Source: Alistipes sp. (GTDB lineage: Bacteria > Bacteroidota > Bacteroidia > Bacteroidales > Rikenellaceae). Taken from it: 42,413 nt of DNA. Made by a program: the position numbers and the translations under genes. Within the stretch, counting starts at the first letter, position 1. Each line of letters starts with the position of its first letter. Shown piece after piece: positions 1-42,413 of the stretch. The notes beneath the pieces were generated by a model. The model was not told the origin of the DNA, did no database searches, and worked only from the letters and a program-made list of their open reading frames with translations. The stretch lies in the NCBI GenBank assembly GCA_017483225.1, contig JAFULF010000031.1, positions 1-42,413 on the forward strand. The letters are read 5' to 3'.

Positions 1-374
1 ACATCCCGCTCCTGCGCCTCCGGAGTGTCGGTGGCATCGGGGTTCCAATCACGGTGTACCGAGGTATAGTTCGTGATGCGTGTATGCGCCGCATTCATAC
101 CCGACATAATGGAGGTACGGGTCGGCGTAGATACCGGACAGACGTATGCGCTGGTCATAATCGTTCCCTGCTCCGCAAGACGGGCGATATTCGGGGTGTC
201 GTGACGCTGATTGAAGGGGTAAACCTCCTCACCAAAGGCTACCGAGGTGTCGAGCCAGCCGAGGTCATCAATCAGGAAGAAGACGATGTTCGGCTTCTCC
301 TCCACATTGTTGCAGGCAACAAGCGGGGCCGCCATAGCCAGCGTTGCCAAAGATTTGCTGAAAGGTTTTTTCAT
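1..374 (-). CDS. Sulfatase lipoprotein, N-terminal part (runs off left edge)
   Basis: Only the first 124 codons lie in the window; the rest is beyond position 1. The start is the ATG at 374. A lipoprotein signal ends in PLVAC with Cys21. Alkaline-phosphatase-superfamily sulfatase features follow: NIVFFLIDDLGW with the metal-binding Asp pair at 36-37, then CPVSTPTR. The S-x-P-x-R core is Ser82, Pro84, Arg86, so the formylglycine residue would be made from serine, which in this family needs the radical anaerobic maturase (anSME), not seen here. It would hydrolyse sulfate esters, probably on host or plant glycans, in the periplasm or at the cell surface. It lies 45 bp downstream of recR on the same strand. 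Substrate and sulfatase subfamily cannot be judged from this fragment. Confidence 0.9.
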   Translation of the reverse strand, partial: MKKPFSKSLATLAMAAPLVACNNVEEKPNIVFFLIDDLGWLDTSVAFGEEVYPFNQRHDTPNIARLAEQGTIMTSAYVCPVSTPTRTSIMSGMNAAHTRITNYTSVHRDWNPDATDTPEAQERD

Positions 375-419
375 AGGTTTTATTGTTTTAGGTTTCTTAT
401 CCGTTTGATTATGTAGCGG

Positions 420-1016
420 TTACTCCACCGCTCGACGATTCATCAGCGCCTGCGTGATGGTATGCTCATCGACATACTCCAACTCATCGCCGAAGCCGAT
501 ACCTCGTGCTATGGTAGTAATTTTCAGGTTCGAGAACTTGCGCAGGCTGTTCATCAGGTAGAAGAGCGTTGTCTCGCCCTCCACCGAGGCAGAGATGGCG
601 ATAATCACCTCTCGCACATCCCCCAGAGCGATGCGGTCCAGCAGCAGGTCAATCTTCAAGTCCGAGGGGGCGATGCCCTGCATCGGCGAAATCACTCCGC
701 CCAGCACGTTATATACACCTCGGTACTGCCCCGTCTTCTCAACCGAGAGAAGGTCGCTCACCTGCTCCACGACACACACGGTAGTATGGTCACGGGAGGT
801 GTCGCTGCATATCTCGCACACCTCGCTATCGGAGAGGTTGCCACACTTTGCGCAGTGGCAGATGTTGTTGCGGAAGTCGTCGATGCTCTGCGTCATCGTC
901 GCAACATCCTCACGCTCCATCTTCAAGATGTGCATCGCAAGGCGCAACGCCGTGCGCCGACCCACGCCGGGCAGACGTGAGAGGTCATTGACAACATTAT
1001 CCAAAAGTTTCGACAT
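420..1016 (-). CDS. recR: Recombination mediator protein RecR
   Basis: The product has 198 residues, the usual RecR length. An N-terminal helix-hairpin-helix (LPGVGRRTA, about residues 15-24) is followed by a C4 zinc finger with Cys55, Cys58, Cys67 and Cys70, then a Toprim domain starting near CVVEQVSDLL (81-90). RecR acts with RecO and RecF in the cytoplasm to load RecA on SSB-coated single-stranded DNA at gaps. It starts 11 bp after batE on the same strand and is probably cotranscribed with batD-batE. Every family hallmark is intact. Confidence 0.97.
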   Translation of the reverse strand: MSKLLDNVVNDLSRLPGVGRRTALRLAMHILKMEREDVATMTQSIDDFRNNICHCAKCGNLSDSEVCEICSDTSRDHTTVCVVEQVSDLLSVEKTGQYRGVYNVLGGVISPMQGIAPSDLKIDLLLDRIALGDVREVIIAISASVEGETTLFYLMNSLRKFSNLKITTIARGIGFGDELEYVDEHTITQALMNRRAVE

Positions 1017-1027
1017 ACCCCTACGTT

Positions 1028-1849
1028 TTATATTCGCTCCACATTGCTACTCTCGGTCCACCCCTTCTTGCCGTCGGCGATAACGACCTCGCACCACCCC
1101 TCTACCTCGGAGAGGATGCGTACTGCCGTGCCCTCGTGCAGGATGAAGAGGTCGGTGGCAGACCTGTCGGGCGAACTCTTCACCGAGATTGCCGACGAGA
1201 GGACTATGGCATCCTCACGGGTGAGCACATCGTGACGCTCAGAGAGGGCGAAGCCACTCGAAAAGATGACAAGCAGCAGAGCCGCCAGCGTGCCGTAGAA
1301 TCCCGCCTTGCGCACCCTCAACGAGGTGCCGAGCAGGAAGAGGAGCAGAAACACGAGCATCACGCCCACCGAGGCGAGCGAGAAGATGCTCCACGCCGTA
1401 GGGCTGCACGAGCGGCCCAGCGTGCGCACCCAGCGACCCAGAAAGAACTCCGGTATCTGCGTGATGTTATCCTTCGTGTGGGCCTGTGCTATTTTCAGGT
1501 TGTGCTGCACATCGTCGGCATTGGGCGTAAGGCGCAACGCACGGTTGTAGTAGAGGATGGCACGACCCATATCCCCCAACTTGAAGTAGGTATTGCCCAC
1601 ATTGTAGTACAACTTGGCGGAGAACTTGCCCTCGTCAAGAATCTGCGTATAGTATTCGAGCGCCTCCGTGTAGTTGCCGTCGATGTAGGCCCTATTGCCT
1701 GCATCCCACGCCAATACGGCACCCTCCTTGGTCGCTGCCAACGCCTCGCCATAAGGCTCGGTTGGCGACGATACTGTATCACTCTGCGCCGAGGCGATGC
1801 CCGTGCAAAGCAACGCCACCAAAAGTGCTGTATATAATCTTGCCATCAT
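1028..1849 (-). CDS. batE: BatE-like TPR/SH3 membrane protein
   Basis: The product has 273 residues: a signal peptide (1-21, ending ASA), a TPR array at about 45-120 with a clear repeat around AKLYYNVGNTYFKLGDMGRA, two hydrophobic segments near 150-175 and 182-202, and a C-terminal SH3-like domain from about 213. This matches BatE of the Bacteroides aerotolerance (Bat) operon, an envelope protein thought to work with BatA, BatB and BatD; the biochemical role is unresolved. It begins 1 bp after the batD stop codon, so the pair is almost certainly one transcript. Two adjacent ATGs occur at the start and the first is used here. BatA, BatB and BatC are not adjacent. Confidence 0.85.
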   Translation of the reverse strand: MMARLYTALLVALLCTGIASAQSDTVSSPTEPYGEALAATKEGAVLAWDAGNRAYIDGNYTEALEYYTQILDEGKFSAKLYYNVGNTYFKLGDMGRAILYYNRALRLTPNADDVQHNLKIAQAHTKDNITQIPEFFLGRWVRTLGRSCSPTAWSIFSLASVGVMLVFLLLFLLGTSLRVRKAGFYGTLAALLLVIFSSGFALSERHDVLTREDAIVLSSAISVKSSPDRSATDLFILHEGTAVRILSEVEGWCEVVIADGKKGWTESSNVERI

Positions 1850-1850
1850 A

Positions 1851-3707
1851 CTATCTCTTTACTGCTGATTCGATTTTCGATACTATCTCTATGCCCTCGC
1901 CGTAAATCTCCTCCATCGTTGCTGTCGCTATCGGCGAGTACTGGGCCTCCTCGCACTTGGAGATAATCTCCGTGATGGCGAGAGCCTCCTCGGTGGCTCC
2001 TCGGCGGTTCAACTCCTCACGGATACTCTCCTTCGTGAGGTCGGCAACCGGGATGTTGAAGCGGTCGCTGATATATCCCCACAAGGCTCTGAGCATCTCC
2101 TCGTAGAAGGCTCGACGATTCTGCTCCTTCATATATCGGGCAGCCGAGCGGAAACGCTGCACGGCAACCTTGTTGGCTCGGCGACCTCGCACAAGCACCA
2201 CATTGCGGTTGTCACGGATGCGCTTGCGCAGCACCACATAGAGCAGGGCGGCGAGCATCACCATACCACACAAGATGAGCCAATAGAGCGGCGAGAACAT
2301 CAGCGGAGCGGTGTGACTATGGAGCGACGGGCGACCCAGCTTGATGAAGCGGATATCGCTGGCAAGCAGTCGCACATCCTCCTTATTGGTCGTCGTGAGA
2401 AGCCCCTGCACCGCACTCGCAGCACGGCTCTGGTCGGGGGTCACCGTGATAGAGAACGGCTCCGACGAGAGGGTTACATACTCGCCACTATCGGGGTTGA
2501 AGTATGTGAACTCGACCGGCGAGATGGTGTAGTCGCCCTCGGCACGTGCTATGAACGGATACTCGAAGCTCTTATACCCCGTAGAACCGGAGGCTGTGGT
2601 ATTTATCTGCTCGGTACTCTTGGTGTCGTACAACTCGAAGGAGGCAGGCAGCGAGAGGGTCGGCGCCTGCATAAAGTTGAGATTGCCCGCACCGGCGATA
2701 CGTACCGAGATATTTGCTGCCGAGTTGGCAACCACCTGCGCCGTGGAGAGTTTCGCCGACATATTGTAGCGGCCTACCGCACCCGTGAAGGATGATGGTG
2801 CTCCGGCAGGGAACTCCTTGACACGGAGGCTCACCTGCGGCGTGAGCAGCTCTCGGCGCACGTTATAGACATCGGGGCCGCCACCAAAGAATGGGTCGAA
2901 GCCTCGGTTACTATGCACGACAATCTGTATCACGGCAGTAAGTTGTGCCGGCTCGATGCGCAGCGTGCCGCTCTGCTGTGGGTAGAGCAGCCACTCGGCA
3001 ATGTTGTAGGTGTCGTACACCTTATTGTTGAGCGTCTCTCGGAAAGGGCCCTGCTCAACCTCGTTCTGCTGGCTCCAAAAGCCGTTGAACGCAGGGGTCT
3101 TCATCGCCTCAATGCCTACGAGATTTACTCGGCTGTATAGTTTCAGCGTAGCACGCACCGGCTCGCCCTTATATACGGAGGAGCGGGAGAGTGTCAGGCG
3201 CAGCAGGATGTCGTCCTTGGCTATCTGGTTGCCGGCACGGCTCTCCATCGACTGCTCACCACCCTGTCGGTCGTTGCCGTCACTGCCACCTCCGCCACCG
3301 GCGGCTGCGCCGTCACGTACCTCTATGGGTGTTGGCTTTGTGGCATACGGGGTGCCATCCACCTTGACCTCCGCCGTGCCGATGGTTATGTTGCCACTGC
3401 GCTGCGGAAGCAGTACGTAGGTGATGGAGTAGTTGATGCTCGACGTGACCTTGCCGTTAATCCACGAGGTCGAGGAGCCTTGCGATACGGCAGGGCCTGC
3501 CATAACATCAAAGCCCTCAAACGACGGGGGCGCAAAGGAGTCATCGTCAGGCTTTGCGTTGAGCTGAAACTCGACACGGAAAGCCTCGCCCATCGAGACA
3601 ATCATCGGGGCATTGGTCTTGAACGAGACCTTCTCGTCGGCATACGATGCGAAGGCGGTCGTCGCCACAAGAAGGGTTGTAAAGAGAAATTTTATAAGAT
3701 TGTTCAT
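1851..3707 (-). CDS. batD: BatD-like oxygen-tolerance protein
   Basis: The product has 618 residues with a signal peptide (1-23) and an N-terminal beta-rich BatD region (KVSFKTNAPMIVSMGE; PPSFEGFDVMAGP). A glycine-rich low-complexity stretch sits near 135-150. A second BatD-type region and a single membrane helix (PLYWLILCGMVMLAALLYVVL, about 470-490) follow, then a basic cytoplasmic tail of about 125 residues. This is the standard BatD layout; in Bacteroides the bat genes were linked to oxygen tolerance. The upstream neighbour is fumarase rather than batC, so this copy stands without batA-batB-batC. Confidence 0.88.
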   Translation of the reverse strand: MNNLIKFLFTTLLVATTAFASYADEKVSFKTNAPMIVSMGEAFRVEFQLNAKPDDDSFAPPSFEGFDVMAGPAVSQGSSTSWINGKVTSSINYSITYVLLPQRSGNITIGTAEVKVDGTPYATKPTPIEVRDGAAAGGGGGSDGNDRQGGEQSMESRAGNQIAKDDILLRLTLSRSSVYKGEPVRATLKLYSRVNLVGIEAMKTPAFNGFWSQQNEVEQGPFRETLNNKVYDTYNIAEWLLYPQQSGTLRIEPAQLTAVIQIVVHSNRGFDPFFGGGPDVYNVRRELLTPQVSLRVKEFPAGAPSSFTGAVGRYNMSAKLSTAQVVANSAANISVRIAGAGNLNFMQAPTLSLPASFELYDTKSTEQINTTASGSTGYKSFEYPFIARAEGDYTISPVEFTYFNPDSGEYVTLSSEPFSITVTPDQSRAASAVQGLLTTTNKEDVRLLASDIRFIKLGRPSLHSHTAPLMFSPLYWLILCGMVMLAALLYVVLRKRIRDNRNVVLVRGRRANKVAVQRFRSAARYMKEQNRRAFYEEMLRALWGYISDRFNIPVADLTKESIREELNRRGATEEALAITEIISKCEEAQYSPIATATMEEIYGEGIEIVSKIESAVKR

Positions 3708-3792
3708 ATAAAAAACAACGATATAAAACTGCGTTTATTATCCGACTGACGGATTGTTTTTCAAACGATTATCAATATGCTAAAACCCAAAG

Positions 3793-3811
3793 CCCCCTTG
3801 CGGGAAGGGGG
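3793..3811 (-). terminator. Hairpin after fumarase; possible terminator or small palindromic repeat
   Basis: CCCCCTT (3793-3799) pairs perfectly with AAGGGGG (3805-3811) around a 5-nt loop. On the minus strand it lies 55 bp after the fumarase stop and is followed by a moderately T-rich stretch (CTTTGGGTTTT). A related hairpin with the same trailing GGATT(T/G)GGG-type sequence occurs at 29903-29936, so this may be a dispersed palindromic repeat serving as a terminator. Confidence 0.5.
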
Positions 3812-3865
3812 ATTGGGTCGGTATGTAGGCTCTTGTCCTACTATGCAAAAGTGCTACGTTGCAGC

Positions 3866-5479
3866 TTAGTGCGCAAAGTCGGCGAAGAAGTCGTTGCCCT
3901 TATCATCCACGATGATGAATGCAGGGAAGTTCTCAACGTAAATCTTGCGCACCGCCTCCATTCCGAGCTCAGGGAAATCGACAACCTCAACGCTCTTGAT
4001 GGAGTTCTTCGCCAAGATAGCCGCAGGGCCGCCGATAGAGCCGAGGTAGAAGCCGCCGTGAGCCTTGCAGGCATCGGTCACCGCCTTCGAGCGGTTACCC
4101 TTGGCAACCATAACCATCGAGCCACCCACGCTCTGGAACAAATCTACGTAAGGGTCCATACGTCCTGCGGTGGTAGGGCCGAAGGAGCCGGAAGCCATAC
4201 CTGCCGGAGTCTTGGCAGGGCCTGCGTAATATACCGGATGGTTCTTGAAGTACTCAGGCATAGGCTTACCCTCGTCGAGCATCTGCTTGATGCGTGCGTG
4301 AGCGATATCACGAGCCACGATGAGCGTGCCCTTCAAGTTCAGACGGGTCTTGATAGGATACTTGGTCAGAATCTCACGCACCTTATCCATACCCTCGTCG
4401 AGGTCGATATCCACGGCCGGCGACATTGCCGGTGCCTCCGCAGGGAGGAAGCGTGCCGGATTCTTCTCCAACTGCTCCAAGAAGATACCCTCCGGAGTAA
4501 TCTTCGCCTTGATGTTGCGGTCTGCCGAGCAGCTTACGCCGATAGCGACAGGGCAGGAGGCTGCGTGACGTGGAGCACGGATGACACGCACGTCGTGTAC
4601 GAGGTACTTACCGCCAAACTGCGCACCGATACCCATCTCCTGACAGATTTTGAGAATCTTCTCCTCCCATTCGAGGTCACGGAAGCAGCGACCGCCCTCG
4701 TTACCCGATGTTGGAAGTTCGTCGAGGTAGCCCGCCGAAGCCTTCTTCACGGTCGAAAGGCACATCTCCGCCGAGGTGCCGCCGATGCAGACTGCCAAGT
4801 GGTATGGAGGGCAGGCAGAGGTACCCAAATCCTTGATATGCTCCTTGAAGAACTTGGTCAAAGACTCCTCGTTGAGCAACGCCTTGGTCTGCTGATAGAG
4901 GAAGGTCTTGTTTGCCGAGCCACCACCCTTGGTGATGAAGAGGAACTCGTACTCCATTCCCGGATGACCTCCGTAGATGTCAATCTGCGCCGGAAGGTTC
5001 GAGCCCGTATTGTGCTCATCGGTCATCGTGATAGGCACAACCTGCGAGTAGCGGAGGTTACGCTCCTTGTAGGTCTCGTACACACCACGGGTGATGCACT
5101 CCGCATCATCCACGCCTGTATATACATCCTCGCCCTTGTGAGCCACGCAGATTGCCGTACCGGTATCCTGACAGGTTGGGAGTTCTCCCTCGGCTGCCAC
5201 CACCGAGTTCATCAGCATCGTGTAGGCCACGAACTTGTCGTTGTCGGTTGCCTCGGCATCGTCAAGGATATTGCGAAGTTTTTGAAGGTGCGAAGCACGC
5301 AGGTAGAAGGATACATCCTCATAAGCCGCCTTCGAGAGCAGCTCCAAGCCCTTCGGGTCAACCTTCAAAATCTTGCGACCGTCGCACTCTACTACCTTCA
5401 CATAGTCCTTTGTGAGCAAGCGGTACTCGGTGTTGTCACGCTCGATTGGGAGCGGAGCCTGATAGATAAATTCTGCCAT
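3866..5479 (-). CDS. fumA: Fumarate hydratase, class I (Fe-S)
   Basis: The product has 537 residues from the chosen ATG at 5479 ([17 protein letters not shown]). An in-frame ATG 15 codons upstream (5524) adds a basic sequence that does not look conserved and lies close to the promoter, so the inner start is preferred. It catalyses reversible hydration of fumarate to malate in the cytoplasm. The three 4Fe-4S ligands expected from E. coli FumA are at Cys103 (PTCQDTGTA), Cys223 and Cys317 (GVSCSADRN). The C-terminal beta domain carries [13 protein letters not shown]. Alpha and beta domains are fused, as in FumA. In Bacteroidales this enzyme belongs to the fumarate/succinate branch. A strong promoter lies just upstream. 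Confidence 0.96.
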
Positions 5480-5552
5480 AATAGTTCTGTTTTTATAGTT
5501 TTTGTGTTCGATTTTCCGCAGCATACTCTATGCACATAGTGCATACAAGATA

Positions 5553-5585
5553 CAAAGATAATGAAATTTCGAAATAAAACTCAAA
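5553..5585 (-). promoter_or_regulatory. Bacteroidetes-type promoter of fumarase
   Basis: On the minus strand a TTTG (5585-5582) is followed after 21 bp by TATCTTTG (5560-5553), a full match to the TAnnTTTG -7 element. The predicted start of transcription is about 65-70 nt before the chosen fumarase ATG. Confidence 0.75.
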
Positions 5586-5617
5586 CAGAGTGCTGTTTTT
5601 TTACGGGAGGGTGAGAT

Positions 5618-5684
5618 GGGACGCAACGGCAAGGGCCTCTGCACCGCCCTTAATCGGCCCTGCTCGACCCTGCCGCTGCGCCCC
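5618..5684. repeat. GC-rich imperfect inverted repeat between clpB and fumarase
   Basis: GGGACGCAACGGCAAGGG (5618-5635) can pair with CCCTGCCGCTGCGCCCC (5668-5684) with few mismatches. An inner AAGGGC (5631-5636) can instead pair with GCCCTT (5646-5651), so two competing folds exist. It begins a few bases after the clpB stop and may act in clpB 3'-end formation. No classic T-tract follows on the minus strand. Confidence 0.5.
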
Positions 5685-5689
5685 GCTCC

Positions 5690-8296
5690 CTAATTCGAGA
5701 AGTGCAACACGCCATCCGCCACATCAATAGATATGGCCTTCTCACGATTGACCTCGCCGGCGAGAATCCGCTTCGAGAGTTCGTTCACAACCTCTCGCTG
5801 TATCACCCGCTTCACGGGGCGTGCACCAAACATAGCATCGTAGCCGGCACGGGCAATCCAATCTCGTGCCGCCGCCGTATAGTCGAGCGATATGCCGTTG
5901 TGGGAGAGCATCTTACGGATGGCCGACATCTGCATATCCACGATGGTACGGATATCCTGCTCCGAGAGTGGCTCGAACATCACAATCTCGTCGATACGGT
6001 TCAGGAACTCCGGTTTAAGCTGCTGTTTGAGCAGCTCCACCACATCGCCCTTGGTGCGCTCGACCACCTGCTCCGGCACTGCACCCCCATTTGCCGCCGA
6101 GGCGGTAGCGAAGGCCTCCTGAATCAGCGAGGAGCCCATATTCGAGGTCATTATGATTATCGTGTTGCGGAAATCGACCGTGCGGCCCTTATTGTCGGTC
6201 AGGCGACCATCGTCGAGCACCTGCAACAAAATGTTGAAAACGTCGGGATGTGCCTTCTCGATTTCGTCAAGCAGAACGACCGAGTAGGGCTTGCGTCGCA
6301 CCGCCTCGGTGAGCTGTCCGCCCTCGTCGTATCCGACATATCCCGGAGGCGCTCCAACCAGACGTGAAACGCTGTGACGCTCCTGATACTCACTCATATC
6401 AATACGTGTCATCATATTCTCGTCATTGAAGAGGAACTCCGCCAACGCCTTCGCCAGCTCGGTCTTGCCGACGCCCGTAGTGCCCAAGAATATGAACGAG
6501 CCGATAGGTTTTCGAGGGTCGTTCAGCCCTGCACGTGAGCGGCGCACAGCATCCGAAATCACGCTTATCGCCTGCTGCTGCCCCACCACTCGGCGATGCA
6601 GCTCCTGCTCCATATTGAGCAGCTTCTCTCGCTCCGAGGAGAGCATCCTCGTAACCGGTATGCCCGTCCAGCGAGATACCACCTCGGCGATATCCTGCGA
6701 ATCGACCTCCTCCTTAATCATCTGCCCGTTGGTGGTGGCGGCATCGAGTTCATCCTGCAAGGCGGAGATGTGCTTCTGCGCCTCGACAATCTTGCCGTAG
6801 CGAATCTCCGCAACACGGCCATAGTCACCCTGACGCTCCGCCTGCTGTGCCTCGACTTTCAGCCGCTCGATAGCATCCTTCTCCTGCTGTATCTTGCGCA
6901 GGATATCACGCTCGCCCTGCCACTTCGCACGCCTCTCCGCCGTCCGTGCCTTTAAGTCCTCTATCTCCTTATCAAGTAGTGCAATACGCCCCTTGTCATT
7001 CTCTCGGCGGATGGCCTCTCGCTCGATTTCGAGTTGGCGCACACGGCGCTCCAACGAGTCAATCTCCTCCGGCACGGAGTTCATCTCCAAGCGCAGGCGT
7101 GATGCCGCCTCATCCACAAGGTCTATCGCCTTATCGGGCAGGAAGCGGCTCGTAATATATCGGTGCGACAACTCCACGGCAGCGACAATCGCCTCATCCT
7201 TGATGCGCACCTGATGGTGGCTCTCGTATCGCTCTTTCAGTCCTCGGAGTATAGAGATGGCATCCTCGGTGGTCGGCTCGTCAATCATCACCTTCTGGAA
7301 GCGGCGTTCCAGCGCCTTATCCTGCTCGAAGTACTTCTGAAACTCGTCGAGCGTCGTAGCACCTATCGTGCGCAGTTCGCCTCTGGCGAGGGCCGGTTTG
7401 AGGATGTTGGCGGCATCCATCGCTCCGGCACCCTTGCCTGCGCCTATGAGCGTATGTATCTCGTCGATAAAGAGCAGTATCTCGCCATCGCCCGCAATCA
7501 CCTCCTGCACAACACCTTTGAGTCGCTCCTCGAACTCGCCCTGATACTTCGCTCCGGCAATCAGTGCACCCATATCGAGCGAGAAGATGACCTTCGAGCG
7601 CAGATTCTCCGGCACATCCCCATCGACGATGCGGTGAGCAATGCCCTCGGCGATGGCGGTCTTTCCGACACCCGCCTCACCGACCAAAATAGGGTTGTTC
7701 TTGGTACGGCGGGAGAGTATCTGCAAGACTCGGCGAATCTCCTCGTCACGACCAATCACGGGGTCGAGTTTGCCGCCACGAGCCAGCTCATTGAGGTTGA
7801 TGGCATACTTGCCCAGAGCGTTGAACTCCTGCGTAGCGGTCTGCGAATCGACCGTAGCACCCTTGCGGAACTGCCTTATCGCCTCCGTAACCTCCCTCTC
7901 CGAGGCCCCTGCCCCTTTGAGGATGTCGGCCGAGCGACCCCGCTCGGCAATAAGGGCAAGCAGAAGATGCTCCACCGAGGCATATTTATCGTTAAAACTC
8001 TTTGTAAAATCCACGGCACGCTGAATGATGCGTGAGGCCTCCGTCGAGAAGTATTGCTCGGAGGTGCCGCCACTAACCCTCGGCAGGGATGCCACCGCTG
8101 CGGCGACCTCGTCACGCAACGAGCGCACATTAACACCTACCCTGCCCAGCAGAAATGCCCCGAGCGAGTCATCCTCGGCAATAAGTACGGAGAGAATATG
8201 CAGAGGGTCGATGCTCTGCTGGCCGGCCTCACGAGCCTTGCCCGCCGCCGACTGTAACGCCTCCTGCGCCTTGATTGTAAGTGAATTGATGTTCAT
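5690..8296 (-). CDS. clpB: ATP-dependent chaperone ClpB (disaggregase)
   Basis: The product has 868 residues, close to the family norm. A double Clp_N domain covers 1-145. The first AAA+ module has Walker A GEAGVGKT (206-213). A coiled-coil middle domain rich in Glu, Lys and Arg spans about 400-525 and separates ClpB from ClpA/ClpC. The second AAA+ module has Walker A GTTGVGKT near 605-612, and the C-terminal small domain follows. It forms hexamers that extract polypeptides from aggregates together with DnaK. The start ATG at 8296 gives the canonical N-terminus. It stands alone on its strand; the intergenic region shared with the divergent CotH-like gene carries possible stress-regulation elements. 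Confidence 0.98.
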
Positions 8297-8331
8297 AGTC
8301 CTAAATTATTTTGTTGCTTATCTGGTATCGA

Positions 8332-8423
8332 ACAAAACCTTTGCCAATAGCATTTGGCGGGCGCAGCTATGTCGCTTTGGCGCAGTTTGGCACACCTCCT
8401 ATGCCACCTTATGACAATCTGTC
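8332..8423 (-). promoter_or_regulatory. Putative sigma54-like promoter and upstream palindrome of clpB
   Basis: On the minus strand TTGGCAAAGGTTTTGTT (around 8347-8331) has the GG-N10-G spacing of a -24/-12 promoter, though the -12 dinucleotide is GT rather than GC. It would place the transcript start about 25 nt before the clpB ATG. GACA-GAT-TGTC (read on the minus strand, 8423-8413) is a perfect short palindrome about 95 bp upstream of that start, where enhancer-binding-protein sites usually lie. A second TGGCAT-type element at 8389-8408 has similar spacing. No TAnnTTTG element was seen here. Confidence 0.35.
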
Positions 8424-8483
8424 GCAGTCTTTTCGGCACCTTCACTTTTGTTAAGGGTTGTATAACAGATGTTTATTTCGGGC

Positions 8484-8519
8484 AATATTTGTTTACAAAT
8501 ATTAAAAAGCCTATATTTG
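8484..8519 (+). promoter_or_regulatory. Promoter of the lipoprotein locus with overlapping palindrome
   Basis: TTTG (8488-8491), 20 bp, then TATATTTG (8512-8519) match the Bacteroidetes consensus; the transcript would start about 20 nt before the CotH-like ATG. A perfect 9-2-9 palindrome, AATATTTGT / ACAAATATT (8484-8492 and 8495-8503), lies exactly over the -33 element, as expected for a repressor operator. Confidence 0.7.
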
Positions 8520-8546
8520 TGGTACGTAATACGTTAATAGGTTTTT

Positions 8547-10265
8547 ATGAAGAGTTATTTTTTACGAATTTTAGTGGCGTTGGTGCTCTCTTTCGTGGCC
8601 GTGACATGGGTCGGCTGCGAAGAGGATAAGCCTCTGCCACCGGCCACCGAGCAACCTGACGATAGCTCGACGGACAATCCGACAGAGAAGCCGGAGGAGA
8701 AACCCGAAGAGAAACCGGAACCGGAGCCTGAACCCGAACCTGAACCTGAGCCCGAACCTGAACCCGAGCCGGAGCCGGAGCCGGAGCCGGTTATCCCTGC
8801 GCTCGAAGAGTTCGGATTCAAGGTCGAGAACAACGCCTCCATCCTCACGGCCGACGTGGTGTGCGACATCGCCACCGACAACACCGTGGGTTTCGCATCC
8901 GCCATCAAGACCCTCACGCCCGTCTATCCCGGCGTAGAGCTCATCCCCGTATTTAAGGCTCGGGAGGGCTACAAGGTCTATGTTGGCGACCAAGAGCAGA
9001 TATCGGGCGAGAGCGCACAGGACTTCTCGTTGGGGGTCAGCTACCGCCTTGTGAAAGAGGAGGGCAAGGAGAGCCTCTACAACGTCGCCTTGAAGTTCAA
9101 CTTCACGGGGCTGCCTATCGTCGCCGTATCGACAGAGGGTGGCGCAGCAATAACCAGCAAGGATGATTGGGTCAGCGCCACATTCTCGTTGATGGGTGGC
9201 GGAGAGTTTGCCGACATCGAGCCCGTAGAGGTGCAAATCGCAGGCCGAGGCAACTCCACGTGGAAGTATGCAAAGAAGCCATACAAGTTGAAGTTCTCGA
9301 AGAAGACGGAGGTGCTCGGTATGCCGAAGCACAAGCGTTGGGTGCTGCTTGCGAACTTTATCGACAAGACGATGATGCGCAACGACCTGACCTTCTATCT
9401 GGGCAAGCAGACCCTGCTGGCGTGGACCCCACGAGGCTACCACGTCGAGTTGGTGCTGAATGGCGAGCACAAGGGCAACTACTACCTCTGCGAGCAGATT
9501 AAGATTGACGAAAACCGAGTAAACATCGACGAGCTGGGTCCCGAGCAGACGGCCAACGTCACGGGAGGCTACCTGATGGAGATGGATACCTATGCGGCGG
9601 ACGACGACGAGACGCTCTTCCACTCCAAGTACACGGTTACGACGGAGAAGGGCTCCGAGCATATCCCTATAAAAATCAAGGACCCCGAGCGTGAGGACCT
9701 GACCACGCAGCAGTTGGAGTATATAGAGGGCTATTTCCACGCCTTCGAGGATGCCCTTTATGGCGAGGGGTGGTTAGACGAGAAGAGCGGCTACAAGAAC
9801 TACATCGACATCAACTCGCTCGTCGATATATATCTGATATCGGAGCTGATTTACCACTGGGAGTGGCTACACCCGAAGAGTTCGTACATATACAAGCGTC
9901 GAGACGGCAAGCTGTGCCCCGGCCCGCTGTGGGACTACGACTGGAAGACCTTCACGCAGCGCACGGGCTGGTACTGCAAGGAGTATCTGTGGTACCCTCG
10001 CTTATTCCAAGACCCGGAGTTTGTGGCACTGCTCAAACTGCGCTGGGCGATGCTGTACCCTAAATTTAAGGGGCTAATCCCCTATATAAACACGATGAAG
10101 GAGCGGCTCAAAGAGTCGGCCGAGAAGAACTACGCAATCTGGGGGCACAATATGACCGGCCCTAACGGAGAGAGCAGTATGAGCTACGAGGAGTCGGTCG
10201 ATAAGATTGCCTCTCGCTATGCCGAGCGTTTGGAGTGGCTCTCCGCACAGATTCGAGCGTTGTAG
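8547..10265 (+). CDS. CotH-family lipoprotein with Pro-Glu stalk
   Basis: The product has 572 residues. A lipoprotein signal ends in TWVGC (Cys24) and is followed by acidic EED, resembling the surface-export signal of Bacteroidetes lipoproteins. A disordered stalk at 25-81 contains 12 exact Pro-Glu dipeptides. A beta-rich region precedes the CotH domain from about 190. CotH hallmarks are GRGNSTW (233-239), KKPYKLKFSKK, LLANFIDKTMMRN, and WDYDW (462-466) as the likely Mg/ATP-binding acidic motif. CotH of Bacillus is a spore-coat protein kinase; surface homologues in gut Bacteroidetes have no settled substrate. It is the first of four same-strand lipoprotein genes and has its own promoter. Family assignment is firm; kinase activity is inference. 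Confidence 0.88.
   Translation: MKSYFLRILVALVLSFVAVTWVGCEEDKPLPPATEQPDDSSTDNPTEKPEEKPEEKPEPEPEPEPEPEPEPEPEPEPEPEPVIPALEEFGFKVENNASILTADVVCDIATDNTVGFASAIKTLTPVYPGVELIPVFKAREGYKVYVGDQEQISGESAQDFSLGVSYRLVKEEGKESLYNVALKFNFTGLPIVAVSTEGGAAITSKDDWVSATFSLMGGGEFADIEPVEVQIAGRGNSTWKYAKKPYKLKFSKKTEVLGMPKHKRWVLLANFIDKTMMRNDLTFYLGKQTLLAWTPRGYHVELVLNGEHKGNYYLCEQIKIDENRVNIDELGPEQTANVTGGYLMEMDTYAADDDETLFHSKYTVTTEKGSEHIPIKIKDPEREDLTTQQLEYIEGYFHAFEDALYGEGWLDEKSGYKNYIDINSLVDIYLISELIYHWEWLHPKSSYIYKRRDGKLCPGPLWDYDWKTFTQRTGWYCKEYLWYPRLFQDPEFVALLKLRWAMLYPKFKGLIPYINTMKERLKESAEKNYAIWGHNMTGPNGESSMSYEESVDKIASRYAERLEWLSAQIRAL
8715..8789 (+). repeat. Hexanucleotide repeat encoding (Pro-Glu)12
   Basis: Twelve 6-bp units of type CC(N)GA(A/G) run from 8715 to 8786, with a final CCG to 8789. 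Third positions vary, so the array is not a pure microsatellite. Copy-number change would keep the frame and only alter the length of the extended stalk that spaces the CotH domain from the lipid anchor. Confidence 0.9.
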
Positions 10266-10290
10266 ATGCAAACATATTGCATATTTATAG

Positions 10291-10319
10291 TTGTGATATT
10301 CAAATATTTATTATATTTG
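10291..10319 (+). promoter_or_regulatory. Probable promoter of the GLUG lipoprotein gene
   Basis: TATATTTG (10312-10319) is a full -7 match, with TTG at 10291-10293 as a shorter -33 element 18 bp away. A 6-bp inverted repeat ATGCAA / TTGCAT (10266-10271, 10277-10282) lies just upstream and directly after the previous stop codon. The second lipoprotein gene may therefore be expressed on its own as well as by read-through. Confidence 0.55.
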
Positions 10320-10365
10320 CAACCTTAACGAAAACAAAAACTAACACTAATAAAAAACTACCATA

Positions 10366-12888
10366 ATGAACAAGAGAATCTTATTTTCGGGTTGCATTGC
10401 TCTGCTTGCCCTCTCGGCAGGCTGTACGGAGGATGCGACGGAGAACATCGCCACCGATGGCGGAGTCTTGGGAGAGGGTAAGCACCGAATCGAGGTGCGT
10501 ATGCCCGAGGCGAGCCGTATCGGTATGGGCAAGGAGTTGGTCGATGGCGTATATCCGCTCCATTGGCAGACGGGTGACCAAATCATCATCAACGGAACGG
10601 CGGTATCCGACCCTCTGAACGAACTCTTCAACGGAGAGAAGAGCGCAATCTTCACCACCGACATCACGCCGGAGTATCCGCTCACGATTGTATATCCGGG
10701 AACGATGCTCTACGAGGCGGGCAAGGTGCTGATTCCTACGGAGCAGGCCCTGCTGCAAGAGAAGCTGGCAAATGGCAACGGCATCCTCATAGGTCATACG
10801 GTGGATGCACAGGACCCGCTGACCGTGAAGCACGCCTGCGCATACCTGCGTGTATCGCTCACAGGCACGGCTGCCTTGAAGAAGGTGGTGCTGATGGCCA
10901 CCGGCAGCGAGCGTCTGTCGGGAGTCTTTGACTACAACTTCGACACCTTCTCCGTGACGGGTGTGGCTCCGGCAGACAAGGGGTCAAAGACGGTATTGGA
11001 GAAGGCGACAGACTCAAAGCAGGATTTATCCCCTACCGAGTCGGCATCGTTTATCGGCATCACGACAGATGCGACCCTCTCGGCCTCCCCTTTGGAGTGC
11101 ATCTTCGCCCTCCCTGCGGGAACATACACCAAGGGCTTTACCCTCTGGGTGGTTGGTGCTGACGGCAACAGTATGACGAAGAAGATGTACGGCGCAGAGG
11201 GCATCACCCTCACCGCAGGTCAGTTGCTCGATATGCCTGCGATAGCCTACGCAGGCGAGCAGCCACACGGAATCTACACGGCGGAGGATTGGATTGCCTT
11301 CGCTACCGATACCAACCACTCGGCATATAGCGTGGACGGCAAGAGCGTAAACGTATATGCCGACATCAACCTGAGCGCATACGAGCGTGTGCCTCTGGCA
11401 AGCGTCGATGGCGGCTATACGCTGAATGGTAACGACCACACAATCTCCGGCATCAAGGCTACGGGCACCACCAAGTACAGCGGTCTGCTCTTCGCCTACG
11501 TGGACAAGGGGGCGACCATCAAGAACCTCACCCTCGGCACAACGGCGGGCGAGGAGGCCGATTCTCACCTGACGGTCGAGACCACGGAGACCTCCAACAG
11601 CACCGTCTTTGCTGCACCATTCTGCATCCTGACCGCAGGCACCATCGAGAAGTGCGTAAACAACGCCTCGCTCAACCTGAACGTGGGCGGCAATGGTTTC
11701 AACATCAATGCCGGTGGTATCACGACCGGTAATTGCAACACGTCATATACCGTCGGAACACTCACCAAGTGTGAGAACAAGGGCCACATCACGATGGGCG
11801 ATGGTGGTGCAGAGAGCTATGCGGCACTGCGCATCGGAGGCATCTGCGGTCGTGCCATATCGGCCACAATCACAGACTGCGTAAACAGCGGCCCAATCAC
11901 CCTCAACATCAACGCTGCCGCCACATATCCGCAATTCGGAGGCATTGTCGGTGTGAGTCCGGCCGGCACGACATCAACCATCACCGGTTGCAGCAACTCG
12001 GCAAAACTCTCGATAAAGACGACCGTGGCACATACCCAATATGTATATCAGGGTGGTATTGCAGGAGCTGTTGCCCACAACATCTCGAACTGCCACAACA
12101 CGGGCGAGATTTCGGCAACCATAAGCAAGCACGCCTACGTGGGCGGCATCTTGGGATACTGCTCCGAGGGTGGCAACCACGTTCTCTCCTCGTGCACAAA
12201 CCGAGGACACGTGGTAATGGGCACCTCCTATGCCGGCTACAACTTTATGGGCGGCATCTGCGGATTTACAACCAGCGAATCCGAGAATACTAACCCTAAC
12301 AAGATTGAAAACTGCACCAACTACGGATTTGTAGAGATGCAGAACAAGGGTCGTGTACGTATGGGCGGCATCAGCGGTTCCACCTGCTTGATGGACGGCA
12401 ACACCAACTATGGCACGGTGCAATACTCCAACACGATAGGTCGTCGCTCCTCGCACATCGGCGGTATTGTCGGCACATTCGGCCACACCATCGCCAACTG
12501 CAACAGCTACGGCGACGTTATCGCTGCGGCTGACGGCAGCGGCGTGTGCGCCGGAGCATTGGGAGGCCTGGCAGTAAAGAGAAACTCCTCTTTCACGGGT
12601 TGCAAGGTGGATTGCAAGGTGCAGGGCTTCTCGGGAACGGTCACTGACGACCAAGATTATGCCTACTACTCGGGTATGCTCTTTGGCGGTCACCTCACCC
12701 GCACAATCACGGTCGGTACAGAGGCTGCGCCGTGCAAGGTCGCAGGCACGCTGGTGCTCGACGGCGTGGAGATTCATATCGCCTCACAGGAGGATATAAC
12801 CGTGGCGAATATGTCGGGCTCGGGCACAGGCACCCTCAACCTTACCTACACCACCTATAAGGCGACAAAGCCTTCGGAGATTAAATAG
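10366..12888 (+). CDS. Fimbrillin-like lipoprotein with GLUG-type repeats
   Basis: The product has 840 residues with a lipoprotein signal ending LSAGC (Cys20). Residues about 30-290 resemble fimbrillin-like domains of Bacteroidales (RIGMGKELVDGVYPLHWQTGDQIIING; later AGQLLDMPAI). Residues about 320-400 look like the start of a beta-solenoid (NADINLS.. and LNGNDHTISGIKATG-type motifs). About nine repeats of GGIxG...I-x-N-C-x-N-x-G-x-I follow at roughly 445-770, matching the GLUG style of extracellular repeat. Such proteins are usually surface adhesins or structural scaffolds; ligand unknown. It is spaced about 20 bp from the SGNH gene and is probably cotranscribed with it. Confidence 0.78.
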   Translation: MNKRILFSGCIALLALSAGCTEDATENIATDGGVLGEGKHRIEVRMPEASRIGMGKELVDGVYPLHWQTGDQIIINGTAVSDPLNELFNGEKSAIFTTDITPEYPLTIVYPGTMLYEAGKVLIPTEQALLQEKLANGNGILIGHTVDAQDPLTVKHACAYLRVSLTGTAALKKVVLMATGSERLSGVFDYNFDTFSVTGVAPADKGSKTVLEKATDSKQDLSPTESASFIGITTDATLSASPLECIFALPAGTYTKGFTLWVVGADGNSMTKKMYGAEGITLTAGQLLDMPAIAYAGEQPHGIYTAEDWIAFATDTNHSAYSVDGKSVNVYADINLSAYERVPLASVDGGYTLNGNDHTISGIKATGTTKYSGLLFAYVDKGATIKNLTLGTTAGEEADSHLTVETTETSNSTVFAAPFCILTAGTIEKCVNNASLNLNVGGNGFNINAGGITTGNCNTSYTVGTLTKCENKGHITMGDGGAESYAALRIGGICGRAISATITDCVNSGPITLNINAAATYPQFGGIVGVSPAGTTSTITGCSNSAKLSIKTTVAHTQYVYQGGIAGAVAHNISNCHNTGEISATISKHAYVGGILGYCSEGGNHVLSSCTNRGHVVMGTSYAGYNFMGGICGFTTSESENTNPNKIENCTNYGFVEMQNKGRVRMGGISGSTCLMDGNTNYGTVQYSNTIGRRSSHIGGIVGTFGHTIANCNSYGDVIAAADGSGVCAGALGGLAVKRNSSFTGCKVDCKVQGFSGTVTDDQDYAYYSGMLFGGHLTRTITVGTEAAPCKVAGTLVLDGVEIHIASQEDITVANMSGSGTGTLNLTYTTYKATKPSEIK

Positions 12889-12908
12889 ACAACACAAAGC
12901 GTAAGACA

Positions 12909-14954
12909 ATGAAACGATTTATATATTCATCGCTTCTGTTCCTTGTGCTGTTTGCGCTCCCTGCGTGCAGCGTCGAGCCGGAGGTGATAACAAAAGACAG
13001 GGAGATTCTGCTCGACCCCGAGACCCCGTCGGCGATAAGTAGCGACCGTGATTTCGTGCGGGCGAGTGCCGAGACGGAGAGCGTCTCCTTCACAATATCC
13101 TCGGCCCAAGGGTGGGCGATGATGGAGAACCACGAGGGGTGGCTCTCCGTATCGCCGCAGTCGAGCGAGGAGGGCGGCGAAGTTACCGTGACGGTGACAA
13201 TGCAGCAAAACGAGCTATATGCCGACCGCTCCGTGGAGCTTCTCTTCTACTCGAATGACAATGAGACCAAGGTGCAGGTGGTGCAGTTGGGCATCCCTGC
13301 TCCGGAGTTCTGCTGCGACCTGTCGAGCAAGAGCGTACTCTTTGAGGCGGGCGATACCACAGCCAAGGAGGTAACGGTAACGACCTACAACGAGAGCGTG
13401 ACCCTCTCGGCAGAGGGCATCGAGACCTTCTGCAAGAGCCTCCCTACGGAGATTGCTGCGGGCGAGACGGCGACACTGACGCTGACACCACCGCCATCAC
13501 TCAACATCTCCGACAAGCGTGAGGCGACGGTGACATTCACGGGTAAGGATAGCGGCAAGATGCAGACCCTCACCGTGAAGCAGAAGAACCTCTACACGGC
13601 GACACACGGCTTCCCTGCGAAGTGGGAGACTTCGGGCTCCCTCTACTCCGCCTCCACCGATGCCGGCAAGCGTTGGCTGAATCAGGGTTACAGCTTTGCT
13701 TCGGGGCTCGACGGTTCCTTCGGCAATGCAATCATCACGGCCGTATCGGCTTCCGAGGGCCGCAAGCCTGTCTATTCGATATACAGCAAGACGACGGCGG
13801 TAGCAAACCTCACCACCGACGACTACCTGCTCTTCTGCGTGCCGGTGACATCGGTGTCGGCGGGTTGCGACTTCGACTTCTGCCTCTCGCTCGGTGCGGC
13901 ATCGCCGCAGTCGCCAAAGTACTTCATCTTCGAGTACCTTGACGGTGGCGAGTGGAAGAGCGTAGAGCAGGATTTGAAGGTGGTACCTGAGGACAATGAG
14001 ACAAAGTACTCATTCTACGTCAAGAAGTTCGACAGCTACAACTACACGACCTTCGTGCAGAGTTTCACCCTGCAAAACCCTATTGAGAACGACTTTGTGA
14101 AGATGCGTTGCCGCATCGTGAACCGTGTGAATGGTGCGGGCGAGACGCTCTACGCCAACGAAGCGGCGCAGATATTCTTCCCTCGATTTACCTTTATGAC
14201 CTGCTACATCAACTGCTACGAGGATGCGCCGGCAGTAAAGGATACACACAAGATTATGGCTCTGGGCAACTCCTTCACCTACTACTACGCCACGGTGTGG
14301 ATGTTCAAGGAGATAGCACGTCGTGAGGGTCATCAGGTGCGTATGCGTGCCAACCTCAAAGGCTCGATGGCGATGAAGAACCACCTCCAAGAGCTCGAAT
14401 TCTCGCAGAACGTGGTTGCCGAGGGAGGCTACGACTACGCCTTGTTGCAGGATAGCAGCTACAACAGCTCCGCCGCCTTCTACAAGGATGGATGTAAGCC
14501 TACTGACGAGCGCCTGCTCGTGGTTCAGCAGATAACGGAGAACATACGCAAGGCATCGCCTTCCTGCAAGCAGATTTTGGAGCAGACGTGGGCATACCCG
14601 AGAACGGCTAACGACTACCGAGGCTACGGCTCGTATGAGAACTTCTTCAACCACCTCTACAACGGAGCTTTGGCGGTGCGTGATATGACCCCTAATCTGG
14701 ATTGGGTGTCGCCTATCGGCGTGGCATTCAAGAAGGCCACCGAGGAGGGCTACTCGCTGCTATACACCGACTCCTTCCACCAGAATCGCAATGGCGCATA
14801 CCTGAAAGCGTGTGTCAATTATCTGATGATTTATGGCGAGAAGTTCGGCGACAACCCTGCCGAGTGCGGGGTGGATGCCACCATCGCAAAGCGACTCCGT
14901 GAGATTGCGGAGGAGGTAGTACTTGGTAACGAGTCAACATACAAGAAGCAATGA
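12909..14954 (+). CDS. BACON-domain lipoprotein with SGNH hydrolase (DUF4886-like)
   Basis: The product has 681 residues with a lipoprotein signal ending LPAC (Cys20). Two BACON-like domains (about 50-125 and 135-225; WLSVSPQS, VTVTMQQN, TLTVKQKN) are followed by a beta-sandwich region at about 230-430. The C-terminal SGNH hydrolase has block I MALGNSF with Ser455 and block V TDSFHQNRNG with Asp621 and His624, a complete Ser-Asp-His set. It should remove acyl or similar ester groups, plausibly from a polysaccharide at the cell surface; BACON domains often accompany carbohydrate or mucin enzymes. Its stop overlaps the next start by 4 bp (ATGA), showing translational coupling. Confidence 0.82.
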   Translation: MKRFIYSSLLFLVLFALPACSVEPEVITKDREILLDPETPSAISSDRDFVRASAETESVSFTISSAQGWAMMENHEGWLSVSPQSSEEGGEVTVTVTMQQNELYADRSVELLFYSNDNETKVQVVQLGIPAPEFCCDLSSKSVLFEAGDTTAKEVTVTTYNESVTLSAEGIETFCKSLPTEIAAGETATLTLTPPPSLNISDKREATVTFTGKDSGKMQTLTVKQKNLYTATHGFPAKWETSGSLYSASTDAGKRWLNQGYSFASGLDGSFGNAIITAVSASEGRKPVYSIYSKTTAVANLTTDDYLLFCVPVTSVSAGCDFDFCLSLGAASPQSPKYFIFEYLDGGEWKSVEQDLKVVPEDNETKYSFYVKKFDSYNYTTFVQSFTLQNPIENDFVKMRCRIVNRVNGAGETLYANEAAQIFFPRFTFMTCYINCYEDAPAVKDTHKIMALGNSFTYYYATVWMFKEIARREGHQVRMRANLKGSMAMKNHLQELEFSQNVVAEGGYDYALLQDSSYNSSAAFYKDGCKPTDERLLVVQQITENIRKASPSCKQILEQTWAYPRTANDYRGYGSYENFFNHLYNGALAVRDMTPNLDWVSPIGVAFKKATEEGYSLLYTDSFHQNRNGAYLKACVNYLMIYGEKFGDNPAECGVDATIAKRLREIAEEVVLGNESTYKKQ

Positions 14955-15661
14955 AAAAGGTAATTACAATAGTGGCTCTGCTGCTGGCTTCTTGTACGGA
15001 GCCGGAGCCTGAAATCCAATACAATGATATATATATCGACCCGACCTACGACGACGTTTTGGAGGTTGTAGGGGTATCAAAGAGCGAGTTCGACGGTACG
15101 GGTGGCAAGGCAGAGATTATCGTCAAGTCGAACCTTACATACTCGGTAACCTCCGATAAGGAGTGGCTGCGAGTCCCCGTGACACGTGCCGAGGCCCTGC
15201 CACAGAATGAGGCGGTGGTGTTCGAGGTGCTGCCATACGAGATTGACTACTCCGGCAAGCAGCGCACGGCAACGATATCCGTGGCGGCCGCCGATAGCTC
15301 GTTCAGCAAGACGATAACCATAACACAAACGCCATCGAATACCTACCACGTGCTGCTGCGGTCGATGACTCCGCAGAGGCTGACGAGTATGGGTGGCGAG
15401 ATTGTGGTCACCCTCGACGCTACGCTCGCCTACACGACGAGCTTGGAGCAGAACGACTGGCTGCAACTGCTCTCGGATGACGGCAAGGGGGCGATAACCC
15501 TCTATGCCAAGAAGAATACGGGCAGCTCCGACAGAGCCTGCACGCTCACCATCTCTGCCGAGGGGTGCGAGCCGCTCTCGATAACCATTATGCAGACAAG
15601 CTTCCTCTCCGAGCACGACAACGTCATCGTCGTACCACTGCCGGATGGCGGCCTGCAATAG
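14951..15661 (+). CDS. Small BACON-domain lipoprotein
   Basis: The product has 236 residues with a short lipoprotein signal ending LLASC (Cys15), then the acidic TEPEPE. Two BACON-like repeats occupy about 45-130 (YSVTSDKEWLRVPV; TITQT) and 135-220 (TSLEQNDWLQLLSDDG; SITIMQT). There is no catalytic domain; it is probably a carbohydrate- or protein-binding accessory on the outer membrane. The 4-bp overlap with the preceding hydrolase gene suggests that the two products act together. It is the last gene before a strong terminator. Confidence 0.8.
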   Translation: MKKVITIVALLLASCTEPEPEIQYNDIYIDPTYDDVLEVVGVSKSEFDGTGGKAEIIVKSNLTYSVTSDKEWLRVPVTRAEALPQNEAVVFEVLPYEIDYSGKQRTATISVAAADSSFSKTITITQTPSNTYHVLLRSMTPQRLTSMGGEIVVTLDATLAYTTSLEQNDWLQLLSDDGKGAITLYAKKNTGSSDRACTLTISAEGCEPLSITIMQTSFLSEHDNVIVVPLPDGGLQ

Positions 15662-15702
15662 AGGAACGTTTCTGTACAAAGCCTTTCAGGGGCAGAGGAC
15701 AA

Positions 15703-15735
15703 GGGCGGGCATCGGAGATGATGCCTGCCCTTTTT
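15703..15735 (+). terminator. Rho-independent terminator of the lipoprotein locus
   Basis: GGGCGGGCATC (15703-15713) pairs with GATGCCTGCCC (15720-15730), with one G-U pair and a 6-nt loop, followed by TTTTT. This is the clearest terminator in the window. Confidence 0.92.
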
Positions 15736-15881
15736 GTCAGGAGCCTGCTTATTTGTCGGAAGTTGTACGATAAGAGGGATTTCAAGGCCTGAGAAGTTCG
15801 GGAAAGCGGAGTTCCCCGGATGTAAATGAGCATTTTGAGGGCAAACTTAACGCAGAAATCACCTTGCCGGGCAGCTTCTTT
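15736..15881. other. Gene-free spacer
   Basis: This is the remaining part of the 337-bp gap between the lipoprotein locus and rplY. No open frame, repeat or structured RNA was recognised here; it runs from the terminator to the rplY promoter. Confidence 0.5.
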
Positions 15882-15912
15882 TTTGCTTGTTTACTATTTT
15901 TTTATATCTTTG
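15882..15912 (+). promoter_or_regulatory. Promoter of rplY-pth
   Basis: TTTG (15882-15885), 19 bp, TATCTTTG (15905-15912): a full match to the Bacteroidetes consensus. The transcript would carry a leader of about 80 nt. Confidence 0.82.
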
Positions 15913-15925
15913 CACCCGATAATCA

Positions 15926-15969
15926 GGCGGTTATGGGGGTCGTACTACGGGTACGAACTGAGTGCCGCC
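15926..15969 (+). promoter_or_regulatory. Structured 5' leader of rplY
   Basis: GGCGG (15926-15930) can pair with CCGCC (15965-15969), enclosing a perfect hairpin TCGTAC / GTACGA (15940-15945 and 15951-15956) with a 5-nt loop. The element fills most of the leader before the rplY start. Ribosomal protein genes are often autoregulated through leader RNA, so an L25-binding or translation-control role is possible; no known class was recognised. Confidence 0.45.
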
Positions 15970-15998
15970 GCAGGTAACACTTTAATAATTAAACATTT

Positions 15999-16568
15999 AT
16001 GAAAACTATTGCTATCGCAGCAGAGCCTCGTGCCGAGTATGGCAAGAAGGCTACCAAGGCAGTTCGCCGTGAGGGTTCGATTCCATGCGTACTCTACGGT
16101 GGTGGCGAGAACATTTCGTTCTCTGTAAACGAGAAGGCTGTTAAGCCGCTCATCTACACCCCTAACTCTTACATCGTTGAGATTGAGATTAACGGCAAGG
16201 TAGAGAAGGCCGTTTTGCGTGAGGTTCAGTTCCACCCAATCCGTGAGCAGATTCTCCACATCGACTTCTACCGTGTTCAGGAGGATAAGCCGGTATCTAT
16301 CGCAATCCCTGTACGCCTCACCGGTAACGCCGAGGGTGTTAAGGTCGGTGGTAAGTTGGCTCTGTCGGCTCGTAAGCTCGTTGTTAAGGGTATGCTCGAA
16401 AACCTCCCTGACGAGTTGACTATCGACGTAACTCCACTCAAAGTTGGTCAGACTATCTTCGTTGGCGACTTGCAGTTCGAGGGCTTGCAGTTCGTATCGC
16501 CTGCAACCCAGGCAGTATGTGCTGTACGTGTAACTCGTGCATCTCGTGGTGCTGCCGCTCAGCAGTAA
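15999..16568 (+). CDS. rplY: 50S ribosomal protein L25 (CTC/general stress form)
   Basis: The product has 189 residues: the N-terminal L25 5S-rRNA-binding domain (about 1-92; PRAEYGKKATKAVRREGSIP, VQFHPIREQILHIDFYRV) plus the C-terminal beta-barrel TL5/CTC extension (about 95-180). It binds 5S rRNA in the large subunit. Codon use is strongly biased to highly expressed codons (GTT, CGT, GCT), unlike the flanking lipoprotein genes. It lies 18 bp before pth, a pairing common in many bacteria. Confidence 0.97.
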   Translation: MKTIAIAAEPRAEYGKKATKAVRREGSIPCVLYGGGENISFSVNEKAVKPLIYTPNSYIVEIEINGKVEKAVLREVQFHPIREQILHIDFYRVQEDKPVSIAIPVRLTGNAEGVKVGGKLALSARKLVVKGMLENLPDELTIDVTPLKVGQTIFVGDLQFEGLQFVSPATQAVCAVRVTRASRGAAAQQ

Positions 16569-16586
16569 TCTTAAAGAGTACGAAGA

Positions 16587-17150
16587 ATGAAATATCTTGT
16601 TGTCGGCTTGGGTAACATCGGCGCCGAGTACGCCGAGACCAGACACAACATAGGTTTCAAAGTGTTGGATGCCCTTGCAGCGGCATCCGACACTTCTTTT
16701 TTGTCGGGTCGCTACGGCTCTACCGCCACACTGCGCCACCGTGGCCACATCGTCACGCTGTTGAAGCCCTCGACGTATATGAACCTTTCGGGCAAGGCGG
16801 TGCGCTACTGGATGCAGGAGCTTAAAATTGAGCGACAGAACGTCTTGGTCGTCGTTGATGATATCGCCCTGCCATTCGGGGAGTTGCGTATGCGCTCAAA
16901 GGGTGGCGCCGGCGGACACAACGGCCTGAAAAACATCGCCGAGTTGCTCGGCTCGGAGGATTATCCACGTATGCGCTTCGGCATCGGCGGCGATTTCAGC
17001 CGTGGTCATCAGGTGGACTACGTGCTGGGCGAGTGGAGTGCCGAGGAGCGGGAGAAGATGCCCGAGCGACTCAAACTCTTTGGCGATGCCATACTCTCGT
17101 TTGTCGCCGTAGGTATGGAGCGAACGATGAACCTCTTTAACAAGAAGTAG
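16587..17150 (+). CDS. pth: Peptidyl-tRNA hydrolase
   Basis: The product has 187 residues, normal for Pth. Family residues are all present: Asn10 (GLGNIG), catalytic His20 (TRHNIGF), Asn66 (STYMNLSG), Asp91 and Asn112 (GGAGGHNGL). It releases tRNA from peptidyl-tRNA dropped by ribosomes and is essential in most bacteria. It is cotranscribed with rplY and ends at a bidirectional terminator. Confidence 0.97.
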   Translation: MKYLVVGLGNIGAEYAETRHNIGFKVLDALAAASDTSFLSGRYGSTATLRHRGHIVTLLKPSTYMNLSGKAVRYWMQELKIERQNVLVVVDDIALPFGELRMRSKGGAGGHNGLKNIAELLGSEDYPRMRFGIGGDFSRGHQVDYVLGEWSAEEREKMPERLKLFGDAILSFVAVGMERTMNLFNKK

Positions 17151-17193
17151 CCGAGCCGAAGAGCGGCTATTACATAGAGCAAGGAATGATGCA

Positions 17194-17225
17194 AAAAGGT
17201 GTTGCCCGAGCGGACAACACCTTTT
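17194..17225. terminator. Bidirectional terminator between pth and the GH57 gene
   Basis: AAAAGGTGTTG (17194-17204) pairs perfectly with CAACACCTTTT (17215-17225) around a 10-nt loop. A/T ends on both sides serve the convergent pth (plus) and glycogen-locus (minus) transcripts. Confidence 0.9.
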
Positions 17226-17245
17226 CTATTATATGAGCAAGAGGG

Positions 17246-18463
17246 TTATGCCTTCTTTGTCTTGCGGGCGGCCTTCTTTGCCTCCAACGCCTTCTCGACC
17301 TCAATCTGGAAGTCGGAGAGAACATTCATATAGTTCATAAATGCCTCATACGACGAGCCATAAGGGTTGAAGTAGGAGTGAACGTCGCCATCCGAAAGCC
17401 ACTTGGTTGCCATATAGTAGAAGTGGTCGGATGTCTGCATAAAGTTCCAAACATAGTTGAAGTCATCGCTTTTGAGCGAGCGAACCTTATCCTTCATCTC
17501 ATAGAGTTTGCCAAACGCCTCATTTTGGAGGTCATTGCCCAGCCAGGCGGTAACATCACGCTCCTCGTCTGCCCACGACATAACGTGAGGGCAGTGGATA
17601 ACGGCTACCGGCTGGTGTGCTGCGGCGGTCTCCGAGACGGTTGCGAACTGCAAGTCGCCACGTTGCAACACCGCCTTTGGCAGGTTCTTAACGAAGTCGA
17701 AGATACCGGTCGATGCCTTCTGATGCTCACCGAAGGTCTCGTAGTCCATAAAGAGGTTTACAACCTCGCCGTCGCTCTCCGACAACCACGCTGCGTACTT
17801 GTCAGCCGTGAGCGGATACTCATCCCAGCCCTGATTCGAGAAGCGGAAGGCGATATCGTCCGAGAGCTTATAGTTACGCAACAGCAGGCGCAGGCTCTGG
17901 TCGCCGGCACTTGCATATACAAGGTTTGGCGACTTCCATCCCAACACGTGCTTTGCACCCTCGGCAAGCATAGTCTTAAAGCCCAGCTCGCCAACCATAG
18001 TGCCAATCTCGTCCGAGTAAATCAACTCCGTATTGCGGAATGCCTTCGGCTTCACACCAAACTCCTTTTTGAGCATCGCTGTATGAGCCTTAACCTGCTC
18101 CACGAAGTCCTCCTTACTCGACAACGCTGCCAGCGAGTGCGAGTAGGTCTCGGCGAGCAACTCAACACATCCCGTCTTTACCAACTCACGGAACGAGTCG
18201 AGAACCTCCGGTGCGTAGAGTTTGAACTGCTCAACGGCATTGCCCGTCAGGGAGAACGACACACGGAATGCGCCCTTATTCTCCTTGATAAGTTTGAGCA
18301 GCAGTGCATTCATAGGCAGGTAACACTCACGTGCAATCTTCTGCATAATGGCACGGTTGGTCAAATCATCGAGATAGTTGTGGTCCTTGCCGATGTTAAA
18401 GAAGCGATAGGTCTTCAATCGCCAAGGCTGATGTACCTGAAAATACAAACAAATTGTCTTCAT
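17246..18463 (-). CDS. Glycoside hydrolase family 57 protein (alpha-amylase/glucanotransferase type)
   Basis: The product has 405 residues. It starts with the GH57 N-terminus MKTICLYFQVHQPWRL (conserved His11). The nucleophile motif AFRNTELIYS gives Glu146, and the acid/base motif MDYETFGEH gives Asp240 with His247. No signal peptide is visible, so it acts on alpha-glucan inside the cell. A Lys/Ala-rich tail ends the protein. It is the last gene of the minus-strand glycogen locus, 26 bp after the GT4 gene. GH57 includes alpha-amylases, 4-alpha-glucanotransferases and branching enzymes. The short length fits the intracellular amylase-like group, but a branching role cannot be excluded, and no GlgB is present in the locus. 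Confidence 0.9.
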   Translation of the reverse strand: MKTICLYFQVHQPWRLKTYRFFNIGKDHNYLDDLTNRAIMQKIARECYLPMNALLLKLIKENKGAFRVSFSLTGNAVEQFKLYAPEVLDSFRELVKTGCVELLAETYSHSLAALSSKEDFVEQVKAHTAMLKKEFGVKPKAFRNTELIYSDEIGTMVGELGFKTMLAEGAKHVLGWKSPNLVYASAGDQSLRLLLRNYKLSDDIAFRFSNQGWDEYPLTADKYAAWLSESDGEVVNLFMDYETFGEHQKASTGIFDFVKNLPKAVLQRGDLQFATVSETAAAHQPVAVIHCPHVMSWADEERDVTAWLGNDLQNEAFGKLYEMKDKVRSLKSDDFNYVWNFMQTSDHFYYMATKWLSDGDVHSYFNPYGSSYEAFMNYMNVLSDFQIEVEKALEAKKAARKTKKA

Positions 18464-18489
18464 ATCTTTTCTTTTTTGTTATTTCTCAA

Positions 18490-19797
18490 TTATTTAACAG
18501 ATGCGATGGCATCCTCATACACACGTTTGATTTTGGAAGCGGCATCGTTCCACTTCAAGTTGGTAACCTCTTCCAGACCCTTCTCGGAGAACATCTTCGA
18601 GAGTGCAGGGTAGTTTACCAAACCGTAGATGGCATCTGCCATAGCATCCACATCCCAATAATCGACCTTGATAGCGTAGTCGAGCACCTCGGCAACACCA
18701 CTCTGCTTGGAGATGATTACCGGCACATTCTCACGCATAGCCTCCAACGGAGCGATACCGAAAGGCTCCGACACGGACGGCATAACGAAGACATCCGACA
18801 GCTGGAACATCTTATTCACGTCGTCACCACGAAGGAAGCCCGTGAAGTGGAAGCGGTCGGCAATACCCAGACGTGCCACACGGCGGATGACGTGGTTCAT
18901 CATATCGCCCGAGCCCGCCATCACAAAGCGCGCGTTAGGGCAACGCTTCAACACCTTGGCAGCCGCCTCGACGAAGTAGTCAGGGCCCTTCTGGAAGGTG
19001 ATACGACCGAGGAAGGTTACAATCTTATCCTTCACACCACGCTCCGGCAGCGGGGCATTCTTATCCGCAAAGCGCACGGCGTTATGCACCGCCACAACCT
19101 TCTCGGCAGGAACGCCGTAGCGGTTGATGATGATATTGCGTGTCAGGTTCGACACAGCGATAACACGGTCGGCAGCGTGCATACCGGCACGCTCGATAGC
19201 GTATGTCTGCGTATTGATATTCTCTCCCGAGCGGTCAAACTCCGTAGCGTGCATATGCACCACCAGCGGCTTGCCCGACACACGCTTTGCAGCGATGCCG
19301 GCGAAGTATGTGAGCCAGTCGTGAGCGTGGATAACGTCAAACTGTCCATCCAAATCCTTAGCCACCTGTGCTGCAACGATAGCATAGCGGGCAACCTCCT
19401 CCAAGAGGTTTGCGCCATACTTGCCGGAGAAGGTGTAACGCTGACTCCACACGTCGGAGGTCTCCCAACGCTTCTCGCCCGTCTTGACGAACTCGTCGTG
19501 GTAACTCTCGTAATCCTCAGGCGAGAGGTACGGTACGAGGTTGGAATCGATGTGAATGAACGACATCTTCTCGATAATATCCGCCGAGTCGTTCGACACC
19601 TTTCCAAAGACCGTTTCAACGTCACTCGCATTAACGACATCGACAAATCGCTGGTCCTCATCACCCGAAGCGTGAGGCATAACGAATGTGACATCTACGC
19701 CGTTACGTGCCAATCCACGTGTCATTCCGTAGCAGGCAGTACCCAGACCGCCGGCAATATGCGGCGGGAACTCCCATCCAAACATTAAAACCCTCAT
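18490..19797 (-). CDS. Glycosyltransferase family 4 (glycogen-synthase-like)
   Basis: The product has 435 residues with a GT-B fold. The N-terminal MRVLMFGWEFPPHIAGGLGTA motif is typical of glycogen/starch-synthase-like transferases. HAHDWLTYFAG, FLGRITFQKG and the C-terminal E-x7-E motif SEPFGIAPLEA follow. It probably moves glucose from a nucleotide sugar onto alpha-glucan in the cytoplasm, given its position 5 bp after the debranching gene and 26 bp before GH57. As the locus also has a GT3-like synthase, this could be a second synthase or a priming enzyme. Its donor nucleotide cannot be told from sequence. Confidence 0.88.
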   Translation of the reverse strand: MRVLMFGWEFPPHIAGGLGTACYGMTRGLARNGVDVTFVMPHASGDEDQRFVDVVNASDVETVFGKVSNDSADIIEKMSFIHIDSNLVPYLSPEDYESYHDEFVKTGEKRWETSDVWSQRYTFSGKYGANLLEEVARYAIVAAQVAKDLDGQFDVIHAHDWLTYFAGIAAKRVSGKPLVVHMHATEFDRSGENINTQTYAIERAGMHAADRVIAVSNLTRNIIINRYGVPAEKVVAVHNAVRFADKNAPLPERGVKDKIVTFLGRITFQKGPDYFVEAAAKVLKRCPNARFVMAGSGDMMNHVIRRVARLGIADRFHFTGFLRGDDVNKMFQLSDVFVMPSVSEPFGIAPLEAMRENVPVIISKQSGVAEVLDYAIKVDYWDVDAMADAIYGLVNYPALSKMFSEKGLEEVTNLKWNDAASKIKRVYEDAIASVK

Positions 19798-19802
19798 TGT
19801 AC

Positions 19803-21806
19803 CTATTTTTTACTGTTTTTACTCTCTTTCTTTGCTTTTGCGGCTGTACGCTTTGCCGCCTTGGCAGCCTCCGCCTCCTGCTTTTCGATGAGCTGTTTGA
19901 GGTAGAGCAGTGCCGCAACGCTCCAAGCCTGCGAGATGGCACCTCGTGGTGCAAACGGAGGATTGGCATCGTAGTACTCGGCAACCGAACCGATGCAGTA
20001 GGTCTGGATATAGTCGTCGTAGGCCTCGTACAGGTCGTTCGCCTTGGCGAGGAAACGACTGCCTTCGAGGGCAAATGCGCACTCGAAGTAGAACATCAAC
20101 GGCCATACCCACACTGCGCCATTCTTGCTGGCAGCCTCCTGCTCGATAGGGTTCTCCTTGTACGTCGATTCGAACATAGGGTCCTCCGGCGAGAGGGAGC
20201 GCAGACCGTGCGGAGTGAGCAGGTGCTGACGTACCGTAAGCAGCACGTTCACCATCTGGTGCTCGTCGAGCATACGGTATGGCAGACCGCAGGCGATAAT
20301 CTGGTTGCAACGGATAGACTTATTAGCACAGCGCATATCTACGTAGTCGGCCAAGTAGCCCTCCTCTGCGAGGTAGAACTTCTCGACAAACGACTTCTGC
20401 GTTCTCTTTGGCAGAGCCTTCCACTCCTCAACAAATGCCTTGTCGCCGCACTTCTTGGCCAACTCCAACGCATAGCATACGGCGTTGTACCAGAGGGCGT
20501 TCAACTCCACGGTATATCCGGCACGAGGTGTCTGCGGAACACCGTTCATCACGCTGTTCATCCAGCTCAAAGCGTAGCCCTCACGGGAGGCCCACACCAG
20601 ACCGTTCTCGTGCAGCGCAACGCAACCGCCGAAGAAACCGCTGCGGTATGCCGCAAGGATGCTCTTCATAGCTGCACCGTAACGCTCCCAGACAGCCTTG
20701 CCTCCGATGTGCGACTCCAACTGCTGCAAGGTCCAGAAGAACCAGAGCGGAGCATCTGCCGCAACCTCGGCGGATGCCGAGCCGGCGAAGTCGCCATTGT
20801 GCATATCGCCAACCATCGTGTCGAGCACGGCGATACAATCCTCCTTGTAGCCCTGTTCGAGTGTCAGACCCGGCAGCGAGATAAAGGTCGAGCGGCCTGC
20901 AACACCATACCACGGGTAGCCGGCAACAACCTCCGTGCGGTCACCCGGACGGCGGATGATGAACTGACGGGCCGAGTGGTGCAGACAGCTGCGGAAGTCA
21001 ATCTTATGTGTTCGGCGGGCAATCGAGGCGTCGAAAGCCTTGACGATATCCTCCGAGGAGGCCATCTCGTCCACCGAAGCGGAGAAGATGATGCTCTCGC
21101 CCTTCTGTATCTTCATCTCGAAGTAACCGGTCGTGAGCAAATCCTCGTGACCCTCGTAGCCACGCTCAATCTCCTTCTGATACTCGAAGTCGTAGTACCA
21201 ATCCGGTGCCGGAACAAACTGCGCATCATCCTTGCTCAACTGCATATGCAGCCACGGGAAGCCGTCATACAGGCGGTTTTTCACACCATTCTTGATCGGA
21301 TACGAGCGCACATTGGCGTACATATTGGCCTTCGAGAGGGCGTGCTTGTTGCGGAACGCAAGGAACGGACGCAGTCGAAGCGTAGTCTCCGAGTGTGCAT
21401 CCACAAGCGTATAGCGAATCATCAGATGGGTACGTTTGTGAATCCACAGCAGCTCCTTCTTCAAGATTACGCCGCCAACACGGTAAGTGATAGTCGGGCA
21501 CGGCGTGTACTCGAAATCGGTAATATATTTATGACCACGAGGCTCATAGACACCACGGAAGCGGTGCAGAGCCAGGTTGAACGACTGGTCGTGCTGCACG
21601 ATAGTCTCATCGAGCGACGAAAGCAGCACGTAGGCCTCCTCCGTCATATCTATCGGAGCGACAATCAGTCCGTGATACTTGCGAGTGTTACATCCCACGA
21701 TTGTAGTGCTCATATATCCACCACGGCGGTCTGTGGCAAGCATCTCTCGCTGCAACGAGTACTCTAAGTTCCCGAGTTCCCGTTTATCAAAAGTTAATCC
21801 CGGCAT
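19803..21806 (-). CDS. Glycogen debranching enzyme (amylo-alpha-1,6-glucosidase)
   Basis: The product has 667 residues. A bacterial debranching-enzyme N-terminal beta-rich domain (about 15-230; STTIVGCNTRKYHGLIVAP) precedes a GH133-type (alpha/alpha)6 catalytic domain (about 270-640). Likely acid residues are in SAEVAADAPLWFFW and AGYTVELNALWYNA. It hydrolyses alpha-1,6 branch stubs in the cytoplasm. A Lys/Ala-rich tail resembles that of the neighbouring GH57 product. The gene starts 160 bp after the synthase/phosphorylase fusion, and a hairpin terminator lies between, so it may have its own weak promoter; no full TAnnTTTG element was found there. Confidence 0.93.
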   Translation of the reverse strand: MPGLTFDKRELGNLEYSLQREMLATDRRGGYMSTTIVGCNTRKYHGLIVAPIDMTEEAYVLLSSLDETIVQHDQSFNLALHRFRGVYEPRGHKYITDFEYTPCPTITYRVGGVILKKELLWIHKRTHLMIRYTLVDAHSETTLRLRPFLAFRNKHALSKANMYANVRSYPIKNGVKNRLYDGFPWLHMQLSKDDAQFVPAPDWYYDFEYQKEIERGYEGHEDLLTTGYFEMKIQKGESIIFSASVDEMASSEDIVKAFDASIARRTHKIDFRSCLHHSARQFIIRRPGDRTEVVAGYPWYGVAGRSTFISLPGLTLEQGYKEDCIAVLDTMVGDMHNGDFAGSASAEVAADAPLWFFWTLQQLESHIGGKAVWERYGAAMKSILAAYRSGFFGGCVALHENGLVWASREGYALSWMNSVMNGVPQTPRAGYTVELNALWYNAVCYALELAKKCGDKAFVEEWKALPKRTQKSFVEKFYLAEEGYLADYVDMRCANKSIRCNQIIACGLPYRMLDEHQMVNVLLTVRQHLLTPHGLRSLSPEDPMFESTYKENPIEQEAASKNGAVWVWPLMFYFECAFALEGSRFLAKANDLYEAYDDYIQTYCIGSVAEYYDANPPFAPRGAISQAWSVAALLYLKQLIEKQEAEAAKAAKRTAAKAKKESKNSKK

Positions 21807-21904
21807 AATAAATATTAGTATTGTTTACAACTCTTTCCGTAAAGTTATTAAAAATTTCGGCAAGTTGTACTCTATTTTCTTAAAAAATCTGTTTTTTCAA
21901 TAAA

Positions 21905-21955
21905 AAAGACACAAAATCGCACTCCGCACGAGGGCGGAGTTGCAACTTTGTGCCT
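21905..21955 (-). terminator. Hairpin terminator after the GT3-GT35 fusion gene
   Basis: On the minus strand a long stem forms between CACAAAGTTGCAACTCCGC (21952-21934) and GCGGAGTGCGATTTTGTG (21927-21910) with small internal mismatches. It is followed by TCTTTTTT, about 15 nt after the stop codon. It may be partly leaky, letting downstream glycogen genes be transcribed at a lower level. Confidence 0.75.
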
Positions 21956-21967
21956 TTTCGTTATAGC

Positions 21968-24900
21968 CTATGCCCACTTAACGAGAGCGAAGTCCATTCT
22001 GTGTGGCAAGTGCTCGTTCTGAGGGAATACACGCAATGCGATATCGAATGTACCCGTCTTGCGAGGAGTGTAATCCAGAGCGTAGGTTACCAGACTGCCA
22101 TTTACGGCTACTCGCTTCAATGGCAACGAGTAATCGACATTTGCCGCATCGCCGGCAACCATCTGCTTGGCAACAACCATCTCTACGCCGATATCCTCCG
22201 GCGAGAGGTTGGCAACATCGACAGTAACCTCGTAGTGGTATGCCTCGCCTACGTAGATAGCCTCCTTATCGACACGGGCACGCTGCACGTCAAGCACCTT
22301 GACATTGTCCCACGCCGCCGAAACCTTACGCTTCCAAGCCGCAATCTCACGGGCAAGGATATAGTTGTCGGCAGTAACCTCAACCTTACGGGCAGCCAAC
22401 TTGTTGTAGAAGCGCTCCTCGTAGTCGGTGAGCATACGGTTGGTCGTAAAGTTGGATGCGATATCGGCGATACAGCTCTTAATCGAAGCAACCCACTCGG
22501 TAGGAACACCCTTCTCGTTACGTGCGTAATATTTAGGTGCAATCTGCTCCTCGATAGTCGAGTAAATCATCTCCGCATCGAGGTCATCCTGATTACGCTG
22601 GTCGGTGAAGGTGCGCTCCATAGGCAGCATCCAACCTGCACCCTCCTTGTAACCCTCGACCCACCAGCCGTCGAGTACCGAGAACTGCATAACACCATTC
22701 ATAACGCACTTCTCGCCCGAGGTACCCGAAGCCTCCAAAGGACGGGTAGGGGTATTCAACCATACATCGACACCCTGAACCATACGGCGAGCCAACTCCA
22801 TATCGTAGTTCTGCAAGAAGAGAATCTTGCCGACGAACTCAGGCATCAACGACACCTCAACGATACGCTTAATCAAATCCTGACCCGGCTTGTCGTTCGG
22901 GTGAGCCTTACCTGCGAAGATGAACTGCACAGGGCGCTCCTTGTTGTTCACGATAGCCGACAGACGCTCCAAGTTGGTGAAGAGCAGGTATGCACGCTTG
23001 TAGGTTGCGAAACGACGTGCAAAACCGATAGTGAGCACCTCCGGCTTGATACGCTCCGAAACCTGTACCAACTGACGAGGCGAGTCGAAACGCACCTGCG
23101 AAGGGTCGGTATAGCGGCGCTTGATGGTCTTGATGAGGCGGTTTTTGAGGAACATACGCTCGTTCCACAGCTCCTCATCCGAAATCTCGTTCACCTTCTG
23201 CCACTCCGGAATGTTGTATGCGTGACCCTCGAAGCCCTTAGGGAAGAAGCGTGAGTAGAGGCGGCGCATATTCGACGCTGTCCAAGTCGGGAAGTGAACA
23301 CCATTGGTAACGTAGCCGATGTGCAACTCGTTCTTGAAGTAGCCCGGCCACATATTGCCCAAGATATCCTTCGACACCTCGCCGTGCAACCACGACACAC
23401 CATTAACCTCCTGCGACAGGTTACAAGCGAGCACCGACATCGAGAACTTCTCGTTAGGGTCGTTAGGGTTTACCTTACCGAGGTTGATATACTGGTCCCA
23501 AGTGATGCCGAGCACATCCGGATAGTGCGACATATACTGACGAATCATCGACTCCGGGAAGGCATCGTGTCCTGCCGGTACCGGCGTGTGGGTTGTAAAG
23601 AGCGACGATGCACGAACAACCTCCAACGCCTCCGAGAAGGAGAGCTTCTGACGAGCGATGAGGTTGCGAATGCGCTCAATGCCGATAAATGCGGCGTGAC
23701 CCTCGTTGCAGTGGTAAACATCCTGCTTGATGCCCATCTTTGCCAGAGCACGGATACCGCCGACACCGAGCAGAATCTCCTGCTTCAAGCGGTTCTCCCA
23801 GTCGCCACCATAGAGGTAGTGTGTTACCTGACGGTCCTCTTCGAGGTTTGCCTCGTAGTCGGCATCGAGCAGGTAGAGTGCTGTACGACCCACCATACAA
23901 CGCCATACACGAGCGTAGAGGGTACGACCCGGATATGCAATCTGGACAGTTATCCAGCTGCCATCCTCGTCACGTACAGGCGAGATTGGCAACTTGTAGA
24001 AGTTCTGCGGCTCATAGACAGCCTCCTGTGCGCCCTGCGAAGAGAGTCGCTGGGTGAAGTATCCGTAGCGGTAGAGCAGACCGACAGCAACCATCGGCAC
24101 ATTCTTGTCCGACGCCTCCTTCAAGTAGTCACCGGCCAAGATACCAAGACCGCCCGAGTAGATTTTGAGCGTGTGGTGCAGACCATACTCCATCGAGAAG
24201 TATGCAATCTTCGGAGTCTCCTCGGCAGGAGCCTCGTTCATATACTCCTGGAACTGCGCATATACGGCATCCATCTTTGCGAGGAACTCCTTGTCCTCCT
24301 CCAACTCTGCCAGACGCTCGATAGAGAGCTTGTCGAGCAGGGCGATAGGGTTGCGATTAACCTCAATCCACAAATCCTTGTCGATATACTCGAACAGGTC
24401 ACGTGCACCGAGAGTCCAGCTCCACCACAAGTTGCGGGAGAGCTCCTCCAAAGCACGCAGGCGATGAGGCAGAGCCTTCTCCACCATCACACGCTGCCAC
24501 GATGGGCGCTCGGTAGCCAGCTGCTGGCGCACGAAGTTAATCTGCTCGTTGCGGCCGCCGCCGTCACCCAGCACTGCACGGTGGGTGCGGGAGATACAGC
24601 TCTCCATAGCAGCCTCGTAGAGCGACATATAATATTTGTAGAGGTTGCTCCACAACGCACGCTTCGAGAGCTCGTATGCCGAAGCACGTACCTCGGCAAC
24701 CTCCTCTTCGAGCAGGTCGGCGAACTCAACCACGTGCTCCGCAATGGCTGCCGCAGCATCACGACCATTGGCATCGTTGCGCTCGATTACCGTAATACCC
24801 TCGTGCTCGGTGAGCGACGCTGCCCACACGCCGAAGCCTGCGAGGTTTGTCGTGATTGTAGGCACCGAGAAGGCGATAGATTCCAGCGGAGTATATCCCC

Positions 24901-26218
24901 ACGGCTCATAGTACGAAGGGAAGATGGTCAAATCCATACCGACGAGCAACTCGTAGTAGTTCTTGTTGAAGATGCCGTCGTTCTGGTTCAAGTATGTAGG
25001 AACGAAGATAACCTTAACCTTCAAGCCGTCGTTATCGAGCACCGTTCCGTCGATAGCCTGCGCAATCTGGTCCCAAGCGTGGTTGTCGAGGTAGTGCGTC
25101 GAGTGGCGATACTGCGATGCGTCGATAGCGTTGCTCTTATCCTGCAAGTACTTCTGCAAATCGACACGTGCGCCGTGGTTAGCGGCAGGCACGGTTACGT
25201 ATGCAAGAATCTCACGGTCGAGCTTCTCCGACACTGCCAGGCTCTTCAATGCCTCGAAGAAGACATCCAGGCCCTTGTTGTGGAACTCGTAGCGGCCGCT
25301 GGTACCGATGATGATAGGCTCCTGCTGGAACTTATAGCCGAGGCAAGCCTCCGCAACCTCAATCATCGAGCGACGTGCCTCCTTACGCTTTGCCACGTAC
25401 TCGGCACCCATCCATACAAAGTCGTTCTCGAAGCCGTTTGGTGTAACGACATCAACCTCCTTGCCGAGCAGGTACTTACACTCACGAGCCGTAATCTCGC
25501 TCACGGTAGCAAATGCATCGTGGTACTGCGCACCGGCCTTCTCAATCGAGTGCTTCGCAGTCACATTGAACTGGCGAGCCAACTCGTCGGCGTTGAACTT
25601 GGTCAAGTCGCCATACAGAGGCAGGCGGTTACCCGCAATGCAGCGACCCATAACGGTTGCGTGCGTGGTCATCACGGTAGCCACGTATGGAGCGTGCTGG
25701 CGGAGGTAAAGACCGCCCGAGCAGGTCATCCACTCGTGGAAGTGAGCCACCACCTTGTCGGTTGTCGAGCAGAAGTTCTCGACATACGACTCGATTACAC
25801 GACCTGCGATGTGTCCGAAGAGCACAGGCTCGATATAATCCCACTGACCCGAAAGCGAGTCCACACGATATGTATCCCAGAGATTTTTGAGGATATCGTC
25901 CTTCTGTGCGAAGTGTGTAGTAAAGTCGATAAGAATAGCGATAGGGTTACCAACCACATTCCAACGTCCTATGCGGACACGGATACCCTCATTGTAGAGG
26001 GTCTGACGCCACGCTTTCAGAAGCGTTGCATCCTCCTCAAACTCACTGTTCCCATTATCCTGCGAGAAGTCCGGACCGATAACCATATAGTTATTGCCCA
26101 AGAATTTTGTCGCAGTCAAAGCCTTGGTTGCAACCACGGTGTGGATACCTCCAACCTTGTTGCAAACCTCCCAACTCACCTCGAAGAGGGTTGCCGGTGT
26201 AAATTTCTTGTCGTTCAT
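21968..26218 (-). CDS. Fused GT3-like glycogen synthase and GT35 alpha-glucan phosphorylase
   Basis: One uninterrupted frame encodes 1416 residues. The N-terminal part (about 1-550) resembles eukaryote-type glycogen synthase: LFEVSWEVCNKVGGIHTVVATKA-like start (12-34), FHEWMTCSGG, TTHATVMGR, and the E-x7-E motif YEPWGYTPLES near 437-447. A linker near 550-575 leads to a phosphorylase (about 580-1250): an N-terminal DUF3417-like segment (ALEELSRNLWWSW), AYFSMEYGLH, GYVTNGVH, and EASGTSGEK with the PLP lysine near 1168. A beta-domain of about 130 residues ends the protein. It therefore joins synthesis (UDP-glucose presumed) with phosphorolysis to glucose-1-phosphate on one cytoplasmic chain. 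It has a TATCTTTG promoter element. The two halves are separate proteins in most organisms. Confidence 0.93.
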   Translation of the reverse strand: MNDKKFTPATLFEVSWEVCNKVGGIHTVVATKALTATKFLGNNYMVIGPDFSQDNGNSEFEEDATLLKAWRQTLYNEGIRVRIGRWNVVGNPIAILIDFTTHFAQKDDILKNLWDTYRVDSLSGQWDYIEPVLFGHIAGRVIESYVENFCSTTDKVVAHFHEWMTCSGGLYLRQHAPYVATVMTTHATVMGRCIAGNRLPLYGDLTKFNADELARQFNVTAKHSIEKAGAQYHDAFATVSEITARECKYLLGKEVDVVTPNGFENDFVWMGAEYVAKRKEARRSMIEVAEACLGYKFQQEPIIIGTSGRYEFHNKGLDVFFEALKSLAVSEKLDREILAYVTVPAANHGARVDLQKYLQDKSNAIDASQYRHSTHYLDNHAWDQIAQAIDGTVLDNDGLKVKVIFVPTYLNQNDGIFNKNYYELLVGMDLTIFPSYYEPWGYTPLESIAFSVPTITTNLAGFGVWAASLTEHEGITVIERNDANGRDAAAAIAEHVVEFADLLEEEVAEVRASAYELSKRALWSNLYKYYMSLYEAAMESCISRTHRAVLGDGGGRNEQINFVRQQLATERPSWQRVMVEKALPHRLRALEELSRNLWWSWTLGARDLFEYIDKDLWIEVNRNPIALLDKLSIERLAELEEDKEFLAKMDAVYAQFQEYMNEAPAEETPKIAYFSMEYGLHHTLKIYSGGLGILAGDYLKEASDKNVPMVAVGLLYRYGYFTQRLSSQGAQEAVYEPQNFYKLPISPVRDEDGSWITVQIAYPGRTLYARVWRCMVGRTALYLLDADYEANLEEDRQVTHYLYGGDWENRLKQEILLGVGGIRALAKMGIKQDVYHCNEGHAAFIGIERIRNLIARQKLSFSEALEVVRASSLFTTHTPVPAGHDAFPESMIRQYMSHYPDVLGITWDQYINLGKVNPNDPNEKFSMSVLACNLSQEVNGVSWLHGEVSKDILGNMWPGYFKNELHIGYVTNGVHFPTWTASNMRRLYSRFFPKGFEGHAYNIPEWQKVNEISDEELWNERMFLKNRLIKTIKRRYTDPSQVRFDSPRQLVQVSERIKPEVLTIGFARRFATYKRAYLLFTNLERLSAIVNNKERPVQFIFAGKAHPNDKPGQDLIKRIVEVSLMPEFVGKILFLQNYDMELARRMVQGVDVWLNTPTRPLEASGTSGEKCVMNGVMQFSVLDGWWVEGYKEGAGWMLPMERTFTDQRNQDDLDAEMIYSTIEEQIAPKYYARNEKGVPTEWVASIKSCIADIASNFTTNRMLTDYEERFYNKLAARKVEVTADNYILAREIAAWKRKVSAAWDNVKVLDVQRARVDKEAIYVGEAYHYEVTVDVANLSPEDIGVEMVVAKQMVAGDAANVDYSLPLKRVAVNGSLVTYALDYTPRKTGTFDIALRVFPQNEHLPHRMDFALVKWA

Positions 26219-26258
26219 AATTATCTGATTGTATTATACTTTACAATTTTAGCCGTGG

Positions 26259-26266
26259 CAAAGATA
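26259..26266 (-). promoter_or_regulatory. -7 element of the glycogen fusion gene
   Basis: TATCTTTG on the minus strand (26266-26259) lies about 40 bp before the start codon. No TTTG occurs at the expected -33 distance, suggesting a weaker or activator-dependent promoter. Confidence 0.55.
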
Positions 26267-26356
26267 GTGCTTTGCAACGAGAAATAAAAATGTTTTATTA
26301 AAATTTTTTAAGAATATTACCTTATATTTATATTATTCATCGTTTTTATATCGCAT

Positions 26357-27469
26357 TTATACCTCAAAAAGTGTGCTTATAACGGCATCTGATACCAAAA
26401 ATCGTTCTGCCGGAATTTTTAGTCTGTCCCCATCTTTAATCAGCCATCCCGTCTTCAAGTGAGGCTCGGCGCTCCGCTCGACCCTGCGGCGGGCATCCTC
26501 TCCGAACCGCTCCCCGATGAGTGCCGTGGAGATACCCTCCGCTCGGCGCAGCGAGGTCATAAGATACTCGTTCAGGCAATCCCTCTGCGAGAGCCTCTCC
26601 GAGCCATACTCCACACCGCCGATATACTCCTCGACACGCTGACCGCACCAACGGCGCACATCGCCGGCAAAGGAGTGCGCACCGGGGCCTATGCCGAGGT
26701 ACTCATCTCCGGTCCAATAGGAGGAGTTGTGACGGGAACGCCTGCCCGGAAGGGCAAAGTTCGACACCTCGTAGTGTTCAAAACCCGCCTCCGTAACCAT
26801 CTGATGCACCAGCGCAAACTCCGCCTCGCTACGGCTCTCCTCCACGCAACGCATCGTACCCTTGGCGAGGGCCCGACCGAATGAGGTTCCCTCCTCTATC
26901 GTGAGATGGTAGGCAGAGATGTGCTGCACGCCCATATCTATCACGCCTTCAAGGGTTTGGCGCAGGACATCCTCGCCATAGCCATCCACCCCGAAGATAA
27001 CATCCACCGAGATATTGTCGAAGCCCGCCGCCTGCAACCGCCGCACCGCCTGAACGGCTTGTGCCGCCGAGTGGCGACGACCCATAAACTGCAACTCCGC
27101 ATCGGAGAGCGACTGCACCCCGAGCGACACCCTGTTGACGGACGTACGGCGCAGAGCCTCAACATACTCCTCGGTTACATCGTCGGGGTTGAGCTCCGCC
27201 GTAACCTCCTCAACCTCCGAGCAGTCAAACTGTCGTGACACCTGCTCGACAAACTCCTGCATAATATGAGGGGCAAGCAACGAGGGGGTTCCTCCACCGA
27301 AGTAGATGGTGCGAATCTTATGGTCTGTGAGAAAATCGGTCTGCGCAGCGAGCTCGGCACGCATCGCCTCAACCACCTGTGGCAGAAGTTGCAACTTCAC
27401 ACTACGGTAAAAGTCGCAATAGTTGCAGAGCCTTTTGCAGAATGGTATATGAAAATATATGCCCGCCAT
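26357..27469 (-). CDS. hemW: Radical SAM heme chaperone HemW
   Basis: The product has 370 residues. The radical-SAM cluster motif is C-x3-C-x2-C with Cys11, Cys15 and Cys18 (FCKRLCNYCDF). IYFGGGTPSLL, GVQSL and the HNSSYW motif (RHNSSYWTGDEYLGIGPGAHS) mark HemW rather than true HemN. HemW binds heme and is thought to deliver it to target proteins; the name coproporphyrinogen oxidase in older annotations is misleading. It stands alone on the minus strand. A heme-inserting chaperone would suit the possible b-heme protein of the Hdr-like operon, but nothing here links them directly. Confidence 0.93.
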   Translation of the reverse strand: MAGIYFHIPFCKRLCNYCDFYRSVKLQLLPQVVEAMRAELAAQTDFLTDHKIRTIYFGGGTPSLLAPHIMQEFVEQVSRQFDCSEVEEVTAELNPDDVTEEYVEALRRTSVNRVSLGVQSLSDAELQFMGRRHSAAQAVQAVRRLQAAGFDNISVDVIFGVDGYGEDVLRQTLEGVIDMGVQHISAYHLTIEEGTSFGRALAKGTMRCVEESRSEAEFALVHQMVTEAGFEHYEVSNFALPGRRSRHNSSYWTGDEYLGIGPGAHSFAGDVRRWCGQRVEEYIGGVEYGSERLSQRDCLNEYLMTSLRRAEGISTALIGERFGEDARRRVERSAEPHLKTGWLIKDGDRLKIPAERFLVSDAVISTLFEV

Positions 27470-27676
27470 ATTTTACAAATGTACTTATTTTGGCTGATTT
27501 AGGCAAGCCTGCGGCAAATTTCTTTACCCAATTTGCAAAATTATCGCCCTGACCGGTCATATTTGCGCCGTGAATAGCGCACCTGCACCCCACCCTGCCC
27601 ACACTCGGGAAAAACTTTTTTTGCGTTTTGAGTGTTATTTTTTTCACAAACAGCACTCAAATTAAAATATTTGCAA

Positions 27677-27684
27677 TATATTTG
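27677..27684 (+). promoter_or_regulatory. -7 element of pckA
   Basis: TATATTTG lies about 118 bp before the pckA ATG. The expected -33 site has no TTTG. Upstream, TTTGAGTG (27627-27634) and CACTCAAA (27654-27661) form an 8-bp inverted repeat that could be an operator. Confidence 0.6.
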
Positions 27685-27702
27685 CATCGGGAAAATAGGG
27701 CT

Positions 27703-27754
27703 TGAAACATAGTTTCACGCACCACTCCCCGACCTGCGACGAAAAGCGGGTCGG
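27703..27754 (+). promoter_or_regulatory. Two-hairpin 5' leader of pckA
   Basis: A perfect TGAAAC-ATA-GTTTCA hairpin (27703-27717) is followed by CCGACCTGC / GCGGGTCGG (27729-27737 and 27746-27754), a 9-bp stem with one wobble and an 8-nt loop. They occupy the middle of a leader of roughly 110 nt. The rest of the 331-bp gap before pckA shows no gene. Function is unknown; mRNA stabilisation or control is possible. Confidence 0.45.
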
Positions 27755-27801
27755 CAAACAGAGAGAAAAACAAAGGTTAATTCATTAAAATACAAACAAT
27801 T

Positions 27802-29412
27802 ATGGCTTTCAAGAAAGAAGATTTATTGAAGTATGGCATTACCGGTTCTACCGAGGTTGTTTACAATCCATCTTACGAGGTGCTCTTCGAGGAGGAGACC
27901 AAAGAGGGTTTGACCGGTTTTGACAAGGGTCAGGAGACCGAACTTGGCGCAGTGAACGTGATGACAGGTGTTTACACCGGCCGTTCTCCTAAGGACAAGT
28001 TTATCGTAATGGACGAGAACTCGAAGGATACCGTATGGTGGACCTCCGAGGAGTACAAGAACGACAACAAGCCTTGCTCGGAGGAGTCTTGGGCAGCGTT
28101 GAAGGCTATCGCACAGAAGGAGCTCTCGAACAAGCGCCTCTTCGTTATCGATGGCTACTGCGGTGCTAACGAGGATACCCGTATGGCTGTACGTTTCATT
28201 ATGGAGGTTGCATGGCAGGCTCACTTCGTAAAGAATATGTTCATCCGTCCATCGGAGGCTGAGCTCGAAACTTTCGAGCCTGACTTCGTTGTTTACAACG
28301 CTTCGAAGGCGAAGGTTGAGAACTATCAGGAGCTCGGCCTTAACTCGGAGACTGCCGTTGTCTTCAACATCACTTCCCGTGAGCAGGTTATCATCAACAC
28401 TTGGTACGGCGGTGAGATGAAGAAGGGTATGTTCTCGATGATGAACTACTACCTCCCATTGAAGGGCATCGCTTCGATGCACTGCTCGGCCAACACCAAC
28501 GAGAAGGGCGAGACCGCTATCTTCTTCGGCTTGTCGGGTACAGGTAAGACTACCCTCTCGACCGACCCTAAGCGTCAGCTGATTGGTGACGACGAGCACG
28601 GCTGGGACGACAACGGTATCTTCAACTTCGAGGGTGGTTGCTACGCAAAGGTTATCAAGCTCGACAAGGAGTCGGAGCCGGATATCTACAACGCTATCAA
28701 GCGCAACGCTCTCTTGGAGAACGTAACCGTTGACGAGAATGGCAAGATTGACTTCAACGACAAGAGCGTAACCGAGAACACTCGTGTTTCGTACCCTATC
28801 GACCACATCAACAACATCGTTACTCCGAAGTCGGCTGCCCCTGCTGCGAAGAACGTAATCTTCCTCTCGGCTGACGCATTCGGCGTGTTGCCTCCTGTAT
28901 CTATCCTCACCCCGGAGCAGTGTAAGTACTACTTCCTCTCGGGCTTTACCGCAAAGTTGGCAGGTACAGAGCGTGGTATCACCGAGCCCACTCCAACCTT
29001 CTCGGCTTGCTTCGGTCAGGCGTTCCTCGAACTCCACCCTACAAAGTATGCAGAGGAGCTCGTTAAGCGTATGGAGAAGAGCGGCGCAAAGGCTTACCTC
29101 GTGAACACCGGCTGGAATGGTACCGGCAAGCGTATCTCTATCAAGGATACACGTGGTATCATCGACGCTATCCTCGACGGTTCTATCCTGACTGCTCCTA
29201 CCAAGACTATCCCTGTATTCAACTTCGAGGTTCCTACCGAGCTTCCGGGCGTAGATCCAAACATCCTCGACCCACGTGACACCTACGCTAACGCTGCGGA
29301 GTGGGAGAAGAAGGCTGAGGATTTGGCAGGCCGCTTCATCAAGAACTTCGGCAAGTACACCACCAATGAGGCCGGCAAGGCTCTCGTTGCAGCAGGTCCG
29401 GAGTTGAAATAA
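27802..29412 (+). CDS. pckA: Phosphoenolpyruvate carboxykinase (ATP)
   Basis: The product has 536 residues, typical of the ATP-dependent family. [27 protein letters not shown], the kinase-1a P-loop [11 protein letters not shown] (about 242-252) and the kinase-2 motif [10 protein letters not shown] are all present. It interconverts oxaloacetate and PEP plus CO2. In succinate-forming gut Bacteroidetes it usually runs in the carboxylating direction, feeding oxaloacetate, malate and fumarate, which fits the fumarase gene in this window. Codon use is that of a highly expressed gene. It is monocistronic, with its own leader and a terminator. Confidence 0.98.
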
Positions 29413-29432
29413 TCATAGATGACCAACGAAGA

Positions 29433-29466
29433 GGTGGGTGCCCCAACGGGTGCCCATCTTTTTTTT
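29433..29466 (+). terminator. Terminator of pckA
   Basis: GGTGGGTGCC (29433-29442) pairs with GGTGCCCATC (29449-29458) including wobble pairs and is followed by eight T residues. Confidence 0.85.
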
Positions 29467-29513
29467 GTGCGGGAGGTGGCAAGGAGCGGCATCGCCTGCG
29501 CAATGCGCAACGA

Positions 29514-29543
29514 TAAGGTCAGGTAAGGTCGAGTAAGGTCGAG
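29514..29543 (+). repeat. Three tandem 10-bp units
   Basis: TAAGGTCAGG, TAAGGTCGAG, TAAGGTCGAG follow one another head to tail. They mark the left edge of the repeat-rich gap between pckA and the outer-membrane-type gene. Confidence 0.85.
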
Positions 29544-29559
29544 CGATTTAGGGAATTCA

Positions 29560-29670
29560 GGGAAACGCAGGCGGTTTTGCAAGGTCGTAAGAGGCCAGAG
29601 CGCATTGCGCAACATTAACAACCTTTAACACCCCTTAACTCCCGTTAATAACCTTTAACTTTTTGCGCAA
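29560..29670 (+). repeat. Intergenic direct repeat A, copy 1
   Basis: This copy starts GGGAAACGCAGGCG and ends TTTTTGCGCAA. The part from 29579 matches 29729-29820 at 90 of 92 positions with an exact 150-bp period. The 8-bp palindrome TTGCGCAA brackets an inner module (29605-29612 and 29663-29670) rich in CCTTTAAC motifs. No open frame is seen. Confidence 0.92.
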
Positions 29671-29706
29671 CAATAAGGGTTGTTAAAGGATATTAAGGGT
29701 TATTAA

Positions 29707-29820
29707 GGGAAACGCAGGCGTTTTTTTTGCAAGGTCGTAAGAGGCCGGAGCACATTGCGCAACATTAACAACCTTTAACACCCCTTAACTCCCGTTAATA
29801 ACCTTTAACTTTTTGCGCAA
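29707..29820 (+). repeat. Intergenic direct repeat A, copy 2
   Basis: Second copy of the unit at 29560-29670, differing by a 3-bp longer T-run after GGCG and two substitutions. The 36 bp between the copies (29671-29706) hold CCTTTAAC-like motifs in inverse orientation, so the array can form extended hairpins. Confidence 0.92.
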
Positions 29821-29821
29821 A

Positions 29822-29883
29822 ACCCCTGCAAACCGCAGCATCTTCCCGAACAAATTTACCCACTTTTGTTTGCAGAATCAAAT
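29822..29883 (+). repeat. Intergenic direct repeat B, copy 1
   Basis: A 62-bp unit beginning ACCCCTGCAAACCGCA and ending TTTGCAGAATCAAAT, repeated at 29971-30032 with a 149-bp period and a few substitutions around the middle. It abuts the end of repeat A copy 2. Confidence 0.9.
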
Positions 29884-29902
29884 CGGAGCGAGAGCGACTA
29901 AG

Positions 29903-29936
29903 TCCCCCGCACAGGCGGGGGATTTAGGGGGTGGGT
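29903..29936. repeat. Small palindromic element, perfect 8-bp stem
   Basis: TCCCCCGC (29903-29910) and GCGGGGGA (29915-29922) flank an ACAG loop, followed by TTTAGGGGGTGGGT. The layout parallels the hairpin at 3793-3811, which is also followed by ATTGGGT. This is probably a dispersed palindromic repeat family. Confidence 0.75.
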
Positions 29937-29947
29937 AACACAAGGAT

Positions 29948-30042
29948 TAAGAAAACTATTTGCCCCCTTCACCCCTGCAAACCGCAACACCTCTCCGAAT
30001 AAATTTACCCACTTTTGTTTGCAGAATCAAATAGTTTTCTTA
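29948..30042. repeat. 15-bp perfect inverted repeat flanking repeat B copy 2
   Basis: TAAGAAAACTATTTG (29948-29962) and CAAATAGTTTTCTTA (30028-30042) are exact inverse complements separated by 65 bp. The right arm runs into the -7 element of the downstream promoter. Confidence 0.9.
29971..30032 (+). repeat. Intergenic direct repeat B, copy 2 (carries promoter -33)
   Basis: Second copy of the 62-bp unit of 29822-29883. Its conserved TTTG near the right end serves as the -33 element of the next gene, whereas copy 1 has no matching -7 element after it. Confidence 0.9.
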
Positions 30043-30048
30043 TTTTTG
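30018..30048 (+). promoter_or_regulatory. Promoter of the outer-membrane-type protein gene
   Basis: TTTG (30018-30021), 19 bp, TATTTTTG (30041-30048): a full consensus match, placed inside repeat B and overlapping the right arm of the 15-bp inverted repeat. Confidence 0.8.
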
Positions 30049-30088
30049 GGGCATAATTATACATTTAACAATCAAAAAACAGAAAGTT

Positions 30089-30625
30089 ATGAAGAAATTT
30101 TTACTCACTTTGACTGCTCTGTTCTGTGTTGCTACCGTATCGGCACAGGATGGTAAATTTGTTTCGACTGCCAAGGAGGTAGGTAACACTATCGCTTCGC
30201 AGACTTGGACTGTTGGTGCCCGCTTGGGTAGTGGCCTTCAAGTAGATGCAGAGTGTTTCTACGGTGGTGGCAAGAACTACATCGAGGGTCGTTTCGGTAT
30301 GCAGTGGGTTGCAGGTTTGGCTGCTGACTTCACCTTGCTCCACAACTGGAACTGCTGCACTATGGATTGGACTCCATCGGCAGGTCAGTGGTACTTTGAC
30401 GCCGGTGTCGGTGTGAATGTTGGTGGTGCTGCCAATGTTGCTTACGTAGGTGTTGCAGGTTGTGCAAAACTCGGTATCAAGTTCAACGCCGCTCCTGTAC
30501 GTCTTGCTTTTGACTGGTCGCCATCTTTCGGCCCAATCATCGGCTACTCGGCTGGTACTACTGTTGCTGATTTCTTCGGCTACGGTTTGTGCAACCTCGG
30601 TATCTCCGCAACATACTGCTTCTAA
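30089..30625 (+). CDS. Small exported protein, probable outer-membrane beta-barrel
   Basis: The product has 178 residues with a clear signal peptide (MKKFLLTLTALFCVATVSAQ, cut after Ala19). The mature protein is rich in Gly, Ala and aromatics with alternating beta-strand patterns (WYFDAGVGVNVGG; NLGISATYCF) and ends in an aromatic residue, as many outer-membrane barrels do. Six cysteines include an adjacent pair (NWNCCTMDW). Codon use (GTT, GCT, ACT) suggests high expression. No specific family is recognised; the function could be a small porin-like or structural outer-membrane protein. It is monocistronic with a strong promoter and terminator, and sits downstream of the repeat array. Confidence 0.7.
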   Translation: MKKFLLTLTALFCVATVSAQDGKFVSTAKEVGNTIASQTWTVGARLGSGLQVDAECFYGGGKNYIEGRFGMQWVAGLAADFTLLHNWNCCTMDWTPSAGQWYFDAGVGVNVGGAANVAYVGVAGCAKLGIKFNAAPVRLAFDWSPSFGPIIGYSAGTTVADFFGYGLCNLGISATYCF

Positions 30626-30653
30626 TCGTTTAACGATATAGAGTTTATATGTG

Positions 30654-30690
30654 GAGCCTCGGCAATAGATGTCGAGGCTCTTACTTTTTT
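30654..30690 (+). terminator. Terminator of the outer-membrane-type gene
   Basis: GAGCCTCG (30654-30661) pairs with CGAGGCTC (30673-30680), followed by TTACTTTTTT. Confidence 0.88.
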
Positions 30691-30699
30691 GCCACAACG

Positions 30700-30731
30700 T
30701 TGCAGATTTCGCAGAAAAAACCATATATTTG
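30700..30731 (+). promoter_or_regulatory. Promoter of the acyl-CoA ligase gene
   Basis: TTG (30700-30702), 21 bp, TATATTTG (30724-30731). A second TATATTTG at 30798-30805 directly abuts the chosen start codon and is probably too close to be the main promoter. Confidence 0.6.
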
Positions 30732-30806
30732 CGCAGGATATATACCGCAAAAAGTCGCACAGAGAGTGCTATGGTGGTATATACCAAGGTACTAATATAT
30801 ATTTGT

Positions 30807-32426
30807 ATGAGACCGAATACACTGTACGAGGTTTTCTGCTATGCCGTCAAGAGATACTCCAAGCGAGTGGCATTCTCGCTGTGGCAGATGGCAGACATAA
30901 CCTATGAAGAGGTTGAGAAGAGAGTTGAGGGGGTACAGCAAGCACTTGCATCATCTGGGCTGCACGCAGGCGACAAGGTTGCCATCCTGAGCAGTAACCA
31001 CCCTAATTGGTGCATCAGTTACTTTGCCATAACTACGGCGGGATACGTTGCCGTTCCCATAATGGCGAATCTCACAACCGAAAATATTGACAATATCATA
31101 GAGCACTCGGAGGCGAAGGCTATATTCGTGTCGGACAGGCTCTACTCGAAGGTTCCGAAGCGTCGTCTTGCGATGATGAACATCATCATCCGCACCAAGA
31201 ACCTCAAAGTGATACGCCAGCGTGTCACCGAGCAGGGCACCACGGCACTCCCTAAACCGGAGGATTTGGCGGCACTGCTCTACACCTCCGGCACCACATC
31301 GCAACCCAAGGGGGTGATGTTGTCGCACCGCAGCATCTGCACGCAGTTGCCGATGCTCGATGCTATGTTCTGCCTCAACGAGGAGGATGTGTTGCTCTCG
31401 GTGCTCCCTCTGCCGCACTCCTACGAGTGCACCATCGGCTTCTTGCAGCCATTCTTCCACGGTGCAAGGGTGGTATATATAGACAAGACCCCTACCCTGT
31501 CGGTGCTGATACCCGCTCTGCGAGAGGTACGCCCGACGGTGATGTACACCGTGCCGCTCTTTATCGAGAAGATATACCGCAGTGAGGTGCTCAAACGCTA
31601 CACCTCCAATATATTTATGCGTGCCGTCTATAAGATGAGGCCCTTCCGCCGTATGCTGCACCGCAACGCCGGCGCACGCCTCTCAGCACTGTTTGGCGGT
31701 CGTCTGCGCTTCTTCGGCATCGGAGGCGCGAAACTCGACCCTACGGTGGAGCGTTTCCTCGCCGAGTCGGGCTTCACGTACAACATCCTCTACGGACTTA
31801 CCGAGACGGCTCCGCTGATTGCCGGCGTGAGCAGCGGCCACCGCATAGGCTCCACGGGTCCTGCGCTCGAAGGCATCGAGTGCCGCTTGGAGCGTCTGAA
31901 CGAGAAGAAGGGCATCGGCGAGTTAGTGGTCAAGACCCCAAGCTGTATGATGGGCTACTACAAGAACGAGGAGGCGACAAAGGAGGTAATCACGGAGGAT
32001 GGCTGGTTCCGCACGGGCGACCTCGCCAAGATAGATGGTCAGGGGTGGATTTTTATCAAGGGCCGAGTGAAAAATATGATTGTCGGCGCCAGCGGCGAGA
32101 ACATCTATCCCGAAGATATTGAGTACGTTATCAACTCGCACATCTGCGTCACGGAGTCCCTCGTGGTGGGGCGTGAGGGTGGCCGACTTGTTGCCCTCGT
32201 GGTCTTTGACCAAGATGCGCTGAAACAGCGATTCGAGGAGCTCAATCCGGCGTGGAGCCATAAGCAGGTGAGCCGTGACGAGATGATGAGCACCTTGAAG
32301 CAGGAGATAATGCAGATGGTAAACGCCTCTGTCAGTACGACATCCCGCATCACGGAGATTGTCGAGGAGCGAGAGCCTTTCGTCAGGACCGGCTCCAACA
32401 AAATCAAACGATACCTCTACAAGTAG
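30807..32426 (+). CDS. Long-chain-fatty-acid-CoA ligase (AMP-binding family)
   Basis: The product has 539 residues from the ATG at 30807 (MRPNTLYEVFCYAVKRYSKRVAFS), which matches the usual family start. An in-frame ATG at 30771 and an even earlier one exist, but the earliest overlaps the previous terminator. The AMP-binding P-loop motif is LLYTSGTTSQPKGVMLSH (about 156-173). YGLTETAPL and DGWFRTGDLAKID (the GD-x-x motif) follow, and the C-terminal catalytic lysine region GSNKIKRYLYK ends the chain. It activates fatty acids to acyl-CoA through acyl-AMP in the cytoplasm or at the inner membrane. Chain-length specificity is not readable. It is monocistronic, ending in a terminator. Confidence 0.92.
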   Translation: MRPNTLYEVFCYAVKRYSKRVAFSLWQMADITYEEVEKRVEGVQQALASSGLHAGDKVAILSSNHPNWCISYFAITTAGYVAVPIMANLTTENIDNIIEHSEAKAIFVSDRLYSKVPKRRLAMMNIIIRTKNLKVIRQRVTEQGTTALPKPEDLAALLYTSGTTSQPKGVMLSHRSICTQLPMLDAMFCLNEEDVLLSVLPLPHSYECTIGFLQPFFHGARVVYIDKTPTLSVLIPALREVRPTVMYTVPLFIEKIYRSEVLKRYTSNIFMRAVYKMRPFRRMLHRNAGARLSALFGGRLRFFGIGGAKLDPTVERFLAESGFTYNILYGLTETAPLIAGVSSGHRIGSTGPALEGIECRLERLNEKKGIGELVVKTPSCMMGYYKNEEATKEVITEDGWFRTGDLAKIDGQGWIFIKGRVKNMIVGASGENIYPEDIEYVINSHICVTESLVVGREGGRLVALVVFDQDALKQRFEELNPAWSHKQVSRDEMMSTLKQEIMQMVNASVSTTSRITEIVEEREPFVRTGSNKIKRYLYK

Positions 32427-32431
32427 AGATG

Positions 32432-32468
32432 AGGGTTGTCCGACCGCCGTGTTGCGACAACCCTTTTT
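32432..32468 (+). terminator. Terminator of the acyl-CoA ligase gene
   Basis: AGGGTTGTC (32432-32440) pairs with GACAACCCT (32456-32464), followed by a T-run to 32468. Confidence 0.9.
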
Positions 32469-32519
32469 CTATCAGGCAGATAGCACCGCCCATAATTTTG
32501 GGGATTTTGTCGCCAAACC

Positions 32520-32550
32520 TTTGTTTTGAAGATTTTTTTTTCTACCTTTG
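32520..32550 (+). promoter_or_regulatory. Promoter of rpsA
   Basis: TTTG (32520-32523), 19 bp, TACCTTTG (32543-32550): a full consensus match. It is followed by a leader of about 85-90 nt. Confidence 0.82.
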
Positions 32551-32558
32551 CAGTCCGT

Positions 32559-32629
32559 ATGCGTGCGCATTACGTGCACGACACACGCAAACAACTAATT
32601 ATTAACATTTTAACGAGCGATTGTATCGC
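32559..32629 (+). promoter_or_regulatory. Structured 5' leader of rpsA
   Basis: TGCGTG near 32560 can pair with CACGCA near 32584-32589, enclosing a GTGC/GCAC pair. A second perfect hairpin, GCGAT-TGT-ATCGC (32617-32629), ends 15 nt before the start codon. S1 represses its own translation in E. coli through leader structure; a similar role here is inference. Confidence 0.4.
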
Positions 32630-32644
32630 AAACAAAACAAATTT

Positions 32645-34426
32645 ATGGAAAACATTAAGGTAGCAAACGAGAATTTCGATTGGACAGCGTTTGAGAACGA
32701 GTCGGGCCTCTATCCACAGAGCAAGGAGGAGATTGCGGCGCAGTACGACAACACTATGTCGAACATCGCAGTTGGCGAGACCGTAGAGGGTACCGTTACC
32801 GAGATTAACAAGCGTGAGGTAATCGTAAACATCGGCTACAAGAGCGAGGGTGTTATTTCGGCTTCGGAGTTCCGCTATGACGCTGAGTTGAAGGTCGGCG
32901 ACAAGGTAGAGGTTTACGTTGAGTCGGTAGAGGACAAGGGCGGCCAGCTCGCACTTTCGCACAAGAAGGCTCGTCAGCTCAAATCTTGGGATCGTGTTAA
33001 CGAGGCATTGGAGAACGACGAGATTATCAAGGGTTATGTTAAGTGCCGCACTAAGGGCGGTATGATTGTGGACGTATTCGGCATCGAGGCGTTCCTCCCA
33101 GGTTCGCAGATTGACGTTAAGCCAATCCGTGACTACGATGCATACGTTGATAAGACAATGGAGTTCAAGGTTGTTAAGATTAACCAGGAGTTCCGCAACG
33201 TGGTTGTATCCCACAAGGCTCTCATCGAGGCTGAGCTTGAAGCACAGAAGCAAGTTATTATGTCGAAGCTCGAGAAGGGTCAGATTTTGGAGGGTACCGT
33301 TAAGAACATCACTTCGTACGGCGTATTCATCGACCTCGGCGGTGTTGACGGTCTTATCCACATCACAGACCTCTCTTGGGGCCGTGTAAACCACCCTGAG
33401 GAGGTTGTTGCTCTCGACCAGAAGCTCAACGTAGTTATCATCGACTTCGATGAGAACAAGAAGCGTATCGCTCTGGGCTTGAAGCAGCTCACAGCTCACC
33501 CTTGGGAGTCGCTCGACGCAGAGTTGAAGGTTGGCGACACCGTTAAGGGTAAGGTTGTAGTTATGGCAGACTACGGCGCATTCGTTGAGATTGCTCCGGG
33601 CGTAGAGGGTCTGATTCACGTATCGGAGATGTCGTGGAGCCAGCACCTGCGTTCTGCACAGGACTTTATGAAGGTAGGCGACGAGGTAGAGGCAGTAGTT
33701 CTCACCCTCGACCGTGAGGAGCGCAAGATGTCGCTCGGTATCAAGCAGCTCACTACCGACCCATGGGAGAACATCGAGACCAAGTACCCTGTTGGCAGCA
33801 AGTGCACCGCCAAGGTTCGCAACTTCACCAACTTCGGTGTATTCGTAGAGATTGAGGAGGGCATCGACGGCCTTATCCACATCTCTGACCTCTCTTGGAC
33901 CAAGAAGGTTAAGCATCCGGGCGAGTTCACTCAGGTAGGTGCCGACATCGAGGTTATCGTTCTCGAAATCGACAAGGAGAACCGTCGTTTGAGCCTCGGC
34001 CACAAGCAGTTGGAGGAGAATCCTTGGAACGAGTTCGAGCAGCAGTACGCTGTTGATACTATCCACAAGGGTACTATCGCAGAGGTAGGCGAGAAGGGCG
34101 CAGTTGTAACTCTCGGCGAGAACATCGAGGGCTTCGCACCTGCAAAGCAGCTCGTTAAGGAGGACGGTAGCGTATTGAAGGCCGGCGAGACTGCCGACTT
34201 TAAGGTTATCGAGTTCTCGAAGGCTACCAAGCGCATCACCCTCTCGCACACCCGCATCTTCGAGGAGGCAAAGCGTGCAGAGGTTGCTGCCGAGAAGGCA
34301 GAGCGTAAGGCAGCAGCAGAGGCTACCAAGTCTTCTGTAAAGAAGATTCAGGCTTCTGTTGAGAAGACAACTCTCGGCGACATCGCAGGTCTTGCAGAGT
34401 TGAAGGCTCAGTTGGAGAAGAAATAA
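32645..34426 (+). CDS. rpsA: 30S ribosomal protein S1
   Basis: The product has 593 residues from the ATG at 32645 (MENIKVANENFDWTAFENES); an in-frame ATG eight codons upstream is inside the leader hairpin region and is rejected. Six S1 RNA-binding domains follow one another (VGETVEGTV, IIKGYVKC, GQILEGTVKNITSYGVFIDLGG, VGDTVKGKVVVMADYGAFVEI, VGSKCTAKVRNFTNFGVFVEI, TIHKGTIAEVGEKGAVVTL), with a Lys/Ala/Glu-rich tail. It binds mRNA on the 30S subunit. Because Bacteroidetes mRNAs lack strong Shine-Dalgarno sites, S1 is likely central for initiation. Codon use marks very high expression. Confidence 0.97.
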   Translation: MENIKVANENFDWTAFENESGLYPQSKEEIAAQYDNTMSNIAVGETVEGTVTEINKREVIVNIGYKSEGVISASEFRYDAELKVGDKVEVYVESVEDKGGQLALSHKKARQLKSWDRVNEALENDEIIKGYVKCRTKGGMIVDVFGIEAFLPGSQIDVKPIRDYDAYVDKTMEFKVVKINQEFRNVVVSHKALIEAELEAQKQVIMSKLEKGQILEGTVKNITSYGVFIDLGGVDGLIHITDLSWGRVNHPEEVVALDQKLNVVIIDFDENKKRIALGLKQLTAHPWESLDAELKVGDTVKGKVVVMADYGAFVEIAPGVEGLIHVSEMSWSQHLRSAQDFMKVGDEVEAVVLTLDREERKMSLGIKQLTTDPWENIETKYPVGSKCTAKVRNFTNFGVFVEIEEGIDGLIHISDLSWTKKVKHPGEFTQVGADIEVIVLEIDKENRRLSLGHKQLEENPWNEFEQQYAVDTIHKGTIAEVGEKGAVVTLGENIEGFAPAKQLVKEDGSVLKAGETADFKVIEFSKATKRITLSHTRIFEEAKRAEVAAEKAERKAAAEATKSSVKKIQASVEKTTLGDIAGLAELKAQLEKK

Positions 34427-34445
34427 TCGTAGATTATTCTTATAG

Positions 34446-34477
34446 AAGAACCGGCATTCGAGAGAGTGCCGGTTCTT
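34446..34477 (+). terminator. Terminator of rpsA
   Basis: AAGAACCGGCA (34446-34456) pairs perfectly with TGCCGGTTCTT (34467-34477); the downstream strand continues TACTTTT. It also separates rpsA from the convergent YjbR gene. Confidence 0.85.
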
Positions 34478-34502
34478 TACTTTTAGAGGTATTGCATCGT
34501 TA

Positions 34503-34907
34503 CTATATCATATCCACGTCGGCATCGTCCACCACCCCTTCGGAGGCGATGATGGAGAGCAGGTGCTCACGCAGCGCCTTCGGGGTGACGTTGTGCCGCA
34601 CCACAAGCATATACGAGTGGCGAATCTCACGTTGCAGCTCCTCGTCGGCGAGGCACCCATCAAAGAAGATATCGTTCCAATGCCGCTTATTTAGATGGTA
34701 TCCCGCACGCACCTGCGCATAGTGCTCACGCAGGAGAATGGCTCGGTCGGGGTCGCACTTCACGGCGAAGTGGTCGGGGTGGTCCAGACCTATCATCGCA
34801 AACATACGCCCACCCACCTTATAGACGAGTGTCACATCATCAAACGGCAAGGTCTCCTCGACCTCCGGCAGCGAGAGACAGTACTCCCGAAACTCTACAA
34901 TATCCAT
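34503..34907 (-). CDS. MmcQ/YjbR family protein
   Basis: The product has 134 residues, a typical YjbR length. The N-terminus MDIVEFREYCLSLPEVEETLPFDD, VYKVGGRMFAMIGL, FAVKCDPDRAILLREHY and HLNKRHWNDIFFDG match the CyaY-like fold of MmcQ/YjbR proteins. These are often called DNA-binding, but no clear activity is established. It has no signal peptide and stands alone, convergent with rpsA and divergent from the Hdr-like operon. Confidence 0.85.
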   Translation of the reverse strand: MDIVEFREYCLSLPEVEETLPFDDVTLVYKVGGRMFAMIGLDHPDHFAVKCDPDRAILLREHYAQVRAGYHLNKRHWNDIFFDGCLADEELQREIRHSYMLVVRHNVTPKALREHLLSIIASEGVVDDADVDMI

Positions 34908-34976
34908 ATAACAAATGTAGGAATATTGGGCGATTTGCGCAACTTTTTGACGTAAAATCCGACGGTATAAATATTC

Positions 34977-35024
34977 TTTAAGTATTTATACTTAAACAAC
35001 ATCCGCCACATCAGGGTATCTTTG
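34977..35024 (+). promoter_or_regulatory. Hdr-like operon promoter with upstream palindrome
   Basis: TATCTTTG (35017-35024) is a perfect -7 element. The -33 position has no TTTG. In its place lies a 9-2-9 palindrome, TTTAAGTAT / ATACTTAAA (34977-34985 and 34988-34996), centred about 40-45 bp before the predicted transcript start. That spacing suits an activator that touches RNA polymerase directly, as CRP/FNR-type proteins do. The leader to the first start codon is only about 16 nt. Confidence 0.6.
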
Positions 35025-35046
35025 CAGTCAGAAATCTTTATATGAT

Positions 35047-35742
35047 ATGGCAAAGTATTTCGATATGTTGATGGAGGATGTCCGTATGCGTGAGGGGCTG
35101 AAAGCCTGTATGAACTGCGGCGTCTGCACGGCTATTTGTCCTGCGGCAGAGTTCTACGACTACGACCCTCGCCAGATTGTGGAGACGGTGCAGAGTCGTG
35201 ACGACGAGCGCATCGAGGAGCTGCTGCGCAGCGATACGATATGGTACTGCGGGCAGTGTATGTCGTGCCGCCCCCGCTGTCCTCGTGGCAACACCCCGGG
35301 GTATATCATCCAGTGTCTGCGACTACTCTCGCAGCGTCTCGGCTTCTTTGTCGAGAGCGAGAAGGGGCGACAGCAGCTCGCCATCAAGCGCACCATCGGC
35401 GAGAACATCTTGCGCACGGGCTACTGCCTTGTGCCACGCAAGATTCTGCCGGAGATGCACCCCGAGCAGGGGCCCGTATGGCGGTGGGTCTTCAACAACG
35501 ACCGAGATGTCTATGCCCTCTTCACCCCGACGTATCGTCAGGAGGGTGCAGGCCCCGTGCGCAAGATTGACGAGCAGACGCTCGAAGAGATACACCGAAT
35601 ATTCGAGGTGAGCGGCGGCAAGGAGTTGTTCGACTGCATAGAGCACTACTCCGACCAAAAGGCGTGCGAGATGGGCTACGGAGGTGCCACACGAGAGTAT
35701 ATGATGGATACATTTACAAAAAATAGTGCGGAGGAGTTGTGA
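35047..35742 (+). CDS. HdrC-like ferredoxin-type subunit (first copy)
   Basis: The product has 231 residues. Two 4Fe-4S motifs are present: Cys21, Cys24, Cys27, Cys31 (CMNCGVCTAICP) and Cys68, Cys71, Cys74, Cys78 (CGQCMSCRPRCP). They are followed by a helical C-terminal half of about 150 residues, longer than classic HdrC. There is no signal peptide. It would pass electrons between the flavoprotein and the HdrB-like partner. It is the first gene of the operon and overlaps the next by 1 bp at TGATG. Confidence 0.85.
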   Translation: MAKYFDMLMEDVRMREGLKACMNCGVCTAICPAAEFYDYDPRQIVETVQSRDDERIEELLRSDTIWYCGQCMSCRPRCPRGNTPGYIIQCLRLLSQRLGFFVESEKGRQQLAIKRTIGENILRTGYCLVPRKILPEMHPEQGPVWRWVFNNDRDVYALFTPTYRQEGAGPVRKIDEQTLEEIHRIFEVSGGKELFDCIEHYSDQKACEMGYGGATREYMMDTFTKNSAEEL

Positions 35743-36827
35743 TGAAGAGATCTAATTGGGAGGAGTACCAGAAGTCCATTGCCGACGACAAATACTATTA
35801 TGCACGCAGTTGCATACGCCAGAACTTTTTCCCCGGCAGCGAGAAGGCTTTTCTCGACATTATGCAGAGGGATTTGGGCAAGGAGGTCTTCGACGACCCG
35901 CTGCACACCTCCTGCACGGGCATAGGCTACCACTCGGACATCGTGCCATTGGAGACCATAATGACGGTCGTGGCTCGTCAGTTTGCGCTGATGAATGAGG
36001 CGGGATACGAGAACTTCATCTCCTCGTGCATCACCTCCTTCGGCATATATACGGAGCTGCTCTCGACGTGGGAGGAGTTCCCGGAGACGGAGGAGCGCAC
36101 ACGGGAGAACCTATACAAGGCGACGGGTCGAGAGTTTGTCAAGCCGAAGAATCTGGCGCACACCTCCGACATAATGTTCCACCATCGCCACGCCATCGCC
36201 GAGCGTATGACCCGCCCGCTGATAAATGTCAATACGGGCGAGCCTCTGCGGGTTGTGGAGCATATCGGATGCCACTACGCCAAGATATTCCCGAAGAAGG
36301 GTATCGGCGGCTCGGAGTTCCCATACGTGCTGGCAGGTATGATTGAGGCGTGGGGAGGCGAGGTTGTCGATTATCCGGAGCGTCGCCACTGCTGCGGCTT
36401 CGGCTTCCGCAACTACCTCGTGCAGGCGAACAGAGGCTACTCGGTGGCAAACTCGCAGAAGAAGTTGGAGAGTATGGCCCCCTACAAGCCCGACTTTATC
36501 GTCTGCAACTGCCCGGGATGCGCTATGTTCCTCGACAAGTGGCAATACACCGTTGCCGAGATGGAGGGTATAACGTATGGTCGGGGTGGCCGTGGGATTC
36601 CGGTGCTGACCTACGAGGAGATGGCCGGCCTGGTGCTGGGCTATGACCCGTGGAAGCTGGGTATGCAGATGCATCAGGTGGATGTCGAGCCTCTGCTGGA
36701 CAAGATGGGCGTGGAGTACGACCCGTCGGCGAAGTATCTGGGCCCTAACGGCAAATATATCGGCAAGCCTGAGCCTGCCATCGTAAATCATCGCTCACAA
36801 AGAAACCTATACAGCATCAAACTATGA
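35742..36827 (+). CDS. HdrB-like subunit with CCG domains
   Basis: The product has 361 residues from the ATG at 35742; a GTG one codon earlier is possible. The C-terminal CCG domain is intact: Cys177, Cys217-Cys218 (RHCCGFGF), Cys255/257 and Cys260 (VCNCPGC). In methanogen HdrB such cysteines hold non-cubane 4Fe-4S clusters that reduce a disulfide. The N-terminal CCG half is degenerate: Cys24, a single Cys58 where CC is expected (HTSCTGIG), and Cys96 without the partner Cys of CxxC. Thus probably only one catalytic cluster remains. A C-terminal extension of about 100 residues is present. It overlaps the HdrA-like gene by 4 bp. Confidence 0.82.
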   Translation: MKRSNWEEYQKSIADDKYYYARSCIRQNFFPGSEKAFLDIMQRDLGKEVFDDPLHTSCTGIGYHSDIVPLETIMTVVARQFALMNEAGYENFISSCITSFGIYTELLSTWEEFPETEERTRENLYKATGREFVKPKNLAHTSDIMFHHRHAIAERMTRPLINVNTGEPLRVVEHIGCHYAKIFPKKGIGGSEFPYVLAGMIEAWGGEVVDYPERRHCCGFGFRNYLVQANRGYSVANSQKKLESMAPYKPDFIVCNCPGCAMFLDKWQYTVAEMEGITYGRGGRGIPVLTYEEMAGLVLGYDPWKLGMQMHQVDVEPLLDKMGVEYDPSAKYLGPNGKYIGKPEPAIVNHRSQRNLYSIKL

Positions 36828-37846
36828 CAGAGAAACGAGTAGCAATAATCGGGGGCGGTGTCGCCGGTATGCAGATGGCGATACATCTCAAAGAGCGAGG
36901 CGCCAACCCCGTAATCATAGAGAGGGAGCCTACTCTGGGAGGCAAGGTTGCGGGATGGTATGTTCTCTTCCCGACCTTCACGCCTGCCGAGCAGGTTGTC
37001 GCTCCACTGAAACAGCGCATTGCCGAGCTTGGCATTGAGGTTATGTTGGACACCACGGTCACCGCCATTGCGCCGACCTGTGTCACGTTGCAACACGGGC
37101 AGCTGCTCCGTTGCGATGCTGTGGCATTGTGTAGCGGCTCGACCCTCTTCGATGCACGCATCAAGGAGGAGTACGGCTATGGCATCTACGACAACGTATA
37201 TACCTCGGCGGACTTGGAGCAGATGATGCGGGAGGGCGAGGTACGTATGGCCAACGGCGAGCGTCCTGAGCGCATAGCGATACTGCACTGCGTGGGCTCT
37301 CGTGACGAGAAGGTGTGCCAGCGCCACTGCTCGAAGGTGTGCTGCGTCACGGGTGTTAAGCAGGCGATAGAGTTGAAGCGTATGATGCCGCAGGCGGAGG
37401 TCTTCAACTTCTATATGGATATACGTATGTTCGGCCCGGGCTACGAGGAGATGTACCGTGAGGCGCAAGTCGCCCACAACGTACACTTCGTGCGTGGTCG
37501 AATCTCGGAGGCCTCACCGCTCTCCGAGGGGCGACTGCAAATCAAGGCGGAGGATACGCTGACGGGGCGCCCACTGCGAATGTCGGTCGATATGCTGGTG
37601 CTGCTTATCGGTATGCGTGGCAACGACGACAACCTTCCGCTGGCAACCTCGGCGGGTATCACTCTGGCAGAGAATGGATTCTTCCACCCACGCAACCACT
37701 TCCTCGACAACGTCGAGAGCGAGCGTAAGGGTATCTTTATGGCAGGCACCTGCTCCTCGCCAAAGAGCATCGGCGAGACGCTCTGCGAGGCGACTACGGC
37801 CGCCGAGCGCATAATCAACTATCTGAATCGTAGCAACAAGGCATAG
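36824..37846 (+). CDS. HdrA-like FAD/Fe-S subunit, short form
   Basis: The product has 340 residues. It begins with a dinucleotide-binding motif AIIGGGVAGMQMA (GGG at 10-12). A cysteine cluster typical of HdrA follows, CVGSRDEKVCQRHCSKVCC, with Cys156, Cys165, Cys169, Cys173 and Cys174. A second nucleotide-fold segment ends in GIFMAGTCSSPKSIGETLCEA. The N-terminal and C-terminal ferredoxin domains of methanogen HdrA are missing, as in the short HdrA/QmoA-type proteins of sulfur bacteria. It should bind FAD and one 4Fe-4S cluster in the cytoplasm. It overlaps the upstream HdrB-like gene (ATGA), so the subunits are translationally coupled. Confidence 0.85.
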   Translation: MTEKRVAIIGGGVAGMQMAIHLKERGANPVIIEREPTLGGKVAGWYVLFPTFTPAEQVVAPLKQRIAELGIEVMLDTTVTAIAPTCVTLQHGQLLRCDAVALCSGSTLFDARIKEEYGYGIYDNVYTSADLEQMMREGEVRMANGERPERIAILHCVGSRDEKVCQRHCSKVCCVTGVKQAIELKRMMPQAEVFNFYMDIRMFGPGYEEMYREAQVAHNVHFVRGRISEASPLSEGRLQIKAEDTLTGRPLRMSVDMLVLLIGMRGNDDNLPLATSAGITLAENGFFHPRNHFLDNVESERKGIFMAGTCSSPKSIGETLCEATTAAERIINYLNRSNKA

Positions 37847-37857
37847 GAGGAGGCGAT

Positions 37858-38190
37858 ATGGCATCAAACTTCGGCTTTTCAATATCCAAACCCCGTGTCA
37901 TAGACATCGACCGCAACAATCTGCGCAAGAGCAACGAGATTCTGCGGGAGATGCCCGAGTTGCAGAGTTGCATAGGATGCGGCTCCTGCACGGCGAGTTG
38001 CACGGCGGGCAACCTCACCTCGTACAACTTCCGCAAGGTGCATACCCTTGTGCGCCGAGGCGAGTACGTCGGTGCATACGAGGAGATGAACAAGTGTATG
38101 CTCTGTGGTAAGTGCCGTCTGGTATGCCCCAGAGGCATCAACACCCGCAAGGTCGCAATGCTCATCAAACGTAAATTAGGAGATTTTTAG
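37858..38190 (+). CDS. HdrC-like ferredoxin-type subunit (second copy)
   Basis: The product has 110 residues with two 4Fe-4S motifs: Cys38, Cys41, Cys44, Cys48 (CIGCGSCTASC) and Cys80, Cys83, Cys86, Cys90 (CMLCGKCRLVC). An N-terminal FSISKPRVIDIDRNN segment resembles HdrC/DsrK-associated proteins. Only 2 bp separate it from the membrane subunit gene, so it is probably the electron relay between the HdrA-like core and that subunit. Confidence 0.85.
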   Translation: MASNFGFSISKPRVIDIDRNNLRKSNEILREMPELQSCIGCGSCTASCTAGNLTSYNFRKVHTLVRRGEYVGAYEEMNKCMLCGKCRLVCPRGINTRKVAMLIKRKLGDF

Positions 38191-38192
38191 GG

Positions 38193-39977
38193 ATGAGTTT
38201 CTACGCACACTTTACACTGCCCTTCATCATCGGGGCTCTGGCGATGTTCGCAATCATCGCCTACCGCTACACGTCGTGGATTGTGCAGCTGCCTCGCCGA
38301 GATAAGGCACTCCTGCGCAAGGGGATACTCTCCTTTGCAACGATACGGTCGGTATGGGAGGTCATCTGCGAGTCGCTCCTGCACGTGAAGATATGGCGAC
38401 GAGACCCTCGCCTCGGATATATGCATATGAGCCTCGCCTTCGGCTGGTTCCTGCTCATCGCCGTAGGCTCGGTCGAGAGCCTGCTCTACACCGGCACACT
38501 GCTGGTGCCGTTGCAGGGCCACGTCTTTTTCAGATACTTCGCCACCGCCATCGACAAGCATATCCCACTGATGGACAACATTATGGATGGGCTGCTACTC
38601 TTCGTGCTCTCGGGCGTGGCTCTGGCGTGGTTCAAGCGTCTGCGCTCTCGTGCGCTCGGTATGCGCCGCACCACCCGCCACACCATAGGCGACCGTCTGG
38701 CACTCTCGACGCTATGGTTTATCTTCCCGGCACGCCTTGTCGCCGAGTCGGTCACCGCTGCCATATATGGTGGTGGCGGATTCCTCACGGGAAGCCTCGG
38801 GGCACTGCTAGGCGAGGTGGTCCCTGCGAGCGTGTTGCAGGCACTGTTTGAGCCTGTATGGTGGTTCTACTCCTCCGTGCTCGGCATCTTCTTCGTGGCA
38901 ATGCCCTTCTCCCGTTATATGCACATATTCACGGAGATACCGCTCATATTCCTGCGTAATTACCGCCTGAGCGTGGGCGACAAGCGCACCTCATACGACA
39001 ACTTCCAAGTGCAGGCGTGCTCCCGCTGCGGCATCTGCATCGACCCGTGCCAATTGCAGGCCGAGCTCGGTTTGAACGACGTGCAGTCGGTATATTTCCT
39101 GCGTGACCGCCGTGAGCATCAACTGACCCTGAACACCGCAGCCACCTGCCTTATGTGCGGTCGCTGCTCCACCGCCTGCCCCGTAGGCATAGACCTCAAC
39201 GCATTGAGGCTCAACTCACGTGTCGAGATGCGCAACACCCCGAGCGAGAAGCGTTTCGTCTATCTGCGGGGTCTTGACCGCTCGGAGGGTATGGGCAAGG
39301 TGGGCTACTTCGCAGGATGTATGACGATGCTGACCCCTCGCACCCTCTCCGCTATGCAGAGCATCTTTGAGGCGGCAGACGAGCAGGTGTGGTGGGCAGA
39401 CAAGAGCGGAGGCGTATGCTGTGGCCGACCACTGAAACTCTCCGGCGAGAGAGATTCGGCACACAAAATGGTAGCGTACAACACGGAGCTCTTCCGTAAG
39501 CACGAGATAACGACCCTTGTGACCTCCTGTCCGATATGTCTGCGCACATTCAAGGAGGACTACAACTTGGAGGGCATCGAGGTATTGCACCACTCGGAGT
39601 ATATCGCCCGACTCATCAGCAGCGGACGACTGCGCCTGCGCAAGGGCGAGGGGGCGTTTGTCTATCACGACCCGTGCGAGTTGGGTCGTGGCTGCGGCAT
39701 ATACGACGCTCCACGAGAGGTTATCTCGGCACTGGGCACCCTCTTGGAGGCGAAGCACAACCGCCGTGATGCCCTCTGCTGTGGCTCCTCGCTTGCCAAC
39801 CTCTCGATTGGCGACCAGGCACAGCTGCGCATAGCCTCCTCGCTGACGCAGGAGCTGGAACAGTCGGGGGCCGACACGCTGGTAACCGCCTGCCCGCTCT
39901 GCAAGAAGGCTCTGGGCAGGAGTGCGAAGGTGCCGACACGTGACCTCTCGGAGATTGTTGCCGAAAACATCGTTTAA
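38193..39977 (+). CDS. Membrane HdrE/HdrD-like fusion (NarI-like domain plus Fe-S and two CCG domains)
   Basis: The product has 594 residues. The first about 255 form a hydrophobic NarI/DsrM-like domain with about five membrane segments and several His (6, about 64, 77, 242) that could hold b-type heme. Two 4Fe-4S motifs follow at Cys276/279/282/286 and Cys319/322/325/329. Two complete CCG domains end the chain: Cys376, Cys409-410, Cys446/449 and Cys495, Cys529-530, Cys567/570. This is an HdrED or DsrMK-like chain made as one protein. It should exchange electrons between the quinone pool and a thiol/disulfide or Fe-S partner at the cytoplasmic face. Heme ligation is inferred, not shown. Confidence 0.85.
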   Translation: MSFYAHFTLPFIIGALAMFAIIAYRYTSWIVQLPRRDKALLRKGILSFATIRSVWEVICESLLHVKIWRRDPRLGYMHMSLAFGWFLLIAVGSVESLLYTGTLLVPLQGHVFFRYFATAIDKHIPLMDNIMDGLLLFVLSGVALAWFKRLRSRALGMRRTTRHTIGDRLALSTLWFIFPARLVAESVTAAIYGGGGFLTGSLGALLGEVVPASVLQALFEPVWWFYSSVLGIFFVAMPFSRYMHIFTEIPLIFLRNYRLSVGDKRTSYDNFQVQACSRCGICIDPCQLQAELGLNDVQSVYFLRDRREHQLTLNTAATCLMCGRCSTACPVGIDLNALRLNSRVEMRNTPSEKRFVYLRGLDRSEGMGKVGYFAGCMTMLTPRTLSAMQSIFEAADEQVWWADKSGGVCCGRPLKLSGERDSAHKMVAYNTELFRKHEITTLVTSCPICLRTFKEDYNLEGIEVLHHSEYIARLISSGRLRLRKGEGAFVYHDPCELGRGCGIYDAPREVISALGTLLEAKHNRRDALCCGSSLANLSIGDQAQLRIASSLTQELEQSGADTLVTACPLCKKALGRSAKVPTRDLSEIVAENIV

Positions 39978-39998
39978 CAACCTAAAAACTATACGATT

Positions 39999-40625
39999 AT
40001 GAAACAGATTCTGATTACCGTGCTACTCTGCGCAACCGCCCTTGTGGGGCTGCGCTGGGGCTTGGAGAGCAAGCAGGAGAGCGGAGCCATCGAGACGATA
40101 ATGAGCCGTCGCAGCATCCGTGCCTACAAGGAGATTCCCGTAGAGCGTGAGAAGCTCGACCAGATTGCGCTCTGCGGCATCGCAGCGCCCAACGCAATGA
40201 ACAAGCAGGCGTGGGCCGTGCGCATCGTGGACTCCAAGGAGTGGATTGACAACTGCACCGCCGCCTTCCTCCCAACTATCGAGGGCACGCCGTGGGCCGA
40301 GCGACTCCTCACGCCCGACTTCCGCAATATGTTCCGCAACGCTGCGGCAGTGATATTCGTGGCCGCCGAGTCGGGCACATACGCCGGCGTTGATTGTGGC
40401 CTTATGGGCGAGAATATGATGCTCGCAGCCCACGAACTCGGCCTCGGCACCTGCTGCCTTGGCTCGCCCGTGCCATTCCTTAACTCGGAGCAGGGTGCTC
40501 CATTCCTCGCATCACTCAACCTGCCCGAGGGCTACGCCTTGCAGTACGCCATAGCGGTAGGCTACCCCGACCAAGAGCCGGAGGCAAAACCTCGCAATGC
40601 AGAGGTTATCGAGTATGTAGAGTAG
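39999..40625 (+). CDS. Nitroreductase-family protein with N-terminal membrane anchor
   Basis: The product has 208 residues. Residues 1-22 (MKQILITVLLCATALVGLRWG) are a hydrophobic segment without a clear cleavage site or lipobox, so the protein is probably membrane-tethered or exported. The rest is a nitroreductase domain: MSRRSIRAYKEIPVE (FMN-phosphate-binding start), APNAMNKQAWAVRIVD, and a C-terminal GYPDQEPEAKPR. FMN-dependent NAD(P)H oxidoreductases of this fold act on nitro compounds, flavins or quinones. It follows the Hdr-like membrane gene by 21 bp and closes the operon, so it may be a partner oxidoreductase. Topology decides whether it could use NADH. Confidence 0.82.
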   Translation: MKQILITVLLCATALVGLRWGLESKQESGAIETIMSRRSIRAYKEIPVEREKLDQIALCGIAAPNAMNKQAWAVRIVDSKEWIDNCTAAFLPTIEGTPWAERLLTPDFRNMFRNAAAVIFVAAESGTYAGVDCGLMGENMMLAAHELGLGTCCLGSPVPFLNSEQGAPFLASLNLPEGYALQYAIAVGYPDQEPEAKPRNAEVIEYVE

Positions 40626-40692
40626 GCAGAGTGGCGCATATATCCAAAAACCTGCATTTTATTATGGATTACAACATTTATGTATGGGCAGG

Positions 40693-40707
40693 AAAACGAA
40701 ATGTACA
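40693..40707 (+). repeat. Putative transposase-binding site 1
   Basis: AAAACGAAATGTACA, identical over 15 bp to 40784-40798. The preceding GGC-N-G pattern is also shared. It is the outermost copy, about 12 bp from the proposed element end. Confidence 0.6.
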
Positions 40708-40783
40708 AGTAGTATAGAGGACAAAAGAGGGATAACGGTGCAATAGTCAGTGAGTTACGGGAGAGCGACAAAATTTTGGCGGC

Positions 40784-40798
40784 AAAACGAAATGTACA
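40784..40798 (+). repeat. Putative transposase-binding site 2
   Basis: AAAACGAAATGTACA, direct repeat of site 1 at 91-bp distance, preceded by TTGGCGGC. Confidence 0.6.
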
Positions 40799-40967
40799 TT
40801 TACTTGGATTTTAGTTGGATAAACCAGCCCGCAGATGGGCGGTAAGTTGGATTTACCTTTGATTTATACGGGGCGTTACTTCGGTTTCGCCCTTTTTCGT
40901 GTCTAAATGTACCCCACAGATGCGTAGAGCCGCGAAATCGCCTAAAATCGGGCAATACGGCGGGAAT

Positions 40968-41007
40968 AGTCAAACATCGCTCAAACGGCAGTCAAACACC
41001 GCTTAAA
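40968..41007 (+). repeat. Two 18-bp direct repeats, 22-bp period
   Basis: AGTCAAACATCGCTCAAA (40968-40985) and AGTCAAACACCGCTTAAA (40990-41007) differ at two positions. The spacing of two helical turns suggests protein binding on one DNA face. Confidence 0.7.
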
Positions 41008-41029
41008 TAACCCGCCATCGGACAAAAAT

Positions 41030-41044
41030 TGCACATTTCGTTTT
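41030..41044 (-). repeat. Putative transposase-binding site 3, inverted
   Basis: TGCACATTTCGTTTT is the reverse complement of sites 1 and 2 with one mismatch. Confidence 0.55.
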
Positions 41045-41070
41045 TTCGCAAAAACACCTAAAAATAGGCT

Positions 41071-41106
41071 TGGGCGTACCTTTGGGCATACTTTTGGGGT
41101 ACACTT
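41071..41106 (+). repeat. Three tandem 12-bp iterons
   Basis: TGGGCGTACCTT, TGGGCATACTTT, TGGGGTACACTT follow without gaps. Similar units in tandem near a phage left end suggest an operator or internal enhancer-like site. Confidence 0.7.
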
Positions 41107-41213
41107 TTTTACCGATAACTACCCCTATAAGGTCAAAAATCGGGGTAAAATCGGGCGTTTTTCAGCGATAAACACCCCTTTAATGCACGATTTTGACGGG
41201 TTTTGCGTGCGTA

Positions 41214-41233
41214 TAAAAAGAGCGTAACACGCT
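41214..41233 (-). terminator. Terminator of the repressor gene
   Basis: On the minus strand AGCGT-GTT-ACGCT is followed by CTTTTT, about 65 bp after the repressor stop codon. Confidence 0.7.
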
Positions 41234-41296
41234 ACAAAATAGCACATTACACTCAAAATGTCGTGATTTTATCCCTTTGAGGGGGGAGTATCTGCC

Positions 41297-41947
41297 TTAT
41301 TCTGCCCTTACAACGCCTACTACAAGGGCTATCGAATGCACCTTGTTTAATGGCAGTTCAAACGGTGCATAATCGGTATTTTCAGATACCAAAGTGATAT
41401 GCTCAGCATCGCTACCCTGACGCACTCGTTTAAGGATAACACCCTGCTCGCTGCCAATCACATATACCCTGTTCCACTGAAAAAAAGTATCTATCGGGAG
41501 GCGTTTGCACGCCACGATGTCGCCACTATAATACTTTGGCTGCATTGAGTCACCCGACACGCGGATCAAGAACTCCGCACCCTTGAATGTCGGCACATCG
41601 AAATACTCACAATCATAGTCCATTACCTGCATATCGTTGCCCGACAGCACTCCTGCCACAGCCTCAACAGGCAAGAGGGGTATTCCACCCTGCGATGCAG
41701 GAGTTATGCTCGGTGAGTTTGTTATGTCGCCGTGCCCCATAATGAGCCAATCGGCACTAACATTGAAAGCCGTTACAATGTTCTGTATTGTTGCTATACC
41801 TACATTGCTGCGACCTTTGCAAATCTCGGTCATCATAGACGCACTAATGCCGATTTTCTCCGCAAAGTCCTTTTTTCCAGCCACTTTGCCCTCTTTTGCC
41901 AAATAATCATAAACCTCTATAAATCGGTTTGTTACATCGTTTGCCAT
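41297..41947 (-). CDS. Phage-type repressor, HTH plus S24 (LexA-like) peptidase
   Basis: The product has 216 residues. A helix-turn-helix domain (about 8-68; KKDFAEKIGISASMMTEICKGRSNVGIATIQNIV) joins an S24 domain with a likely autocleavage bond Ala98-Gly99 (EAVAGVL), catalytic Ser134 (SGDSMQPKYYSGD) and Lys173 (VILKRVRQG). It would bind the operators at about 41958-42040, hold the prophage silent and cleave itself when RecA is activated by DNA damage. It is divergent from the early genes, the classic lysogeny-switch layout. Confidence 0.92.
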   Translation of the reverse strand: MANDVTNRFIEVYDYLAKEGKVAGKKDFAEKIGISASMMTEICKGRSNVGIATIQNIVTAFNVSADWLIMGHGDITNSPSITPASQGGIPLLPVEAVAGVLSGNDMQVMDYDCEYFDVPTFKGAEFLIRVSGDSMQPKYYSGDIVACKRLPIDTFFQWNRVYVIGSEQGVILKRVRQGSDAEHITLVSENTDYAPFELPLNKVHSIALVVGVVRAE

Positions 41948-41957
41948 ATATTAAAAA

Positions 41958-42040
41958 TACAGAACATTGAAATTTTATCCTCAAAAAATTTGCAAATAAT
42001 ACAGAATTCTGTAACTTTGCATCGTGTTTCAAATTGAAAC
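41958..42040 (+). promoter_or_regulatory. Prophage early promoter with palindromic operators
   Basis: TTTG (41989-41992), 19 bp, TAACTTTG (42012-42019) form a full promoter facing the early genes. The perfect palindrome TACAGAATTCTGTA (42000-42013) lies between its two elements and touches the -7 box. A half site TACAGAAC is at 41958-41965, on the repressor side. A second perfect palindrome, GTTTCAA-A-TTGAAAC (42026-42040), sits at the predicted transcript start. One set probably binds the S24 repressor and the other the small early regulator. Confidence 0.7.
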
Positions 42041-42074
42041 CTGCGGGACAAATATAATAAAAATAATTGAGACG

Positions 42075-42248
42075 ATGGCAAAAGTAGTAACACAACACGG
42101 TGAGCGAGGGGAACTCGGCAGGATATTCAAGGTCTCCCAAGTAACAATTCGCCGAGCGTTGAATGGTGAGACCAACACGCCCCTCGCAAAGAAGATCCGC
42201 ACGGCAGCAATTAAGCGTGGCGGAGTAGTAATGGTAGTAAAACAATAA
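42075..42248 (+). CDS. Small Cro/Ner-like DNA-binding protein
   Basis: The product has 57 residues from the ATG at 42075 (MAKVVTQHGERGELGRIF); an ATG 17 codons upstream overlaps the operator region and is rejected. A helix-turn-helix core, LGRIFKVSQVTIRRALNGETNTPLA, spans about residues 14-38, followed by a basic helix and a short beta tail (GGVVMVVKQ). Its place as first early gene opposite the repressor suggests a Cro or Ner role, repressing the repressor or early promoter. The family name is not recognised beyond the HTH. Confidence 0.7.
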   Translation: MAKVVTQHGERGELGRIFKVSQVTIRRALNGETNTPLAKKIRTAAIKRGGVVMVVKQ

Positions 42249-42267
42249 CTAAATAAGTCGCAGAACA

Positions 42268-42413
42268 ATGAGAACTTACACAACAGACCAAAAACTCGGA
42301 CGCTTGACGGCGTACCTTGTAGCAGTGATGAAGCCTTTTGTCTTTGATGGCAACGAGGTAGAGTTTACCGCAACAGAGAATTTTATGCAGCGTATGGTGG
42401 AGGAAGATCCAGC
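42268..42413 (+). CDS. Unknown early prophage gene, truncated by right edge
   Basis: The ATG at 42268 opens a frame of 48 codons that stays open to the edge (MRTYTTDQKLGRLTAYLVAV..., then FDGNEVEFTATENFM). It starts 19 bp after the Cro/Ner-like gene, so it is probably in the same early transcript. No domain is recognised; it is not visibly a transposase start. Confidence 0.6.
   Translation, partial: MRTYTTDQKLGRLTAYLVAVMKPFVFDGNEVEFTATENFMQRMVEEDP

Follow-up and report, generated by a model that had tools for sequence, protein, structure and literature searches.

Components of the heterodisulfide reductase (Hdr) type are best known from methane-makers and sulfur oxidisers, and their presence in an Alistipes-like genome raises the question of what an Hdr-like operon might do in a gut Bacteroidales. 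The window analysed here is the whole stretch of 42,413 nucleotides in which this operon lies. A preliminary description had reported six same-strand genes with overlaps or gaps of at most 21 bp, and the open reading frames found at 35047–40625, spaced by −4, −4, +11, +2 and +21 bp, bear this out. Its naming of Hdr-like products agrees with Pfam and NCBIfam assignments to HdrC, HdrB, HdrA and HdrC, while the NCBIfam equivalog cut-offs of the methanogen CoB–CoM enzyme were missed by wide margins (HdrA 239.6 of 1100 bits, HdrB 127.3 of 450, HdrC 94.2 of 350). The membrane HdrE/D-like coding capacity it had noted is present as well, in the form of a single HdrE–HdrD fusion, called ED below.

35017..35024, + strand: TATCTTTG, putative Bacteroidetes-type −7 promoter box, 30 bp before HdrC1
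35047..35742, + strand: HdrC1-like protein, 231 aa, two Cys4 (ferredoxin-type) motifs (Pfam/NCBIfam HdrC)
35739..36827, + strand: HdrB-like protein, 362 aa (Pfam/NCBIfam HdrB; PDB matches are methanogen HdrB)
36824..37846, + strand: short HdrA, 340 aa (Pfam/NCBIfam HdrA)
37858..38190, + strand: HdrC2-like protein, 110 aa, two Cys4 motifs (Pfam/NCBIfam HdrC)
38193..39977, + strand: ED, membrane HdrE–HdrD fusion, 594 aa (Pfam/NCBIfam Fer4, CCG and CCG)
39999..40625, + strand: nitroreductase-family protein, 208 aa, with a hydrophobic N-terminus (Pfam/NCBIfam); an accessory passenger outside the conserved system

The five genes from 35047 to 39977 are one real unit. A synteny search, proposed earlier as a check, showed that the C1-B-A-C2-ED block recurs in this order at 77 of 80 named loci, which are the best 80 of 588 relatives throughout this text; the three exceptions (L092, L099 and L126) all run into a contig end, and a chance arrangement of the five genes is excluded. 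Some of the named loci recur among the G genomes: judged by length, L031/L112, L032/L091 and L033/L056 are the same contigs. The motif TAnnTTTG, which we take to be the Bacteroidetes-type −7 box, occurs within 150 bp upstream of HdrC1 at 75 of the 77 loci scored among these 80, where shuffled sequences lead one to expect 7%, and at none of 64 scored loci before HdrA and none of 77 before ED. A 20-bp palindrome at 34977–34996 is absent from the best inverted repeats listed for eight relatives. The claim of a single operon thus holds for the first five genes, on the strength of synteny and the promoter-like box, and fails for the six-gene extent: the nitroreductase gene, tried as a sixth subunit, follows ED in the window and at only 4 of the 60 named loci (from the best 80 of 588) whose sequence continues for 1 kb or more beyond ED, and was rejected as an operon member.

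Nor is the module a singular case: its five genes occur in many Bacteroidales, from the gut and from the environment. The HdrB family of the five-gene operon is found in 104 of 295 Bacteroidales genomes, about a third, and is order-wide, while a 345-genome sample of the phylum yielded only weak further matches. Named members come from records of Alistipes, Tidjanibacter, Odoribacter and Butyricimonas among the best 80 of 588 relatives, and three genomes of one genus carry HdrB–HdrA without C1, C2 and ED in the stretch examined, which weighs against the five-subunit complex proposed below. A literature search found no assignment of function for the family, and the membrane Hdr-like operon is apparently undescribed in the literature searched, its parts being known from Hdr and sHdr systems.

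The gene order had been likened to that of sHdr clusters, and the resemblance is real: both begin with C1-B-A and encode a short HdrA of the FAD type. In a tree of 33 of the 97 core HdrA rows with 16 long, 3 methanogen and 3 sHdrA rows, in which no QmoA is labelled by name and other phyla are hardly sampled, the operon HdrA clade is sister to the sHdrA of sulfur oxidisers (support 100/99 for the core, 100/98 for sHdrA and 96/95 for the two joined). With only three sHdrA rows as reference, HdrA therefore stands beside the sHdrA clade and, in this tree, inside no characterised family; a place within such a family, with known substrate and the same gene order, had been named as what would refute a new function. 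According to the available excerpt of PMC11582611, the syntenic core of type I sHdr is shdrC1B1AHC2B2 and type II comprises syntenic shdrC1B1AHB3 and etfAB; the system is associated with the lipoate-binding protein LbpA in the portion consulted of PMC6067878. The window operon follows neither layout: an 11 bp gap without an H gene separates A from C2, C2 and ED are separate genes, membrane ED with its two complete CCG motifs stands in the place of B2 or B3, and etfAB is missing. Beside the five-gene operon no shdrH, LbpA or EtfAB was recognised. Loci L272 and L273 serve as contrast loci for the type II layout.

HdrB carries a complete second CCG motif (C178, C218, C219, C258, C261) and a degenerate first one, consisting of C25, C59 and C97 only; both states are invariant in 14 of 14 rows. 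Aligned with methanogen HdrB from the PDB matches, S100 falls on Cys81, C59 on Cys42 and S58 on Cys41, and when the first motif is set in register with the protein's own second motif, T60 occupies the place of the second Cys. Two of the five cysteines are thus missing, one of them from the CC pair under either alignment, and the methanogen-type pair of complete noncubane motifs is not found in this protein. The sHdrB1 of two clusters shares the degenerate first motif but lacks C258, which the operon HdrB keeps.

These likenesses, together with the sister HdrA clade, would suit an enzyme of the sHdr kind acting on sulfane sulfur, which would oxidise that of persulfides and pass the electrons to menaquinone; two observations elsewhere lean the same way. 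Genome G060 has a TusA and long-HdrA cluster upstream of the operon, beyond one opposite-strand gene, and in other Bacteroidales a paralogous C1-B pair lies with DUF134 (named by sight; 9 of 14), NifX (8 or 6 of 14, depending on the query), Mrp (7 of 14) and Cys/Met PLP enzyme genes (3 of 14). That context does not transfer to the five-gene locus, where DUF134 and NifX occur at 0 and Mrp at 1 of the best 80 of 588. As had been claimed for the neighbourhood, the 22 further window proteins scanned include none of the sulfur-metabolism families, and no LbpA-like gene was found beside the operon across 182 sources, save one GcvH on the single contig of L033/L056. This GcvH was rejected as an LbpA, being ordinary-looking, on the opposite strand and adjoining a lactate/malate dehydrogenase gene. 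Genome G000 has one GCV_H match, on a contig other than the operon's, and no TusA match; TusA was matched in 1 of 26 operon-bearing Alistipes. On balance we regard persulfide oxidation of the sHdr kind as improbable.

HdrA itself combines a FAD glycine motif with one Cys4 cluster motif (C156/C169/C173/C174) and with E132 and K179, which are kept in 97 and 96 of 97 rows, respectively (95 distinct sequences). These two residues correspond in the alignment to E356 and K409, which have been put forward as signatures of bifurcating HdrA in the part of PMC12054007 that was available; in type I sHdrA the place of the lysine is taken by N. Flavin-based bifurcation or confurcation would have the HdrA FAD split electron pairs between a high-potential C2–ED–menaquinone path and a low-potential or thiol C1–B path. 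However, the type II sHdrA rows, from a sulfur-oxidising system, have the same E and K, so that these residues are not diagnostic; Pfam and NCBIfam find no ferredoxin or MvhD domain in HdrA, and the operon has no recurrent neighbouring gene for a low-potential partner. Such a mechanism seems to us rather unlikely.

Comparison with other Hdr relatives leaves the operon apart from each. HdrA, HdrB and HdrC are homologous to those of the soluble methanogen HdrABC, but the operon HdrA is without N-terminal and ferredoxin domains, the first CCG motif of HdrB is degenerate, and no hydrogenase or MvhD gene belongs to the five. QmoABC joins subunits resembling HdrA and HdrC to a membrane partner, with two HdrA-like subunits plus QmoC; the operon differs in having a single HdrA gene plus HdrB, G000 contains one HdrA locus, and the qmoC model reaches 39.5 of 300 bits. 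For DsrMK, the DsrK model reaches 64.4 of 400 bits.

HdrDE is the membrane-bound, methanophenazine-linked heterodisulfide reductase, whose substrate is CoM-S-S-CoB. ED resembles it in a hydrophobic N-terminal part with the conserved histidines H64, H78 and H244 (92, 92 and 93 of 95 rows), which are putative heme ligands by analogy, followed by two Cys4 motifs and two complete CCG motifs (C376, C409, C410, C446, C449 and C495, C529, C530, C567, C570). All ten CCG cysteines are kept in 93 of 95 rows, the other two rows being partial, and the full HdrDE set, compared as motifs, has the same count. Compared with HdrDE by its description in the accessible text of PMC13083937 (a cytochrome-b-like membrane part, two Cys4 and two complete CCG motifs), ED differs in being bacterial, in its fusion into a single chain and in its HdrCBA–C2 arm.

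The same layout of membrane part, two Cys4 and two CCG motifs in one chain with an HdrD-like soluble part is common to EMO and mycobacterial EtfD, the ETF:menaquinone oxidoreductases, and mycobacterial EtfD (9ojn) is the one PDB entry that ED by itself matches in sequence. ED could accordingly be read as the end of a plain relay, in which a dehydrogenase or flavoprotein feeds HdrCBA–C2 and ED reduces menaquinone without disulfide chemistry. Against this, six of the ten CCG cysteines are missing from two EMO proteins and from two sHdrB3 proteins of type II sHdr clusters, and EMO has lost the first motif; both sets of rows are distant, so that their alignment in the first CCG motif may be off. 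EtfD is a shielded relay with Thr539 and a capping His583 in the excerpt of PMC13083937, and ED has C410 and I448 in their places. The five-gene operon contains no ETF genes, and no dehydrogenase or ETF gene is a recurrent neighbour. We consider a relay of this kind doubtful, and count the retention of all ten cysteines, as far as sequence motifs and the excerpted EtfD description allow, in favour of disulfide chemistry in ED.

We propose that the five-gene product is a self-contained, membrane-anchored Hdr-type complex through which a thiol/disulfide couple and the quinone pool would be connected, and put the chances of this at about even. The genes supply an HdrA that has a FAD motif and a single Cys4, two ferredoxin-type Cys4 motifs in each of C1, C2 and ED (six in all), and three complete noncubane motifs, of which HdrB has one and ED two. 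Like HdrDE, ED would break or make a disulfide lying between its pair of noncubane clusters, with heme b as the route of electron exchange with menaquinone; HdrC2 would join ED to HdrA, and HdrC1–B would provide another thiol or persulfide site, with a single cluster. The proposed link follows from these roles. Candidate substrates are CoA, cysteine or protein disulfides or persulfides, with electron flow in either direction. A unit that stands alone behind a promoter-like box, with no recurrent neighbour, is as expected of a complete complex. Among readings of this inferred function, the earlier suggestion of a quinone-linked thiol/disulfide or flavin complex still fits best.

G000 encodes MqnA/D-family proteins, a UbiA and a fumarate-reductase-type b subunit, with no match to MenA. 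With MenA counted above its cut-off and PF02621 above 75 bits, weaker matches being dropped, a MenA or Mqn marker is present in 26 of 26 operon-bearing Alistipes versus 6 of 11 others, uncorrected for kinship; the five Alistipes without a marker have weaker MenA-like matches. Quinone use does not discriminate, because all 61 relatives have a UbiA-family match of some kind and 36 of 37 Alistipes have the b subunit.

A bolder version of the proposal, which we advance as unlikely in its entirety, is an order-specific respiratory complex uniting an sHdr-type HdrCBA, which has a single noncubane site and FAD residues of the bifurcation type, with a complete HdrDE-type disulfide reductase: its three noncubane sites would be quinone-coupled, bifurcating or confurcating between menaquinone and two thiol/disulfide couples, in an anaerobic respiration on disulfides or persulfides. 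If true, a three-noncubane-site Hdr would mean unrecognised anaerobic respiration in "fermenting" gut Bacteroidales. An enzyme coupling disulfides to quinones would give bacteria that are commonly modelled as succinate/acetate fermenters an extra respiratory branch, with possible effects on gut cysteine, H2S or CoA-disulfide chemistry. "Heterodisulfide reductase" matches in gut metagenomes need not signal methanogens, and comparing the intact ED with EMO and sHdrB3, which have been stripped of cysteines, is a direct way to test the role of the noncubane site.

Several neighbours were considered as partners and set aside. The upstream thyA-dfrA genes (Pfam on L038) are a genus-level neighbour, because the DHFR cluster occurs at 9 of 85 loci, only one of them outside Alistipes; the PLP enzyme, SDR and aminotransferase beside L041, L047 and L205 each occur at four loci or fewer. 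Weak CoA-disulfide-reductase-like matches (47–59 bits) were seen at 8 of the 80 five-gene loci.

Six ORFs stand where the preliminary description had placed them, with intergenic distances of −4, −4, +11, +2 and +21 bp, and were identified by Pfam and NCBIfam as HdrC, HdrB, HdrA, HdrC, a Fer4-CCG-CCG protein and a nitroreductase:

35047–39977: five-gene locus HdrC1-HdrB-HdrA (short)-HdrC2-ED (C1-B-A-C2-ED), ED being a membrane HdrE-HdrD fusion of 594 aa
39999–40625 (+): nitroreductase-family protein, downstream of ED

Because the NCBIfam Hdr equivalog cut-offs are missed by far (HdrA 239.6 of 1100 bits, HdrB 127.3 of 450, HdrC 94.2 of 350), the products are by annotation standards best classed as homologues and not as CoM-CoB enzymes. 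The initial remark that no sulfur genes lie nearby is borne out: of the 22 other window proteins scanned, among them fumarase, PEPCK, glycogen enzymes, ribosomal L25 and an S1 protein, none falls into a family of sulfur metabolism.

A synteny comparison, proposed in the preliminary description, revealed a conserved five-gene block: the order C1-B-A-C2-ED occurs in 77 of 80 named loci (the best 80 of 588 relatives), and the remaining three stop at a contig end. Among 78 genomes whose loci were fetched, nearly all outside the window's genus, 64 have the strict order, two (G060, G295) the same order with a related piece upstream, and two (G114, G332) the rearranged order C1-C2-ED-B-A. Three of one genus (G037, G149, G232; loci L048, L310, L311) have HdrB-HdrA in the fetched stretch but no C1, C2 or ED there, five carry a C1-B pair alone within the fetched stretches, and two have loci interrupted by contig ends. 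Of the five (G113, G122, G330, G324, G302), the first three encode core HdrA elsewhere in the genome and G324 a second HdrB. A TAnnTTTG box, which we take to be a Bacteroidetes-type −7 promoter box, is found no more than 150 bp ahead of C1 in 75 of 77 scored named loci (from the best 80 of 588; 7% expected from shuffles), at 24–66 bp in 65 of the 75, and is absent in scored named loci before HdrA (0/64) and before ED (0/77). Since the box stands before C1 and not before HdrA or ED, there is good evidence that the five genes would form one transcription unit. The nitroreductase, originally counted as an operon member, drops out: it comes after ED in just 4 of the 60 named loci that extend at least 1 kb beyond ED (from the best 80 of 588).

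The genome holding the window comprises 1.86 Mb in 42 contigs; its closest named HdrB relatives, among the matches listed, are Alistipes and Rikenellaceae records, and its genus is taken to be Alistipes. Of 37 genomes of that genus, this one included, 26 have HdrA; at E <= 1e-20 it also matches in 39 of 61 relatives, though some of these 39 have other HdrA forms. An HdrB profile matched 104 of 295 Bacteroidales genomes and 71 of 178 genera, the C1-B paralogue counted in, at 562–717 bits with one exception, a 224-bit fragment. The same profile gave 11 matches in a 345-genome phylum sample, namely the window's genome and ten others at only 74–148 bits. Within the Bacteroidales and phylum samples searched, the five-gene module looks Bacteroidales-specific.

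The likeness to sulfur-oxidiser Hdr-like (sHdr) clusters suggested earlier was pursued in a maximum-likelihood HdrA tree of the conserved region (55 rows, long and methanogen HdrA among them). The 33 Bacteroidales rows group together as a clade (100/99) beside, not within, that of three sHdrA rows (100/98), and the two are jointly set apart from long and methanogen HdrA (96/95). HdrB shares the C25, C59, C97, S100 pattern with sHdrB1 of two compared genomes (G339, G421), whose proteins lack C258, unlike Bacteroidales HdrB. Their clusters contain GcvH-like, DsrE-like, EMO-like, EtfAB-like, sHdrB3, HdrA, HdrB and HdrC genes (GcvH, DsrE, EMO and B3 Pfam-checked in G421 only; EtfAB by sight) and come close to the type II sHdr definition in the portion of PMC11582611 consulted; no shdrH was identified in them. 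Given the sister HdrA clades and the common HdrB pattern, the operon can be regarded as a sister of sHdr in architecture, its HdrDE-like ED standing where sHdr has B2 or B3-EtfAB-EMO. Type II sHdr-like clusters are present in another family of the phylum (L272 1031–11971, L273 2391–11627), where they contain GcvH-like, DsrE-like, EMO-like and EtfAB-like genes.

This kinship bears on an sHdr-like oxidation of persulfides, which we consider improbable. The lipoate-binding partner reported missing in the preliminary description stayed so, 182 scanned sources yielding no GcvH/LbpA except an ordinary GcvH on one contig (present twice). TusA had no match in the window's genome and matched in 1 of 26 operon-bearing Alistipes. 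Over the 85 five-gene loci compared, no neighbour family recurs; the most frequent, by sight a response regulator, appears at 12, in mixed positions.

HdrA (340 aa) retains the FAD glycines and C156, C169, C173 and C174 in every one of 97 rows, which hold 95 distinct sequences. E132 (97/97) and K179 (96/97) align to methanogen E356 and K409, proposed marks of bifurcating HdrA in the part of PMC12054007 seen; the lysine position is N in type I sHdrA and K in two type II sHdrA. In HdrB, the first noncubane-cluster (CCG) motif is degenerate, with S100 opposite methanogen Cys81 and the CC pair short of one Cys, and the second is complete (14/14 rows); Cys81 and Cys234 are described in the consulted portion of PMC13083937 as the bridging, substrate-displaced cysteines. 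Electron bifurcation, on which E132 and K179 bear, is in our judgement unlikely, if somewhat less so than persulfide oxidation.

ED combines a hydrophobic N-terminal part, H64, H78 and H244 with two ferredoxin-type Cys4 motifs and ten CCG cysteines; 93 of 95 rows keep the full set of ten, and the remaining two rows are partial in that region. Two EMO (ETF:menaquinone oxidoreductase) proteins and two sHdrB3 of type II sHdr clusters lack six of the ten, and no contrast in the analysis was sharper. On that comparison, ED resembles a working disulfide site and not an ETF relay. We give little credence to a plain electron relay: EMO has the same layout as ED, but ED retains the ten cysteines that EMO has partly lost. 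We favour, at about an even chance, a menaquinone-linked thiol/disulfide oxidoreductase: ED would cleave or form a disulfide and exchange electrons with menaquinone through heme b, and HdrCBA-C2 would contribute a flavin arm, which has one noncubane site.

The window's genome encodes two MqnA/D-family proteins, a UbiA and a fumarate-reductase-type b subunit, with no MenA match. All 26 operon-bearing Alistipes carry a MenA or Mqn marker, against 6 of the 11 others, kinship ignored; because of that, and because the five markerless genomes have weaker MenA-like matches, this distribution supports rather than establishes the quinone link. For MenA, Mqn and the b subunit, G037, with only B-A at its fetched locus, gave no match, and for UbiA only a 24.8-bit fragment.

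Other Bacteroidales have a second HdrC1-B pair that lacks A, C2 and ED (14 loci: L216, L217, L220, L221, L231, L232, L313–L318, L322, L325). By Pfam label, its neighbours include DUF134 (9/14 vs 0/80 five-gene loci, the best 80 of 588), NifX (up to 8/14 vs 0/80) and Mrp (7/14 vs 1/80); a Cys/Met PLP enzyme gene occurs at three. In a FastTree HdrB tree, 14 of 15 C1-B-only rows fall in groups of 9 (support 1.0) and 5 (0.96). The pair may represent a further, uncharacterised redox module of the sulfur or metal-cluster kind. Upstream of the G060 operon is a cluster with TusA and long HdrA, separated from it by one opposite-strand NA37 gene. Both point towards sulfur chemistry without proving it for the operon of the window. 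Some Bacteroidales also carry a second Hdr cluster (L278 6410–12037, L280 4338–13483, L045 312–6134) with TusA, DsrE-like, FlpD/MvhD-like, two long HdrA and an HdrC-like protein (Pfam for L280 only).

No description of the operon was found among the titles and abstract starts listed for open PMC papers; subscription papers may contain one. In the accessible part of PMC8862142, HdrA (K03388) is among the methane-metabolism orthologues differing between groups and Alistipes is enriched in patients; we infer that Alistipes may add to the HdrA signal of that cohort.

A 20-bp inverted repeat, TTTAAGTATTTATACTTAAA (34977–34996), lies upstream of HdrC1 and is not among the best-scoring inverted repeats of eight relatives. 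The nitroreductase-family protein is possibly membrane-anchored or exported, because its N-terminal segment is hydrophobic, to our knowledge an unusual feature in this family. At the window's end, a repressor-like gene with a Cro/C1-type HTH and an S24-peptidase (41297–42413) looks like the beginning of a prophage or other mobile element.
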